The translations under genes and the position numbers were made by a program. The notes under the pieces are model-generated. The model ran no database searches. It saw nothing but the letters and a program-made list of their open reading frames with translations, and was not told where the DNA came from. From an uncultured Paracoccaceae bacterium (GTDB taxonomy: Bacteria; Bacteroidota; Bacteroidia; Flavobacteriales; Flavobacteriaceae), in NCBI GenBank assembly GCA_943788135.1, contig CALSPC010000004.1, forward strand, positions 1 through 64,000: a stretch of 64,000 nucleotides of DNA. Direction: 5' to 3'. Positions 1 through 64,000 of the stretch are shown here, piece after piece. Numbering within the stretch: the first letter of the stretch is position 1; each line of letters opens with the position of its first letter.

Positions 1-245
1 AAATTATGAAATTCATTTTGAATTTCGTTCAGCAAAATATTATGAGCTACCAAATGTTTTTGTTTTGAATTGAAACGCTGGTGATCAACACTCCAATGGT
101 CTATATCACATTTAGGAATCAAAGTAGCACTGATACGTCCCTCAGATTTTTGACGGTTATGAACCACTCTCAAATAAATTGGATACGACTGTTTTTCTTT
201 AACTCGTTTAGTTATTTTAATATAAAACTTAATACTTGTTGCCAT
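1..245 (-). CDS. Tyrosine-type site-specific integrase, N-terminal part (cut by window edge)
   Basis: The gene starts with ATG at 245 and runs off the left edge, so only about 81 residues are visible. They begin MATSIKFYIK and continue with a basic beta-rich stretch (ITKRVKEKQSYPIYLRVVHN) typical of the Arm DNA-binding domain of Bacteroidota phage, ICE and conjugative-transposon integrases. The SAM-like and catalytic domains (R-HxxR-Y) would lie outside the window. It is transcribed away from the tRNA operon and sits about 250 nt from the 3' end of tRNA-Arg, the usual place for an integrase inside an element inserted at a tRNA locus. Arm-domain integrase is well supported; whether the element is complete or active cannot be seen. 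Confidence 0.8.
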   Translation of the reverse strand, partial: MATSIKFYIKITKRVKEKQSYPIYLRVVHNRQKSEGRISATLIPKCDIDHWSVDHQRFNSKQKHLVAHNILLNEIQNEFHN

Positions 246-319
246 AGAGATTATTTGTTTGAACAAATATTCTAAAATTCTTTAAAAACTCATGGAACAA
301 AAAAGTGACGTTAGTAAAA

Positions 320-410
320 GTGGAACAGAATTATGTCCTGCAAAAAGTAGGTGAAACATTTTTTTGACTAGGTGAAACAATAGTGAAACAAAAAGGTGAA
401 AACAAATGAC
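320..410. repeat. Direct repeats GTG(A/G)AACA, possible integrase arm-type sites
   Basis: Variants of one octamer recur upstream of the integrase start: GTGGAACA at 320, GTGAAACA at 351, 372 and 383, and GTGAAAACA at 396. Most are preceded by AG or AGG. Spacings are irregular (31, 21, 11, 13 nt). Arm-domain integrases bind short direct repeats near their attachment sites, so arm-type sites are the likely reading; binding by the integrase or a regulator of its promoter is the alternative. The repeats are seen, the function is inferred. Confidence 0.5.
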
Positions 411-431
411 TATAAGCGGCCTTAAAAGAAA

Positions 432-465
432 CAAAAAACCCTGCGTTTCAGAGAGAAACGCAGGG
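432..465 (-). terminator. Intrinsic terminator of the tRNA-Ser/Pro/Pro/Arg operon
   Basis: A perfect 11-bp stem (439-449 with 455-465, CCCTGCGTTTC) encloses a 5-nt loop and is followed on the minus strand by TTTTTTGTTT. It lies 28 nt beyond the 3' end of tRNA-Arg, in the right orientation to end that operon. Confidence 0.85.
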
Positions 466-492
466 AATTAAAATAAATCAAAATTATATTTG

Positions 493-566
493 TGATCGCA
501 CTAGGATTCGAACCTAGGACCGCCTCCTTAGAAGGGAGGTGCTCTATCCAGCTGAGCTATGCGACC
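493..566 (-). tRNA. tRNA-Arg (anticodon TCT)
   Basis: A cloverleaf can be folded on the minus strand: acceptor GGTCGCA/TGCGATC, anticodon stem CCTCC/GGAGG with loop CTTCTAA (anticodon TCT, reads AGA/AGG), T arm CTAGG/CCTAG with loop TTCGAAT, discriminator A. CCA is not encoded. It is the last tRNA of its operon and the one nearest the integrase. Confidence 0.95.
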
Positions 567-572
567 TCTTTG

Positions 573-647
573 TCGGGGTGGCAGGATTCGAACCTGCGGC
601 CTCCACGTCCCAAACGTGGCGCGATAACCGGGCTACGCTACACCCCG
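573..647 (-). tRNA. tRNA-Pro (anticodon TGG), copy 2
   Basis: Acceptor CGGGGTG/CACCCCG, anticodon stem CCACG/CGTGG with loop TTTGGGA (anticodon TGG), T arm GCAGG/CCTGC, discriminator A. The 75 nt are identical to the copy at 754-828, and the 5' flank also matches (GATTATCTAT), so the pair is a recent tandem duplication. CCA is not encoded. Confidence 0.95.
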
Positions 648-753
648 AAATGATTATCTATATATTCTCAAAAAAATTTAAGAACGCCATAAAAATAAAC
701 AACAGACATTTAGATAAATTATAACGTGCCTAAACAGCAAGAAAACACTTTAG

Positions 754-828
754 TCGGGGTGGCAGGATTCGAACCTGCGGCCTCCACGTCCCAAACGTGG
801 CGCGATAACCGGGCTACGCTACACCCCG
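754..828 (-). tRNA. tRNA-Pro (anticodon TGG), copy 1
   Basis: Identical over all 75 nt to the tRNA-Pro at 573-647, with the same cloverleaf and TGG anticodon. It lies between tRNA-Ser and the second copy in one minus-strand operon. Confidence 0.95.
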
Positions 829-859
829 AAGTGATTATCTATTGTTAATTTTATTATTG

Positions 860-943
860 CGGAGAGACAGGGACTCGAACCCTGGCGACAGTTACCCGTC
901 GACAGATTAGCAATCTGCTCCATTACCACTCTGGCACCTCTCC
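860..943 (-). tRNA. tRNA-Ser (anticodon GCT)
   Basis: Acceptor GGAGAGG/TCTCTCC-like pairing, anticodon loop TGCTAAT (anticodon GCT, reads AGC/AGU), an extended variable arm as expected for class II tRNA, T arm CAGGG/CCCTG, discriminator G. First gene of the four-tRNA operon. Confidence 0.93.
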
Positions 944-978
944 TATTAAATGAACTTACGCAAATAAAATTGCGGTTG

Positions 979-1010
979 CAAATGTAACTTTTCATTATCT
1001 AGAACGCAAA
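979..1010 (-). promoter_or_regulatory. Bacteroidota-type promoter of the tRNA-Ser operon
   Basis: On the minus strand TTTG (1010-1007), a 20-nt spacer and TACATTTG (986-979) match the Bacteroidota primary-sigma consensus (TTTG, about 19 nt, TAnnTTTG). The expected start point is near 972, about 30 nt before tRNA-Ser. The same TACATTTG element drives the tRNA-tuf operon. Confidence 0.75.
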
Positions 1011-1043
1011 CTATTTTTTTACTTTTTTTAATGCTTTTATAAC

Positions 1044-3092
1044 TTAGTCTGGATATTCTATACGTAAGTGATAAATATTAGCCAATTTATGCTTTAAAAC
1101 TTTCTTTATAGATTCAATCTCTTTAAATGTAATATTTGCGTTTAAAAACTGTTTGGATTCCATCTGTTTAGATATAATAGCCTCTACAAAGCTATTAATT
1201 TTGGTGGATGTAGGATTTTTTAAACTCTTTGAGGCTGCTTCAACACTATCACACATCATTAATATTGCCGTCTCTTTACTAAAGGGATTAGGACCTTTAT
1301 AGGTAAAATCAGCGGCATCAAATTCTTGATTAGACTCAATCTGTTTATTGTGAAAATAATACACCACACTTGTGCCATGGTGTGTTCTGATAAAATCAAT
1401 AACTCGATCTGGTAAATTATTTTTCTTTGCAAGCTCTATACCCTCAATAACATGGTTGATGATGAGTTGTGCACTTTCTTTTGGAGATAACTCATCGTGC
1501 GGATTTATTCCTGTAGATTGATTTTCAGTAAAGTAAGTTGGATTTTTCATTTTACCAATATCATGATACAGCGCTCCTACTCTGACTAGCATCGTGTTCG
1601 CTCCAATTTCATTGGCGGCGGCTTCTGCTAGATTGGCTACATTTAGAGAATGGTGAAACGTGCCAGGCGCTTTATCTGATAACTCTTTCAAAAGTTTAGA
1701 ATTAGTATCTGACAACTCTAGTAAAGATACATCCGAAACGAGTCCAAACAGTTTTTCATATACATAGATTAGGGGTTGCACGAACAGTGTTGCTAAACCA
1801 CACAATACAAATAACAAAAAGGTTTCCCATCTTAAACTATCAATACTTCCTTCATGAATTACAAAAAATGCAAAATAAGAGAGTATATAAATTAAAGTAA
1901 TTTGCCCTACAGAAATGAATAAATTGGCGCGTTTATACAATTCAGAAACCGTAAGTATGGTTACAATTCCAGCGATAATTTGCAAAAACATATATTCGTA
2001 ATTATTAGCCACGACAAACCCTAACAATAAGACGGTAATCACATGAGTAAATAATCCTAAACGGGCATCAAAAAAAGCTTTCAAAATTAAGGGTAAAATA
2101 CAAAGCGGTACGATATAAATGTAGGACGAATTATAGTTGACAACCAAAGTGGTTAAAAATACCATCAGTACAATATTAAAAAATATAAAAGTCACTTTGG
2201 TATTGTTTGAAAACACTTCAATTCTATATTTTTTCATAAATAACAACAACATCAATAGAGCTAGTGACACCAAAACAGTATATGCTGTGACTACTAACGT
2301 ATAATTAGAATCCGTCCAAACCTGAGATTCATATTCTGAAACCAATGACTTCAAAACGGCGTATTTATCGCCTTGAACCACTTCGCCTTTGGAAATTATT
2401 AAGGTTTGCTTATCAACGCGTCCTCTTACTAACTTCATTTGACTCAAGCGCTCCTCAAGCGAAATCTGTGTTATCGATTTATTTAATTGCGAATTGGGTT
2501 TTACTAGATCAAAAAATAGCGCTAAGTAGCGTTGCCTGTAGGCATCTAATCCTAAAGTAGTTACATTGGATTCTACAAAAGATTTTAAATCCGTTTGAAG
2601 AAAAAAGCTATCAAAGCGTTTGACACCACTTTGGGTCTTATTCACTAAAATAGAAATTTGCTGACTTGGAGAATAATCATATTTATTTTGCAGCACACCA
2701 CTTTGATAGATCTGATCTAAAAGCATAACTCCTTTTTGGTATAAATCTATCTTAGTTTGATCTTTTGGTAACTCAAAAAACAAACGCTCAAACACAGTTG
2801 AATATTCATTCTTAACTGCAACAACTACAGCAGTATCAACATCGAAAAAAATAGGAGATTGAAGTTTAATCTGTTGTTTTTCGGAGTCAATTTCCTCAGT
2901 GGTTTTTTTGATCGCAAAATCAAAAGGTGCATATAAATTTTCGGATTGCCACGGTTTACCTTTTTCAAAACTATATCTGAAAGTTCCACTTTTGGGAAAC
3001 AAATAGACGATCACAAAAGTGGTGATCACGAAAAGAAAAACCTTATAAATCAAGGAATGGTTTTTATGAAAAAGGTTTATTATATCCTTCAT
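1044..3092 (-). CDS. PgpH-like 7TM-HD membrane phosphodiesterase (c-di-AMP hydrolase family)
   Basis: A 682-residue protein with the architecture of the 7TM receptor-HD family: an N-terminal membrane segment (about 15-33), an extracytoplasmic domain (about 40-260), about seven membrane segments (roughly 265-455) and a cytoplasmic HD domain. The metal site is visible as HH at 480-481 and HD at 510-511 (YHDIGKM), with further histidines in IRTHHGT. Characterised members such as Listeria PgpH hydrolyse cyclic di-AMP to pApA. That this protein acts on c-di-AMP is inferred from family; a YbbR/CdaR-like protein at 34.7 kb is consistent. It is transcribed alone, divergently from the thiolase gene. 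Confidence 0.85.
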   Translation of the reverse strand: MKDIINLFHKNHSLIYKVFLFVITTFVIVYLFPKSGTFRYSFEKGKPWQSENLYAPFDFAIKKTTEEIDSEKQQIKLQSPIFFDVDTAVVVAVKNEYSTVFERLFFELPKDQTKIDLYQKGVMLLDQIYQSGVLQNKYDYSPSQQISILVNKTQSGVKRFDSFFLQTDLKSFVESNVTTLGLDAYRQRYLALFFDLVKPNSQLNKSITQISLEERLSQMKLVRGRVDKQTLIISKGEVVQGDKYAVLKSLVSEYESQVWTDSNYTLVVTAYTVLVSLALLMLLLFMKKYRIEVFSNNTKVTFIFFNIVLMVFLTTLVVNYNSSYIYIVPLCILPLILKAFFDARLGLFTHVITVLLLGFVVANNYEYMFLQIIAGIVTILTVSELYKRANLFISVGQITLIYILSYFAFFVIHEGSIDSLRWETFLLFVLCGLATLFVQPLIYVYEKLFGLVSDVSLLELSDTNSKLLKELSDKAPGTFHHSLNVANLAEAAANEIGANTMLVRVGALYHDIGKMKNPTYFTENQSTGINPHDELSPKESAQLIINHVIEGIELAKKNNLPDRVIDFIRTHHGTSVVYYFHNKQIESNQEFDAADFTYKGPNPFSKETAILMMCDSVEAASKSLKNPTSTKINSFVEAIISKQMESKQFLNANITFKEIESIKKVLKHKLANIYHLRIEYPD

Positions 3093-3293
3093 GAGTTTTT
3101 ATGTATTGGTTTTAAAATATCTAATTAATGACCTAAAAACAATCTATTACATAACAGATTTAATTAGTCTTTATTCGTGACAATAACCAAAAGTAATAAA
3201 AAGAAGTACATTTTCTCTCTATATTAAGATAATCCTACTTTATATATCCTAAATTTTAGTTATTTTCGCATGAACCCCACTAAATTCTAAACT

Positions 3294-4475
3294 ATGAGTA
3301 AAGACGTTGTAATTGTATCCGCAGCACGAACCCCAATAGGGCGTTTTTTAGGCGGGTTATCTTCAGTTTCTGCACCAAAATTAGGAGGGATCGCTATTGA
3401 TGGTGCCCTTAAAAAAATAAATTTAAACCCTGCACTCATCGATGAAGTATTGATGGGTAATGTGGTTCAAGCTGGTACTGGTCAAGCTCCGGCAAGGCAG
3501 GCTGCTATTAATGCTGGTATTCCGGATTCTGTGCCATGTACAACAGTCAATAAAGTATGTGCATCTGGGATGAAAACGATCATGCAAGCTGCTCAATCCA
3601 TTGCTTTGGGTGATGCTGATATAATTGTAGCCGGTGGCATGGAAAATATGAGTTCAATTCCGCACTATCATCAGGCGCGATCGGGTCAAAAATTTGGTCC
3701 AATTTCTTTAGAAGATGGGCTTCAAAAAGATGGTTTAGTAGATGCCTATGCCAATCAAGCCATGGGTGTTTTTGCAGATAGTTGTGCTTCAAAATATGAC
3801 TTTACAAGAGAAGAACAAGATGCTTTTGCAATGCAGTCCTACAAACGTTCTAAGGAGGCATGGCAAACAGGAAAATTTGATTCGGAAGTTGTTCCAGTAA
3901 CAGTACCGCAACGACGTGGCGAACCCATCATAATAGACAAAGACGAGGAATATGTTAACGTGAACTTGGATAAAATTCCAGGCTTACGCCCTGCTTTTAC
4001 AAAAGATGGTACTGTAACAGCCGCGAACGCATCTACCATAAATGATGGTGCAGCAGCAGTAGTCCTTATGAGTAGAGACAAAGCTGATGAATTAGGACTA
4101 CACCCTTTAGCAACCATAAAAGGGTATGCTGATGCTGCAAGAGAACCAGAATGGTTCACTGTTGCGCCTTCAAAAGCGCTTCCAAAAGCCTTAGCAAAAG
4201 CAAATATAGATATATCGGCGGTAGATTTTTTTGAACTAAATGAAGCGTTTTCAGTAGTAGGCTTGGCAAATATTAAACTTCTAGAGTTAGATGATTCAAC
4301 TGTAAATGTCAATGGTGGCGCCGTGTCTTTAGGTCATCCCCTAGGTTGTTCTGGTGCGCGAATTGTAGTAACTTTACTGAGTGTACTCGAACAAAATAAT
4401 GGGAAAATTGGGGCTGCAGCAATTTGTAATGGTGGTGGCGGTGCTTCGGCATTAATTTTAGAACGAAATCCATAG
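3294..4475 (+). CDS. Acetyl-CoA C-acetyltransferase (biosynthetic thiolase)
   Basis: 393 residues, the normal thiolase length. The catalytic triad is complete and sits at the classic positions: nucleophile Cys89 (VCASGMK), His348 (GHPLGCSGAR) and Cys378 (ICNGGGG). It condenses two acetyl-CoA to acetoacetyl-CoA, or cleaves acetoacetyl-CoA in the reverse direction, in the cytoplasm. A 3-hydroxybutyryl-CoA dehydrogenase at 25.8 kb could act on its product. Its stop is three bases before the ATG of the next gene, so the two are probably cotranscribed. AtoB and PhaA type cannot be told apart from sequence alone. Confidence 0.95.
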   Translation: MSKDVVIVSAARTPIGRFLGGLSSVSAPKLGGIAIDGALKKINLNPALIDEVLMGNVVQAGTGQAPARQAAINAGIPDSVPCTTVNKVCASGMKTIMQAAQSIALGDADIIVAGGMENMSSIPHYHQARSGQKFGPISLEDGLQKDGLVDAYANQAMGVFADSCASKYDFTREEQDAFAMQSYKRSKEAWQTGKFDSEVVPVTVPQRRGEPIIIDKDEEYVNVNLDKIPGLRPAFTKDGTVTAANASTINDGAAAVVLMSRDKADELGLHPLATIKGYADAAREPEWFTVAPSKALPKALAKANIDISAVDFFELNEAFSVVGLANIKLLELDDSTVNVNGGAVSLGHPLGCSGARIVVTLLSVLEQNNGKIGAAAICNGGGGASALILERNP

Positions 4476-4478
4476 AAA

Positions 4479-5231
4479 ATGCAATACGGCCTGTGCGACC
4501 TAAGCGTTGTCGCTTTAAGATCTGAAGCTTCTGACACTAGTGAATTAATTTCACAAGTCCTCTATGGCGACCATTTTAAAGTCTTGGAGCACCGCAAATC
4601 ATGGAGTCGTATCCGTTTGGGATTTGATAAATATGAAGGATGGATCGATAACAAGCAGTTTAAATTTATCGAAGAATTAGAGTACAAAGCTCTTCACAAA
4701 TCGGAGCCGTTAATGGCTATGGATTTAGTGGATTTTATTACCACTCAAGAACAACATTTACACCCTATTTTATTAGGTTCTACGCTTAATGGCTTATCCT
4801 ATTTAGAGCATACATTTGAAGGTACATCAGGAATTGGACAAAACGACAAATCAAAACTTGTTGAGACTGCGCTTTTATACCTCAACACGCCGTATTTATG
4901 GGGAGGCAAGACACCGTTTGGAATTGACTGCTCGGGATTTGTACAGATGGTATATAAACTCAATGGCTTCAGTATTCTACGAGATGCCTCTCAACAAGCT
5001 TCACAAGGCGATGCTCTTAGTTTTATCGAAGAAAGTGAACCTGGTGATTTGGCGTTTTTTGATAATAATGAAGGGGATATAATTCATGTAGGTATTATTA
5101 TGGAGAACCATCAAATCATTCATGCGCATGGGAAAGTTCGGATAGATCTCTTAGACCAAAGTGGTATATATAATGTGGACACCAAAACACACTCTCATAA
5201 GTTGAGAGTCATCAAAAAAATAATTTCCTAA
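4479..5231 (+). CDS. C40-family (NlpC/P60) cell-wall hydrolase with N-terminal SH3-like domain
   Basis: 250 residues. The first half resembles a bacterial SH3 module (GDHFKVLEH, WSRIR, YEGWID), used to bind peptidoglycan. The second half is an NlpC/P60 domain with catalytic Cys151 (GIDCSGF), His203 (IIHVGII) and a third polar residue near His215 (HAHGK). Such enzymes cut gamma-D-Glu-diamino acid bonds in peptidoglycan stem peptides. No clear signal peptide is seen at the N-terminus, so a role in cytoplasmic turnover of imported muropeptides (YkfC-like) is possible. The gene follows thiolase with a 3-nt gap and ends at a bidirectional terminator. Confidence 0.88.
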   Translation: MQYGLCDLSVVALRSEASDTSELISQVLYGDHFKVLEHRKSWSRIRLGFDKYEGWIDNKQFKFIEELEYKALHKSEPLMAMDLVDFITTQEQHLHPILLGSTLNGLSYLEHTFEGTSGIGQNDKSKLVETALLYLNTPYLWGGKTPFGIDCSGFVQMVYKLNGFSILRDASQQASQGDALSFIEESEPGDLAFFDNNEGDIIHVGIIMENHQIIHAHGKVRIDLLDQSGIYNVDTKTHSHKLRVIKKIIS

Positions 5232-5265
5232 AAAAAAAGCCATTCAAAATTTGAATGGCTTTTTC
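5232..5265. terminator. Bidirectional intrinsic terminator
   Basis: AGCCATTCAA (5238-5247) pairs with TTGAATGGCT (5251-5260); an A-run lies on the left and a T-run on the right, so it works in both directions. It separates the NlpC/P60 gene (+) from the TPR gene (-), which converge here. Confidence 0.85.
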
Positions 5266-5280
5266 TGTATTTTTAGCGCT

Positions 5281-6537
5281 TTACTCTTGAGATTTCAAGG
5301 ATTCTGCTAGCGCTTTAAGTTCTTTATATTTTTCAGAATCACCAACAGCACTATAAATATTGGCCAAGGTTTCTGCTGCTTGAAAGTTTGTAGGATCAAA
5401 TTTCATCGCATTTTCTAAATGTGGTATCGCATCTAAATACAGTTGGTTACGTTTTTCTTTTAATTTATCATATTTTCGATCATCCGCTGCAGAAGATCCT
5501 AAGGCATTCATCTCATCTAGAATTGACTCCTCTTGTCCCAAAATTAGAGCCGCTAAATTTACATAAGCATTAGTGTAGTTTGGCTTTAGCTCAATGGCTT
5601 TTAAATAATATTTTTTAGAATTCTCAAAGTCTTCAATTTCTGAAGAAATTACGCCTAGATTATATTGTAATTCAGGATTATTTGGATCTTTCTGGATAGC
5701 TATTTCTAACAATTCTTTAAACTTCATAGTGTTACCCATGGTATAATAGACATTCGCTTCCGTTAAAAGTAAATTAATATTTTCGGGATCATTTTTTCTG
5801 GCAACAGCCATAGCTTCTAAAGCCTTTTCATTTTCGCCATTCTGGACATAAATAAGGGCCATATTTTTAATAATTTCAGGAAATTTAGAGGCACTTTTTT
5901 CATCCCTAGGGTTAACATGAGATTTTGATTTTACAGAGAGATCTCTGAGGACTTTACTCGAAAATAGCTCCTCGCCTTGTGTGTCTTTGTTTGTCGCATA
6001 GAAATTATCTTCAATTCCTGTAAAATTTAAAGCTCTCAACTTCTCATACATAGACAAGGAACGGTCATATAGCTTCGCATTTACAGCTGTTGAAGCGGCA
6101 TAAAACAAATAAATGGTATCGCTTGGTGAAACTTTATAGGCATTTTCAAAATAATCTGTAGAGGATTCATAATCCTGAGCATCAATAAGTGCACTTCCTT
6201 TATTTACTAAATGTGCCTTTAGGTTTTGTGTTTGGACTTCAACATCTTGCTTTAACGCAGATCCGGTAACCAACTTTAAAGCGTCCATAGATTTCAGAAT
6301 CCCACTAATATCTGCTTCTCCATTATTGAAATAATAAATACTTCGTTGAAGATAATATTGATTCTTATATTTTTCTTCCATAGAATCTAAAAATGCTTCC
6401 GCAGCATCAAGAGCTACCCCAGCTTTTTCATAATTGCCTTTGGCTAACTCTTTGGTGGCTGTTTTAATTTCTTTTTTTTGAGCAACAGCAGAAAAACTTA
6501 AGGTTAATGCCATTGCAAATACAACATATGTTTTCAT
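5281..6537 (-). CDS. Secreted tetratricopeptide-repeat protein
   Basis: 418 residues with a signal peptide (MKTYVVFAMALTLSFSAVAQ), so it is exported to the periplasm or beyond. The rest is helical and contains TPR units; clear ones lie in the C-terminal half, for example PELQYNLGVISSEIEDFENSKKYYLKA-type repeats near residues 290-345 and FDPTNFQAAETLANIYSAVG near 385. TPR arrays bind proteins; no enzymatic domain is seen and I cannot assign a partner. It lies 30 nt downstream of gyrA on the same strand and probably shares its transcript, ending at the 5232-5265 terminator. Confidence 0.85.
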   Translation of the reverse strand: MKTYVVFAMALTLSFSAVAQKKEIKTATKELAKGNYEKAGVALDAAEAFLDSMEEKYKNQYYLQRSIYYFNNGEADISGILKSMDALKLVTGSALKQDVEVQTQNLKAHLVNKGSALIDAQDYESSTDYFENAYKVSPSDTIYLFYAASTAVNAKLYDRSLSMYEKLRALNFTGIEDNFYATNKDTQGEELFSSKVLRDLSVKSKSHVNPRDEKSASKFPEIIKNMALIYVQNGENEKALEAMAVARKNDPENINLLLTEANVYYTMGNTMKFKELLEIAIQKDPNNPELQYNLGVISSEIEDFENSKKYYLKAIELKPNYTNAYVNLAALILGQEESILDEMNALGSSAADDRKYDKLKEKRNQLYLDAIPHLENAMKFDPTNFQAAETLANIYSAVGDSEKYKELKALAESLKSQE

Positions 6538-6567
6538 TGTTTTTAATTTAAAAATTATTTTTAATAT

Positions 6568-9114
6568 TTATTCCTCTTCTTGAGTATCATTAATTGTGCC
6601 AGCATCGGGTTGAGGAGCTGTAGAATTTTCAACGCCATCTTCTGATAGTGCTTCAATTGCTTCAATGTCCTCTTCATCTTCTCGCATTACTTTTGCAACT
6701 GCAGCGATAGAATCATTTCCTTTAAGGTTTATCAAACGTACGCCCTGTGTAGCACGTCCCATGACTCTTAAGTCTTCGACAGCTAATCGGATTGCAACTC
6801 CTGATTTATTGATAATCATCAAATCATCCTCGTCGGTTACATTTTTAATAGACACTAAATTACCCGTTTTGTCAGTAATAGAAATTGTTTTAACGCCTTT
6901 ACCGCCCCTATTGGTAATTCTGTAATCTTCCAAACTAGAACGTTTTCCGTAGCCGTTTTCAGAGACCACAAGAATATTACTTTCCATATCATCTACAGCA
7001 ATCATTCCGATGACTTCATCTGTTTCATGTGCTAACGTAATACCTCGAACACCTGAAGCACCACGACCCATTGGACGAGTTTTAGCTTCTTCAAATCGAA
7101 TAGCCTTTCCAGATTTCAGTGCTAACATCACTTGGCTCTCCCCCGTTGTTAGCTTTGCTTCTAACAGCTCATCATCTTCTTTGATTGTAATGGCATTTAT
7201 TCCATTTGTTCTTGGTCGAGAATATTGTTCTAAAGCGGTCTTTTTAACCTGACCTTTTTTAGTAGCCATAATCACATAATGCGAATTCGTATAATCTTCA
7301 TCTTTTAAATCCTGAGTACAAATAAACGCTTTGACTTTATCGTCTTGTTCTATATTTATAAGGTTTTGAATTGCTCGTCCCTTAGACGTTTTACTGCCTT
7401 CTGGAATTTCGTAAACACGCATCCAGAAACATTTTCCTTTCTGAGTGAAAAACAACATGTATTGGTGGTTTGTCCCTACAAATAAATGCTCTAAGAAGTC
7501 TTCATTACGGGTAGTCGATGCTTTTTGACCAACGCCACCTCTATTTTGAGTTCTATATTCAGTTAGTGATGTTCGTTTGATGTAACCCGCATGCGAAATT
7601 GTAATGACAACTTGCTCGTTTGGAATCATATCTTCTATGGACAGATCGCCTCCAGCATATTCTATCATAGAACGGCGGTCATCTCCATATTTATCTTTAA
7701 CCACAGCTAGCTCCTCTTTGATGATTTGCATACGACGTTCTTTTTTGTCAAGAATATCTTTCAAATCTTCAATCGTTTTCATGATAGCATCGTACTCACC
7801 ACGTAATTTGTCTTGTTCTAAACCTGTTAATTGTCTTAGGCGCATTTCAACAATCGCTTTTGATTGTATCTCACTCAATTCAAAACGTTCGATTAATTTT
7901 TCACGGGCTTGATCAGCATTCGAACTGCCTCTAATTATAGCTATAACTTCATCAATGTTATCTGAAGCAATAATTAAGCCTTCTAATATATGAGCACGTT
8001 CTTCAGCTTTTCGAAGTTCGTAGGTTGTACGGCGCACAACAACTTCATGACGGTGCTCTACAAAATGATGAATCATATCTTTTAGATTCAACATTTCTGG
8101 ACGTCCATTAACTAGGGCTATGTTATTGACGCTAAATGAAGACTGAAGAGCTGTATATTTATACAATTTATTTAGAACGATATTAGGGATGGCATCTCTT
8201 TTTAAAACATAAACGATGCGCATTCCATTTCTATCCGATTCATCACGGATTGTTGAAATCCCTTCCATCTTTTTATCATTTACCAAGTCTGCAGTTTTTT
8301 TAATCATATCTGCTTTGTTAACTTGGTATGGAATTTCAGTGACTATAATACATTCACGTCCACTTACTTCTTCAATGATCGCTTTTCCACGCATTACAAT
8401 ACGACCACGTCCAGTTTTGAATGCTTCTTTTACGCCATCATAACCATAAATAATTCCACCAGTAGGAAAATCAGGAGCTTTGACATGTGTGATTAATTCC
8501 TCAATTTCGATGTCTTTATTGTCTATGTAGGCCGTAATCCCATCTACGACTTCTGAGAGGTTGTGAGGGGGCATATTTGTAGCCATCCCAACAGCAATTC
8601 CAGAAGCTCCATTAACTAATAACCCTGGAATTCGGGTTGGAAGTACAGTTGGTTCTTTGAGTGTATCATCAAAGTTTAACTTATGGTCCACGGTTTCTTT
8701 GTCAATATCGGCGAGCATATCTTCCGATATTTTTCGCATTCTTGCTTCCGTATAACGCATTGCTGCAGGACTATCTCCGTCAATAGATCCAAAATTCCCT
8801 TGGCCATCTACCAGCATATAACGCAAACTCCATTCTTGAGCCATACGAACCATAGTATCATAAACGGAAGTGTCACCATGGGGGTGATACTTTCCTAAAA
8901 CTTCTCCAACTATTCTTGCAGATTTTTTATGAGCAGTGTTTGATCTCACACCAAGTTCGTGCATCCCAAACAAAACTCTACGATGGACTGGTTTCAAACC
9001 GTCTCTAACATCAGGAAGTGCCCTTGACACAATTACCGACATCGAATAATCGATGTAGGCCGACTTCATTTCATCCTCAATATTAATAGGAATTAACTTT
9101 TCACCTTCTACCAT
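6568..9114 (-). CDS. gyrA: DNA gyrase subunit A
   Basis: 848 residues. The breakage-reunion domain opens with a typical [23 protein letters not shown] block; the DNA-cleaving Tyr121 is in RYTEARM. The quinolone-determining loop reads [10 protein letters not shown], with Thr82 where E. coli has Ser83. The C-terminal beta-pinwheel contains a divergent GyrA box (QNRGGVG, canonical QRRGGKG) and other NRGGKG-like blades, so negative supercoiling is expected. An acidic tail ends the protein. With GyrB (not in the window) it introduces negative supercoils. Transcribed divergently from clpC, upstream of the TPR gene. Confidence 0.97.
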
Positions 9115-9364
9115 GCTACTCTATATTTTTGTTTATTTAATAACCTAGCTAATATACTGCTTTTCAAATTATTTTGAAGTGCATTTATATGACTTTTTTA
9201 GCTCTATTTATCAACAATTTAAAGAAGCAAAATCGTTAATAAATAGACGCGTAAAAATTTTGATTTTAATTAGTTTTTACTATCATTTGTATGACAGCAA
9301 ATAAATTGGGTATAGTTTTTGATTTAATGCCTTTGAATTTGTACTTTTAAACCAAATAATTTTT

Positions 9365-11914
9365 ATGGATGATAATTTTTCCCCCAGAGTTAAAGACGTT
9401 ATTTCTTTTAGTAAAGAAGAAGCACTACGTTTAGGTCATGATTTTATTGGCACAGAACACCTCATGCTTGGCCTTCTAAGAGATGGTAGCGGCAAGGCTA
9501 TTGATATTTTAAATGCTTTAGATGTCGATCTTAGCCACCTGCGTCGTAAAGTAGAGATCTTAAGCCCATCCAATCCCAATATTTTGATTTCTTCTAACGA
9601 GAAAAAAAATCTGCATTTAACACGACAAGCTGAACGCGCTCTAAAAACAACATTTTTGGAAGCTAAACTCTTTCAAAGTAAATCTATAAATACCGCACAT
9701 TTACTACTCTGTGTATTGAGAAATGAAAACGATCCTACAACAAAGCTTTTAAATAAATTAAAAGTAGACTACGAAAGTGTTAAAGAACAATTTAAATTCA
9801 TGATTACAAACGACGACGATTACTCAGATACCCCTAGAGCAGAGTCTTTTTCGAGCGAAGATATGCCTAAAGACGAAAATAAAGACAGCTCAACAAGTCA
9901 AAGTAGCAACCAAAAAGGCGGCAAAAAATCTAAAACTCCTGTATTAGACAATTTTGGAAGAGACCTTACGGCTATGGCAGAACAAGGAAAATTAGACCCT
10001 GTAGTCGGTCGTGAAAAAGAAATTCAACGGGTGTCTCAAATTTTAAGTCGCCGTAAGAAAAATAATCCGCTACTCATTGGAGAACCTGGCGTGGGCAAAT
10101 CTGCCATCGCAGAAGGATTGGCTATTCGAATTATAAAACGTAAAGTCTCTCGGATTTTGTTCAACAAAAGAGTGGTCACTTTAGATTTAGCCAGTATTGT
10201 AGCCGGCACCAAATACCGCGGACAGTTTGAAGAACGTATGAAAGCTGTTATGAATGAGTTAGAAAAAAATGATGATATCATTTTATTTATAGACGAAATT
10301 CACACCATTGTAGGTGCTGGAGGTGCCACAGGGAGTTTAGATGCTTCAAACATGTTTAAACCGGCCTTAGCACGTGGAGAACTCCAGTGTGTTGGCGCAA
10401 CTACACTTGACGAATACAGACAGCATATCGAAAAAGATGGTGCATTAGAACGCCGTTTTCAAAAGGTAATCGTTGAACCTACTTCGGTAAGTGAAACTAT
10501 AGAAATCTTAAATAACATTAAAAACAAATACGAAGACCATCACAATGTAGAATACACAGATGCTGCTATTGAAGCCTGTGTTAAGTTGACCAATCGTTAT
10601 ATGTCGGATCGATTTTTACCCGACAAAGCTATTGATGCCCTAGACGAGGCTGGATCTAGAGTTCATATTACAAATATAGATGTCCCTAGTCAAATTGTTG
10701 AACTAGAAGCTGAACTTGAAGAAGTCAAAGCAACTAAAAACTCTGTTGTTAAAAAACAAAAGTACGAGGAGGCAGCCAAACTAAGAGATGATGAAAAGCG
10801 TTTAGAAAAAAGTCTTACCGAAGCTCAAGAAAAATGGGAAACTGAATCGAAATTAAATCGAATTGTAGTCTCCGAAGACAATGTGGCGGAAGTAGTATCA
10901 ATGATGACCAGTATCCCTGTGAACCGTATTGCACAAACAGAAAGCAATAAATTGTCTAAACTTCCAGAACTCATTAGCGGAAAAGTGATTGGACAAGACG
11001 AGGCAGTTGAAAAGGTGGTGAAAGCTATTCAGAGGAATCGTGCAGGACTTAAAGATCCTAATAAGCCTATTGGGTCATTTATATTTTTAGGGCAGACTGG
11101 AGTTGGTAAAACACAGCTCGCTAAGGTATTGGCCAAAGAATTATTTGACAGTGAAGACACACTTGTAAGAATTGATATGAGTGAATACATGGAAAAATTT
11201 GCTATCTCTAGATTGGTCGGTGCACCTCCAGGCTATGTTGGCTATGAAGAGGGTGGGCAACTCACTGAGAAAATTCGACGCAAACCTTATGCCGTAGTGC
11301 TTCTTGATGAAATTGAAAAAGCTCACCCCGATGTGTTTAACATGCTTCTTCAAGTGCTTGATGATGGCTTTTTGACCGATAGCTTAGGGCGTAAGATAGA
11401 TTTTAGTAATACCATAATTATCATGACTTCAAATATTGGGGCTCGAAAACTGAAAGATTTTGGGTCTGGTGTTGGATTTGGAACTGCAGCTCAAAAATCG
11501 CAAGAGGCTTCAAATGCGCGTTCTGTAATTGAAAATGCGCTTAAAAAGGCCTTTGCACCAGAATTTCTTAACAGAATTGATGATGTCGTTGTGTTTAATA
11601 ATCTAGAAAAAGAAGATATTGATCGTATTATTGATATTGAACTTGCCAAGCTTCTAGAACGCATTTCTGAACTGGGTTACACCCTTAAGTTAAGTAAAAA
11701 AGCAAAACGTTTTATTGCAGATAAAGGCTTCGATAAACAATACGGTGCACGTCCTTTAAAACGTGCCATTCAAAAATATATCGAAGATGCTCTTGCTGAA
11801 GAAATCATAAAATCAAATGTCCATGAAGGCGATACTATTACGCTAGATGTCGGAAAGGACGATTCAAAATTAGACGTCAAGATATCGACATCAAATGAAG
11901 CAAAAAAATCTTAA
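9365..11914 (+). CDS. clpC: ATP-dependent Clp protease ATP-binding subunit ClpC
   Basis: 849 residues in standard Hsp100 class I order: Clp N-domain repeats (1-145), AAA+ module 1 with Walker [10 protein letters not shown] near 239, a short middle region with a UVR-like helix ([17 protein letters not shown], about 460-475), AAA+ module 2 with Walker [10 protein letters not shown] near 576. The tripeptide VGF at 703-705 lies in the loop that docks into ClpP, which ClpB lacks. It unfolds substrates and feeds them to ClpP. The gene stands alone with its own terminator. The clpP partner is not in this window. Confidence 0.96.
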
Positions 11915-11920
11915 AACTAA

Positions 11921-11948
11921 AGCCTCACAATGTGGGGCTTTTTTTTTA
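11921..11948 (+). terminator. Intrinsic terminator of clpC
   Basis: AGCCTCACA pairs with TGTGGGGCT (one T-G wobble) around a minimal loop, followed by nine Ts (11940-11948), seven bases after the clpC stop. Confidence 0.85.
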
Positions 11949-11956
11949 TGAACTCG

Positions 11957-13456
11957 TTAATCAAATAAAACGTCGTTTTCTAGCTCAAGGTTTTGAATAA
12001 ACTGGACAGCATTTATGATGTCATTATGTAAAACTCTATCTTGAGTCACCTTAGAAATTCCAGTTCTGAAGCTAGACACAAATGCTTCTAAAAACGGAGC
12101 TGTTTTTTGAGTCCTAAAAAACAAAGCCTGAGAAGCCGAAAGTAATTCAATTGCTAAAATTCGTTCAACATTTTCTAGAATTTGATAGGCTTGAATGGCT
12201 GCATTAGCACCCATGCTCACGTGATCTTCTTGCCCATTGGAAGACACAATTGAATCAATACTTGCAGGCGTGGCCAATTGTTTGTTTGAACTCACTATAC
12301 TGGCTGCTGTATATTGCGGAATCATTAAGCCTGAATTTAACCCCGATTTTTCTACTAAAAAAGAAGGTAAACCCCGTAAACCCGAAATTAACTGATAGGT
12401 TCTTCGTTCAGAAATATTGCCTAACTCCGCCATGGAAATTTTTAAAAAATCAAATCCAAAAGCTAAGGATTGCCCATGAAAATTACCGCCTGAAATGATT
12501 TTATCGTCTTTGGAGAAAATATTAGGATTATCTGTGACAGCGTTAATTTCGGTAATAAACGTGTTTTTTACAAAAGCCAACGTATCTTTAGTTGCACCAT
12601 GTACCTGTGGCATACAACGAAAGGAATAGGGATCTTGCACATGTTTCTTTGGTTGTTTCATTAAGTCACTGTCTTCTAAAAAACTGAGAATCCGTGCTGC
12701 TGTTTTAATTTGCCCATTTTGTGGTCTTACCAATTGAACCAAAGGGTCAAAAGGCTCAATTCGACCATGGTATGCATCAAGAGATAAGGCCCCGATAAGG
12801 TCGGACATATATGATAATTTGAAAGATTTCAACAAACAATGCACGCCATAAGCCGTCATAAATTGTGTGCCATTAAGCAATGCTAAGCCTTCTTTGGATT
12901 GAAGCGTTATCGGCGTCCAATCAAAATGACGTAAGACTTCAGCGGTGGCGGTTTGCTGGCCTTTAAACCAAACCTTGCCTTCTCCAATAAGTGGCAATGC
13001 CAAATGCGCTAGTGGCGCCAAATCTCCAGAAGCACCAAGTGATCCTTGTGTGTAAATCACAGGCAAAATATCATTATTATAAAAGGAAACTAATCGATTT
13101 ACAGTTTCTAACTGAACACCACTATGCCCGTAACTCAATGCTTTAATTTTCAATAATAGCATCAATTTTATAATAGATTTTGGTACTAAATCGCCTGTTC
13201 CACACGCATGAGATCGCACTAAATTTTCTTGTAATTTAGTTAGGTTTTCAGAGTGTATCCGTACGTCACATAAAGCCCCAAATCCTGTATTAATGCCGTA
13301 TATTGGATCAGAAGTAGTCGCGATTTTTTGATCTAAATAGGCGCGACACTCTTGAATTTTTTGAATCACTTCAACTGAAAGCTTAAGCTTTGAATCTTCA
13401 AGGATTAAAGTTTTAAGCCTGGCCAAACTTAATGGTTTCGTGGTTACTTCATGCAT
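11957..13456 (-). CDS. hutH: Histidine ammonia-lyase
   Basis: 499 residues. The MIO cofactor tripeptide Ala142-Ser143-Gly144 (GSLGASGDLAPLAHL) is at the same position as in the Pseudomonas enzyme. The selectivity pair is Ser-His (LVRSHACG), as in histidine lyases rather than tyrosine or phenylalanine lyases, and the YSFRCMPQVHG block also fits HAL. It deaminates L-histidine to trans-urocanate. No hutU, hutI or hutG lies nearby, so the rest of the histidine pathway must be elsewhere. It converges on clpC. Confidence 0.93.
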   Translation of the reverse strand: MHEVTTKPLSLARLKTLILEDSKLKLSVEVIQKIQECRAYLDQKIATTSDPIYGINTGFGALCDVRIHSENLTKLQENLVRSHACGTGDLVPKSIIKLMLLLKIKALSYGHSGVQLETVNRLVSFYNNDILPVIYTQGSLGASGDLAPLAHLALPLIGEGKVWFKGQQTATAEVLRHFDWTPITLQSKEGLALLNGTQFMTAYGVHCLLKSFKLSYMSDLIGALSLDAYHGRIEPFDPLVQLVRPQNGQIKTAARILSFLEDSDLMKQPKKHVQDPYSFRCMPQVHGATKDTLAFVKNTFITEINAVTDNPNIFSKDDKIISGGNFHGQSLAFGFDFLKISMAELGNISERRTYQLISGLRGLPSFLVEKSGLNSGLMIPQYTAASIVSSNKQLATPASIDSIVSSNGQEDHVSMGANAAIQAYQILENVERILAIELLSASQALFFRTQKTAPFLEAFVSSFRTGISKVTQDRVLHNDIINAVQFIQNLELENDVLFD

Positions 13457-13550
13457 TAGATTAGAATCGAATTGTATTCCTCAAATTTGATAATTACTTA
13501 AGAAATACGCAAATAATTGTTAAATTATTAATTTAACTAAGAGATATACT

Positions 13551-13558
13551 TATTTTTG
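13551..13558 (+). promoter_or_regulatory. Probable -7 element (TATTTTTG) of the TlpA-like gene
   Basis: TATTTTTG matches TAnnTTTG, 37 nt before the ATG. No TTTG is seen at the usual upstream distance, and the motif is common in AT-rich DNA, so confidence is low. Confidence 0.35.
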
Positions 13559-13595
13559 TGCCAATTACATATTTAATTTCTAAAAAATAAACGCC

Positions 13596-14630
13596 ATGAA
13601 ACCCTTATTTACTATATTTCTATCTATACTATTAGTTGGATCTTGCTCAGAAACCCCAAAAAATTACGTGACTCTTTCTGGAAAAATTACCAATTCTAAT
13701 GAATTAAAAAAATTAACCATCTCTAATAGAGAAGGCTATAGTAAAGAAATTTCACTCAGAAAGGATGGCTCTTTTAATGACACACTTAACGTTAAAGAAG
13801 GAATTTACCGATTTTACGATGGCAATGAAGTTGGTCGTATTTATTTAAAAAATAACAATACCATTTCATTTACCCTAGATACAAAAGCCTTTGATGAGAC
13901 TTTGAAATTCAAAGGCGATGACGCAGACAGGAGTAATTTTATAATTGCTAATAGTTTGCTTCAGGAAAAATTCCTAACTGCTGATATTTTTGACGGTACA
14001 GAAGCTGAATTTTCAAAAACATTTAAGGATTTAAAGGCTGCTTATACAGAGCTGAAAGGCGACTACAAAACACTTGATGCCGCATACTTTACAGACTTAG
14101 ACGAAAATTTCAAAGCGATGGAAAAATCTTACACAAGTTATTTCAAGCAAAAACTTAAAATGAAAGCACTTTTCGCAAAAGGAACACCTTCACCAACGTT
14201 TTCGAACTATGAAAACCACAATGGAAAAACCAACTCTTTAAGCGACTTTAAAGGCAAGTATGTATACATTGATATTTGGGCGACTTGGTGTGGACCTTGT
14301 AAAGCAGAAATTCCAGCTCTAAAAGCATTAGAATCAAAATACCACAATAGAAATATTGAGTTTGTAAGTATTTCTGTAGATGATGCTAGACGAAGCGGAA
14401 CAATGGAAAAAGCACATGAGGCGTGGAAAACCATGGTAACTGAAAAAGAATTAACAGGCGTGCAATTGTTTACGGGTAATGGTTGGGAGGCAGACTTTGT
14501 TCAAAATTATAAAGTTAATGGTATCCCTCGATTTATATTAATAGATCCAAATGGAAATATTGTAGATGCAGATGCACCACGCCCATCGAGTAAAAAACTT
14601 ACCGAACTTTTAGAAAACCTTGGCGTTTAA
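13596..14630 (+). CDS. TlpA-like thioredoxin-fold lipoprotein (thiol-disulfide oxidoreductase)
   Basis: 344 residues. A lipoprotein signal ends in VGSC (Cys18), so the mature protein is membrane-anchored outside the cytoplasm. Residues about 25-110 look like the DUF4369-type beta domain often found in Bacteroidota TlpA proteins; the C-terminal half is a thioredoxin fold with the redox motif Cys232-Gly-Pro-Cys235 (WATWCGPCKAEIP) and a cis-Pro region GIPRFILID. It probably reduces or shuffles disulfides of envelope proteins; the specific substrate is unknown. It converges on the ytxJ gene with only 4 nt between stops. Confidence 0.9.
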   Translation: MKPLFTIFLSILLVGSCSETPKNYVTLSGKITNSNELKKLTISNREGYSKEISLRKDGSFNDTLNVKEGIYRFYDGNEVGRIYLKNNNTISFTLDTKAFDETLKFKGDDADRSNFIIANSLLQEKFLTADIFDGTEAEFSKTFKDLKAAYTELKGDYKTLDAAYFTDLDENFKAMEKSYTSYFKQKLKMKALFAKGTPSPTFSNYENHNGKTNSLSDFKGKYVYIDIWATWCGPCKAEIPALKALESKYHNRNIEFVSISVDDARRSGTMEKAHEAWKTMVTEKELTGVQLFTGNGWEADFVQNYKVNGIPRFILIDPNGNIVDADAPRPSSKKLTELLENLGV

Positions 14631-14634
14631 AACC

Positions 14635-15015
14635 TTACAAAAAGTTACTAAGTTCTAGCGCATTGATTCCCTCATGAGAGGCATGGTCTATAACTTTGCC
14701 ATCTTTTATAAGTACAACTTGTGGCGATTGATGTACGACATCAAAACGTTCGGCAATAGCATTAGAGATATCGCGGTGATTTAATAAATCGAGATAATGA
14801 GCACCCAACTCAACAGATGAATATGAGAAATGTTTTATGAAATCTGCAAGTACAAACCGACTAATACTACAACGTGTCGAGTGCTTGAATATCAATTGCG
14901 GCGTTGTAAATGATGCAGCTGATATAGCATCCAATTGACCTAAATCTTCTAGTTGTTCTCCTGGCCAGTTAGAGTTTTTGGCTTCTGATTTGAATAATGA
15001 ATCAAAGATTCCCAT
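14635..15015 (-). CDS. ytxJ: Bacillithiol-system redox protein YtxJ
   Basis: 126 residues with the YtxJ (DUF2847) signature: a thioredoxin-like fold and a single active-site cysteine in FKHSTRCSISRF, where a classic thioredoxin would have CxxC. YtxJ proteins are found in bacillithiol-producing bacteria and are thought to act as monothiol bacilliredoxins on bacillithiolated proteins. No bacillithiol biosynthesis gene (bshA, bshB, bshC) is in the window. Opposite strand to both neighbours. Confidence 0.88.
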   Translation of the reverse strand: MGIFDSLFKSEAKNSNWPGEQLEDLGQLDAISAASFTTPQLIFKHSTRCSISRFVLADFIKHFSYSSVELGAHYLDLLNHRDISNAIAERFDVVHQSPQVVLIKDGKVIDHASHEGINALELSNFL

Positions 15016-15140
15016 AGTATCTTATTTAATTTCTTATATAAAACCGACTAAAAGTCAGTTGATTAAGGTTAATAATGCCATTTTGACGTTCTAAAAAAAA
15101 TGGTAAGGTTCTTGAAAATCGTTAAACAAAAAAACCCATT

Positions 15141-17747
15141 ATGAACTTTAACAATTATACAATAAAAACCCAAGAAGCCCTACAACATGCGCAACAAATT
15201 GCACAAGGCTACGGGCATCAACACATAGAAAACGAACATGTATTCAAATCAATTTACGTAGTAGATCAGAATGTATTGCCGTTTTTTTTTAAAAAGTTAA
15301 ACCTTAATTCAACGCTTGTTTTACAACTTTTAGAGAAAGAACTAGAATCCTTCCCAAAAGTGAGTGGTGGAGATATTATGCTTTCAAAAGCAGGAATGCA
15401 GTCCCTCAATGAGGCTTCAATTATTGCCAAAAAATCGGGTGGAGAATATGTGGCGATAGAAGATTTATTGTTAGCAATTTTTAATTCTAAAAGTAGGATT
15501 TCACAAATTTTAAAGGATCAAGGAGTTAATGCAAAAGACCTTAAAGCCACAATTGCAAGCTTAAGGAAAGGACATACTGTTCAATCCCAAAACCAAGAAG
15601 AAACCTATAATGCGTTGAACAAATATGCTAAAAATCTTAATCAGATGGCAAAGGACAATCGCTTAGATCCGGTCATTGGACGCGACGAAGAGATTAGACG
15701 TATGCTTCAAATACTCTCTAGACGCACCAAAAATAATCCTATTTTGGTAGGAGAACCGGGGACTGGAAAAACTGCTATTGCCGAGGGCTTGGCACACAGA
15801 ATCATTGCTGGGGACGTTCCTGAAAATCTGAAAAACAAGCAAATATTTGCACTCGATATGGGCGCTTTGATTGCAGGAGCAAAATACAAAGGTGAGTTTG
15901 AAGAGCGTTTAAAAGCGGTCATCAAAGAAGTCACCGAAAGTGAAGGCGATATTGTCCTTTTTATTGATGAGATACATACCTTAGTAGGTGCAGGTGGTGG
16001 AGAAGGTGCCATGGATGCTGCAAACATTTTGAAACCTGCTTTAGCGCGAGGAGAGTTAAGAGCTATAGGGGCAACAACGTTAGATGAATATCAAAAATAT
16101 TTTGAAAAAGACAAAGCTCTTGAAAGACGATTTCAAAAGGTCATTGTAGATGAGCCCGATTCAGAAAGTGCTATATCCATCCTAAGAGGTATAAAAGAAA
16201 AATATGAGATCCATCATAAAGTTCGAATTAAGGATGAGGCTATTATTGGAGCGGTCGAACTCTCTACACGCTATATAAATAATCGTTTTTTGCCTGACAA
16301 AGCCATTGATTTAATGGACGAAGCTGCATCAAAACTACGTATGGAAATCAATTCTAAACCAGAAGAATTGGATGTTCTTGACCGGAAAGTCATGCAGCTA
16401 GAAATAGAAATTGAAGCTATTAAACGGGAAAAAGATGAATCCAAATTAAAGGCGTTAAAAGCAGATTTGGCTAATCTTAAAGACGATCGTAATAGTTTGG
16501 AAGCGAAATGGCGTAGTGAAAAAGACCTTGTAGAGAAAATTCAAACTGCAAAATCAGAAATCGAGACTTTCAAAAATGATGCAGAAAAAGCAGAACGTGA
16601 CGGAGATTATGGAACGGTTGCAGAAATCCGCTATGGAAAAATAAAAGACGCCGAAATACAATTGGAAATCTTTCAAAAAGAATTGACAAAAAATCAACAG
16701 ACGGCTCTAATAAAAGAAGAGGTCACTTTAGAAGATATCGCAGAAGTTGTGGCAAAATGGACGGGAATTCCAGTCACAAAAATGATTCAATCTGAAAGGG
16801 AAAAACTATTAAAATTAGAGACCGTTCTTCATAAACGTGTAATTGGACAAAATGAAGCCGTAACTGCTGTAAGTGATGCTGTTCGTCGAAGCAGATCTGG
16901 ATTACAAAACCCAAATAAACCTATTGGTACATTTCTATTTTTAGGTACAACTGGTGTTGGAAAAACAGAGCTCGCAAAAACATTAGCTGCGTATTTATTT
17001 GATGACGAAAATGCACTCACGCGAATCGACATGAGCGAATACCAAGAACGACATGCGGTTAGCCGTTTGGTTGGTGCGCCTCCAGGGTATGTCGGCTATG
17101 AAGAAGGTGGACAACTTACCGAGGCTGTACGACGAAAACCATATTCTGTGGTTTTATTAGATGAAATTGAAAAAGCACATCCAGATACATTTAATATTTT
17201 ACTTCAAGTTCTTGATGAAGGTCGGTTGACAGACAACAAAGGTCGAATTGCCGATTTTAAAAACAGCATCATAATTATGACATCCAATCTTGGAAGTGAA
17301 TTGATTCAAGAAAAATTTGAAACGATTCCAGATGTTGGCTCCGCTTTAGAAGCTGCTAAAAACGATGTTTTAGGACTATTAAAAAAAGTGGTGAGACCCG
17401 AGTTTTTAAATCGAATTGACGACACTGTTCTCTTCACTCCATTGACACAAAATGATATTGAGGCTATTGTGAATTTACAATTAAAAACGGTAGCCAAATT
17501 AACTAAAAAACAAGGTATTACTTTTGATGCAACTGAAGAAGCAATTAGCTATTTAGCCAAGAAAGGCTACCAACCTGAGTACGGCGCACGCCCTGTAAAA
17601 CGGACTATCCAAAAAGAGGTTCTGAATGCATTAAGTAAAGAACTTCTAGCAGGCACTATCAAAGAGGATAGTATAATTTTATTGGATGTATTTGATGAAC
17701 AAATAGTCTTCAGAAATCAAAGCGATTTAATTTCTGAAAAATTGTAA
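15141..17747 (+). CDS. clpB: Disaggregase ClpB
   Basis: 868 residues: N-domain (1-145), AAA+ module 1 with Walker A GEPGTGKTA near 204, a long coiled-coil middle domain (about 405-525) that separates it from ClpC, and AAA+ module 2 with Walker A GTTGVGKTE near 602. No ClpP-docking VGF/LGF tripeptide is seen after the second module's SNLGSE. With DnaK it extracts polypeptides from aggregates after heat stress. A large stem-loop follows the stop. It lies 3.2 kb from clpC; the two are different Hsp100 classes, not a local duplication. Confidence 0.96.
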   Translation: MNFNNYTIKTQEALQHAQQIAQGYGHQHIENEHVFKSIYVVDQNVLPFFFKKLNLNSTLVLQLLEKELESFPKVSGGDIMLSKAGMQSLNEASIIAKKSGGEYVAIEDLLLAIFNSKSRISQILKDQGVNAKDLKATIASLRKGHTVQSQNQEETYNALNKYAKNLNQMAKDNRLDPVIGRDEEIRRMLQILSRRTKNNPILVGEPGTGKTAIAEGLAHRIIAGDVPENLKNKQIFALDMGALIAGAKYKGEFEERLKAVIKEVTESEGDIVLFIDEIHTLVGAGGGEGAMDAANILKPALARGELRAIGATTLDEYQKYFEKDKALERRFQKVIVDEPDSESAISILRGIKEKYEIHHKVRIKDEAIIGAVELSTRYINNRFLPDKAIDLMDEAASKLRMEINSKPEELDVLDRKVMQLEIEIEAIKREKDESKLKALKADLANLKDDRNSLEAKWRSEKDLVEKIQTAKSEIETFKNDAEKAERDGDYGTVAEIRYGKIKDAEIQLEIFQKELTKNQQTALIKEEVTLEDIAEVVAKWTGIPVTKMIQSEREKLLKLETVLHKRVIGQNEAVTAVSDAVRRSRSGLQNPNKPIGTFLFLGTTGVGKTELAKTLAAYLFDDENALTRIDMSEYQERHAVSRLVGAPPGYVGYEEGGQLTEAVRRKPYSVVLLDEIEKAHPDTFNILLQVLDEGRLTDNKGRIADFKNSIIIMTSNLGSELIQEKFETIPDVGSALEAAKNDVLGLLKKVVRPEFLNRIDDTVLFTPLTQNDIEAIVNLQLKTVAKLTKKQGITFDATEEAISYLAKKGYQPEYGARPVKRTIQKEVLNALSKELLAGTIKEDSIILLDVFDEQIVFRNQSDLISEKL

Positions 17748-17791
17748 CAATTCGACCTTAGACTCGTCTTATAAGTGTTGGTTAGTTAGTT

Positions 17792-17840
17792 AAAAGCAAT
17801 ACAGATTCTATTTTATGGAACAGTATTGCTTTTAATTTTT
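17792..17840 (+). terminator. Stem-loop terminator after clpB
   Basis: A perfect 11-bp stem, AAAAGCAATAC (17792-17802) with GTATTGCTTTT (17823-17833), has a 20-nt loop and is followed by AATTTTT. It lies 45 nt beyond the clpB stop. Confidence 0.65.
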
Positions 17841-18052
17841 AAAACTAGTTTTTCTACATGTATTGAATACATTATTCCATAACCCCAAAATCTTAAACTA
17901 TGACCAATCAAGAAACTTCTAATTGACTTACTCCTACCTCCTACTGGTATGCGTAAGCGGTAACCTTTACATTATAAATATTACAGAGACTGGAGAGATT
18001 ATTCATCAACTCTTAGCCGTCCAATAAATATTTTGCTTAGTTTTGAACTCTG
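17841..18052. other. clpB-smpB intergenic remainder, no gene seen
   Basis: Of the 305 nt between clpB and smpB, the left part holds the clpB terminator. The rest has no credible start-to-stop frame longer than eight codons on the plus strand. A minus-strand frame is open for about 50 codons without a plausible start. No RNA fold was recognised. Confidence 0.5.
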
Positions 18053-18511
18053 ATGAAAAAATCGGTTAACATACAAAATAAAAAAGCGCGCTTTACGTAC
18101 GATCTTTTGGATACGTACACCGCGGGTATTGTATTAACAGGAACTGAAATTAAATCGATTCGAGATAGTAAGGCATCCATTGCTGAAAGTTTTTGTGAGT
18201 TTAACTTAAAAGGAGAGCTTTTTGTGATTAATATGACCATTCAAGAATATGATTTTGGGAATCATTATAATCATGCACCAAAAGCAGAACGCAAGTTATT
18301 ACTGAACAAAAAAGAGCTTAAAAAACTAGAAAAAGAGGTCAAAAACTCTGGACTTACGATTATTCCTTTAAAACTTTTTATCAATGAAAAAGGATTTGCA
18401 AAACTGATCATTTCTTTAGCAAAAGGAAAAAAACTCTATGACAAGCGAGAAACCATCAAAGACCGTGATAATAAACGCGACCTTGATCGTGTGAAGAAGA
18501 ATTTTAAGTAA
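18053..18511 (+). CDS. smpB: SsrA-binding protein SmpB
   Basis: 152 residues with the SmpB signatures: [29 protein letters not shown] at the start, [16 protein letters not shown] in the middle, and a basic C-terminal tail beginning [15 protein letters not shown]. It binds tmRNA and brings it to stalled ribosomes for trans-translation. The tail, which enters the mRNA channel, is complete. The ATG gives the expected conserved N-terminus. The ssrA gene is not in the intergenic region upstream. Confidence 0.96.
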
Positions 18512-18569
18512 TAGTGTAACAACTATTAGTCTCGATAGTCATATATACTATAACCTAGACTTAAATTTA

Positions 18570-21023
18570 ATGCGTTTATTAGTATTTTGCCTCCTCTGTA
18601 CTTTATCCGTTTCGGCTCAACTTATAGGGACGATTACAGATGATAATAACCAACCCATTCCTTATGTAAATATTTATCTTGAAAACTCCTATACAGGGAC
18701 GACTTCAAATGCCAATGGCAACTATGAATTAGGGCTTTCTAAAACTGGCACATACAGCGTTGTTTTTCAGTTTTTGGGCTATAAAACACAAACCAAAACC
18801 ATAGACATTAAACAGCTTCCTTATGTCTTAGATATTACTTTATTAGAAGAAAATATTTCTCTAAATGAAGTGGTGATTAGTACCAATGAAAATCCTGCAA
18901 ATCGCATTGTAAGAGCTGCCATTGAGAATCGAAAATTACAGCTTGAAAAAATAAAGTCATATACTGCTGACTTCTACTCCAAAGGGTTGATTCGAATTAA
19001 AAATGCCCCAGAAAAATTTTTAGGACAGGAGGTAAAACTTGATATTGGTTTAGATTCTACGCGCTCTGGGATTTTATATTTATCTGAAACCATTTCAAAG
19101 ATCAAATACCAAAAACCCAATCAACTAATAGAAACAATTAGTGCCTCTAAAGTGAGCGGAAATTCTAATGGATTTAGCTTCAATAACGCCAGCGATGTTG
19201 ATTTTAATTTTTACAATAATACTATTGATATTAATACAGAAATCGTGTCGCCTATTGCCGACTACGCTTTTAATTATTACCGCTACAAACTCGAGGGTGT
19301 GTTTTATGACAATCGCGGAAATTTGATTAATAAAATTAAAGTTATCCCACGGCGTGAAAACGACCGTATATTTTCAGGAATTATTTTTATTGTGGAAGAG
19401 CAATGGAGTTTATATGGACTTGAACTGAGCGTAACAGGAAATCAAATTCAGACTCCTGCAGCAAATTTGGTAACCATTAAACAAAACACCTCTTACGATG
19501 AACAAAGTAAGTATTGGATTGTCAGATCACAAACGATTGAATTTGAATATGGATTTTTAGGATTTAAAGGAGATGGTAGTTTTGTGGCTAATTATTCTAA
19601 TTACAAGCTAAACCCCAATTTTGACTCTAGCGAATTTACTAATGAAGTTTTGTCCTTTGAAGCTGAAGCAAACAAAAAAGATTCAATCTATTGGAACACC
19701 CTTCGACCAGTACCGTTAACTTCTGAAGAACTTGTTGATTATATTAAAAAAGATAGTTTACAAACCCTGAAGAAATCTAAAACCTACCGCGATTCGGTGG
19801 ATACTAAAAACAATACATTTAAGTTTGGAAACTTAATTTCGGGATACACTTATGAAAATTCTTTTGAGCATAAACAATTCAGTATTAGTAGCCCTTTAAG
19901 TGGGTTTAATTTCAATACGGTTCAGGGATTCAATTCAAATTTAGACATTGACTACACTAAGCGTTACGATGAATACAAAAACTATGTGTCGTTTCAAAGC
20001 CGACTCAACTACAGTTATGAAACACAAAAACTGAGAGCAACTCTAGGGTTTCGGTATAAATTTAATAATATCGATGATTTAACTATCGGGTTCAATGCAG
20101 GTACAAAAGTTGAGCAATTTAACGCTCAAGAACCGATTTCGAGGTTTCTAAATGACATCAGTAGTTTGGCTTTTGAAGACAATTACATCAAACTATTTGA
20201 AAAGCGTTTCATTGCACTTCAATATGGGCAAGAACTTTTTAATGGGTTTAGAATTCGAACTTCTGCTAGTTTTGAAAATCGATTGGCACTTTTCAACACC
20301 ACTAATTATACGACCTTTAATCGTGACACTAAAGCCTACACAAGCAACAATCCTATTGCCTCCTCAGAATTTGAAACAGCGCCTTTTGAGAACCATAATA
20401 TTATAAAATTCAAACTGGATGGCAATATTCGTTTTGGACAAAAATACCTTAGCTACCCCGGGAGTAAGTTTAATCTTACCAATCCAAAATATCCGAAATT
20501 AAACTTTAGCTATGAAAAGGGATTAGGCGCTACAAACTCCGACTACAATTTTGATCATTTTAATATTAAACTAACCCAAAATATTAGTCTTGAAAACAAA
20601 GGGCGTTTTAGTTATAATCTACTGGGGGGTACATTTTTTGGAAATTCTGAACTCGCCTTTATGGATTACAAACACCTTAATGGAAATCAAACTCATGTGA
20701 ACTTGGAAGGCGATTATTTATCTCGTTTCAAAAACCTTGGCTATTATGATTTAAGCAGCTCCGAAAACTATATGGAGTACCACATAGAACATGATTTTAG
20801 TGGCTATATTCTAGGCAAAATACCTTTACTAAATGCCCTAAATTATAATTTGATTATTGGGGTTCACGGTTTTACAACAAAAGATAAAATCCCGTATCGA
20901 GAATTCAGTTTAGGACTCAATAATATTGGTTGGGGAAAATATCGTTTTCTTCGAATTGACTATGTACGATCGTATCAATCTGGCTTTGTGAACGACGGCG
21001 TATTATTTGGTATTAGCCTCTAG
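18570..21023 (+). CDS. DUF5686 outer-membrane protein with carboxypeptidase-like regulatory domain
   Basis: 817 residues. A signal peptide (MRLLVFCLLCTLSVSA) is followed by a carboxypeptidase D regulatory-like beta-sandwich (about 18-105, GTITDDNNQPIPYVNIYLEN) as in TonB-dependent transporters, then the DUF5686 region with alternating aromatic beta strands in the C-terminal 400 residues and a terminal strand ending in FGISL, consistent with an outer-membrane barrel. The function of DUF5686 proteins is not established. No TonB box or plug domain is recognised. The stop shares bases with that of pcm on the other strand. Confidence 0.82.
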   Translation: MRLLVFCLLCTLSVSAQLIGTITDDNNQPIPYVNIYLENSYTGTTSNANGNYELGLSKTGTYSVVFQFLGYKTQTKTIDIKQLPYVLDITLLEENISLNEVVISTNENPANRIVRAAIENRKLQLEKIKSYTADFYSKGLIRIKNAPEKFLGQEVKLDIGLDSTRSGILYLSETISKIKYQKPNQLIETISASKVSGNSNGFSFNNASDVDFNFYNNTIDINTEIVSPIADYAFNYYRYKLEGVFYDNRGNLINKIKVIPRRENDRIFSGIIFIVEEQWSLYGLELSVTGNQIQTPAANLVTIKQNTSYDEQSKYWIVRSQTIEFEYGFLGFKGDGSFVANYSNYKLNPNFDSSEFTNEVLSFEAEANKKDSIYWNTLRPVPLTSEELVDYIKKDSLQTLKKSKTYRDSVDTKNNTFKFGNLISGYTYENSFEHKQFSISSPLSGFNFNTVQGFNSNLDIDYTKRYDEYKNYVSFQSRLNYSYETQKLRATLGFRYKFNNIDDLTIGFNAGTKVEQFNAQEPISRFLNDISSLAFEDNYIKLFEKRFIALQYGQELFNGFRIRTSASFENRLALFNTTNYTTFNRDTKAYTSNNPIASSEFETAPFENHNIIKFKLDGNIRFGQKYLSYPGSKFNLTNPKYPKLNFSYEKGLGATNSDYNFDHFNIKLTQNISLENKGRFSYNLLGGTFFGNSELAFMDYKHLNGNQTHVNLEGDYLSRFKNLGYYDLSSSENYMEYHIEHDFSGYILGKIPLLNALNYNLIIGVHGFTTKDKIPYREFSLGLNNIGWGKYRFLRIDYVRSYQSGFVNDGVLFGISL

Positions 21024-21661
21024 TTTTTATTTTCTAAAAGTGGTACAAACTTAAAATTTCCGAGTTCGTGTTTTTCAAATTCTTTTGGACCTTTACGAAT
21101 ATAAAGTGTCATTATTTGCGCTTCATCTCCAACAGGAATAACTAAACGACCACCTATTTTCAGCTGTGCGAGAAGGGGTTTTGGAACAAAAGGAGCGCCA
21201 GCAGTTACAATAATACTATCAAAAGGCGCATCTTCCTCAAGGCCTTTATAGCCGTCTCCAAAAATTAAGCGTTTTGCCACATAACCGATTTTAGGAAGAA
21301 ACTTATTCGTTTTTTTAAATAGCTCCAATTGCCGTTCAATACTATAGACGTGCGCTCCTAAAAGGCAGAGTACTGCGGTTTGATAGCCACTCCCGGTACC
21401 AATTTCAAGAATTTTATCGCCGGCTTTTACTTCCAACAGTTCCGATTGAAATGCCACAGTATAGGGTTGAGAAATCGTTTGACTGGCAGCAATAGGAAAG
21501 GCTTTGTCTTGGTAGGCATGATCTAAAAAACTAGAATCCATAAACAGATGCCGCGGTATGGAACCTATAGCTTCCAGAACAGCTGCATTTGTAATGCCTT
21601 TAGCAACCAAGGTTGCCACAAGTTGTTTGCGTAGTCCTTTGTGTTTAAACGTATCTTTCAA
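21020..21661 (-). CDS. pcm: Protein-L-isoaspartate O-methyltransferase
   Basis: 213 residues. It has the SAM-binding motif I LEIGTGSGYQTAVL and the substrate motif ISQPYTVAFQSELL. It methylates L-isoaspartyl residues in damaged proteins so they revert to aspartate. The start is TTG at 21661: it encodes the first residue of the conserved MxDTxKHxGLR N-terminus and no in-frame ATG lies just upstream. The stop codon (TAG, complement of 21020-21022) overlaps the DUF5686 stop (21021-21023), so the two genes converge with a 4-bp overlap. Confidence 0.94.
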   Translation of the reverse strand: MKDTFKHKGLRKQLVATLVAKGITNAAVLEAIGSIPRHLFMDSSFLDHAYQDKAFPIAASQTISQPYTVAFQSELLEVKAGDKILEIGTGSGYQTAVLCLLGAHVYSIERQLELFKKTNKFLPKIGYVAKRLIFGDGYKGLEEDAPFDSIIVTAGAPFVPKPLLAQLKIGGRLVIPVGDEAQIMTLYIRKGPKEFEKHELGNFKFVPLLENKN

Positions 21662-21757
21662 AAATAAAATTCAGTTGAAGTATTACCTTATTAATTAAAA
21701 AAGTAAAGATAAGTTAAACAGTCGCTTTTTCAAATTTTATAAGCCTACAACTTTAGC

Positions 21758-22082
21758 TTATTGAAAAAACATTTTATTTAAGGTTTCAAATATCAGCAGC
21801 TGATTTTCTTTATTAAGAAGTGGTGTTATCGGCTCAGCAGTCGTGGGTTTACTACTAACTAAATTAACATTGGTTAGATTAAAATCTTATGGCGTCAATT
21901 TTTGGCAGTAAGTGAGTCTGTAATAATTCTAATTTTCTTTGATATACTGCTCGTGCTCCTGTGTCTACCTCTGTGGCGTTTTGGAATGCTGCACCATATA
22001 AAGCTGGTATTAACTTGTCTGTTTTTTGAGCCGAGACATTAAGCGTAATAAAAATAAATATAAGTTTTAGTAAATTTTTCAT
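21758..22082 (-). pseudogene. Small secreted protein of unknown family, frameshifted
   Basis: The ATG (22082-22080) overlaps the stop of the upstream fusion gene by one base (TGATG), so translation is probably coupled. A signal peptide (MKNLLKLIFIFITLNVSAQ) is followed by KTDKLIPALYGAAFQ. The frame stops at 21879 after 67 residues, but dropping one A at 21887 joins residue 65 to 42 further sense codons that end at TAA 21760-21758 (DFNLTNVNLVSS ... LIFETLNKMFFQ), giving about 107 residues. The extension has protein-like composition but could be chance: 42 open codons are not rare here. If the sequence is right, the product is truncated. I do not recognise the family. Confidence 0.55.
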
Positions 22083-24520
22083 CAGTTCTGTTCAAGAGTT
22101 TCAATTCTTAACTCTAATTTTTTAATCAATTTTTGTTGATGTTTTACTGCTTCAATTAAAACAGGAATAAGCCCTTCATAATTCACAGATTTGTATTCGC
22201 CTTCGTTATTAACGACCTCTGGAATTACACTCTCTACATCTTGAGCTATTATGCCTAACTGTTTATCCTCAGATAGTTCTTTGTTTTTCCAGAAATAGGA
22301 AACGCCTTTTAATTTTAAAAGCTTCTCCAAACTATTTTCGAGTGGTTCGATTTTCTTTTTAAGTCTGCGATCTGAGGTATGAACAGTAGTGCCTTGTACG
22401 GCTATATTCCCATTAACGTCTAAGGCTTGACTTGGTGAACTTGTGCCAATCCCCATTATTCCGTCTCGTCCAAAACTGTAAAGATTGGATATAAATCCCC
22501 CTGTACTATTTAATTTCTGCATTATCATTGCTCCATCAGGGCTAACATTGTCATTCCATATAAGACCCATTCCTTTTCCAGAAGCACCTCCGTGATACAT
22601 CTTTAAAGTAAGATTATTTCCTGCGTTGGCATTATCTGAAATAGTTAGTCCCGCATCATTCCCCCCATTTATATGTAATGAATTTGCGGGTGCAGTTGTG
22701 CCAATACCTACACGTTTTTGACCTGTTAAAGTCATAACATTTGCTGCTGTTCCTGCTGCCCCTCCATCGTGAAGTTTGAATCGCATCCAGTTGCCAGCAG
22801 CTGTATTATCATTCCGTACTTGGATGTCATGATAGCGTATCGCAGGATTGTCATCACGTCCTAGCCTAATAGTGCCTTCACTTTGATAAGCTTCCATTAT
22901 GCCTAAAAAAACATTACCTCTCACGTCTAATTTTTCTGTAGGGTCTGCCGTACCAATTCCAACTTGACCGCCATTAATACTCATGCCTAATAAACTAGGA
23001 TTAGCATCATTTGCATCTGTACCAAAATTCCAATTATAGAAATCAATAGAATTACCCATGTCTTGTCCACCATGATGTCTAGTACGAATCCCTTGTTTAA
23101 AAAGTGCTCCACCATCATAAGAAAATAACAATTGCTCATTTCCTGTTGTAGCAGTATCCATGCCTCCATTTCTAAAAAGTCCTATTCCATTAATATCCAA
23201 TGTTTTTATAGGAGCAGTTGTGCCAATACCTACATTTCCATTGCTAAGAAGTGTCATCACATCCGTTTGATCTACAGAATCTGTAGAGGCTAATTGGAAA
23301 TCCAAGCGGGTATTGGAATCAAAACCATTATGTGCAAAACGGCTCAATGAAAAGTTAGCTCTAGCACCCCATACCTGACCTGATGTAACTTCACGTGCTA
23401 ATTGCAATAAAGGAATAGGATCATTAAGTACAGTACTTGAGGTTGGAACTCGATTATGAGTTACAAGAAGTGCATCTTCATCGTATGCTGAGGAGCTAAC
23501 AACATTAAGATCAGGACCAACAGAAAGTATGGTTGGTGGGTCAGTCCTTCCTATCCCCACATCACCTGCTGTATATACAGCGTTTAAAGGGTTTGTGCCA
23601 TCAACAAATTTACCTGATCCTGAACTTGCATCTACCCAATTCGTGCCTGTTACTGAAGAAGATAGTACTTGACCAGATGTTCCTGCATCGCCATCACTAT
23701 CATGTATGGCTCCTGTAACTTGAGCAGTACCACTAACGGTTAGGGTATAGGGTATATTGTTAGCACCAAGTCCACCAATCCCTACATTTCCAGTTCCTTT
23801 AATGCGTATCAATTCATTTGAAGTGGTGCTACTTGTTCCTCCAAAAAACACATGATCTGCGACTTGTGGAACCTGGTATCGCAAGGTTCCTCCATTAATT
23901 CCAAAACCATAAAATTGATGATCGTCATTCGTAAAGGAGTTATTTTGCCATAAGATGAGTTTTCGGTTGTCTAAGATATTTGAAAAATGAAGCTCTGCCT
24001 GTGGGTTAGCCACTCCTCCTATTCCAATTTTTCCCGCATCTTCTAGACGATCAGCTGAAAATGAAACTAGACTAGACGGTTGAAATTGTTGCTCTAAAAC
24101 CAAACGCCCCCTTATATCAAAAACTTCAATAGTTACTGGAAATAGAGTTGGTTTAGAAAACTTAATATTTATAAAATCTTTGAATGGATTTGGATACATA
24201 GAAAGGTCTAAATTTTTAATAAATTCAGTTGCTGAATTATCAATAGCAAATACCTTTACGCGACTTAGAAACCCTTGTTGAACTGAATTTAAGGCTGTGG
24301 TTGATAAACCAACAACACCAGTCTGACCAATACTCTGTTGAATTCGAGTCTTTCTAAGTGTACCTTGGGCATCTAAATACGCCAGCGAAACAGTTCTTGA
24401 CCCTCCTGATGTGAGTACAGATTTTGTTAACTTTTGGGGTTGAGTAAAATTTTGAGCATATACATGAGTTGCGAATAACAAAACAATGAATAGAACACTA
24501 TAATTAAGGTTAAGAGTCAT
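22082..24520 (-). CDS. Secreted fusion: internal type IX sorting domain plus S74 (tail-fibre chaperone) protein
   Basis: 812 residues. After a signal peptide (MTLNLNYSVLFIVLLFATHVYA) comes a region with QSIGQTGVVG and VQQGFLSRVKV, typical of short flavobacterial type IX secretion cargo, then a sorting domain (about 104-163: LSMYPNPFKDFINIKF, VTIEVFDIRGRLVLEQQF). Such domains normally end the protein; here the chain continues at 161-168 (EDAGKIGIGG) into a tail-fibre-like protein with VGIGTxxP repeats and LDVNG/LHING motifs, ending in an S74 intramolecular chaperone (716-812, SDRRLKKKIEPL) and a C-terminal coiled coil. S74 domains trimerise fibres and usually cut themselves off. I infer an in-frame fusion of two formerly adjacent genes. 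No frameshift is seen inside. Confidence 0.85.
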   Translation of the reverse strand: MTLNLNYSVLFIVLLFATHVYAQNFTQPQKLTKSVLTSGGSRTVSLAYLDAQGTLRKTRIQQSIGQTGVVGLSTTALNSVQQGFLSRVKVFAIDNSATEFIKNLDLSMYPNPFKDFINIKFSKPTLFPVTIEVFDIRGRLVLEQQFQPSSLVSFSADRLEDAGKIGIGGVANPQAELHFSNILDNRKLILWQNNSFTNDDHQFYGFGINGGTLRYQVPQVADHVFFGGTSSTTSNELIRIKGTGNVGIGGLGANNIPYTLTVSGTAQVTGAIHDSDGDAGTSGQVLSSSVTGTNWVDASSGSGKFVDGTNPLNAVYTAGDVGIGRTDPPTILSVGPDLNVVSSSAYDEDALLVTHNRVPTSSTVLNDPIPLLQLAREVTSGQVWGARANFSLSRFAHNGFDSNTRLDFQLASTDSVDQTDVMTLLSNGNVGIGTTAPIKTLDINGIGLFRNGGMDTATTGNEQLLFSYDGGALFKQGIRTRHHGGQDMGNSIDFYNWNFGTDANDANPSLLGMSINGGQVGIGTADPTEKLDVRGNVFLGIMEAYQSEGTIRLGRDDNPAIRYHDIQVRNDNTAAGNWMRFKLHDGGAAGTAANVMTLTGQKRVGIGTTAPANSLHINGGNDAGLTISDNANAGNNLTLKMYHGGASGKGMGLIWNDNVSPDGAMIMQKLNSTGGFISNLYSFGRDGIMGIGTSSPSQALDVNGNIAVQGTTVHTSDRRLKKKIEPLENSLEKLLKLKGVSYFWKNKELSEDKQLGIIAQDVESVIPEVVNNEGEYKSVNYEGLIPVLIEAVKHQQKLIKKLELRIETLEQN

Positions 24521-24561
24521 TTGGTTAAACTGGTTGATTAATAAACAAATCTGATTGACTA

Positions 24562-24569
24562 CAAATGTA
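24562..24569 (-). promoter_or_regulatory. -7 element (TACATTTG) of the fusion gene promoter
   Basis: TACATTTG on the minus strand is the same octamer used by the two tRNA promoters, 42 nt before the ATG. The -33 position reads TTTT rather than TTTG, so it is weaker upstream, and the three tandem repeats begin right there. This fits an activator-dependent promoter. Confidence 0.6.
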
Positions 24570-24598
24570 TACCAGTAACCTATAACTTTAAAACGCTA

Positions 24599-24658
24599 TG
24601 TAACAAACGGCAATTTCATGTAATAAACGGCAATTTAGTGTAATAAACGGAAAATTAA
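24599..24658. repeat. Three 20-bp tandem repeats, possible activator-binding sites
   Basis: Units start at 24599, 24619 and 24639, an exact 20-bp period. Consensus on the plus strand is (A/G)TGTAA(T/C)AAACGGCAATTT; the third unit has AAAA in place of CAAT. On the minus strand the core is GCCGTTTRTTACA, which matches a LytTR-type consensus ([TA][AC][CA]GTTN[AG][TG]) at eight of nine positions. They lie about 42 to 101 nt upstream of the expected start site of the fusion gene, in phase with roughly two helical turns. The repeats are seen; LytTR binding is inferred. Confidence 0.7.
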
Positions 24659-24860
24659 TAAATCAAATAGTGCTCAGAAAACTAACTCAGAAATGAGTTA
24701 AATAATTTAGTATGTTTAATTAATTTTATAAAAAAATGAACATTACTGAACTGCTTGACTTTACTATTTGTTGGTAATTGCAGCAATTGTTTTCATAAAA
24801 AGTTGTTAGGATTTAAAAATGCTATGAAAAAAATCATAGTTTTACAAAAAATCTCATAAT
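24659..24860. other. Remainder of the fusion/oxidoreductase divergent intergenic region
   Basis: The 340-nt gap between divergent genes holds the promoter and repeats described separately. This remainder has no gene. It contains two small hairpins: TAACTCA-GAAA-TGAGTTA (24683-24700) and CTATGA-A6-TCATAG (24822-24839), the latter followed by TTTT just before the oxidoreductase ATG. Their roles are unknown. Confidence 0.5.
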
Positions 24861-25823
24861 ATGAAGCTAAAAGCAGGCGTCCTAGGAGCTGGTCATCTCG
24901 GAAAAATTCATCTCAAATTACTTCAGGCTTCTGAAAAATATGACCTTGTAGGGTTTTATGACCCTGACGACTCCAATGGAAAAAAAGTTGAAGCTGAATT
25001 TGGATATTCCTTTTTCAATTCAATTGAAGCACTTATCGAAGCAGTAGACGTTGTTGACATTGTGACCCCAACGCTCTCTCATTATAACTGCGCTATAAAA
25101 GCCATTACTAAAGGAAAACATATTTTCATTGAAAAGCCCATCACAAATTCTGTTGAAGAAGCCGAACAAATTCGGTTATTAGTTTCTGAAAACAATTTAA
25201 GAGGTCAAGTTGGTCATGTAGAGCGTTTCAATCCCGCATTTAAAGCGGTTAAAAACGACATCCAATCACCAATGTTTATTGAAACTCACCGGTTGGCAGA
25301 ATTCAACCCAAGAGGAACCGATGTTCCTGTAGTATTAGATTTGATGATTCATGATATTGACATTATATTAAGTGTTGTCAAATCTCCAATCAAAAATATC
25401 ACTGCTAGCGGCGTTTCTGTGATTAGTGAAACTCCTGATATTGCCAATGCTCGAATTGAATTTGAAAATGGTTGTGTTGCCAATCTTACGGCAAGTAGAA
25501 TTTCCATGAAAAATATGCGTAAAAGTCGTTTTTTTCAAAAAGATGCTTATATAAGTGTTGACTTTTTAGAAAAGCAAGTGGAGGTTGTCAAAATGAAAGA
25601 TGCGCCAAAAACACCAGGAGATTTTGACATGGTTCTACAAAATGCTGAAGGCATTAAGAAACAAATCTATTTTGAAAACCCTGAAATTGCCCCTAACAAT
25701 GCTATTTTAGATGAATTGGAAAGTTTTGCGGATGCTATAAATACGAACACAAAACCTACAGTTACCCTTAGAGATGGTACAGATGCATTAAGAGTTGCTT
25801 ATCAAATTATAAATTGTTTTTAA
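24861..25823 (+). CDS. Gfo/Idh/MocA-family NAD(P)-dependent oxidoreductase
   Basis: 320 residues. The Rossmann N-terminus reads GVLGAGHLGKIHLKLL, the family EKP motif is present (IFIEKPI, near residue 91-95), and the C-terminal half is the expected alpha/beta substrate domain (DLMIHDIDIIL). Family members oxidise or reduce sugars or related polyols in the cytoplasm; the substrate cannot be told from sequence. It opens a forward run of genes with short gaps (12 nt to the next). Confidence 0.9.
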   Translation: MKLKAGVLGAGHLGKIHLKLLQASEKYDLVGFYDPDDSNGKKVEAEFGYSFFNSIEALIEAVDVVDIVTPTLSHYNCAIKAITKGKHIFIEKPITNSVEEAEQIRLLVSENNLRGQVGHVERFNPAFKAVKNDIQSPMFIETHRLAEFNPRGTDVPVVLDLMIHDIDIILSVVKSPIKNITASGVSVISETPDIANARIEFENGCVANLTASRISMKNMRKSRFFQKDAYISVDFLEKQVEVVKMKDAPKTPGDFDMVLQNAEGIKKQIYFENPEIAPNNAILDELESFADAINTNTKPTVTLRDGTDALRVAYQIINCF

Positions 25824-25834
25824 ACTAAGTAGTT

Positions 25835-26722
25835 ATGAAGAATATTGCAGTTATTGGAGCGGGAGCGATGGGCAATGGTATTGCACATGTGTTTGCACAG
25901 GCAGGGTTTAAAGTCCAACTTATTGATACCAACCAAGCCGCGCTCACCACGGCAATTGCTACAATTTCTAAAAATTTAGAACGTCTTGTAGCTAAAGCAC
26001 AAATAGAGGATTCTCAAAAATCACAAACATTAGAAAATATTTCGACCTTTACATCTATTTCTGAAGGAGTCGAATATGCTAGTCTTGTCATTGAAGCAGC
26101 TACCGAAAATGTAGACTTAAAACTTGAAATATTCAAGCAACTAGATATGGCATGTCCAGAAGATACGATATTAGCGACCAATACGTCGTCTATTTCCATT
26201 ACACAACTCGCAGCACAAACTTCGAGACCAGATCAAGTGATCGGAATGCATTTTATGAATCCCGTGCCAGTTATGCAACTAGTCGAAATAATTACAGGGT
26301 ATAATACCTCTAATTCTGTTCTTGATTTCATCGTAAATCTCTCTAAAAAAATCAACAAAACAGCTGTTGTTGTGAAGGATTACCCTGGTTTTGTAGCCAA
26401 TCGAATTTTAATGCCCATGCTAAATGAAGCTTTTGAAACTTTGTATACTGGAGTTGCGGGAGTTAAAGAAATTGATAGGGTTATGAAACTTGGAATGCGT
26501 CATCCTATGGGCCCATTAGAGTTAGCCGATTTTATTGGACTCGATGTTTGCTTGTCTATTTTGGAAGTCATGCATGAGGGCTTTAAAAATCCGAAATATG
26601 CTCCTAACCCACTCTTAGTAAATATGGTAAGTGCTGGGAAATATGGTGTTAAGACGGGAGAAGGTTTTTATGACTATTCAAAAGATCGTAAAGCAGTGAA
26701 CGTTGCTTCACAATTTTCTTAA
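25835..26722 (+). CDS. 3-hydroxybutyryl-CoA dehydrogenase
   Basis: 295 residues. The NAD-binding motif is IGAGAMGNGIAHVFAQAG. The catalytic region contains GMHFMNPVPVMQLVE (His-Phe-Met-Asn-Pro-Val) and the C-terminal domain has HPMGPLELADFIGLDV. It interconverts 3-hydroxybutyryl-CoA and acetoacetyl-CoA. Stand-alone length, without a fused enoyl-CoA hydratase as in FadB. The thiolase at 3.3 kb makes or uses acetoacetyl-CoA and could supply it. Part of the forward run, 12 nt after the oxidoreductase. Confidence 0.93.
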   Translation: MKNIAVIGAGAMGNGIAHVFAQAGFKVQLIDTNQAALTTAIATISKNLERLVAKAQIEDSQKSQTLENISTFTSISEGVEYASLVIEAATENVDLKLEIFKQLDMACPEDTILATNTSSISITQLAAQTSRPDQVIGMHFMNPVPVMQLVEIITGYNTSNSVLDFIVNLSKKINKTAVVVKDYPGFVANRILMPMLNEAFETLYTGVAGVKEIDRVMKLGMRHPMGPLELADFIGLDVCLSILEVMHEGFKNPKYAPNPLLVNMVSAGKYGVKTGEGFYDYSKDRKAVNVASQFS

Positions 26723-26749
26723 ATTCACTCCAAATTTCCACTCAAAACT

Positions 26750-27985
26750 ATGGCTAAAATCTACCCTTTCGAAGCCGTTCGTCCTTCTGAAGAAGCCCTT
26801 CAAAACTTTAGTTCTAAGTCCTATAAATCGTATACTAAAAAGGAATTAAAGGACAGTCTTAAGAAAAACCCTGATACATTTCTAAGTATTATTACTTTAA
26901 AAAAAGACACTTCTTTGGCTGTTGACAAATCCCAGCGTTACGAGATGGTTAGACAAAAATATGAACAGTTTATAGATTCTAAAATTCTCATTAAAGATTC
27001 CATAGCTGCGTTCTATATTTATGAAACAACTCAAGATAACGGAGATCAATTTTCTGGAATAATGGCGACTGCTAGTGTTGAAGATTATAATACGAATGTA
27101 ATCAAAAAACATGAAGCCACAATTGCTAAACGAGAACATACATTTAAGACATATTTAAATACGGTTCGGTTCAATGCTGCTCCTGTATTGCTCACTTATC
27201 CTGATCATCCTACTTTGGAGGCTCAAATTGAAGCTGCAAAACTAAACTCAAAAAAAATTAATACATGGGCCACTAAAAATGAAACTCATAAGTTATGGTC
27301 AGTGGACCACCCTAAAGATATTTTTGATATTCAAAACAGTTTCCAAAACATTCCATCACTTTATATTGCTGATGGCCACCACCGTTCTGCATCTTCAGCG
27401 CTTTTAGCTCGAGAAAAAAAGGCAACTCTTAAAACTCCTGAAAACAACTCATTTAATCGCTTTCTAACATATTTGATCCCTGAAAGTCAATTGAAAATTT
27501 ATGACTACAATAGGGTCATAAAAGACTTAAACGGCTTAAGTACGGCTGATTTTTTAGAAAAAATAAGTGTCGTTTTCGAAGTGAAAAACAAAGGCAAAAA
27601 CCCGTATAAGAGTTTAAAAGCAAACGCTATTTCAATGTATATTGACGGACTATTTTATTCCTTATCTTTACGTAAATCAAAACAGGATAATAGTTCTGCT
27701 ATCAACAAACTAGATACTTATATATTGCAAACACAATTATTGGAACCAATTTTAAATATTACAAACGTTCGAACAAACAAACGCATAGCGTACATACATG
27801 GTGCCAATAGTTTAGAACAAATTAAAGCTACGGTTGATCGCGGCGATTATGCCGTTGGGTTTGGGCTGTTTCCTATTGAAACTAAGACGTTAATGGCTAT
27901 TGCAGATTCTGATGCTGTTATGCCTCCAAAAAGCACCTACATTTATCCAAAATTAAGAAGTGGAATTACTATATATGAGATTTAA
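26750..27985 (+). CDS. DUF1015 family protein
   Basis: 411 residues. The N-terminus (IYPFEAVRPSEE) and the central block YIADGHHRSASSALLA are signatures of DUF1015, a widespread cytoplasmic family that has no settled function; the GHHR segment resembles part of a nucleotide or phosphate site. No signal peptide or membrane segment. It lies 2 nt before yggS and probably shares its transcript. Confidence 0.9.
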   Translation: MAKIYPFEAVRPSEEALQNFSSKSYKSYTKKELKDSLKKNPDTFLSIITLKKDTSLAVDKSQRYEMVRQKYEQFIDSKILIKDSIAAFYIYETTQDNGDQFSGIMATASVEDYNTNVIKKHEATIAKREHTFKTYLNTVRFNAAPVLLTYPDHPTLEAQIEAAKLNSKKINTWATKNETHKLWSVDHPKDIFDIQNSFQNIPSLYIADGHHRSASSALLAREKKATLKTPENNSFNRFLTYLIPESQLKIYDYNRVIKDLNGLSTADFLEKISVVFEVKNKGKNPYKSLKANAISMYIDGLFYSLSLRKSKQDNSSAINKLDTYILQTQLLEPILNITNVRTNKRIAYIHGANSLEQIKATVDRGDYAVGFGLFPIETKTLMAIADSDAVMPPKSTYIYPKLRSGITIYEI

Positions 27986-27987
27986 GC

Positions 27988-28651
27988 ATGTCTATAAAAA
28001 CTAATTTATCTAAAATTCAATCACAGCTCCCAAATCATGTAACCTTGGTGGCAGTTTCAAAAACAAAACCTGTTGAAGAATTAATGGAAGCCTATGAAGC
28101 AGGTCAACGTGTTTTTGGTGAAAATAAGATTCAAGAAATGGCCAATAAATACCAACAAATGCCCAAAGATATCCAATGGCATATGATTGGAAATGTACAA
28201 AGAAATAAAGTCAAATATATGGCTGAATTTGTGGACTTAATTCATGGTGTTGATTCTGAAAAATTACTTAATGAAATTAATAAACATGCTAAAAAACACG
28301 GGCGTATAATCCACTGTTTATTACAACTAAAGATTGCCCAAGAAGCAACCAAATTTGGAATGAGTTCGGAAGCGGCACACACCTTATTAGAGTCTGACAG
28401 ATTTTAAGCGTTTAGAAAATGTAGCCATTGTAGGGGTTATGGGAATGGCAAGTTTTACAGACAATACTGCTCAAATTAAGGAAGAGTTTGAAACCCTTAA
28501 GAGCACTTTTGAAAGCCTAAAAAACATAAACCCAAAACTTACAGAAATTTCAATGGGAATGAGTGGCGATTATCCTCTAGCGATTGATTGTGGAAGTACA
28601 ATGGTTCGCATAGGAAGTAGTATCTTTGGCGCTCGTAATTACAGCATTTAA
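27988..28651 (+). pseudogene. YggS-family PLP homeostasis protein, frameshifted
   Basis: The first 139 residues match the PLP-binding homeostasis family (VAVSKTKPVEEL with the PLP lysine, FGENKIQEM, WHMIGNVQRNKVK). At 28399 one extra A puts the frame out and it stops at 28405. The next frame continues with the C-terminal half: DFKRLENVAIVGVMGMASFTD, MSGDYPLAI, VRIGSSIFGAR, ending at 28651. Removing one base would restore about 220 residues, the normal family length. Either a real inactivating indel or a sequence error. The family keeps free pyridoxal 5'-phosphate in balance and has no known enzymatic activity. Confidence 0.85.
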
Positions 28652-28660
28652 AATCGTATT

Positions 28661-30027
28661 ATTTACGCAATAGTAGACATAGAAACCACGGGAGGTAAAT
28701 TTAATGAAGAGGGCATAACAGAAATTGCCATCTATAAATTTGATGGACACACTATTGTAGATCAATTTATTAGCCTTGTCAATCCCGAACGAGAAATTCA
28801 ACCTTTTGTAGTAAACCTCACTGGGATTAATAGTAAAATGTTACGCTCTGCCCCCAAATTTTATGAAGTCGCCAAACGTATTGTTGAAATTACGGAAGGC
28901 TGTATTTTAGTGGCTCATAATGCACAGTTTGATTATCGAATTTTAAAAACTGAATTCAGACGTCTTGGATTTGATTTTGAACGAGAAAACTTGTGTACCG
29001 TAGAGCTTTCTAAAACACTAATTCCAGACCTTCCCTCCTATAGTTTAGGCAAATTAGTGCGTTCATTAGGAATTCCTGTTAGCGATCGTCATCGTGCAGC
29101 TGGTGATGCCACAGCTACAGTTAAGCTTTTTAAAATGCTTCTTGATAAGGATGTAGAAAAAACAATTATAAAAGCAGCCGTTCGTCTCGATCCTAGACAT
29201 CAGATGGAACCGAAATTAACGGATATTATTTCTAAATTACCCGCAGTCACTGGAGTCTATTATATCCATAAAGCTGATGGAGAAATAATATATATTGGTA
29301 AAAGTAAAAATATCAAAAGTAGAATCAATCAACATTTTACGGGTCAAACTCCCAAATCTAAAAAAATACAGTTAGAGGTAGCCACGGTTACTTACGATGA
29401 AACGGGAGTGAATTAGTGGCCTTACTTAAGGAAAGTGAAGAAATAAAACGAAATAAACCCAAATTGAATCGTGCTCTTCGTCGTACCGTTTTTACACATG
29501 GGCTGTTTAGTTTTAGAGACAGTGAAGGATATATTAATCTGAAAATCGAAAAAATAAAGGGTAACCAAAAGCCAATTACTACGTTTTCCAACCATGAAAG
29601 TGGAAAAAGTTTTCTTAATAAAATAATTGAAAAAAATCAATTATGTCAAAAACTTTGTGGACTGTACAAAACGAACAATTCTTGTTTTGGATATGACATT
29701 AAAACCTGTGCAGGCGCATGTGTTTCGGAGGAGCCTGTGGAAGCTTATAATAAACGAGTGCTTAGTATTATTGAATCGCATACATTTAAAAATCAAAACA
29801 TGATCCTTATCGATTATGGTCGTGCTGTGGACGAACGTAGTGCGGTCTTAATTGAAAATGGTGTTTTTCGAGGGTATGCTTATTTTAATTTGAACTTTCA
29901 AATTCATACAGCGGCAGTTTTAAAATCAATAATTACCCCTATGGAACACAATAAGGATGCTCAACATATTATTCAAAGTTTCATGCGGCGTCATAAAAGA
30001 TTAAAACTAATTAAACTTCAAGACTAA
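28661..30027 (+). pseudogene. DEDDh exonuclease plus GIY-YIG protein, with ATT at the start position and a frameshift
   Basis: Restored, this is a 455-residue protein: a DnaQ-like DEDDh exonuclease (IVDIETTGG, HNAQFDYR, HRAAGDA) followed by a GIY-YIG domain (GVYYIH, IIYIGKSKNIKSRI). Homologues start MYAIVDIETTGG; here the Met position is ATT (28661-28663), with no ATG, GTG or TTG between the upstream stop and codon 60. At 29405-29408 GGAGT appears to have lost one A from GGAAGT, so the frame ends TGVN-stop at 29416; the other frame continues from SELVALLKESEEIKRN to 30027. Probable role: DNA repair or processing, as in UvrC/Cho-like fusions. Likely non-functional or mis-sequenced. Confidence 0.85.
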
Positions 30028-30049
30028 ACTTTTTTAGTATTTTTGAGAT

Positions 30050-30886
30050 ATGTCAAAATCAAATCCATCAAAAAATTGGAGACAAAAAATTCATGAAATC
30101 ATTTATGAAGCAGATACACCTGCAGGAAAATTATTTGATGTTCTCCTTTTAGTTGTTATTCTCATTAGTATCCTTTTGGTGATGTTAGAGAGTGTCGATA
30201 GTATCGAATCTCAATATGCAACACTATTAAATAGTTCAGAATGGGTCATCACAATTTTGTTTAGTTTGGAATATATTCTTCGGATTATTAGTGTTAAAAA
30301 TCCCAAAACATATATTTTTAGTTTTTATGGAATAATTGATTTACTATCTACAATTCCAAAATACATTTCATTATTTATTGTTGGAACTCATTCTTTAATC
30401 GCTTTAAGAGCCTTGCGCTTACTGCGTGTATTTAGGATTTTAAAACTCACACGATTTATTGGTGAAAGTGCTAATTTAGGCAAAGCGCTAAAGCGAAGTC
30501 GAGCAAAAATAGCGGTATTCATCTCATTTGTAATTGTATTATGTGTTATTTTAGGAACCGTTATGTATTTGGTCGAAAGTGAGCAAGATAGTGGATTTAC
30601 TAGTATTCCAAGAAGTGTATATTGGGCTATTGTAACCCTCACAACTGTAGGCTATGGCGACATCGCTCCCATTACAGCACTAGGCCAATTTATTGCGGCA
30701 TTAATTATGATATTAGGTTATGGAATTATTGCGGTGCCCACTGGAATCGTGACTTCAGAACTCACAAAATCGGAAGAAAAACTGATTCCAAATAACACTC
30801 AAGCTTGTGTAAATTGCAACGAAACTTACCACCAAGATGATGCAGAATATTGTCATAAATGTGGTAAAAAAATTCATGATGAATAA
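30050..30886 (+). CDS. Voltage-gated-type potassium channel with C-terminal zinc ribbon
   Basis: 278 residues. The first 230 have the six-helix plan of Kv channels: an arginine-rich S4 (ALRALRLLRVFRILKLTRFI, about 118-137) and a pore loop with the K+ filter TVGYGD (199-204). The tail carries CxxC-x11-CxxC (Cys253, 256, 268, 271), a zinc-ribbon-like module. The protein should pass K+ across the inner membrane; S4 suggests voltage sensing, though this is not proven for bacterial homologues. TATTTTTG ends five bases before the ATG and may be a -7 element. The stop overlaps the miaA start. Confidence 0.9.
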   Translation: MSKSNPSKNWRQKIHEIIYEADTPAGKLFDVLLLVVILISILLVMLESVDSIESQYATLLNSSEWVITILFSLEYILRIISVKNPKTYIFSFYGIIDLLSTIPKYISLFIVGTHSLIALRALRLLRVFRILKLTRFIGESANLGKALKRSRAKIAVFISFVIVLCVILGTVMYLVESEQDSGFTSIPRSVYWAIVTLTTVGYGDIAPITALGQFIAALIMILGYGIIAVPTGIVTSELTKSEEKLIPNNTQACVNCNETYHQDDAEYCHKCGKKIHDE

Positions 30887-31793
30887 GTATCTTATTTCTA
30901 TTGTAGGGCCTACAGGAATTGGAAAAACCGCTCTTAGTTTGGAACTGGCAAAGCAATTTAATACTGAAATCCTATCTGCGGATTCACGACAGTTTTTTAA
31001 AGAAATTCCCATTGGAACGGCGGCGCCAACAGCTGCTGAATTGGCCGTTGCACCACATCATTTTATTCATAACAAATCCATAAAAGACCCCTATAGCGTT
31101 GGTAGTTTTGAAAAAGAAGCGATTGCTAAACTTAAAGAGTTGTTTCGCTCAAAATCTACAGTTATTATGGTTGGAGGTTCGGGTTTATATGTTGACGCTG
31201 TTATTAAAGGATTTGACACATTTCCTGATGTTGCTCCAGAACTAAGGGAACAACTCAACTTGGAATTGAAAGCAAAAGGTCTAGAGGCGCTACAAGATGA
31301 GCTGAAACAGCTCGACCCTAAAAGCTATGAAACTATTGCGCTCAAAAACCCACATAGAGTAATTAGAGCGCTTGAAATTTGTAGGGGTACTGGACTTCCA
31401 TTCTCTTCGTTTTTAAACCAAAACAAGCCGGAAAGGCACTTTAAAACAATTTCAATTGGTTTAGAAGCCGACCGCTCTTTGATCTATGAACGTATAAATT
31501 TTCGTGTCGATAAGATGTTAGAGCATGGATTAATAGAGGAGGCAAAATCAGTATTTGAATACCGAAAATGCAATGCACTTAATACTGTGGCTTATAAAGA
31601 GTTATTTAACTACTTTAACAAGGAATGGACCCTTGAATTTGCGGTATCCGAAATTAAAAAAAATACCCGTCGTTTTGCCAAGCGCCAACTCACGTGGTTT
31701 AAAAAAGACCCCTCAACTCAATGGTTCAAGTACGATACAGATGTAAAAGTGATTACAGATTACATAAAACAAGAACAACAAAAAACCAGCTAA
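30879..31793 (+). CDS. miaA: tRNA dimethylallyltransferase
   Basis: 304 residues from ATG 30879. The P-loop GPTGIGKT (10-17) follows MNKYLISIV directly, and ADSRQFFKEIPIGTAAP is the MiaA substrate-binding motif. A longer frame opens at 30837, but it would put 14 untypical residues ahead and overlap the channel gene by 50 nt; another ATG at 30876 is equally placed. It adds dimethylallyl to A37 of tRNAs reading UNN codons. The start overlaps the channel stop by 8 nt, so the two are translationally coupled. Its stop lies inside the terminator. Confidence 0.94.
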   Translation: MNKYLISIVGPTGIGKTALSLELAKQFNTEILSADSRQFFKEIPIGTAAPTAAELAVAPHHFIHNKSIKDPYSVGSFEKEAIAKLKELFRSKSTVIMVGGSGLYVDAVIKGFDTFPDVAPELREQLNLELKAKGLEALQDELKQLDPKSYETIALKNPHRVIRALEICRGTGLPFSSFLNQNKPERHFKTISIGLEADRSLIYERINFRVDKMLEHGLIEEAKSVFEYRKCNALNTVAYKELFNYFNKEWTLEFAVSEIKKNTRRFAKRQLTWFKKDPSTQWFKYDTDVKVITDYIKQEQQKTS

Positions 31794-31806
31794 AAGCTGG
31801 TTTTTT
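31781..31806. terminator. Bidirectional terminator between miaA and the response regulator
   Basis: AAAAACCAGCT (31781-31791), loop AAA, AGCTGGTTTTT (31795-31805); A-run left and T-run right. It includes the miaA stop codon and serves both convergent genes. Confidence 0.88.
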
Positions 31807-31811
31807 AAGTG

Positions 31812-32516
31812 TTATTTATTGACCACAAGTCGAAACCCTTCTCCGTGGATATTTAGAATTTCCACTTTAGGGTCTAATTTCAAATACTTTCTCAGTTTAG
31901 CAATGTAAACATCCATACTACGAGACGTAAAATAATTATCGTCTCTCCAGATTTTGGTCAATGCAATTTCTCTGGGCATCAAATCATTTTCATGTAAAAT
32001 TAACAACCGTAATAATTCGTTTTCTTTTGGAGATAATTTAGCAGGTTTATCATTATTATGTGTTAAAAACCGAAGTTTAGAATTAAAAGCAAATTCTCCA
32101 ATGGTGAACTCAAATTGTTTACTATCAGCAAGTGTATCAACAGTTTTTCGTTGAATAATTGCTTTAATTTTCATAAGCAGTACTTCACTGTCAAAAGGTT
32201 TGTTTAGATAATCATCTCCACCTACTTTATAGCCTTTTAAAACATCTTCTTTGAGTGCTTTAGCTGTTAGAAAAATAATGGGGATTTCAGAATTTTTTTC
32301 ACGAATTTCTTTAGCGAGTGTGAACCCATCTTTATAAGGCATCATCACATCTAAAATACACAAATGATAGTCTGTTTTTTTAAATTTCTCAAAACCTTCC
32401 ATTCCATTTTTGGCATGAACAACCTCATAACCATTAAGAGATAGATACTCTTTTAGTACTGTTCCAAAATTTGGATCATCCTCGACTAATAATATTTTCT
32501 TTAAGCTTTCTTCCAT
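31812..32516 (-). CDS. OmpR-family response regulator (RprY-like)
   Basis: 234 residues from ATG 32516; a TTG 12 nt upstream is less likely. Receiver domain: acidic pocket EDD at 12-14, phospho-acceptor Asp56 (ILDVMMPYKDG), Lys in FLTAK and NKPF. C-terminal winged-helix DNA-binding domain (about 135-234, SPKENELLRLL, TSRSMDVYIAKLRKYL). With the upstream histidine kinase (4-nt gap) it forms a two-component pair resembling RprXY of Bacteroidota. The target genes are not known from this window. Confidence 0.93.
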   Translation of the reverse strand: MEESLKKILLVEDDPNFGTVLKEYLSLNGYEVVHAKNGMEGFEKFKKTDYHLCILDVMMPYKDGFTLAKEIREKNSEIPIIFLTAKALKEDVLKGYKVGGDDYLNKPFDSEVLLMKIKAIIQRKTVDTLADSKQFEFTIGEFAFNSKLRFLTHNNDKPAKLSPKENELLRLLILHENDLMPREIALTKIWRDDNYFTSRSMDVYIAKLRKYLKLDPKVEILNIHGEGFRLVVNK

Positions 32517-32520
32517 AATA

Positions 32521-34089
32521 TTATGCAATTAGTGGTAATTTTATAGTAAATACACTGCCTCTGCCTTTTTCACTGTCAACAGAAACGGTTCCTTGATGAT
32601 TTTCTACAATCCTTTTGACATTAGCCAATCCAAGTCCATGCCCTTTGACATTATGGACATTCCCAGTATATTCTCTATAGAATTCTTCAAATATACGTTT
32701 TTGTACGGCTTTATTCATACCCTTCCCTTGATCTTTAACTCTTAACAGTATATTATTTCCTACATTTTCTGTATAAACATCAATTTTTGGGGCATCGTTG
32801 GAGTATTTTACGGCATTATCCAAAATATTAACAATCACGTTTGTAAAGTACGTTTCATTGGCTAAAATCGATGATTTATCAGCATTAAAATGGGTTTTAA
32901 TATATCCGCTTCTATCTTCTACAATAAGCTCTACATGTGTAATGGCATCTTCAACCAGGTCGTGAAGTTTAAGACGATCTTTGCTAATATTAAGTTGTTT
33001 TTTCTGTAGCTGAGAAATTCGCAATACATTTTCAACTTGAGCATTCATTCGTTTATTTTCATCTTTAATCATTTGAAGGTAGCGTTTCACCTTGTCTTGA
33101 TCTTTAATAATTTGTGGATTTTTAATGGCGTCTAACGCTAAATTTATGGTTGCTATAGGCGTTTTGAACTCATGCGTCATATTGTTAATGAAATCAGATT
33201 TCATCTGAGAAATTTTACGTTGCTTAATCAACTGATATAAGGCGCTTGTATAGGCAATAATTATAATTAGGGTAAATAAAACCGATAAAAAAGTAACCCC
33301 TATTATTGAGGAAATAATGAATTTTTTACGTTCCGGAAAATTGATGTACAGTTTAAAATTACTATCGTCATTATCATCCAAAAAAATGGGAGCACCAATA
33401 GTAGAAATTAAAGATTGGTCAAAGTTATTAGACTGAATTTTTGTCCCAATATCGTTATGGAAAATTGCAAATTCGAATCCAATATCAATGTTATCTTCTT
33501 TTAACTTTTTACTTAATAATTTTCGAATACCATCAGATGACACACGCTTATGGATAGGCGTATTTTTAATTTCTGATTTGTATTGAGACTCAAAAGTAGC
33601 CTTTTGTAACTTATCCATATTTAGGACTTTCTCAAAGGACTGTTCAGTGGTAGAAACAAAATCGCCTCCAATACTGTTATTGTCATATATTTTAGTGGTT
33701 GTTCTGCCCTTAAAACTACTCAACCCAAGGCTATCAATATTAAGATCTATAAGGGAAGGTACTTTGAAATTTTCTTCTAAAATACCTGTATTATAAATGA
33801 TAATTTGATTCGTGTTGTTGTCTTGTTTATAAACTGTAATACTTCGAATAGCCGAAGTGTCTGGCTCTTTCCCTTCAGAAATGATTTTACTCAGGGCTTT
33901 GACATATTTTTTATACTCAATATCAGCAACTTGATTGGTCGTATAGGTTAATGCTTTTTTTACATTAAATGTAAATTGTTCTTCTTTTGTTTCAAGCGAA
34001 TTATTAATATAATAGGCTTGAACAAAAATAATTCCGATAAGAGATAAACTCATCAGAATGACTAATAAAGTGAACAATTTTTTATTCAT
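32521..34089 (-). CDS. Sensor histidine kinase (RprX-like)
   Basis: 522 residues: membrane segments near 5-28 and 265-287 enclose an extracytoplasmic sensor region of about 235 residues; then the dimerisation domain with phospho-acceptor His306 (NMTHEFKTPI) and an HATPase domain with the N box (NILDNAVKYS), G1 (DQGKGM) and G2 (GHGLGLANVK) motifs. It phosphorylates the response regulator encoded just downstream. The sensed signal is unknown. Confidence 0.93.
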   Translation of the reverse strand: MNKKLFTLLVILMSLSLIGIIFVQAYYINNSLETKEEQFTFNVKKALTYTTNQVADIEYKKYVKALSKIISEGKEPDTSAIRSITVYKQDNNTNQIIIYNTGILEENFKVPSLIDLNIDSLGLSSFKGRTTTKIYDNNSIGGDFVSTTEQSFEKVLNMDKLQKATFESQYKSEIKNTPIHKRVSSDGIRKLLSKKLKEDNIDIGFEFAIFHNDIGTKIQSNNFDQSLISTIGAPIFLDDNDDSNFKLYINFPERKKFIISSIIGVTFLSVLFTLIIIIAYTSALYQLIKQRKISQMKSDFINNMTHEFKTPIATINLALDAIKNPQIIKDQDKVKRYLQMIKDENKRMNAQVENVLRISQLQKKQLNISKDRLKLHDLVEDAITHVELIVEDRSGYIKTHFNADKSSILANETYFTNVIVNILDNAVKYSNDAPKIDVYTENVGNNILLRVKDQGKGMNKAVQKRIFEEFYREYTGNVHNVKGHGLGLANVKRIVENHQGTVSVDSEKGRGSVFTIKLPLIA

Positions 34090-34158
34090 TATTCAAAATT
34101 AAGAATTTAAATTATGTTAAAATTCCTTTTAACCTTAGCTTAACACAAATGTTAATTT

Positions 34159-34755
34159 TTAGGATTTATGCATTGCATCTAGAATTTTAGTATGAATTTC
34201 TAACACTTTTTTTTCTGTTATCAAACGATTATTATTTTCAATAACGTAGTGTGATTTTTTAATTTTTTCTGAGTCTGACAATTGATTGTCTATAATAAGT
34301 TCAACCGCTTCCCTAGATTTCTGATCGCGTTCCATAACCCTTTGGATGCGCGTTTCAAGAGGAGCTATAACTGTAATAATAAAATCCACAAGAGAATCAG
34401 TTCGCGTTTCAAATAAAATTGCTACTTCCTTTATAACATATGGAGCATTTTGTTTTGATACCCAAGTATCAAAAGCAGCCGCTACTTTGGGATGAACTAT
34501 CGCATTTATTTGTTTTAATACCGCTTTAGTATTAAATATTTGCGAAGCGATGTAAGGTTTGTTTAACGTATCATCTTTATAACTGTTTTCGCCTAACAAC
34601 TCTATTATTTCTTGTTTAATGATCACGGAACTGTTCATCAACACTTTTGCTTCATCATCTGAATTAAAAACAGGAACACCCAAAGCTTTAAACATATGAG
34701 CAACAGTAGTTTTGCCACTACCAATACCTCCCGTAAGTCCTACAATTTTAGTCAT
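34159..34755 (-). CDS. coaE: Dephospho-CoA kinase
   Basis: 198 residues with P-loop GGIGSGKTT (9-17) and the CoaE motifs DDEAKVLM and IVHPKV. It phosphorylates the ribose 3'-OH of dephospho-CoA, the last step of CoA synthesis. Its start overlaps the YbbR gene by 8 nt. CoaBC, another step of the pathway, is at 40.3 kb. Confidence 0.95.
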   Translation of the reverse strand: MTKIVGLTGGIGSGKTTVAHMFKALGVPVFNSDDEAKVLMNSSVIIKQEIIELLGENSYKDDTLNKPYIASQIFNTKAVLKQINAIVHPKVAAAFDTWVSKQNAPYVIKEVAILFETRTDSLVDFIITVIAPLETRIQRVMERDQKSREAVELIIDNQLSDSEKIKKSHYVIENNNRLITEKKVLEIHTKILDAMHKS

Positions 34756-35719
34756 TTTTAGGCGTTATTACATATTCAAATTCGGTGGTTTCTAATTTAG
34801 CTGTTTTAACTGTTTTTGGTTGAGTAACCAAAAGGGGGTTTAAATACTTGTTATCAGTTGTTAACGCATTAAAATCACATTCTACTGAAAATTGATGGGC
34901 TTTAACACTGTTGTATGCCTTTAGAGAAGTATAAAAAAGAACCCTAATTTCTTTGGGGAAAAAATTAATAGTTAAATTTTCTGGGACATTCACAATAGTG
35001 ACTGGAACACTGACAGTGCCTTCGGTAAATTTATCAACCTCAGCATGTATAGATACCTTTTTATGAGAATAGGTTAACTGATTAGACTTATTTTTTATAT
35101 CTAAACCTACTACTTTATTAATAGTGGTGTTAACAGCAGTAAACGTTGTAGTTTTAGTACGTACAGCATTTATAGTTTTTAGCACTGATTCAGGTCCCAT
35201 AAGCGTAATGGAATCTGGTTCTGATCGAAAAGGCTGAACCAAATCATAGCCTGCGGCAAAGCTTGATTTTACAGCAATTTCAACAGGTATTTTTTTTATA
35301 AATTGGCGATCATAAGGATATAAAATAGTATCAGGATTAATAGATTTTAAAGTGATCTTTTCATCAAAATAATTAATTATATGTTCAAACTGACTTCGCT
35401 CTGTCCAGTAGTAAAGGGCTTTGTCTTTGTTTAATTGTGAAAAATCTACCTCAATTTTAGGGGGATATATATAGTATTTTAACAATTCAAAACCTTTGCC
35501 TGAAAGTGTGACCTTAATGGATTTAGACGCATTTGAAATCAGAACTTCATTTGATAATAATTGTGTGGGAACTAACTCAAATTTGAGCGTTTGTGTGTAG
35601 GTATTTGATAGCTTTACGAGTAATGAAATTAGAAACGACAGAACCAAAAATAATACAAACACATTCAAACGCTTCCCTTGAACTAAATTGGATTTTATGG
35701 TTTTATTTTTATTAATCAT
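34748..35719 (-). CDS. YbbR-like (CdaR-type) membrane-anchored protein
   Basis: 323 residues with one N-terminal membrane helix (about 18-38) and an extracytoplasmic part with YbbR-like beta domains (for example VTLSGKGFELL near 70 and SVPVTIVNVPENL near 235). YbbR proteins such as CdaR regulate the diadenylate cyclase CdaA. No cdaA lies next to it here; the gene overlaps coaE and the glycosyltransferase by 8 and 4 nt, an arrangement of tight coupling. A c-di-AMP role is inferred from family. Confidence 0.8.
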   Translation of the reverse strand: MINKNKTIKSNLVQGKRLNVFVLFLVLSFLISLLVKLSNTYTQTLKFELVPTQLLSNEVLISNASKSIKVTLSGKGFELLKYYIYPPKIEVDFSQLNKDKALYYWTERSQFEHIINYFDEKITLKSINPDTILYPYDRQFIKKIPVEIAVKSSFAAGYDLVQPFRSEPDSITLMGPESVLKTINAVRTKTTTFTAVNTTINKVVGLDIKNKSNQLTYSHKKVSIHAEVDKFTEGTVSVPVTIVNVPENLTINFFPKEIRVLFYTSLKAYNSVKAHQFSVECDFNALTTDNKYLNPLLVTQPKTVKTAKLETTEFEYVITPKND

Positions 35720-36726
35720 TGTGCGCGAAAAAATAAGTTAGGAAACAATGATGTTTCATTCTTAGACGAAAGCCCCAACTTTAGAGTTGCTTTTAGAAAT
35801 CCAAGTCCATAACCAAAAAACTGAATAGCAATGGCAGGAAGTACTAAAAAAGATACATTAATGCTGTTTGAAGTCCGAAAAGCGCCAATCATAGCAACTA
35901 AAAAATAGAGTCCATAAAGGATTAGAACTCCATAAAAACCGATAATGACCAACAAAACACTAAATATAAATCCTATTGTAAATACTGTTGGAAACCAATA
36001 GGCCAATCGTTTCGACTGCGGATGCCACTTGTTTAGAATCGGGCGAGCTTGACCAAACTTATTCACTTGCGTGTAGAAACTTTTTAACGATATACGACGT
36101 TTATGAAACACAAATGCTTCGGGAATAAGGTGAAGGTGATATCCCATTTCTTTCAGACGAATGGACAAATCGGGATCTTCACCAGGGTGAATACGTCCAA
36201 AACCTCCAGTTGACTGAAAAGCTTCTTTAGAGATTCCCATATTGAAACTGCGGGGTTCATAATTTTCAATAGAGATGTCTCCGCCTCGAACTCCTCCAGT
36301 AGTCATATAAGATGTCATGGAAAAATTAATCGCTTTTTGGAGGTCTGTAAATGTATCTTTAGCTGCATCAGGCCCTCCAAACCCATCCACATATTGGGAG
36401 TTTAGTTTGGAAATTACAGCCGTTAAATACGCTGGTGGGAGAATACAATCTGAATCTAAAATAATGAAATAACGGCCTTTAGCGCGTTCCATTCCGTAAT
36501 TCCTAGAGTGTCCAGGACCTGTATTTTCTTTAGCATAATAACTGATTTTAAGAGTATCTTTAAACTGATCAACTATACGTTTTGAATCTAGAGTCGAGCC
36601 ATCTTCAATGATGACAATCTCGAACGTCTTAGGCGACTCTAAAGCCCCAAAGCTTTCTAGAAGTTCTCTAATTTCTTCTGGACGGTTAAAAACAGGAATG
36701 ATAAATGAAAAATCACTAGCAATCAT
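35716..36726 (-). CDS. Family 2 glycosyltransferase, membrane-associated
   Basis: 336 residues from ATG 36726; the upstream TTG would add six residues. The GT-A fold is clear: SFIIPVFNRPEEI, EDGSTLD, and a DxD-like LDSDCILP. Two hydrophobic segments follow at about 245-300. It transfers a nucleotide-activated sugar onto an acceptor at the inner membrane face; the acceptor is unknown. It leads the YbbR-coaE run, whose start codon ATGA overlaps its stop. Confidence 0.88.
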   Translation of the reverse strand: MIASDFSFIIPVFNRPEEIRELLESFGALESPKTFEIVIIEDGSTLDSKRIVDQFKDTLKISYYAKENTGPGHSRNYGMERAKGRYFIILDSDCILPPAYLTAVISKLNSQYVDGFGGPDAAKDTFTDLQKAINFSMTSYMTTGGVRGGDISIENYEPRSFNMGISKEAFQSTGGFGRIHPGEDPDLSIRLKEMGYHLHLIPEAFVFHKRRISLKSFYTQVNKFGQARPILNKWHPQSKRLAYWFPTVFTIGFIFSVLLVIIGFYGVLILYGLYFLVAMIGAFRTSNSINVSFLVLPAIAIQFFGYGLGFLKATLKLGLSSKNETSLFPNLFFRAQ

Positions 36727-36777
36727 AGTAACAAAGTTACACAAAGTGTTTGAATTGTAGTGAATTGAGGTGGTATA

Positions 36778-36808
36778 AAAAAACCCATAGCAAAACTATG
36801 GGTTTTTT
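36778..36808. terminator. Terminator downstream of fabI (bidirectional form)
   Basis: AAAAAACCCATAG (36778-36790) pairs with CTATGGGTTTTTT (36796-36808) around loop CAAAA. On the minus strand it ends fabI, 24 nt past its stop, just before the glycosyltransferase start region. Confidence 0.9.
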
Positions 36809-36831
36809 ATATTTTGAGTTTTGATGGCTAA

Positions 36832-37647
36832 CTACTCTTCAGTAAATTTTTCCATCACGGCATCACTGACACCCATATTACTAAAACCACCATCGTTAAA
36901 CAGGTTTTGTAAGGTCACACGTTTGGTTAAATCACTAAATAGTGAAACGGTATAATTAGCACAATCAAGAGCCGTCGCATTTCCTAATGGTGACATTTTA
37001 TCAGCATAAGCAATAAACCCATCGAATCCTTTTACGCCTTTACCAGCAGTGGTTGGGGTTGGCGATTGTGAAATGGTATTGACACGAACATTTTTGTCGC
37101 GACCAAAGAAGTATCCAAAGCTTCTAGCAATACTTTCTAAATAAGCCTTATTGTCTGCCATATCATTATAATCAGGAAACACACGTTGTGCAGCCATATA
37201 GGTGAGCGCCACAATACTTCCCCATTCATTCATGGCATCATGTTTATACAAGGTTTGCATAACTTTGTGAAAAGACATTGCAGAAACATCCGTTCCTTTT
37301 TGTGTCCAGTCATATTTTTGATCAGTGTAAGCACGACCTTTTCTGACATTGATTGACATTCCAATAGAGTGCAAAACGAAATCAAGTTTACCACCTAAAA
37401 TCTCGGTAGCTTGTTGTACTAAATTTTCTAAATCTTCAAGAGAAGTGGCATCTGCAGCAATGACTTGTGAACCTGTTTTTTTAGCCAATTCATCAATCTG
37501 CCCCATTCGCATTGCAATCGGTGCATTGGACAATACAAACGTACCGCCTTCTTCGTGAACACGCTCCGCAGTAATCCAAGCGATTGAATTAGGATCTAAG
37601 GCTCCAAAAATAATTCCGCGTTTTCCTTTTAGTAAATTGTAAGACAT
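36832..37647 (-). CDS. fabI: Enoyl-ACP reductase (NADH)
   Basis: 271 residues, short-chain dehydrogenase fold. The FabI start (LKGKRGIIFGALDPNSIAWITAE) and the tyrosine-lysine catalytic pair (DYNDMADNKAYLE) are present, followed by SQSPTPTTAGKGV. It reduces trans-2-enoyl-ACP in each cycle of type II fatty-acid synthesis and is the triclosan-binding enzyme type. Monocistronic between two strong terminator and promoter regions. Confidence 0.93.
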   Translation of the reverse strand: MSYNLLKGKRGIIFGALDPNSIAWITAERVHEEGGTFVLSNAPIAMRMGQIDELAKKTGSQVIAADATSLEDLENLVQQATEILGGKLDFVLHSIGMSINVRKGRAYTDQKYDWTQKGTDVSAMSFHKVMQTLYKHDAMNEWGSIVALTYMAAQRVFPDYNDMADNKAYLESIARSFGYFFGRDKNVRVNTISQSPTPTTAGKGVKGFDGFIAYADKMSPLGNATALDCANYTVSLFSDLTKRVTLQNLFNDGGFSNMGVSDAVMEKFTEE

Positions 37648-37698
37648 AATTATATATTTAAGTGTCGATTTTTATTTAATTTCTGGGCAAAGATAACA

Positions 37699-39351
37699 TT
37701 AATTCAATAACTGATTCGCATGTGCGATTGCCGATGCCGATAATTTTTTTCCACCAAGCATTTGAGCAATCTCTTCCACGCGTTCTTCATTTGATAATTT
37801 TATGAGAGAGGTCACTGTAGTCTGCTGAATATCTTGTTTAAAAACTTTAAAATGCGCTTGTCCTTTGGCCGCAATTTGAGGGAGATGAGTGATCGAAAAC
37901 ACTTGCATATAAGCGCTCATCTGATTCATGATATCGCCCATTTTGTGTGCAATTTCCCCAGAAACTCCTGTATCAATCTCATCAAACATAATGGTTGGCA
38001 GCTGTTGATACTTTGATAACACTGATTTAATTGCCAACATAATTCTAGACAATTCTCCACCAGATGCAGCTTTTTTGAGAGGTAAAAACGAAGCTCCTTT
38101 GTTGGCTGTAAACAAAAATTCTAGCTGGTCTTTTCCATTGTACAAATACGATTCCGAAGGCTTTAATAGCAATTTAAACCGGGCGTTTGGCATTCCTAAA
38201 TCTGACAGTATTGCTTCTAGTTGTTTGACTAGCTCTGGAAATACGTGCAAACGTTGTTTACTTAGAGTTTCAGCACATTTATCAAGTTCTTTTGTAAGCG
38301 ATTCAAGCGTGTTTTCTTTTTCGGCTATGGTATCATCTAAAGAAGCCAAAGTATCCAACTGCGTCGCTAAATGACTTTCAATTTTAATAAGATCTGCTAC
38401 TGTATTTACCGAATGTTTAGAAAATAAATTATGAACCGCTTTAAGGATGTTATCAATTTCTTGTAAGCGCTTTGGATTGACCTCTAACTTGGCTTGTTCA
38501 GATTCTATCTCACTAAAAACGTCATCTAATTCGATAGCCATACTGTCAATACGATCCGATAAGGAACTATAAAGCGTGCTCATACTTGATAATTTATGAA
38601 ACGCTTGTTTTAAGGTCATAAGGTTCGAAGCTATTCCTAAATCTTCAGTACTTATAAGTTGATTTGCTAGGGCAAGTTCGGTTTGAATGGATTCTACATT
38701 GTTAAGTGTATTGTATTCAAGTTCGAGAGCCTCTAAATCAATGCCTTGAAGTTTTGCTTCTGTTAATTCTTTTAATAAAAACGCCTGATAATCCTGCTCT
38801 TTTTCTGACTGAGCCTTTGCAGCGATTAAGGCACTCAATTGTTTTTGTGATGTTTTGTACGATTTCAATAGCTGCTGATAGATTTCAATAGCGTTACTAT
38901 TTTTTGCCAAGGCATCAATAATTTGAAACTGAAAATCATCGTTGGTGAGTTCTTGTGTTTGTTGTTGTGAATGAATATCAATTAACTGAGTACCGAGCGC
39001 TGCTAAAACGGTGAGATTCACAGGAGAATCATTTACAAATGCTCTTGATTTTCCAGAGGGAAGGATTTCCCGTCTTAAGAGAGTAAGCATCTCAAAATCG
39101 AGATCATGATCATCAAAAAAAGGTTTTAGATTAAAATTTTCAATATTAAAACTCGCTTCGATAATACATTTTTGAGTTGGATCATTGATGTTTGAAAAAT
39201 CGACACGCTTTCCAAGAACCAACGCTAAACCGCCTAATAAAATAGATTTACCTGCCCCTGTTTCTCCAGTAATACAGGTAAAACCCGAATCAAACTGAAC
39301 ATGTAGAGTATCAATTAGAGCATAATTTTTTATGGATAATTCTGAAAGCAA
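37699..39351 (-). CDS. recN: DNA repair protein RecN
   Basis: 550 residues, SMC-like. Walker A GETGAGKS is at 29-36; two long coiled-coil stretches (about 150-370) flank a hinge-like centre; the C-terminal half holds the signature ASGGELSR and Walker B TIMFDEIDTGVSG. It takes part in double-strand-break repair. The start is TTG at 39351: the conserved N-terminus MLxxLSIKNYALID begins there. An ATG eight bases further upstream is out of frame. Confidence 0.94.
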   Translation of the reverse strand: MLSELSIKNYALIDTLHVQFDSGFTCITGETGAGKSILLGGLALVLGKRVDFSNINDPTQKCIIEASFNIENFNLKPFFDDHDLDFEMLTLLRREILPSGKSRAFVNDSPVNLTVLAALGTQLIDIHSQQQTQELTNDDFQFQIIDALAKNSNAIEIYQQLLKSYKTSQKQLSALIAAKAQSEKEQDYQAFLLKELTEAKLQGIDLEALELEYNTLNNVESIQTELALANQLISTEDLGIASNLMTLKQAFHKLSSMSTLYSSLSDRIDSMAIELDDVFSEIESEQAKLEVNPKRLQEIDNILKAVHNLFSKHSVNTVADLIKIESHLATQLDTLASLDDTIAEKENTLESLTKELDKCAETLSKQRLHVFPELVKQLEAILSDLGMPNARFKLLLKPSESYLYNGKDQLEFLFTANKGASFLPLKKAASGGELSRIMLAIKSVLSKYQQLPTIMFDEIDTGVSGEIAHKMGDIMNQMSAYMQVFSITHLPQIAAKGQAHFKVFKQDIQQTTVTSLIKLSNEERVEEIAQMLGGKKLSASAIAHANQLLN

Positions 39352-39422
39352 GGTGTCATTTTATTTAGTGCAACTAAGATAAACTTTCTATTATACTAAT
39401 GTGAAATGATATTGAAAAATAT

Positions 39423-40316
39423 TTAAAACTTTATATTGCGCCATTTTCTTGAGTACGTAGGTGCGATCTTAGAAAGCGTTGAAACAAGATCAGCACTGTT
39501 TACATCGGGACCATCTGAAAATATATCTGTGATCTCATCTGCTTTAGCATCAAAAAACACACGTAGCAAAAATGAATTTGGACGTCGTTTATGAAGTTCA
39601 TTTAATTGATAGAGTGCGGTTGCAATTCCAGTCTTTCCTTCTTTTGCAGCAGTCGCCATAAGATCTAAACCTTGTAAATGGTAGGCAAATAATAGGGAAT
39701 GGAATTCTTTGAAAGTTGGGGACATTATATTGTTAATCAATGCGCTTCGTGTCTGATCTCCTCCTGAAGGTGGCTTCCACCCTACTGGATTACTACTTTG
39801 TTGCGAATAATTAACAATATCACGCGCTTGTTTATAATAGGCATCTCCTCCTTTGAGTTCAAATGTATCTGCATCCATTCCTAAAATTATGTAAGCATGA
39901 AACGCTATAACAGAAACTAAATTAGATTCAAATTGAGTGGGATTAAAATTCAAATTCTGATACTCTAAATACTTAAAATTAAAGTCTTTATCATTAAAAT
40001 TATAGACTGGACTCACATAGGATGAATTGTGAACAGGGCGCGCCGATTGAACTTGAATTGTAGCTTGAAATGCACTCGATTGATAGTCTTGAATCGTAAT
40101 CACCATACTACACTCTATACGTTCTTGAGTTTTGAATGTCTTGGTCGTCCAACGTGTATTATTTACAAATTCTTTTAGTTGTTTTTCAAGAGTTTTAAAA
40201 ACCTGAACATTCTCATTACCCGTTTGTTGGGCGTTTACCACCACCGTACAATTAAGCTCTTGTGAACTGATATGAATTGAAGTGAAAAAAGCAATTAAAA
40301 TGACTAATTTACGCAT
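39423..40316 (-). CDS. porD: Type IX secretion accessory protein PorD (DUF4835)
   Basis: 297 residues with signal peptide MRKLVILIAFFTSIHISSQ. The sequence matches DUF4835 (ELNCTVVVNAQQ, DKDFNFKYLEYQNLNF, IILGMDADTFE, YYKQARDIVNYSQQ), the family of PorD, which is linked to assembly of the type IX secretion and gliding machinery in Bacteroidota. Its start overlaps the coaBC stop by 8 nt, so it is in the coaBC-rpoZ-bamD run. A sorting domain elsewhere in the window (22.1-24.5 kb) is a possible cargo of this system. Confidence 0.88.
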   Translation of the reverse strand: MRKLVILIAFFTSIHISSQELNCTVVVNAQQTGNENVQVFKTLEKQLKEFVNNTRWTTKTFKTQERIECSMVITIQDYQSSAFQATIQVQSARPVHNSSYVSPVYNFNDKDFNFKYLEYQNLNFNPTQFESNLVSVIAFHAYIILGMDADTFELKGGDAYYKQARDIVNYSQQSSNPVGWKPPSGGDQTRSALINNIMSPTFKEFHSLLFAYHLQGLDLMATAAKEGKTGIATALYQLNELHKRRPNSFLLRVFFDAKADEITDIFSDGPDVNSADLVSTLSKIAPTYSRKWRNIKF

Positions 40317-41520
40317 TGATTTGTTTTAAAAGTTCATTCATTATATCCTTGGCGACATCGGCTTTTGATTTAAGAGGAAATTCAGTTTGAACTAAATTTT
40401 TATCGATTAGGGTAACTTTATTGGATTTACCGCCAAATCCTGCTCCTTTGTCGTTTAACGAATTTAATACAATTAAATCTAAATTTTTAGATTTCAATTT
40501 CTTTATTGCGTTGGCAACTTCGTCATTTGTTTCTAAGGCAAAACCTACCAATAATTGGTGAGATTTGAGTGCTCCAATCGATGCTAAAATATCTTTTGTT
40601 TTTTCTAATTCTAAAGATAACGTTGAAGCTGACTTTTTTATTTTAGAAGGTGCTGCATTTTTGGGTTTATAATCGGCTACTGCAGCAGAAGCTATAGCTA
40701 CATCAACAGCATCAAAATAGGCATGGACTTGAGTGTACATCTCATCTGCGCTCATAACTGGAACTATTTTGATCCGGGAGTTTTTGGCTTTTAAATGTGT
40801 AGGTCCAGTAATCAGAACCACCTCAGCCCCGAGCTGGGCAGCGTAATTTGCAATTTCAAAACCCATTAAACCACTAGAATGATTTCCAATAAAACGTACA
40901 GGATCTATAGCCTCGTAAGTTGGACCCGCAGTCACTAAAACCCTTTTCCCATACAAAGGTAACTGCCCTAAAACATGTAATTCTATATGTTCTAATATTG
41001 CTTCTGGCTCTGCCATTCTACCTTCGCCTACTAATCCACTTGCAAGTTCTCCTGACGTTGCAGGGATGAGATTATTTCCTATAGATTTGAGCGTTTCTAT
41101 AGAGGTTTTTGTAGTGGGATGTTTATGCATATCCAAATCCATTGCAGGGGCAAAATAGACTGGACATTTAGCTGAGAGATAGGTTGCAACTAAAAAATTA
41201 TCGCTATTCCCTGAAGCCATCTTGGAAAGTGTATTAGCTGTAGCTGGTGCGACAACAAATAAATCAGCCCATAATCCGAGCTCAACGTGGTTGTTCCAAA
41301 CCGCATTGTCGTCCGTATCGTCTGTAAAGGACGAGATTACGGGATTTTTGGAAAGGGTTGAAAGTGTAAGGGGTGTAATAAATTCTTTGGCTGCAGGCGT
41401 CATTATGACTCTGACATGAGCACCAGCTTTGATAAACAATCTTACGAGGGCTGCTGTTTTGTACGCAGCAATCCCAGCAGTAATTCCTAAAAGAATATGT
41501 TTACCGCTTAGAACAGACAT
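40309..41520 (-). CDS. coaBC: Bifunctional phosphopantothenoylcysteine decarboxylase / phosphopantothenate-cysteine ligase
   Basis: 403 residues. Residues 1-185 are the flavoprotein CoaC domain (GKHILLGITAGIAAYK; the NHVELG histidine). The substrate motif is PAMDLDM (125-131), with Asp128 where the canonical PxMNxxM has Asn, and Ser161 (ASGLVGEGRM) where many homologues have the clamp cysteine (ACG). The CoaB domain (about 190-403) has the CTP-binding start YGKRVLVTAGPTYEAIDPVR. Together they turn 4'-phosphopantothenate and Cys into 4'-phosphopantetheine. The substitutions are probably a Bacteroidota lineage feature. Coupled to rpoZ upstream (2-nt gap) and porD downstream. Confidence 0.93.
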   Translation of the reverse strand: MSVLSGKHILLGITAGIAAYKTAALVRLFIKAGAHVRVIMTPAAKEFITPLTLSTLSKNPVISSFTDDTDDNAVWNNHVELGLWADLFVVAPATANTLSKMASGNSDNFLVATYLSAKCPVYFAPAMDLDMHKHPTTKTSIETLKSIGNNLIPATSGELASGLVGEGRMAEPEAILEHIELHVLGQLPLYGKRVLVTAGPTYEAIDPVRFIGNHSSGLMGFEIANYAAQLGAEVVLITGPTHLKAKNSRIKIVPVMSADEMYTQVHAYFDAVDVAIASAAVADYKPKNAAPSKIKKSASTLSLELEKTKDILASIGALKSHQLLVGFALETNDEVANAIKKLKSKNLDLIVLNSLNDKGAGFGGKSNKVTLIDKNLVQTEFPLKSKADVAKDIMNELLKQINA

Positions 41521-41522
41521 TT

Positions 41523-41855
41523 TTACTGTTCTTGAGAATCGTCTTCTACGTTACGGTAGTAAATTCTTTCATTTAGCCACTCTTGAACTGCTAATGCATG
41601 TGGCTTAGGAAGACGCTCATAAAATTTAGAAACCTCGATTTGTTCTTTGTTTTCAAAAACTTCTTCTAAGCTATCATTGAACGTAGCAAATTCTTCAAGC
41701 TTGTCGATCAATTCTCTTCGGATGTCCGTGTTGATTTGTTCTGCTCTTCTAGAAATTACAGAAATCGCTTCATAAATATTTTGCGTTGGTGCATCTACTT
41801 TATTACGATCGTAAGTTTCTGTGTTAACGGGTGCATTTACTTTTTTTAAATCCAT
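41523..41855 (-). CDS. rpoZ: DNA-directed RNA polymerase omega subunit, Bacteroidota type
   Basis: 110 residues. The core TQNIYEAISVISRRAEQIN is the omega/Rpb6 helix pair (the family motif is NIYE-xVxxISKRAxQI). The extension after residue 55 is typical of Bacteroidota omega. It stabilises the beta' subunit. It follows bamD by 8 nt and precedes coaBC by 2 nt; rpoB and rpoC are elsewhere (48.9-57 kb). Confidence 0.9.
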   Translation of the reverse strand: MDLKKVNAPVNTETYDRNKVDAPTQNIYEAISVISRRAEQINTDIRRELIDKLEEFATFNDSLEEVFENKEQIEVSKFYERLPKPHALAVQEWLNERIYYRNVEDDSQEQ

Positions 41856-41863
41856 AATGAATA

Positions 41864-42679
41864 TTAACTTTTAGTCGTTTTTGAATTAGTTTGAATTGAT
41901 TTTAGGGCCTCGTACATCTTCTGAATATCTTCATTGTCTTTGGTTTCAGGAAATGCATACACTAATGAATTGTAATAGCTCATTGCTTTTTCTGTACGCT
42001 CTGTCTGTTTCCACGCTACACTATTTACAGCTAACTGATAAGCAGAGTCAAATTTATAATACATCGCTTCTTGTTTATACGATGAGCCTGGAAATTCAAC
42101 TAAAAAATTATCTAAAGCCGTAATCGCTGAATTATAATCCCGATGAAACGGCCCTGTTAAGTTATATTGTAAGGCGATTTTGAATGCTTTTTCTTCAAGC
42201 TTATTATCTAGTTCTCTTACCAATAAATTGGCTTCATCTAAATATTCAGACTGCGGATATGTATTGATAAATAATTGAAGTTTATCTAGAGCTTCCACTG
42301 TTTCTGTTTGATCTTTAGAAAACAAAGGCGACAGTTCGTAGTAGCTTTTGGCCGCTAAAAATGCTATCTCTTGTACTTTCTCACTTTTGGGATAAGCATC
42401 TACAAAACGTTCCATCTGATAATTGGCTGTATAGTAATCTTTAGTTTCGTAAAATGTTCTACAATACATATACATCAATTTTTGAGCTTGAGGCTTGCCT
42501 CTGTATTTTGGCACAATTTGCACGAAAACTCGATTTGCTTTACCAAACTTACCCGCTTCAAAAAGTTCAGTTCCTAATTTGAATTTAGCAGCAATATCTT
42601 CACTTTTCAATACTTTCTGGTATTCGCTACAAGAGTTTATTGAAAATGCTATGATTAGTATGTAAATAAAATTCTTCAT
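41864..42679 (-). CDS. bamD: Outer-membrane assembly lipoprotein BamD
   Basis: 271 residues. A lipoprotein signal ends in INSC (Cys17). The remainder has five TPR-like helix pairs, with typical BamD sequences (ELFEAGKFGKA, MYCRTFYETKDYYTANYQMERFVDAYPKS, AALDNFLVEFPGS-like). BamD works with BamA to insert beta barrels into the outer membrane. It leads the bamD-rpoZ-coaBC-porD run, after a TAATTTTG element. Confidence 0.9.
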   Translation of the reverse strand: MKNFIYILIIAFSINSCSEYQKVLKSEDIAAKFKLGTELFEAGKFGKANRVFVQIVPKYRGKPQAQKLMYMYCRTFYETKDYYTANYQMERFVDAYPKSEKVQEIAFLAAKSYYELSPLFSKDQTETVEALDKLQLFINTYPQSEYLDEANLLVRELDNKLEEKAFKIALQYNLTGPFHRDYNSAITALDNFLVEFPGSSYKQEAMYYKFDSAYQLAVNSVAWKQTERTEKAMSYYNSLVYAFPETKDNEDIQKMYEALKSIQTNSKTTKS

Positions 42680-42699
42680 AAATTATTTAAGAATGAGGG

Positions 42700-42707
42700 C
42701 AAAATTA
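42700..42707 (-). promoter_or_regulatory. -7 element (TAATTTTG) of the bamD operon
   Basis: TAATTTTG on the minus strand matches TAnnTTTG 21 nt before the bamD ATG. No upstream TTTG is at the right distance. Confidence 0.4.
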
Positions 42708-42793
42708 CGGATTTATAACGGATTTAAAAAACTATTAGTTTAGCTAAATTAAATGGTTTGAATTCCCACACTTAATGTTTAAGTAATATTTAA

Positions 42794-43669
42794 CTAAAAC
42801 TGTGCTATAAAAGTCGCTATTTTGGCTTGTAACTCTTTTGAAGCAGGAACAAGAGGTAAACGGACTGAATCTTCACAATAGCCCAGATGTTTAAATACTG
42901 CTTTTATTCCAGCAGGGTTATTTTCTTCAAATATCATATTTATAATAGGCATTAAACGTGCTTCCATTCTACGAGAGTCTTCAACATTGCCTTCAAGTCC
43001 CCACTGAATCATTTGAGAGAATTCTTTTGGAAACGCTTGCCCAATAACTGATATTACACCTGATCCACCTGCTAGAGTTACGCCTAACACCAAATCATCA
43101 TCACCAGAAATAACCAAGAAGTCTTTAGGCTTATGTTTAATTAATTCGAGATATTGTTCCATATTATTTCCCGCTTCCTTGACTGCTACTATGGACTTAA
43201 AATCATTAGCAAGTCTAAGAACCGTGGAGGCTTCTACATTTTTAGCCGTTCTTCCTGGGACATTATACAAAATCACCGGAATTGAAGACGCTTCTGCTAC
43301 GGCTTTAAAATGCTGATAAAATCCTTCTTGAGTGGGTTTACTGTAATACGGAGCAACCGATAGAATGGCTGCAAAAGGCGACAAATCTGTGGATTGTAAT
43401 TCGGCCACAACTGCTGCCGTATTGTTTCCTCCTATTCCGATAACCAAAGGTACACGACCTTTATTAGCATCAATAACCGTTTGTGTAATCTCTTTTTTCT
43501 CAGCAGCTGTTACGGTTACACTCTCGCCAGTAGTTCCACTAATGACTAAGTAATTAACCCCATTTGAGATGTTGTATTCTACAATTTTTGCTAGGGCTTG
43601 ATGATCTATACTTAGATCTGACTTAAATGGAGTGACAAGGGCTACTCCAGTTCCAATTAATATATTCAT
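42794..43669 (-). CDS. dapA: 4-hydroxy-tetrahydrodipicolinate synthase
   Basis: 291 residues, TIM barrel. The Schiff-base Lys164 lies in VAVKEAGNN, the catalytic Tyr135 in YNVPGRT, and the start has [14 protein letters not shown]. It condenses pyruvate with aspartate semialdehyde, the first step of the diaminopimelate/lysine branch. It follows DUF6913 with a 1-nt gap, so the two are one transcript. Confidence 0.95.
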
Positions 43670-43670
43670 T

Positions 43671-44189
43671 TTATAACCTGTTTAGTTGGGTTAAATATTT
43701 AGTTAATTCTATTTTAAAAATATCTGTGTCTTTAGGTTCTATATCTAAAGTGAAATCATGTAATCGAGGGTCATCATTAGAGAGACCTATTTTGAAATTT
43801 GCTTTAGACTGAGCTGTGATCAAATTAAGTTCTAGCTTATTACTTTTATAGTAGCTAATCAATACATCAAAAGGCTTGTGAGTAAACTCATCAATCTCAG
43901 CGCTTTTTGGTCGGCCTAACCAATCAAAACTTTCCATACTAAAAAAGGCATCCCAACTATTGGGTTTGTCTTTTTCCATTCCTATCATAGAAATAAATTG
44001 AATGTTATTATACCCTAACCCAAAATCATTAACTAAAGCTCTAAAAAAATCATAGTCATGATAGGCTTCGTAATCAAATATTACGCCCATAGTTTTGACC
44101 TTACTACTTTTAAAATTCTTAACTCGAGATTTAAGAATTAAAGTAATATTTTTTTGCAGAGTTAGGGATCTAAGTTGTTTAAAAAACAT
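43671..44189 (-). CDS. DUF6913 family protein
   Basis: 172 residues without signal peptide or membrane segment. The sequence ([49 protein letters not shown]) matches the Flavobacteriia DUF6913 family, of unknown function. It is directly upstream of dapA and probably cotranscribed. A TACATTTG element 20 nt before the ATG is a likely promoter. Confidence 0.82.
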
Positions 44190-44208
44190 TTACCTTTATT
44201 GACAACTA

Positions 44209-44216
44209 CAAATGTA
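44209..44216 (-). promoter_or_regulatory. -7 element (TACATTTG) of the DUF6913-dapA pair
   Basis: TACATTTG on the minus strand, 20 nt before the DUF6913 ATG and 7 nt before the divergent 5'-nucleotidase ATG. It is the same octamer as in the tRNA promoters but lacks a clear TTTG upstream. Confidence 0.45.
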
Positions 44217-44222
44217 ACATAA

Positions 44223-44981
44223 ATGAAGTATAAATTAGTTCTAATTATTGGGTTTATTTCCTTGATTTTTTCATGCGAAAACTCTAAACAGCTTGTAAAC
44301 ATTAATGCTGAAAACCGTATCATCGCTGAGGAACTTCCATCAAATAAAGATATTGAAGCTGTGATTGAACCTTATAAAATCAATCTAGACAAATCCATGA
44401 CTAAAATATTAAGTTATTCAACAGATACCTACTCAAAAAATGATGGAAACTACAATACCGCAATCGGTAATTTGATGGCAGATGCCATTATGGAACTTTC
44501 CAATCCTATATTTAAGAGTCGTACAGGAAAAAATTTAGACATGGTCTTATTGAATCATGGAGGTATTCGATCAGTTTTATCCAAAGGAAATATTACAACT
44601 CGAACTGCTTACAGCCTTATGCCATTTGAAAACAGTGTCATCGTGGTTGCTCTAAAAGGCACTGTGATTATGGAAATGACTTCCTATCTCAAAGAATTTG
44701 GGAAACCTCACCCCATTTCAGGATTAGAATTGGTTTTAAATTCGGATAACACCTACAATACGATTTTGATTGGTGGTGAGCCCGTTGAAATGGAAAAAAC
44801 ATACCACGTTGCTACTAATGATTATCTTTATAAAGGAGGTGACCAAATGTATTTTTTAAAAAAAAGCGACACCCTCTATGATTTAAATTATAAAATCAGA
44901 ACTGTTTTGATTGATTATTTCAAAACCTATGATACGCTTAGTCCCACAAAAGACCAACGCTTTATAAAACTTAAAAATTAA
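44223..44981 (+). CDS. 5'-nucleotidase C-terminal domain protein
   Basis: 252 residues with a lipoprotein-type signal (LIFSCEN, Cys18). It matches the C-terminal substrate-binding domain of the UshA/5'-nucleotidase family (NYNTAIGNLMADAIMEL, LLNHGGIRS, YSLMPFENSVIV, NDYLYKGGDQM). The metal-binding catalytic domain is missing; the next gene on the same strand supplies it. Hydrolysis of extracytoplasmic nucleotides or sugar nucleotides is inferred for the pair. Confidence 0.9.
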   Translation: MKYKLVLIIGFISLIFSCENSKQLVNINAENRIIAEELPSNKDIEAVIEPYKINLDKSMTKILSYSTDTYSKNDGNYNTAIGNLMADAIMELSNPIFKSRTGKNLDMVLLNHGGIRSVLSKGNITTRTAYSLMPFENSVIVVALKGTVIMEMTSYLKEFGKPHPISGLELVLNSDNTYNTILIGGEPVEMEKTYHVATNDYLYKGGDQMYFLKKSDTLYDLNYKIRTVLIDYFKTYDTLSPTKDQRFIKLKN

Positions 44982-45079
44982 TACAAAACACATGAAACAT
45001 CTCACCCTAAAGCTTGATATGAAAGGGAATAATTAATAGATGTACTATGTGACCATTAAAAATAATTAATAAACGACAC

Positions 45080-45991
45080 ATGAAACGAAGACATTTTATT
45101 CAAAAAACAGCAGCATCCACTGCATTCCTTTCTTTAGGGGGCTTAGGATTATCTTGTACAAAATCTGCAGTAACAAAAATTACAATTCTTCACACCAATG
45201 ATGTCCACAGCCATATTGAACCTTTTAGCCCTAACGCTGGAGCAAACGCCAACAAAGGTGGCGTTGCAAAACGGGCTTCACTAGTACAAACTATACGAAA
45301 GGAAAATCCAAACACCTTACTTTTAGATGCTGGTGATATTTTTCAAGGCACTCCATACTTCAATTTTTACGGTGGTGAACTCGAATTCAAATTGATGAGT
45401 ATGCTAGACTATGACGTGGCTACTATTGGAAATCATGATTTCGACAATGGCATTGACGGGCTTTATGCACAACTTCCACATGCTAAGTTTGACTTTGTTT
45501 CTGCAAATTATGATTTTTCTAATACGCTTATGGACACGCATGTTAAACCTTATAAGACTTTTATAAAAGAAGGCATCAAAATAGGGGTTTTTGGATTAGG
45601 GATTGAACTTAAAGGACTTGTGAATAAAGAAAATTACAAGGAAACTACCTACCAAGATCCTATTGAAGTTGCTCAAGACATGAGTCGAATATTAAAGGAA
45701 GAGGAACGCTGTGACTTAATTATATGTCTTTCACACTTGGGATATGACTACAAAAATATGGAGGCTAAAATTTCTGATTTAAAACTTGCTCGAGCCACTA
45801 AAGATATTGATTTGATTATTGGTGGACACACTCATACTTTTTTGGATAAACCAACAGAAGAAACCAATGCTGTTGGAAAAACCGTACTTGTAAATCAAGT
45901 GGGGTGTTTTGGTCTCTATTTAGGAAAAATTGATTTTTATTTTGAAGCTAGTTTTCTAAAAGGTAGCGAGGGAAACACACTTAGTGTTTAG
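45080..45991 (+). CDS. 5'-nucleotidase-type metallophosphatase domain, Tat lipoprotein
   Basis: 303 residues. The N-terminus has a twin arginine (RRHFIQK) and a lipobox ending in GLSC, so folded export via Tat is likely. The calcineurin-like dimetal motifs are all present: DVHSH, DAGDIFQG, GNHDFD, LSHLGYD, GGHTHTF. This is the catalytic domain of the UshA family without the C-terminal domain, which the preceding gene encodes. Gap 98 nt. Confidence 0.92.
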   Translation: MKRRHFIQKTAASTAFLSLGGLGLSCTKSAVTKITILHTNDVHSHIEPFSPNAGANANKGGVAKRASLVQTIRKENPNTLLLDAGDIFQGTPYFNFYGGELEFKLMSMLDYDVATIGNHDFDNGIDGLYAQLPHAKFDFVSANYDFSNTLMDTHVKPYKTFIKEGIKIGVFGLGIELKGLVNKENYKETTYQDPIEVAQDMSRILKEEERCDLIICLSHLGYDYKNMEAKISDLKLARATKDIDLIIGGHTHTFLDKPTEETNAVGKTVLVNQVGCFGLYLGKIDFYFEASFLKGSEGNTLSV

Positions 45992-46072
45992 CACAAATTC
46001 TTAAAAAATAAAACAACAAAAATAAAAAGTGATAACTTTAGTATACTCTTCTCTGTTTTTTAGGAATAATAG

Positions 46073-46080
46073 TATCTTTG
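46073..46080 (+). promoter_or_regulatory. -7 element (TATCTTTG) of prfC
   Basis: TATCTTTG fits TAnnTTTG 16 nt before the prfC ATG, which would leave a short leader. No -33 TTTG at the expected distance. Confidence 0.4.
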
Positions 46081-46096
46081 CCAAAATTATCTTTTT

Positions 46097-47683
46097 ATGT
46101 CTTTTTTAAGTGAAATTGAACGCCGCCGTACATTTGGAATCGTCTCGCATCCCGATGCAGGAAAAACGACCCTGACTGAAAAACTACTTCTTTTTGGAGG
46201 CGCAATTCAAGAAGCAGGTGCTGTTAAAAGCAATAAAATCAAAAAAGGTGCTACAAGTGATTTTATGGAAATTGAACGTCAACGTGGAATTTCGGTAGCA
46301 ACTTCTGTATTGGCTTTTGAATATAATGGCATAAAAATTAATATCTTAGATACGCCTGGTCACAAAGATTTTGCCGAAGACACCTTCAGAACACTGACCG
46401 CTGTGGACAGTGTAATTGTAGTGATTGATGTTGCAAAAGGGGTAGAGGAACAGACTGAAAAATTGGTAAAAGTCTGTAGAATGCGAAACATCCCAATCAT
46501 TGTTTTTATCAATAAAATGGATCGTGAAGGTAAAGATGCTTTTGATTTATTAGATGAAATTGAACAAAAACTGAATCTTAAAGTGGCACCACTAAGTTTC
46601 CCAATTGGAATGGGGTATGATTTTAAGGGTATTTATAACCTTTGGGAGAAAAACATCAATTTATTTACAGGAGATAGTAAACGTGATATTGAAGAGACAA
46701 TAAAAATTTCTGACCTTTCAGATCCTGCTTTAAATACTAGTATTGGAGATACTGCTGCGGAAACACTGCGTGAAGAACTTGAATTGGTTGAGGGCATTTA
46801 TCCTGACTTTAATACAAACGACTATTTAAACGGCGATTTGCAACCCGTGTTTTTTGGATCAGCGCTAAATAATTTTGGAGTGCGAGAGTTGCTGGATTGC
46901 TTTGTGTCCATTGCACCAAAACCGCGACCAAAAAATAGTGAAGAACGCTTAGTAGAACCTAATGAATCTAAATTCTCAGGGTTTGTTTTTAAAATTCATG
47001 CTAATATGGACCCAAATCACCGAGATCGTTTAGCATTTATTAAAATCGTTTCTGGAGAATTCAAACGGAACACGCCTTATCTTCATGTGCGACACAATAA
47101 AAAATTAAAATTCTCGAGTCCAAACGCTTTTTTTGCAGAGAAGAAAGAAATTGTAGACATCTCCTACCCAGGCGATATTGTAGGCCTTCATGATACAGGA
47201 AATTTCAAAATTGGAGATACACTAACCGAAGGTGAAGTTTTAAACTATAAAGGTGTCCCTAGCTTCTCTCCAGAACATTTCAGATATATCAATAATGCAG
47301 ATCCTTTAAAATCAAAACAATTATACAAAGGAATTGATCAATTAATGGATGAAGGTGTAGCACAACTCTTTACATTAGACCTTAATGGGCGAAAAGTCAT
47401 TGGAACTGTTGGAGCTCTACAGTATGAAGTGATTCAATACCGTTTAGAGCATGAATATGGGGCAAAATGTAGCTATGAAAATCTTAATGTTCACAAAGCA
47501 TGCTGGGTAGAACCTGAAAGCAAAAGCCATCCAGAATTTATAGAGTTTAAACGCGTCAAACAACGGTTTCTAGCCACAGACAAACAAGGGCAGTTAGTCT
47601 TTTTAGCTGATTCTATATTTTCATTACAAATGACTGAACAAAAATACCCCTCTATTACATTTCATTTGACCTCGGAATTTTAG
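46097..47683 (+). CDS. prfC: Peptide chain release factor 3
   Basis: 528 residues, an EF-G-like GTPase. P-loop SHPDAGKTT (17-25), switch II DTPGHKDF, NKMDRE and the RF3-type C-terminal domains III-V (for example EHEYGAKCSYENLN). It uses GTP to release RF1/RF2 from the ribosome after peptide release. Single gene with its own promoter. Confidence 0.95.
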   Translation: MSFLSEIERRRTFGIVSHPDAGKTTLTEKLLLFGGAIQEAGAVKSNKIKKGATSDFMEIERQRGISVATSVLAFEYNGIKINILDTPGHKDFAEDTFRTLTAVDSVIVVIDVAKGVEEQTEKLVKVCRMRNIPIIVFINKMDREGKDAFDLLDEIEQKLNLKVAPLSFPIGMGYDFKGIYNLWEKNINLFTGDSKRDIEETIKISDLSDPALNTSIGDTAAETLREELELVEGIYPDFNTNDYLNGDLQPVFFGSALNNFGVRELLDCFVSIAPKPRPKNSEERLVEPNESKFSGFVFKIHANMDPNHRDRLAFIKIVSGEFKRNTPYLHVRHNKKLKFSSPNAFFAEKKEIVDISYPGDIVGLHDTGNFKIGDTLTEGEVLNYKGVPSFSPEHFRYINNADPLKSKQLYKGIDQLMDEGVAQLFTLDLNGRKVIGTVGALQYEVIQYRLEHEYGAKCSYENLNVHKACWVEPESKSHPEFIEFKRVKQRFLATDKQGQLVFLADSIFSLQMTEQKYPSITFHLTSEF

Positions 47684-47709
47684 TTTCTTTTTTTTTAATA
47701 TTATTTTTA

Positions 47710-47717
47710 TATATTTG
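47710..47717 (+). promoter_or_regulatory. -7 element (TATATTTG) of the SIMPL gene
   Basis: TATATTTG fits TAnnTTTG 25 nt before the ATG; upstream element unclear. Confidence 0.35.
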
Positions 47718-47742
47718 GATATAAACCCAAATTTATAAAAAC

Positions 47743-48462
47743 ATGAACTACTACTCTAGACCCAAATTTGTTGGGGTCTCCTTAATTATTGGACTCTCTT
47801 TATTAGGATTTTTTATTTTCAAAGGCCTCAAAACATTCAGTGACAAAGACCGTGTCGTGAAAGTAAAAGGACTAGCAGAAATGAATATAACCGCTGAATC
47901 TGCTCAAATTAATTTAAGCTTTTCCTTTTCTGGAGACTATTTGCAAAAAATCATACGTGATACTGAAAACAAAAAAACACGTATTATCAATTACTTAAAA
48001 GCAAAAGGGTTTGAAGAAGCAAATATATCCATAGGCAACGCGGAACTCTCAGACAAAGAAAAATATTATGAGGAACAATGGAAAAATGGCAAAACTGTAA
48101 GCGTCAAAATAAACCGATATACTAACGCATTATCTTTAACAATACAATCAGATGATGTAAAAACAGTAGAAAACAAGGCTAATCAGTTAAGAAACGATCT
48201 CATTAAAGAAGGATTAACTTGTAGAATTTATACGGATTATGTGTTTCCAGAATTAAATTCAGTTAAACCAAAATTAATTGCGGAGAGCACAAAAAATGCA
48301 CGAATTGCTGGAGAACAATTTGCTAATGATTCTCAAGCCACACTAGGGAAGATTAAAACGGCTTCTCAAGGGCAAATTTCGATTGCAGGACGCTATGACT
48401 CTCCAGCGCCTTACATTCAAAAAGCAAGAGTTGTCAGTACTATTGTATTTTTCTTAAATTAA
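47743..48462 (+). CDS. SIMPL (DUF541) domain protein
   Basis: 239 residues. One N-terminal membrane helix (about 9-27) then a SIMPL/DUF541 domain in the periplasm (VVKVKGLAEMNITAESAQINLSFSF, KGFEEANISIG, with repeated alpha/beta units). The family is named after a partner of the IRAK kinase in animals; the bacterial function is unknown. It converges on the rpoBC operon and ends at a bidirectional terminator. Confidence 0.87.
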   Translation: MNYYSRPKFVGVSLIIGLSLLGFFIFKGLKTFSDKDRVVKVKGLAEMNITAESAQINLSFSFSGDYLQKIIRDTENKKTRIINYLKAKGFEEANISIGNAELSDKEKYYEEQWKNGKTVSVKINRYTNALSLTIQSDDVKTVENKANQLRNDLIKEGLTCRIYTDYVFPELNSVKPKLIAESTKNARIAGEQFANDSQATLGKIKTASQGQISIAGRYDSPAPYIQKARVVSTIVFFLN

Positions 48463-48500
48463 TACGAATGCAAACAGATGAAATAAGTCATCTAATTGCA

Positions 48501-48532
48501 AAAAAAAATCTCACTTAAAAGTGAGATTTTTT
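48501..48532. terminator. Bidirectional terminator of the SIMPL gene and the rpoBC operon
   Basis: AAAAAAATCTCACTT (48501-48515) and AAGTGAGATTTTTTT (48518-48532) form a stem, with the loop and stem ends closing tightly. It lies between the SIMPL stop (+) and the DUF3467 stop (-), so it ends the long ribosomal/RNA-polymerase transcript. Confidence 0.88.
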
Positions 48533-48546
48533 TTATTTAGTATGAA

Positions 48547-48864
48547 TTAAGCTTGTCCCGTTGGCCCAAAATTAAGGGGAACTGGAGGTTGCTCATAATC
48601 TTTAATTTCGCCATGAGCTTGCTCAAACCGTTTTACATTTTCATGTAATGCTTTCGCAAGACGCTTTGCATGTTGTGGTGTCAGTATAATACGTGACTTC
48701 ACTTTACTTTTTGGCGTCCCCGGCATGATATTGACAAAGTCCACTACAAATTCAGAAACAGAATGGTTGATAATCGCAAGGTTAGAGTAAGTACCTTCCG
48801 CTACTGTATCATCTAATTCGATATTAATCTGTCCTTTTTTTGAAGGATCTTTTGGCGTACTCAT
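48547..48864 (-). CDS. DUF3467 family protein
   Basis: 105 residues; DUF3467 (INIELDDTVAEGTYSNLAIINHSVSEFVVDF, MPGTPKSKVKSRIILTPQHAKRLAKAL). It starts 5 nt after the rpoC stop, so it belongs to the rpoBC transcript and probably varies with transcription capacity. The function of the family is unknown. Confidence 0.85.
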   Translation of the reverse strand: MSTPKDPSKKGQINIELDDTVAEGTYSNLAIINHSVSEFVVDFVNIMPGTPKSKVKSRIILTPQHAKRLAKALHENVKRFEQAHGEIKDYEQPPVPLNFGPTGQA

Positions 48865-48869
48865 AGAAC

Positions 48870-51800
48870 TTAATTAAAGTTTAATTCTTCCTTCTTTTCT
48901 TTCAATTTTTCAAATTCTTCACTTGAACCTACAATGATATTTTCATACGCTCTTAAACCTGTACCTGCTGGAATTCTATGCCCAACAATTACATTTTCTT
49001 TTAAGCCTTCTAAAGTATCTACTTTACCATTGACAGCTGCCTCATTAAGAACCTTCGTTGTTTCTTGGAACGATGCCGCAGAAATAAACGATTTAGTCTG
49101 TAACGATGCTCTTGTGATTCCTTGTAAGATTGGCGTTGCTGTTGCTGGACTAGCGTCTCTTGCTACAACAACTGCTTTATCTTCGCGCTTAAGTAGAGAA
49201 TTTTCATCTCTCAAGACTCGTGCTGTGATAATTTGTCCTTCCTTAAGGTTTTCAGAATCACCAGCATTTTCAATTACTTTCTTTCCAAAAATATCATCAT
49301 TTTCTTTAATGAAATCAGAAGTATGAACTAATTGATCTTCTAGGAAGATTGTGTCTCCAGAATCTTTAATACGTACTTTACGCATCATTTGTCGAACCAC
49401 TACTTCGAAATGCTTATCGTTGATTTTTACCCCTTGTAAGCGGTAAACTTCTTGAACTTCATTTACTAAGTATTGCTGAACAGCCGATGGGCCTTTGATG
49501 TTTAAGATGTCATTAGGCGTAATTGATCCATCTGACAATGGCATCCCTGCTTTTACAAAATCATTCTCTTGTACTAAAATCTGATTTGATAGTTTTACAA
49601 GGTATTTTTTGATATCCCCTAATTTAGATTCAATGATAATCTCACGATTACCTCTTTTAATTTTTCCAAAAGACACCACACCATCAATTTCACTAACAAC
49701 TGCAGGATTAGAAGGATTACGTGCTTCGAAAAGCTCTGTCACACGAGGAAGACCTCCTGTAATATCCCCTGCCTTAGCAGACTTACGTGGAATTTTTACT
49801 AAGATTTTTCCTAAGCTAATCTTTTCACCATCATCAACCATAATATGGGCACCTAGTGGTAAATTGTAAGATCTTATAAGATTTCCTTTAGTATCTTCAA
49901 CGAGTAAGGTTGGTATTAATTTTTTGTTTCTAGATTCCGAAATAACTTTTTCTTGGAAACCAGTCTGCTCATCAATTTCTACTTGATATGTCACCCCTTG
50001 TTCGATATTTTCATAACGAACTTTTCCTGAAAATTCTGAGATAATAACACCATTATATGGATCCCACTGACAAACAACAGTATCCTTTTTAATCTTATCA
50101 CCATTTTTGATAAATATTGAAGAACCATAAGGAATATTGTTTGTACTTAATACAATTCCTGTTTTTGGATCGACTAATTTAATTTCAGAAGTTCTAGAAA
50201 TAACGATATCAATAGCATTGCCTTCGTTATCTTTTCCTTTTACAGTTTTAAGATCTTCGATTTCTGCAATACCATCAAATTTGATGATTAATTTATTTTC
50301 TTCAGAAATGTTACCTGCAATACCTCCAACGTGGAATGTACGCAATGTTAACTGCGTTCCTGGTTCACCAATAGATTGTGCTGCCACAACCCCTACGGCT
50401 TCACCACGCTGTACCATTTTTCCGGTTGCAAGGTTTCGTCCGTAACATTTTGCACAAATTCCAGTTTTAGCCTCACATGTTAATGGAGAACGTACTTCAA
50501 TAGATTCTAAAGGAGATTCCTGAATTTTCTTCGCTATAACTTCAGAAACATGGTCACCTGCTGCAACTAGTAGTTCTTCAGTTAATGGGTCATACACATC
50601 ATTTAATGCAGTACGTCCAACGATTCTTTCTTCTAAAGTCTCAACAACTTCTTCGTTTTTCTTTAATGCTTTTACCGAAATACCTCTTAATGTACCACAG
50701 TCATCTGAATTAACAATAACATCTTGTGACACATCTACTAAACGACGAGTAAGGTATCCTGCATCGGCTGTTTTAAGCGCCGTATCGGCAAGACCTTTAC
50801 GAGCTCCGTGAGTAGAGATAAAGTATTCAAGAATTGATAACCCTTCTTTAAAGTTAGAAAGGATTGGATTTTCAATAATTTCTCCACCACCAGCATTGGA
50901 TTTTTTAGGCTTAGCCATCAAACCACGCATACCTGTCAACTGACGAATTTGTTCTTTTGATCCCCTTGCTCCAGAATCCAACATCATATATACAGAGTTA
51001 AACCCTTGTTGGTCTTCTCTAATACGCTTCATGGATAGCTCTGTTAATTCAGCATTGGTAGAGGTCCAGATGTCAATAACTTGGTTATAACGTTCGTTAT
51101 TCGTAATAAGTCCCATATTATAGTTGGCCATAATACCATCAACTTGCTTATTCGCAGCAGAAATCATTGTATGCTTTTCTGGTGGAATAATAATATCACC
51201 TAAACTAAATGACAGTCCTCCTTTAAAGGCAAAATTATATCCTAAAGATTTAATTTCGTCAAGGAAAGCAGCGGTTTCAGGAACAGAAGTCACTTTCAAA
51301 ATACCATGGATGATATCTCTTAATGATTTCTTAGTCAAAACTTCGTTAATATAACCTGCAGCAGCTGGTACTTTCTCGTTGAAAAGTACACGACCTGTTG
51401 TTGTTTCTATTATTTGAGTTGTTAATTCTCCTTCATCATTAAAGTCAACAGTTCTTACACGAATTTGCGCATTCAAATCAACACGTTTTTCGTTGTAAGC
51501 AATGATTACTTCTTCTGGAGAATAAAACGTTAAGCCTTGTCCTAATACTGGTACTTCAGCAGTTGACAAGCGTAGCTTAGTCATATAATATAGGCCTAAT
51601 ACCATATCCTGTGAAGGAACAGTTACTGGTGATCCATTTGCGGGATTCAAAATATTATGAGAGGCTAACATTAAAAGTTGTGCTTCTAATATCGCTTCTG
51701 GTCCAAGTGGTAAATGCACTGCCATTTGATCCCCATCAAAATCGGCATTAAAAGCCGTACATACTAAGGGGTGTAATTGGATTGCTTTTCCTTCAATCAA

Positions 51801-53171
51801 TTTTGGTTGAAAGGCTTGGATTCCTAAACGGTGTAAGGTAGGCGCACGGTTGAGGAGTACAGGATGTCCTTTTAAAACATTTTCCAATATATCCCAAACT
51901 ACAGGCTCTCTTTTGTCTATAATTTTCTTAGCAGATTTTACCGTTTTTACAATTCCTCTTTCAATTAATTTTCTAATCACAAAAGGTTTGTATAGCTCGG
52001 CTGCCATATTTTTTGGCAATCCACATTCAAATAATTTTAATTCTGGTCCAACAACAATTACCGAACGTGCTGAATAATCGACACGTTTTCCTAATAAGTT
52101 TTGACGGAAACGACCTTGCTTTCCTTTCAATGAATCTGAAAGAGATTTTAATGGTCGGTTAGAATCTGTTTTTACAGCTGATGACTTACGTGTGTTATCA
52201 AACAATGAATCCACAGATTCTTGAAGCATACGTTTTTCGTTACGTAAGATAACTTCAGGAGCCTTGATTTCAACAAGTCGTTTTAAACGGTTGTTACGAA
52301 TAATTACACGACGGTATAAATCATTTAAATCAGAGGTTGCAAAACGACCTCCATCAAGTGGTACTAACGGACGTAATTCTGGTGGAATTACAGGGATGGC
52401 TTTCATAATCATCCACTCCGGTTTGTTTTCACGATTTAAGTTTGACTCTCTTAAAGACTCTACAACTTGTAAACGCTTTAAGGCTTCAGTTTTTCGTTGT
52501 TTAGAAGTCTCTGTATTGGCTTTATGACGTAATTCAAAAGACAAAGAATCAAGATCAATTCTTGACAAAAGGTCGATTAAACATTCAGCACCCATTTTAG
52601 CAATAAATTTGTTTGGGTCTGTATCGTCTAAATATTGATTTTCTTGTGGCTGTGTTTCAAGAATGTTTAAGTATTCTTCTTCGGTAAGGAAGTCCATTTT
52701 CTTAACGGCTTCTCCTTCTTCATTTACGGCATTACCTGGCTGAATTACGACATAACGTTCGTAATAGATAATCATATCTAATTGCTTAGAAGGTAATCCG
52801 AGTAGGTAACCAATTTTGTTTGGTAAAGAACGGAAATACCAAATGTGAGCTACAGGCACTACAAGGTTGATATGTCCCACACGGTCTCTACGAACTTTCT
52901 TTTCGGTTACTTCTACACCACATCGATCACAAATAATTCCTTTGTAACGGATGCGCTTATATTTTCCACAAGCACATTCGTAATCCTTTACAGGGCCAAA
53001 AATACGCTCACAAAATAAACCATCACGTTCTGGTTTGTGAGTTCTGTAATTAATTGTTTCTGGTTTAAGGATCTCACCGCGAGACGCTCCTAGGATCGAC
53101 TCTGGAGAGGCTAAACCAATTGAAATTTTATTAAATTTCGGTACTGTAATATTATCTTGCTTTTTTGCCAT
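48870..53171 (-). CDS. rpoC: DNA-directed RNA polymerase beta' subunit
   Basis: 1433 residues. Zinc 1 is in [20 protein letters not shown] (near 70-90); the catalytic Mg site NADFDGDQ is at 475-482; the second zinc cluster ([15 protein letters not shown]) and the C-terminal jaw region follow. With beta and omega it forms the polymerase core. It starts 29 nt downstream of rpoB. Confidence 0.97.
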
Positions 53172-53200
53172 AATATATGGTTATGATAATGATTTTTCTA

Positions 53201-56200
53201 TTATTCTTCTAATCTTATGTCTAGTCCTAAACCTTTCAATTCGTGCATTAATACGTTGAATGATTCTGGTAATCCCGGTTCCGGCATTGGTTCTCCTTTA
53301 ACGATCGCTTCGTATGTTTTGGCTCTTCCAATAACATCATCCGACTTCACAGTAAGGATTTCTCTAAGTGTACTAGAGGCGCCATAGGCTTCTAATGCCC
53401 AAACTTCCATTTCTCCAAAACGCTGACCACCAAATTGAGCTTTACCACCAAGTGGTTGTTGCGTAATAAGAGAATACGGTCCAATTGAACGCGCGTGCAT
53501 CTTATCGTCTACCATATGCCCTAATTTAAGCATATAGATCACCCCTACAGTTGCAGCTTGATCAAAACGATCTCCTGTTCCACCGTCATATAAGTATGTA
53601 TGTCCAAATCTAGGAATACCGGCTTCGTCTGTAAGCGTGTTGATTTGATCTAGAGTTGCACCATCAAAAATAGGCGTTGCATACGTTCTTCCTAAATCTT
53701 GGCCAGCCCAACCTAATACCGTTTCATAAATCTGCCCGATGTTCATACGAGATGGTACACCAAGTGGGTTTAGTACAATATCTACAGGCGTTCCGTCTTC
53801 TAGGAAAGGCATATCTTCTTGACGAACAATACGCGCTACAATACCTTTATTTCCGTGACGTCCTGCCATTTTATCTCCAACCTTAAGTTTACGCTTTTTA
53901 GCGATGTAAACTTTAGCCAGTTTAATGATACCTGCTGGAAGTTCATCTCCCACAGAGATTGTAAACTTTTCACGTCTTAAACTTCCTTGAAGGTCGTTCT
54001 CTTTGATTTTATAATTATGAATCAATTCTGAAACTAACTTATTGGTAGCAGCATCAGTGGTCCATTTTCCAGAAACTAAATGTGCATAGTCATCAACAGA
54101 ATTTAACATTTTAAGAGTAAACTTCTTCCCTTTTGGAAATACATCTTCACCAAGGTCATTTGAAATGCCTTGAGCTGTTTTCCCTCCAACAATTGCAAAA
54201 AGTTTTTCAACTAAAATAGACTGTAAATCGTCAAATTTAGTGTCATAAATATCCTCTAACTTAGAAATATCTTCTTTATCCTGAGCACGTTTACGTTTAT
54301 CTTTGACTGCTCTTGAGAATAATTTTTTCTCAATAACAACACCATGAAGCGATGGTGAAGCTTTGAGTGATGCATCTTTCACATCACCTGCTTTATCACC
54401 AAAAATAGCTCTTAATAATTTCTCTTCTGGAGTAGGATCAGATTCGCCTTTAGGCGTAATTTTTCCTATAAGAATATCGCCTGGTTTTATTTCAGCACCA
54501 ATACGAATCATTCCATTTTCATCAAGATCTTTTGTGGCCTCTTCAGAAACATTAGGAATATCATTGGTAAGCTCTTCATTTCCAAGTTTAGTATCTCTAA
54601 CTTCAAGAGAATATTCATCGATGTGAATAGACGTAAAAACATCATTTCGTACGACTTGTTCAGAAATTACAATTGCATCCTCGAAATTATACCCTTTCCA
54701 AGGCATAAAAGCAACTTTCATATTTCTACCAAGTGCCAATTCTCCATTTTGAGTCGCATACCCTTCTGTTAGAACTTGTCCTTTTTTTACTTTATCGCCT
54801 TTTTCAACAATGGCTTTAAGGTTTACAGAAGTGCCTTGATTGGTTTTTCTAAACTTTGTTAATGGATATGAAACAACATTAGATTCAAAACTAACGAGAG
54901 CTTCTTCATCTGTTCTATCATATTCAATAGTAATTGTGTTGGCATCTACATATTTTACGACACCTGAACCAGTAGCGTTAACAAGTACTCTAGAATCTGA
55001 AGCAACTTGACGTTCCAGACCAGTTCCTACAATAGGTGCTTGTGGTCTCAATAATGGTACGGCTTGACGCATCATGTTAGATCCCATCAATGCACGGTTG
55101 GCATCATCGTGTTCCAAGAAAGGAATTAGAGATGCAGATATCGATGAAATTTGGTTTGGTGCTACATCGGTATAATTGACTTGAGTAGGATCAATCACTG
55201 GGAAATCACCTTCTTGACGTGCAATTACTTTTTCTGATGTAATTTTACCATTTTCATCTACAGGAATACTTGCTTGAGCAATCATTTGATCTTCCTCTTC
55301 TTCAGCACTTAGATAAATAGGAGTTCCCTTAATATCAACAACTGCATTATCAACTTTTCTGTATGGGGTTTCAATGAATCCCATAGAATTCACTTTCGCA
55401 AATACAGAAAGAGAAGAAATCAAACCAATATTTGGTCCTTCAGGTGTTTCAATAGGGCATAAACGTCCATAGTGTGTGTAGTGTACATCACGAACCTCAA
55501 ATCCAGCACGTTCTCTAGATAAACCACCAGGTCCTAGTGCAGATAAACGACGCTTGTGCGTAATTTCTGCCAAAGGATTCGTTTGATCCATAAATTGAGA
55601 CAACTGATTTGTTCCAAAGAAAGAATTAATTACGGATGATAGCGTTTTAGCATTAATCAAATCAATAGGTGTAAACACTTCGTTGTCACGTACATTCATA
55701 CGTTCACGAATGGTTCTAGCCATACGTGCTAAACCAACACCAAATTGAGATGATAATTGTTCTCCTACTGTTCTAACACGACGATTAGAAAGGTGATCAA
55801 TATCATCGATTTCAGCTTTAGAATTGATAAGTTCAATTAAATACTTGATGATTGTAATGATATCTTCTTTGGTAAGTACTTGCTTATCCATTCCGATATC
55901 TAAACCTAATTTTTTATTCATTCTGTAACGACCAACTTCACCTAAGTTGTAGCGTTGATCACTAAAGAATAGTTTATCAATAATACCACGCGCCGTTTCT
56001 TCATCTGGCGGCTCAGCATTACGTAATTGTCTGTAAATATGTTCAACCGCTTCTTTTTCAGAATTGGTTGGATCTTTTTGAAGTGTATTATGAATAATTG
56101 CATAATCCCCTTGCTGTGAACTTTCTTTGTGTAAAAGAATAGTTTTGACAGCAGCTTCATGAATTTCTTCAATATTGTCCTTATCAAGGATGGTATCACG

Positions 56201-57013
56201 GTCCAAAATAATTTCATTTCTTTCAATAGAAACAACTTCACCAGTGTCTTCATCAACGAAATCTTCATGCCATGTATTTAGGACACGTGCTGCAAGCTTA
56301 CGACCTTGGACTTTTTTAAGTCCAGATTTTGAAACTTTGATTTCTTCTGCAAGATCAAAGATTTCAAGAATGTCTTTATCTCTTTCAAATCCAATAGCTC
56401 TGAAAAGAGTAGTTACAGGTAATTTTTTCTTTCTATCGATATAAGCGTACATAACGCTATTGATATCGGTAGCAAATTCGATCCAAGACCCTTTAAAAGG
56501 AATAACTCTTGCAGAGTATAATTTGGTACCGTTAGCATGGAAAGATTGTCCAAAGAAAACTCCTGGAGAACGGTGTAGCTGCGATACTACAACACGTTCG
56601 GCACCATTGATACAGAACGTACCACTTGGCGTCATATATGGAATTGTACCAAGGTACACATCTTGAACTATAGTTTCAAAATCTTCATGTTCGGGATCCG
56701 TACAGAATAATTTTAATCTTGCTTTTAAGGGCACACTATAAGTAAGACCTCTTTCTATACATTCTTCTAGTGAATATCTTGGTGGATCTATGAAATAATC
56801 CAAAAACTCTAACACGAATTGGTTTCGTGTATCAGTGATTGGAAAATTTTCCATGAAGGTATTGTATAGCCCTTCATCTCCTCTTTCTTCTGATTTTGTC
56901 TCTAACTGGAAAAAATCCTGGAAGGATTTTATCTGAATATCCAAGAAATCTGGATACTCGGTTCTATTTTTAATAGACGAGAAATTTAATCTTTCAGCTT
57001 TTTTTGCTAACAT
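53201..57013 (-). CDS. rpoB: DNA-directed RNA polymerase beta subunit
   Basis: 1270 residues. The rifampicin pocket reads [18 protein letters not shown] and [18 protein letters not shown], wild type at the classic resistance positions. C-terminal [14 protein letters not shown] and [22 protein letters not shown] motifs are intact. Between rplL and rpoB lies a 126-nt gap with a long hairpin. Confidence 0.97.
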
Positions 57014-57077
57014 CGATGGACGAATTATTGATTAAAAAAATAATTTTTTATTAGTGTATATGATAAATACACAAAAG

Positions 57078-57115
57078 GGTTTAGGTCATAGAGTGCATAC
57101 TCTAGGACCTAAACC
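57078..57115 (-). promoter_or_regulatory. Long hairpin between rplL and rpoB (possible attenuator or processing site)
   Basis: On the minus strand GGTTTAGGTC pairs with GACCTAAACC (10 bp), then one mismatch, then six more pairs closed by a four-base loop. It is followed only by CTTTTGTG, so it is at best a weak terminator. In E. coli this gap holds an attenuator and an RNase III site; the same role here is inferred. Confidence 0.6.
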
Positions 57116-57139
57116 AATGTATGGAATTAAGTGTTAAGC

Positions 57140-57514
57140 TTACTTAAGCTCAACCTCTGCTCCAGCTTCTTCTAAAGAAGTTTTCAAGCCTTCAGCTTCG
57201 TCTTTAGAAACACCTTCTTTAATAGCGCTTGGTGCTTCATCTACTAATCCTTTAGCTTCTTTTAACCCTAAACCGGTTAATTCTTTTACTAACTTAACTA
57301 CTGCTAATTTAGATCCACCTGCAGCTTTAAGAATTACATCGAATTCTGTTTGAGCTTCAGCAGCATCTCCACCACCAGCTGGTCCAGCAGCGACTGCTAC
57401 AGCTGCGGCTGCAGGTTCGATACCGTACTCATCTTTTAAAATTGTTGCTAGTTCATTAACCTCTTTTACTGTTAAGTTTACTAATTGTTCTGCGAAATCT
57501 TTTAAATCTGCCAT
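57140..57514 (-). CDS. rplL: 50S ribosomal protein L7/L12
   Basis: 124 residues: N-terminal dimerisation part, alanine-rich hinge ([15 protein letters not shown]) and C-terminal domain ([36 protein letters not shown]). It forms the ribosomal stalk that recruits translation GTPases. 65 nt after rplJ. Confidence 0.96.
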
Positions 57515-57579
57515 TTTTCTATCGTTTTAATAATTTTTTAATTTAATATATATTTGTAAAAAGTGCGTACTCTTTTATG

Positions 57580-58101
57580 TTATCCCTCTTTTTGAGATAA
57601 CGTTTGTAGGATACCTGATAATTTGCCACCACTCGATTGAAGTGCTGAAACAACGTTCTTAGCAGGCGATTGTAATAATCCAATGATATCTCCAATAAGT
57701 TCTTCTTTAGACTTAATGTCAACTAACATATCCAATTGATCGTCACCAATGTAAACTGCTTGTTCGATAAAAGCACCTTTAAGGAAAGGTTTGTCTGACT
57801 TTTTTCTAAAAGCTTTGATTACTTTTGCTGGTGCGTTTCCAGTTTCAGAATACATCACGGAAGTATTACCTTTTAAAATAGATGGTAAATCTCCGAAATC
57901 TTTATCTGAAGCTTCCATTGCTTTTTCAAGCAAGGTGTTCTTTACTACAGCTAATTTTATGTTTGCTTTAAAACAAGCACGTCGTAATGCTGAAGTTGTT
58001 CCTGCGTTTAACCCAGAAATATCGGTTAAATATAAATTTGAATTCTCAGCTAATTCTGTAGTTAACGCTTCGATTACTTTTGATTTTTCTTCTCTTGTCA
58101 T
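57580..58101 (-). CDS. rplJ: 50S ribosomal protein L10
   Basis: 173 residues (MTREEKSKVIEALTTEL, YLTDISGLNAG, VVKNTLLEKAME). It holds the L7/L12 dimers to the stalk base. It begins 11 nt after the rplA stop, leaving no room for the long L10-binding leader seen upstream of rplJ in E. coli. Confidence 0.95.
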   Translation of the reverse strand: MTREEKSKVIEALTTELAENSNLYLTDISGLNAGTTSALRRACFKANIKLAVVKNTLLEKAMEASDKDFGDLPSILKGNTSVMYSETGNAPAKVIKAFRKKSDKPFLKGAFIEQAVYIGDDQLDMLVDIKSKEELIGDIIGLLQSPAKNVVSALQSSGGKLSGILQTLSQKEG

Positions 58102-58112
58102 AATAAAATTGT

Positions 58113-58805
58113 TTAACTACTCACTTTTGAATCCACAGCAATACTAGGGCTCATTGTACTTGACATGAATATGCTTTTGACATAAACGCCTTTTGCTGAT
58201 GTTGGTTTTAACTTCATAATAGTTGATAATAGCTCTTGAGCATTATCTTGAATTTTCTCTGCAGAAAACGATGTTTTTCCTATCGCTGCATGTACAATTC
58301 CTGTTTTATCAACTTTAAAATCAATTTTTCCTGCTTTGACTTCTGTTACTGCTTTAGCAACATCCATTGTTACAGTTCCTGTCTTTGGGTTAGGCATTAA
58401 ACCACGTGGGCCTAATACACGACCTAATGGTCCTAATTTCCCCATAACACTTGGCATAGTTATGATAACGTCAACGTCTGTCCAACCGCCCTTGATCTTC
58501 TCAAGGTATTCGTCTAGTCCAACGTAATCAGCACCTGCGTCTGTAGCTTCCTGAGCTTTATCAGGAGTAACTAAGGCGAGTACTTTCATATCTTTACCTG
58601 TTCCATGCGGAAGTGATACTATACCTCTTACCATTTGATTCGCTTTTCTAGGATCTACTCCTAAACGTATTGCTAAATCAACGGATGCATCAAACTTTGT
58701 GTTTGTAATGTCTTTTACTAAAACTGAAGCCTCTTGAAGACTGTAGATTTTACTCTTATCAATTTTAGCAACTGCTTCCTTTTGCTTTTTTGTTAATCTT
58801 GCCAT
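58113..58805 (-). CDS. rplA: 50S ribosomal protein L1
   Basis: 230 residues ([36 protein letters not shown]). It binds 23S rRNA at the L1 stalk near the E site. It follows rplK by 15 nt. Confidence 0.96.
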
Positions 58806-58820
58806 TTCAAATATTTTTGA

Positions 58821-59261
58821 TTAATTGGGTGCTTCACCACCTTTAACAGTTATACCCATTGATCTGGCTGTTCCTGCTACCATTTTCATAGCAGACCCAA
58901 CAGTAAATGCATTTAAATCTACCATTTTGTCTTCAGCAATAGCTTTTACTTGATCCCAAGTTACTTTTGCTACTTTCTTTCTATTTGGTTCGCCAGAACC
59001 TTTTTTTACTTTGGCCGCTTCTAATAATTGTACTGCAGCTGGTGGTGTTTTGATTACAAAGTCAAACGATTTGTCTTTGTAAACAGAAATAACCACTGGT
59101 AATACTTTACCAGGTTTATCTTGAGTTCTAGCATTAAATTGCTTACAGAACTCCATGATATTAACTCCAGCAGCACCTAAAGCGGGTCCAACCGGTGGCG
59201 ACGGATTCGCTGCACCTCCCCTTACTTGTAGTTTGACTACTTTACCTAATTCTTTTGCCAT
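58821..59261 (-). CDS. rplK: 50S ribosomal protein L11
   Basis: 146 residues ([43 protein letters not shown]). It binds the GTPase-associated centre of 23S rRNA together with the L10 stalk. It follows nusG by 75 nt. Confidence 0.96.
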
Positions 59262-59336
59262 TTTTAAATTTTAGTGTGATTCGTTTTTATAAATTGGAAG
59301 CTATAAACTCGAATCTTAATATTTGTGTAACAATTA

Positions 59337-59909
59337 TTAAATTTTATCTACTTGCATATAGCTTAATTCTAGTGGTGTTTTTCTTCCAAAAATCTTCACC
59401 ATAACTTCAAGCTTGCGTTTTTCTTCATTAATATTTTCTACAGTACCATCGAATCCATTAAATGGACCATCAATAACTTTTACTGTTTCTCCTTTAACAA
59501 AAGGAATTGCTACGTTTTGGTCAGCCTCTAACGACAGCTCATCAACTTTACCTAGCATACGATTTACTTCAGATTGTCGTAATGGCACGGGCTCACCACC
59601 TTTAGTTTCTCCTAAAAACCCAATCACATTTGTGATGGACTTTATAATGTGAGGAATCTCACCACTAAGGTTAGCTTGCACCATTATGTATCCAGGAAAA
59701 TAAACTTTTTCCTTCTGAACCTTTTTTCCTTTTCTAATTTGAATCACTTTCTCAGTAGGTACCAACACCTGATCAACAAAATCTTCTAAACCTAAACGTG
59801 AAATTTCACTCTCGATGTAGGCTTTAATTTTGTTTTCCTGGCCACTTACTGCACGAACAACATACCACTTTTTTTCCGCTTTGGTTTCTTCCACTTTAGT
59901 CTCTTCCAT
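59337..59909 (-). CDS. nusG: Transcription termination/antitermination protein NusG
   Basis: 190 residues: an acidic N-terminal start, NGN domain (KKWYVVRAVSGQENKIKAYIE) and C-terminal KOW domain (VKVIDGPFNGFDGTVENINEEKRKLEVMVKIFGR). It binds RNA polymerase and couples transcription with translation or Rho. It follows secE by 11 nt. Confidence 0.95.
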   Translation of the reverse strand: MEETKVEETKAEKKWYVVRAVSGQENKIKAYIESEISRLGLEDFVDQVLVPTEKVIQIRKGKKVQKEKVYFPGYIMVQANLSGEIPHIIKSITNVIGFLGETKGGEPVPLRQSEVNRMLGKVDELSLEADQNVAIPFVKGETVKVIDGPFNGFDGTVENINEEKRKLEVMVKIFGRKTPLELSYMQVDKI

Positions 59910-59920
59910 CGGTATGTATA

Positions 59921-60115
59921 TTATTTGATCCAGTTAAAATATTCTTCAATAACACGTGCAAAAACAGTATCTACACCCCATATAGCCAAAGAAAATACAA
60001 TTGAAAAAACCGCCACAAGCACTGTTAGACTTTGTCCTTCAGCCCATGTTGGCCAACTTACATTGTTTTTAAGTTCTCCAAATGATTCTTTTACATATTC
60101 TACTATACCTGCCAT
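59921..60115 (-). CDS. secE: Preprotein translocase subunit SecE
   Basis: 64 residues, one-helix SecE form: amphipathic YVKESFGELKNNVSWPTWAEG followed by one membrane helix (about 29-51). It clamps SecY in the inner-membrane translocon. It lies between tRNA-Trp and nusG, the usual order. Confidence 0.94.
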   Translation of the reverse strand: MAGIVEYVKESFGELKNNVSWPTWAEGQSLTVLVAVFSIVFSLAIWGVDTVFARVIEEYFNWIK

Positions 60116-60191
60116 TGTCTTATAATTTTATTTAATTTGAGTCTGCTTATTAATAGGTTTCTCTGTTGTATTCGCTTCTCCAATTATTTAG

Positions 60192-60264
60192 CACGGGTTG
60201 AGAGACTCGAACTCCCGACACCTGGTTTTGGAGACCAGTGCTCTACCAACTGAGCTAAACCCGT
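60192..60264 (-). tRNA. tRNA-Trp (anticodon CCA)
   Basis: Acceptor ACGGGTT/AACCCGT, anticodon stem CTGGT/ACCAG with loop CTCCAAA (CCA), T arm GGGAG/CTCTC, discriminator G. It lies between tuf and secE in the superoperon. Confidence 0.95.
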
Positions 60265-60275
60265 AAATACACGTT

Positions 60276-60303
60276 AAGGTATCTCGATAAATCGAGACAC
60301 CTT
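60276..60303. promoter_or_regulatory. Hairpin between tuf and tRNA-Trp
   Basis: AAGGT-A-TCTCGAT pairs with ATCGAGA-C-ACCTT around a two-base loop. No T-run follows on the minus strand, so it is more likely a processing or stability element of the tuf mRNA end than a terminator. On the plus strand TTTT follows, but no gene uses it. Confidence 0.5.
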
Positions 60304-60325
60304 TTCATGTATTGTGATAATAGTA

Positions 60326-61513
60326 TTAGTCTAAAACCTCAGTTACTTGACCTGCACCTACAGTTCTACCACCTTCACGAATCGCGAAACGAAGTCCAAC
60401 ATGCATTGCAATTGGCTGAATTAAATCAACCTCAATTGTCAAGTTATCTCCTGGCATTACCATTTCTACTCCTGATGGTAAAGCAATATTTCCAGTAACA
60501 TCTGTCGTACGCACATAAAACTGTGGACGGTAGTTTGTATGGAATGGAGTATGACGTCCACCTTCTTCTTTTTTAAGGATATAAACCTCAGCTTTAAATT
60601 TAGCATGTGGTGTTACTGATCCAGGCTTAGTAATTACCATACCTCTAGAAATCTGAGACTTTTCAATACCTCTTAATAAGATACCTGCATTATCTCCAGC
60701 TTCACCTCTATCTAATATTTGACGGAACATTTCAATTCCTGTAATCGTAGAGCTTAATTTTTCTGCACCCATTCCGATAATCTCTACAGGATCTCCTGTG
60801 TTTGCGATTCCCGTTTCAATTCTACCTGTAGCAACTGTACCACGACCAGTAATTGAGAATACATCTTCGATTGGCATTAAGAAATCTTTGTCAACGTCAC
60901 GCTTTGGTAATTCAATCCATGCATCAACTGCTTCCATAAGCTCTAATACAGTGTCAACCCACTTTTTCTCTCCGTTAAGAGCACCAAGTGCAGATCCTGA
61001 TACTACAGGTCCATTGTCACCATCATAATCGTAAAAGTTTAATAAATCTCTTACTTCCATGTCAACAAGCTCTAAAAGCTCTTCATCGTCAACCATGTCA
61101 ACTTTGTTTAAGAATACAACAATTCTTGGGATACCTACTTGGCGTCCTAAAAGAATGTGCTCACGTGTTTGTGGCATTGGACCATCTGTAGCAGCTACTA
61201 CTAAGATAGCACCATCCATTTGTGCAGCACCTGTAACCATGTTCTTTACGTAATCCGCGTGACCTGGACAGTCAACGTGAGCGTAATGACGATTATTAGT
61301 TGCATATTCTACGTGAGAAGTATTAATTGTTATACCTCTTTCTTTTTCTTCCGGAGCGTTATCAATCTGATCGAATGATCTTGCTTCAGAATAACCTGCA
61401 TCAGCTAATACTTTAGTAATAGCAGCAGTTAAAGTTGTTTTACCGTGATCTACGTGTCCAATAGTACCAATGTTTAAGTGTGGTTTTGAACGATCGAAAG
61501 TTGCCTTTGCCAT
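60326..61513 (-). CDS. tuf: Elongation factor Tu
   Basis: 395 residues. GTPase motifs GHVDHGKT (19-26), [17 protein letters not shown] and SALGALNG are intact, as is the Lys-Pro-His-rich domain II/III. It brings aminoacyl-tRNA to the ribosome. Four tRNA genes lie just upstream and one just downstream on the same strand. Only one tuf is visible in the window. Confidence 0.97.
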
Positions 61514-61587
61514 GTTTTAAAATTTATTCTTAGTTATATTAATATTAGTAATCTTACTTGTATTCAATTTTATCTGATCAAAAAAAG

Positions 61588-61659
61588 AGCCAATGACGGG
61601 ATTTGAACCCGTGGCCTCTTCCTTACCAAGGAAACGCTCTACCCCTGAGCTACACCGGC
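61588..61659 (-). tRNA. tRNA-Thr (anticodon GGT)
   Basis: Acceptor GCCGGTG/CATTGGC, anticodon stem TTTCC/GGAAG-type pairing with loop TTGGTAA (anticodon GGT), T arm ACGGG/CCCGT, discriminator T. Last tRNA before tuf. Confidence 0.94.
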
Positions 61660-61669
61660 CAAAAAATTG

Positions 61670-61742
61670 AGCGAGAGACCGGGTTCGAACCGGCGACATT
61701 CAGCTTGGAAGGCTGACGCTCTACCAACTGAGCTACTCTCGC
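61670..61742 (-). tRNA. tRNA-Gly (anticodon TCC)
   Basis: Acceptor GCGAGAG/CTCTCGC, anticodon stem TCAGC/GCTGA with loop CTTCCAA (TCC), T arm GCCGG/CCGGT-type, discriminator T. Confidence 0.94.
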
Positions 61743-61770
61743 AATTTAATTTAATCCATCAATTTAAATG

Positions 61771-61852
<82 letters not shown>

Positions 61853-61889
61853 TCAATTTAAATTATATTTCACTCTTTTAAAGAACTTG

Positions 61890-61963
61890 AGCCGATGGAG
61901 GGACTCGAACCCACGACCTGCTGATTACAAATCAGCTGCTCTAGCCAGCTGAGCTACATCGGC
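61890..61963 (-). tRNA. tRNA-Thr (anticodon TGT)
   Basis: Acceptor GCCGATG/CATCGGC, anticodon stem GCTGA/TCAGC with loop TTTGTAA (TGT), discriminator T. First gene of the tRNA-tuf-ribosomal-rpoBC operon. Confidence 0.94.
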
Positions 61964-61987
61964 TTTTTTTCAGTACAATTAGGCACT

Positions 61988-62013
61988 AAAAAAGCCCGCT
62001 ATTTCTAACGGAC
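61988..62013 (-). terminator. Terminator of hpf, overlapping the next operon's start site
   Basis: On the minus strand GTCCGTTA (62013-62006), loop GAAA, TAGCGGGC (62001-61994) form an 8-bp stem with two G-T wobbles, followed by TTTTTT (61993-61988). It ends the xerC-hpf transcript. Its first base is only three bases after the -7 element of the tRNA-tuf promoter. Confidence 0.8.
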
Positions 62014-62015
62014 TG

Positions 62016-62046
62016 CAAATGTATATATATTTTTCTTGTTTCAAAA
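62016..62046 (-). promoter_or_regulatory. Bacteroidota-type promoter of the tRNA-tuf operon
   Basis: TTTTG (62046-62042), an 18-nt spacer and TACATTTG (62023-62016) on the minus strand, close to the consensus. The start site should be near 62009-62012, inside the left arm of the hpf terminator. Confidence 0.75.
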
Positions 62047-62063
62047 CATTTTTTGTAAAATTT

Positions 62064-62366
62064 TCATGAAAATTGACGTAATTTTTCTTTTCGCTTTTTT
62101 AACTGCCTTTCTAAAGACCGTACTGCTACGTCTAAGCCCTCTTCAAAAGTCTTAGAAACCTTCTTCATTACGATAACGTCACCTGGTATTGACAGCTGAA
62201 TTTCTACTATTTTATTTTCCTTTTCTGAGGTGTTTTCGACTTTCAAATAAACATTAGATTTTATAATTTTATCAAAAAACAAATCTAATTTGTCCATTCG
62301 CTTTTGAATAAAGTCGATTAATTTTTGATCGGCATTGAAATTTACGGATTGTGTAAGTACTTTCAT
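62064..62366 (-). CDS. hpf: Ribosome hibernation-promoting factor (short HPF/RaiA type)
   Basis: 100 residues, the short HPF form: alternating beta/alpha (VLTQSVNFNADQKLIDFIQKRMDKL, KENKIVEIQLSIPGDV) and a basic tail. It binds the 30S decoding region in stationary phase. It follows the xerC-like gene by 30 nt and ends at the 61988-62013 terminator. Confidence 0.9.
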   Translation of the reverse strand: MKVLTQSVNFNADQKLIDFIQKRMDKLDLFFDKIIKSNVYLKVENTSEKENKIVEIQLSIPGDVIVMKKVSKTFEEGLDVAVRSLERQLKKRKEKLRQFS

Positions 62367-62396
62367 ATTAGTGTATTATTAGGTTAGATGTATTAA

Positions 62397-63284
62397 TTAG
62401 GACAAGGTCCTAGGGTGTGATTTTTCATATACTTTTTTGAGTTCGGCAACACTATTATGTGTATAAACTTGAGTCGCCGCCAAGCTCGAATGTCCTAAAA
62501 GTTCCTTCACAGCATTCAAATCGGCCCCATTACTTAAAAGATGGGTAGCAAAAGAATGTCTTAGGATATGAGGGCTTTTCTTTACTTTTGTGGAAATCGT
62601 GTCAAAATAGCCTGTAATTATTCTGTAAACTAACATCTCATAGATCTTAGTTCCTTTCTTAGTTAGAAAAAGAACATGTGGATCTCTTATCGTTTCAAGA
62701 TTTAGACGCGCACTAAGATACGCTTGAAATGTAAGTATTACAGATGGCAGCAAAGGTATTATCCGTTCTTTATTTCGCTTGCCTACGACTTTGATCTGTC
62801 CTTGAGACAAATCTACAGCCTCTAATTGTAATTGAACCAGTTCGATGCGACGCATACCAGTTGAATAAAAAAGTTCTACTATAAGTTTATCACGCAAGCC
62901 TTCAAAAGTATTTGTAGGAATACTTTTCAGCACATTACTGATTTCTACTTCCGAAAAAGGGATTTGAATTTTTTTACTCACCTTCAGAGCTTTATGTTTT
63001 GCTAAAGGGTTTATTTTTATACTTTCTGTTTTGAGCAAAAACTTGTAGTAACTATTTAAAGAGGATAGCTTCCGATTAATGGTTCGATTTGAAATATTTG
63101 AATCGACAAGCTGAACAATCCAACTCCGTATTTGAGAATAATTTGCTTGTGAAATCTGCGCATCAGAATAATCGGACAATAGAAAAGACCGAAACGCTTC
63201 TAAATCTTTCTGATAAGCCACTATTGTATTTGGAGAATATTTTTTCTCTAGCAGTAGATAATCAATGAAGTTCTGTAAAGGCAT
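62397..63284 (-). CDS. xerC: XerC/XerD-type tyrosine recombinase
   Basis: 295 residues from ATG 63284; an ATG 30 nt upstream (63314) is possible, but the family starts near MPLQNFIDYLLLEK. Core-binding domain 1-95, catalytic domain with Arg145 (STGMRRIELV), HxLRH at 239-243 with Arg242, the second active-site His in GADLNAVKELLGHSS, and nucleophile Tyr274 (TQVYTHN). It should act on the chromosomal dif site in dimer resolution; whether it is XerC or XerD is not settled. Upstream of hpf. Confidence 0.88.
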   Translation of the reverse strand: MPLQNFIDYLLLEKKYSPNTIVAYQKDLEAFRSFLLSDYSDAQISQANYSQIRSWIVQLVDSNISNRTINRKLSSLNSYYKFLLKTESIKINPLAKHKALKVSKKIQIPFSEVEISNVLKSIPTNTFEGLRDKLIVELFYSTGMRRIELVQLQLEAVDLSQGQIKVVGKRNKERIIPLLPSVILTFQAYLSARLNLETIRDPHVLFLTKKGTKIYEMLVYRIITGYFDTISTKVKKSPHILRHSFATHLLSNGADLNAVKELLGHSSLAATQVYTHNSVAELKKVYEKSHPRTLS

Positions 63285-63325
63285 TCGGTTTGGTTTCACT
63301 ACTCCAATATACATAAAATATTATA

Positions 63326-63364
63326 ATATTCCCAATAAAAACTAGCACTTTCTATTGGGAATAT
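63326..63364. repeat. 12-bp perfect inverted repeat upstream of xerC
   Basis: ATATTCCCAATA (63326-63337) and TATTGGGAATAT (63353-63364) are exact inverses around 15 nt. There is no T-run after it on either strand. It lies in the 70 nt between the small membrane gene and xerC, where it could be an operator or a stabilising RNA hairpin. Confidence 0.55.
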
Positions 63365-63385
63365 ATCATAATCCTAAGTGCTTAT

Positions 63386-63769
63386 TTATGCTTTAAATCT
63401 ACCTATAACAGCCGCAATCACACCACCCATTATAGCGGCAGATGCTGTATCAATAGCTACTGGAATTATAAAATCAATGTTTAGAGCTGCAGACGATGAA
63501 GCTTGCATAAAAAAGTTCGTACTCAATGTCAAAAGAAGTCCAATAAAAAATCCTGCTTTGAGACCAGTACCAAAGACACTTATTTGCGCCCAACGGTTAT
63601 AAATTAATGCAAAGGTAAATGCATAAAAGACGCAGCCAAGTAGGATGTATAGCATGCATTGTTCTTGAGGATAAATGTCCGTAAAAAGAATGCCGTAAAA
63701 AAGCCATCCAAGAAGAAAAGAAACAATACTTCCTACGATTCCTGATACTAAAAAAGATTTTGTGTTCAT
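63386..63769 (-). CDS. Small four-helix membrane protein of unknown function
   Basis: 127 residues from ATG 63769. A frame opens earlier at a TTG, but ATG gives the natural start MNTKSFLVSGIVGS. Four hydrophobic segments of about 20 residues (near 7-30, 37-58, 66-86 and 100-125) show an integral membrane protein. A single long conserved domain is not recognised. It lies between rpsU and xerC on the same strand. Confidence 0.8.
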   Translation of the reverse strand: MNTKSFLVSGIVGSIVSFLLGWLFYGILFTDIYPQEQCMLYILLGCVFYAFTFALIYNRWAQISVFGTGLKAGFFIGLLLTLSTNFFMQASSSAALNIDFIIPVAIDTASAAIMGGVIAAVIGRFKA

Positions 63770-63870
63770 AATAATATTATTTAGGGTTAGATTCAAAATT
63801 AATAAAAAAATTGACTTGACCAAGTTTTTTTATCACATAACTTACTAAACACTAAACTGTTATAAACAAC

Positions 63871-63898
63871 AAAAGCACCTTATAAATAAGATGCTTTT
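63871..63898 (-). terminator. Terminator of rpsU
   Basis: AAAAGCATCTTA (minus strand, 63898-63887) pairs with TAAGGTGCTTTT (63882-63871, one wobble) around a four-base loop, followed by GTTGTTT. It lies 21 nt past the rpsU stop. Arms carry A and T runs, so it may also act on the other strand. Confidence 0.8.
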
Positions 63899-63919
63899 AC
63901 TATGTATTGATGTAGAAAA

Positions 63920-64000
63920 CTACAAGTTCTCTGCGTCTCTTAAGCCTTGAATGTATTGTGCTTTTTGAATTTGCGCTCTACGTTTCACAGAGGGCTTTAT
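63920..64000 (-). CDS. rpsU: 30S ribosomal protein S21, C-terminal part (cut by window edge)
   Basis: The visible 26 residues, IKPSVKRRAQIQKAQYIQG then LRDAENL, are the C-terminal end of S21, with a basic helix that contacts 16S rRNA. The gene enters from the right edge and ends with TAG at 63922-63920; a terminator follows. Confidence 0.88.
   Translation of the reverse strand: MKPSVKRRAQIQKAQYIQGLRDAENL

Follow-up and report, generated by a model that had tools for sequence, protein, structure and literature searches.

We identified, in the window (the whole 64,000-nt stretch of marine flavobacterial DNA that was analysed), a gene encoding an 812-aa protein in which a truncated type IX sorting domain runs in frame into a surface-fibre-like protein with a Peptidase_S74 domain. 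We consider it highly likely that this protein is a chimera born of a deletion, probably a single event, and that it persists as a relic of a decaying fibre gene cluster that has been lost repeatedly within the genus, with a product that would no longer be secreted. The fused gene itself is a curiosity. The cluster merits study, since intact relatives expose it as a recurrent set of cargo, barrel, and fibre genes, and it is a larger lead than the fused gene.

The features of the locus are collected in Table 1. As the original prediction had stated, a YPNP-type sorting domain lies inside an S74 fibre-like protein and no frameshift is present; the single frame is open across all 812 codons, which is a counterpoint to decay. 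The Pfam model Por_Secre_tail (PF18962) matches residues 108–146 over profile positions 1–39 of 75 (30.6 bits versus a cut-off of 27), the NCBIfam model TIGR04183 falls just below its cut-off (22.8 versus 23 bits), and the YPNP motif begins at residue 109. Downstream, seven (V/I/M)GIG turns span residues 165–689, and Peptidase_S74 is matched with 65.6 bits (cut-off 22), with its SDxxxK motif present as SDRRLK at residue 716. This is the only S74 match in the window genome (G000; 10 contigs, 92% complete). The interval first proposed for the gene began at 21879 and required correction, as it took in a separate 67-aa ORF. Only two weak matches to this ORF (E 0.02–0.03) were detected in the 17 congeners. 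A phage origin of the fibre half was also considered and is unsupported: of the 187 phage records returned by tblastn, none reached 60% identity or covered 80% of the query. The exact 30-base junction sequence had no match in viral contigs.

Table 1. Features of the fused gene and its surroundings, with positions in the window.
Feature	Residues or codons	Position	Strand	Basis or remark
pcm, conserved left border		21020..21661	-	PF01135; in 18/18 genomes of the genus
67-aa ORF, signal-peptide-like start		21879-22082	-	ATG overlaps the stop of the fused gene by one base
Fused ORF	1-812	22082-24520	-	No internal stop
Fibre-derived part	163-812	22085..24034	-	Alignments with congener fibres
Peptidase_S74 chaperone/protease domain	716-770	22211..22375	-	Pfam
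Fusion point	Between 162 (GCG, cargo) and 163 (GGA, fibre)	24032..24037	-	Codon comparison, +/- one codon
Cargo-derived part	1-162	24035..24520	-	Alignment with separate congener cargo genes
Truncated type A sorting domain	104-162	24035..24211	-	Pfam, 17-cargo alignment, AlphaFold2 model versus intact control
N-terminal stretch, putative Sec signal peptide	1-23	24452..24520	-	By eye; aligns with the starts of intact cargo proteins
Three direct repeats CCGTTTATTAC, 20-bp period, upstream of fused gene		24600..24650	-	Pattern scan
Gfo/Idh-type oxidoreductase gene, conserved right border		24861..25823	+	Named by inspection; in 18/18 genomes

The junction was placed by comparing codons with four cargo genes and with the VGIG turns of fibres. 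The window reads LEDA-GKIGIGG where relatives read LED(A/S)SYxIR, and because Ala162 (GCG) agrees with the cargo and Gly163 (GGA) with the conserved Gly that precedes a VGIG turn, the break falls at 24034/24035, within one codon. The cargo and fibre codons of relatives share no long common stretch at this join. The cargo part is 49–53% identical to the separate cargo genes of four congeners (G003, G006, G008, and G009). On the fibre side, residues 159–250 are 52% identical to a syntenic fibre fragment beside pcm in G008, with the match starting at most four residues from the fusion. This fragment has no S74 match in Pfam, and the S74 ends of the fibres at the same place in G003 and G010 are just 28% identical to the window fibre, so the exact pre-fusion fibre is not seen among the congeners; fibre ends seem to have been exchanged.

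The sorting domain breaks off around EDAGK, in agreement with the original prediction, whereas all 17 aligned cargo relatives run on for 20-odd residues beyond this point and 16 of them end in (I/L)(I/L)K. Strands 1–5 are kept in the stump, and strands 6–7 and the LIK-type end are gone; the intact cargo of G003 matches profile positions 1–74 of 75 in the same Pfam model. Unlike what defines type A cargo, the domain is not C-terminal, as it ends at residue 162 of 812.

The borders of the locus, pcm and the Gfo/Idh gene, lie on a single contig in 16 of the 18 genomes of the genus (on separate contigs in G008 and G013), and gene order is conserved on both sides of the fusion. In G003, G009, and G010 the interval between them holds a five-gene row that comprises a cargo (184–207 aa, as called), a barrel (212–217 aa), two short fibre-like genes (~389 and 259–320 aa), and a giant fibre (1364–1838 aa). 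The third and fourth genes are each broken into two frames in G010, and Pfam detects S74 in the giant fibre of G003 and not in that of G009. The same separate cluster genes are spread across three contigs in G008, and both cluster ends are visible at contig breaks in G013, which probably also holds a separate-gene cluster. Four further congeners carry remnants: whole cargo and barrel genes plus scraps (G006), half a barrel and a cargo interrupted by an internal stop codon (G001), a shortened cargo and fibre pieces (G005), or 60–80 residues of cargo (G011). No cluster gene was found at the locus in the remaining eight (G002, G004, G007, G012, G014, G015, G016, and G017), among which G012 has a gap that holds 100 N and its ‘empty’ state is uncertain. 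Within the genus several copies of the cluster are probably in decay, the fused gene among them.

These observations support and refine the proposal of a deletion as the event that brought a type IX cargo gene and a neighbouring fibre gene together. The two halves do occur in relatives as separate genes at the same place, which agrees with a deletion; they are not adjacent, since the fibre is the last gene of the cluster. Three genes stand between (the barrel and the ~389-aa and ~259–320-aa genes), so that cargo and fibre were not direct neighbours and the deletion would have been larger than implied. The gap between pcm and the Gfo/Idh gene is 3,199 bases in the window versus 7,865 in G009, 10,320 in G010, and 10,375 in G003, from which we estimate a loss of ~5–7 kb. 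The barrel and the short fibre-like genes are absent from the window locus, and the sole barrel match in the window genome is on another contig. Two conserved genes nearby are each divided between two frames in the window: one at 27988–28651 (+; 139 and 70 aa) that is a single 220-aa frame in congeners, and one at 28838–30027 (+; 192 and 203 aa) that is a single frame of 396–437 aa in congeners. These may be either real frameshifts or small sequence errors in the assembly.

The region upstream of the fused gene is shared with cargo genes. The repeat pattern CCGTTTATTAC gave two overlapping matches in the window and none in 100 shuffles. At least two copies precede the cargo start in all nine cargo-bearing genomes scanned (the window included, with G010 outside the scan), and at least two occur at one of the eight empty sites (G007). 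In addition, a TAnnTTTG box, which we take to be the Bacteroidota promoter box, lies ~32–49 bases before the start in eight of nine upstream regions and is absent in G009. The repeats presumably resemble the sites of LytTR regulators. The fusion thus retains the upstream region of the cargo. Looser repeats of the same type (2–3 mismatches) were found elsewhere in the window genome (G000:C3:644861-645101 and G000:C7:255466-255515), where they lie near genes for proteins of 233 aa (C3) and 220 aa (C7) with signal-peptide-like starts; a reversed control pattern also matched twice.

A midpoint-rooted tree of four flanking proteins placed all cluster- or relic-bearing genomes, together with four empty ones, within one 14-member group (100/100). 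The window genome groups with G008 (full cluster), G011 (relic), and G004 (empty site) at 100/100, with the order inside this group of four unresolved. Among the 17 congeners, none has a full-length match to the 812-aa protein (the locus is cut by contig ends in two and holds a run of N in one), and this includes the three nearest relatives just named. A homologous cluster in another genus (G082) encodes a cargo and a separate 1546-aa S74 fibre, with one additional 268-aa frame. Collectively, the absence of a full-length match in congeners, the separate genes in G082, and the tree indicate that the fused gene is derived. At least eight changes are required to account for the three cluster states on the tree, and the states are clustered no more strongly than expected by chance (53 of 200 shuffles as low). 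That G007 keeps upstream repeats without cluster genes is expected under loss. The seven other empty sites lack the repeats, and so the four that fall outside the 14-genome group may never have had the cluster. When rates were compared with those of flanking genes, the cargo part of the window–G008 pair was the second fastest of ten pairs and the other three pairs involving the window were among the slower, a sequence comparison that indicates neither relaxed nor kept constraint.

We propose that a five-gene surface-fibre cluster bordered by pcm and the Gfo/Idh gene would have lost ~5–7 kb, such that codon 162 of its opening gene, which encodes the small type IX cargo, came to be joined in frame to a VGIG turn within its last gene, the giant fibre. 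The barrel gene, the two short fibre-like genes, and the fibre’s own N-terminus would have been removed with the deletion, and the chimera would have kept the upstream repeats, start, and signal-peptide-like stretch of the cargo plus a complete S74 domain. Its product would most likely enter the periplasm by Sec and then trimerise or be degraded, without ever reaching the surface. A type IX translocon is encoded in the window genome (SprA/Sov at 2736 bits); since the sorting domain lacks strands 6–7 and no longer ends the chain, this translocon should not recognise the tag. In a published account, RgpB lacking two C-terminal residues stays in the periplasm and the signal of HBP35 lies within its last 22 residues; PorU and PorZ tolerated short C-terminal tags, and their function was impaired when their final residues were replaced (PMC11285876). 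These mutants, together with the missing C-terminal end, suggest that the window tag should not direct secretion and is in effect dead. Between the two putative fates first put forward, a secreted fibre with an unusual anchor and a broken cargo, the broken cargo is the likelier.

A chimera of the same origin might instead be a working surface fibre that is exported by the fibre route of the cluster, with the sorting stump as a harmless stalk. The open frame, the complete S74 domain with SDxxxK, and the retained upstream repeats would all agree with such a role. Moreover, none of the seven long fibre proteins from this and related clusters that were scanned to the C-terminus with Pfam has a sorting domain, which suggests that fibre export need not use one. 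We nevertheless regard a working fibre as unlikely, given that the barrel gene and the fibre’s own N-terminus are gone and that the cluster is reduced to partial or broken remnants in four congeners and is missing altogether from eight.

Less likely again, and improbable in our judgement, is that the two ends of an intact cluster were misjoined in assembly or binning. The fusion is seen in a single genome, in 10 contigs and 92% complete, and the two split genes nearby hint at small sequence errors in its assembly. Against a misjoin, the fusion is internal to a contig of 99.5 kb whose gene order is conserved to its left and right, the reading frame continues across the join, the cargo and fibre codons of relatives have no long stretch in common there, and comparable partial losses are evident in other congeners. 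That internal sorting domains are the normal architecture of these S74 fibres has the intact frame alone in its favour, and we reject it as exceedingly improbable because no congener carries a full-length match, separate cargo genes end in complete sorting domains, and cargo and fibre are separate frames at the cluster loci examined in other genera.

Structural models agree with a truncated domain. An AlphaFold2 model of the intact cargo of G008, used as a control, has all seven strands (block pLDDT 80–94, except for 69 near the first one), and the two PDB entries that it matches at E ≤ 0.001 are 8glk, a type IX substrate, and 8qb1, the C-terminal domain of mirolase. The model of the window protein has strands at residues 104–107, 116–121, 129–135, 140–146, and 151–155 (blocks 71–92, the last partly 76) and further strands at 162–168 (block pLDDT 66–76) and 175–178 (45), such that fibre residues 162–168 replace strand 6 with moderate confidence. 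The comparison with the control is indicative only, since alignment rows of relatives were cut at residue 162 for the window model, with none beyond, and were supplied in full for the control, and this difference contributes part of the drop in confidence. The two additional strands, and the tolerance of PorU and PorZ for short C-terminal tags, could be taken to mean that cargo strands 1–5 and fibre residues acting as strands 6 and 7 rebuild an internal type IX signal, a reading to which we assign almost no likelihood, as the conserved C-terminal motif is missing, 650 residues follow, and end replacement in PorU and PorZ impaired function (PMC11285876).

The proposed deletion-born chimera shares features with several known systems. 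It shares with type A type IX cargo (TIGR04183/PF18962) a signal-peptide-like start, a YPNPF opening, and strands 1–5, but its domain is truncated and internal, without strands 6–7 or a LIK-type end. With S74 fibres such as phage long tail fibres and myelin regulatory factor it shares the S74 domain with SDxxxK and the VGIG turns, and its PDB sequence matches include MyRF (7dc3) and a long tail fibre subunit (6f45); unlike phage fibres, it is a cellular gene in a chromosomal cluster with a cargo fragment at its head. The mosaic adhesive trimer (MAT) fibres of Bdellovibrio are likewise cellular and modular and in some cases S74-ended with SDxxxK (PMC10769870). Residues 370–457 of the fusion weakly match 8OML (E 8e-4) and 8ON4 (E 6e-3), both listed there as MAT protein Bd1334. 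The MAT N-terminal domain (~130 aa, after the signal peptide) has no match in the fused protein. Of 11 short fibre proteins tested, drawn from this cluster and its relatives, 7 have weak matches to the MAT N-terminal model, with 17.6–23.4 bits against a cut-off of 60; the likeness to MAT consists of such sub-cut-off scores and weak structure matches, and homology is putative. When the N-terminal domain (~130 aa) of these short fibre proteins was used as a profile, no solved structure was retrieved at E ≤ 1.

Searches with the barrel profile revealed that the cluster extends well beyond the genus. The profile matched 27 of 397 sampled Flavobacteriaceae genomes, and at 24 of the 26 barrel loci outside the genus a small sorting-domain cargo stands beside the barrel. 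A fibre-type gene is also present at 22 of those 24 loci, and at the remaining two the stretch stops short of that point. In a sample of the phylum, 21 of 395 genomes matched, mostly weakly (13 of the 21 being weak and from one family). Cargo, barrel, and fibre were present in all four of the phylum matches that were fetched (G188, G207, G467, and G489, one of them from another family), these being four of the 20 matches beyond the window genome, with G207 already among the 26 family loci and G527, G756, and G772 left out. The window genome itself encodes a second set on contig C3 (locus L186, 6775-11704, -), comprising a 175-aa cargo, a barrel protein of 356 aa whose C-terminal part is an OmpA domain (58.3 bits versus a cut-off of 27.2), and a 1110-aa fibre. 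An assignment of the second cluster gene to PorP/SprF was dropped; its Pfam match is a weak one to a small barrel, with above-cut-off barrel matches in three relatives.

By title, no paper on a cargo-barrel-fibre cluster was found in a literature search with few subscription journals within reach. We tentatively suggest, while holding it slightly less probable than its converse, that the cluster constitutes a surface-fibre display system of Flavobacteriaceae not described before, in which a small protein secreted by the type IX route, a small outer-membrane barrel, and one or more modular MAT-like trimeric fibres are encoded together; the gene in the window would then be a naturally occurring loss mutant of it. 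The barrel is a candidate holder of the fibre N-terminal domain, and the small protein may have an accessory role in aiding export or capping. PorP-like partners of type B sorting-domain proteins offer a parallel, in so far as a type IX cargo is paired with an anchoring outer-membrane protein (PMC9143113); they differ in that the cluster pairs a type A cargo with a small ~210-aa barrel, for which an anchoring role is putative. According to the paper on MAT fibres, the surface element that holds their N-terminal domain is still to be identified, and the words ‘barrel’, ‘secretion’, and ‘Bacteroidetes’ are absent from its main text (PMC10769870). If our suggestion is true, the barrel would be a surface element of the kind awaited there.

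The fusion clearly illustrates how a secretion tag is left stranded in small marine genomes during the decay of a multi-gene surface cluster. How Bacteroidota display and hold modular fibres at the surface without sorting domains, and whether type IX secretion is involved, can now be tested. The composition of related loci also varies. One locus (L187, 8998-18001, in G003:C6) has a single cargo and a single barrel and, after them within the stretch, four fibre genes of the same type, of which the one scanned carries collagen-like repeats (84.6 bits). At three others (L158, L159, and L193, in G206, G171, and G188), the cargo-barrel-fibre set is followed by a protein of 1605–1908 aa with a sorting-domain-like end.
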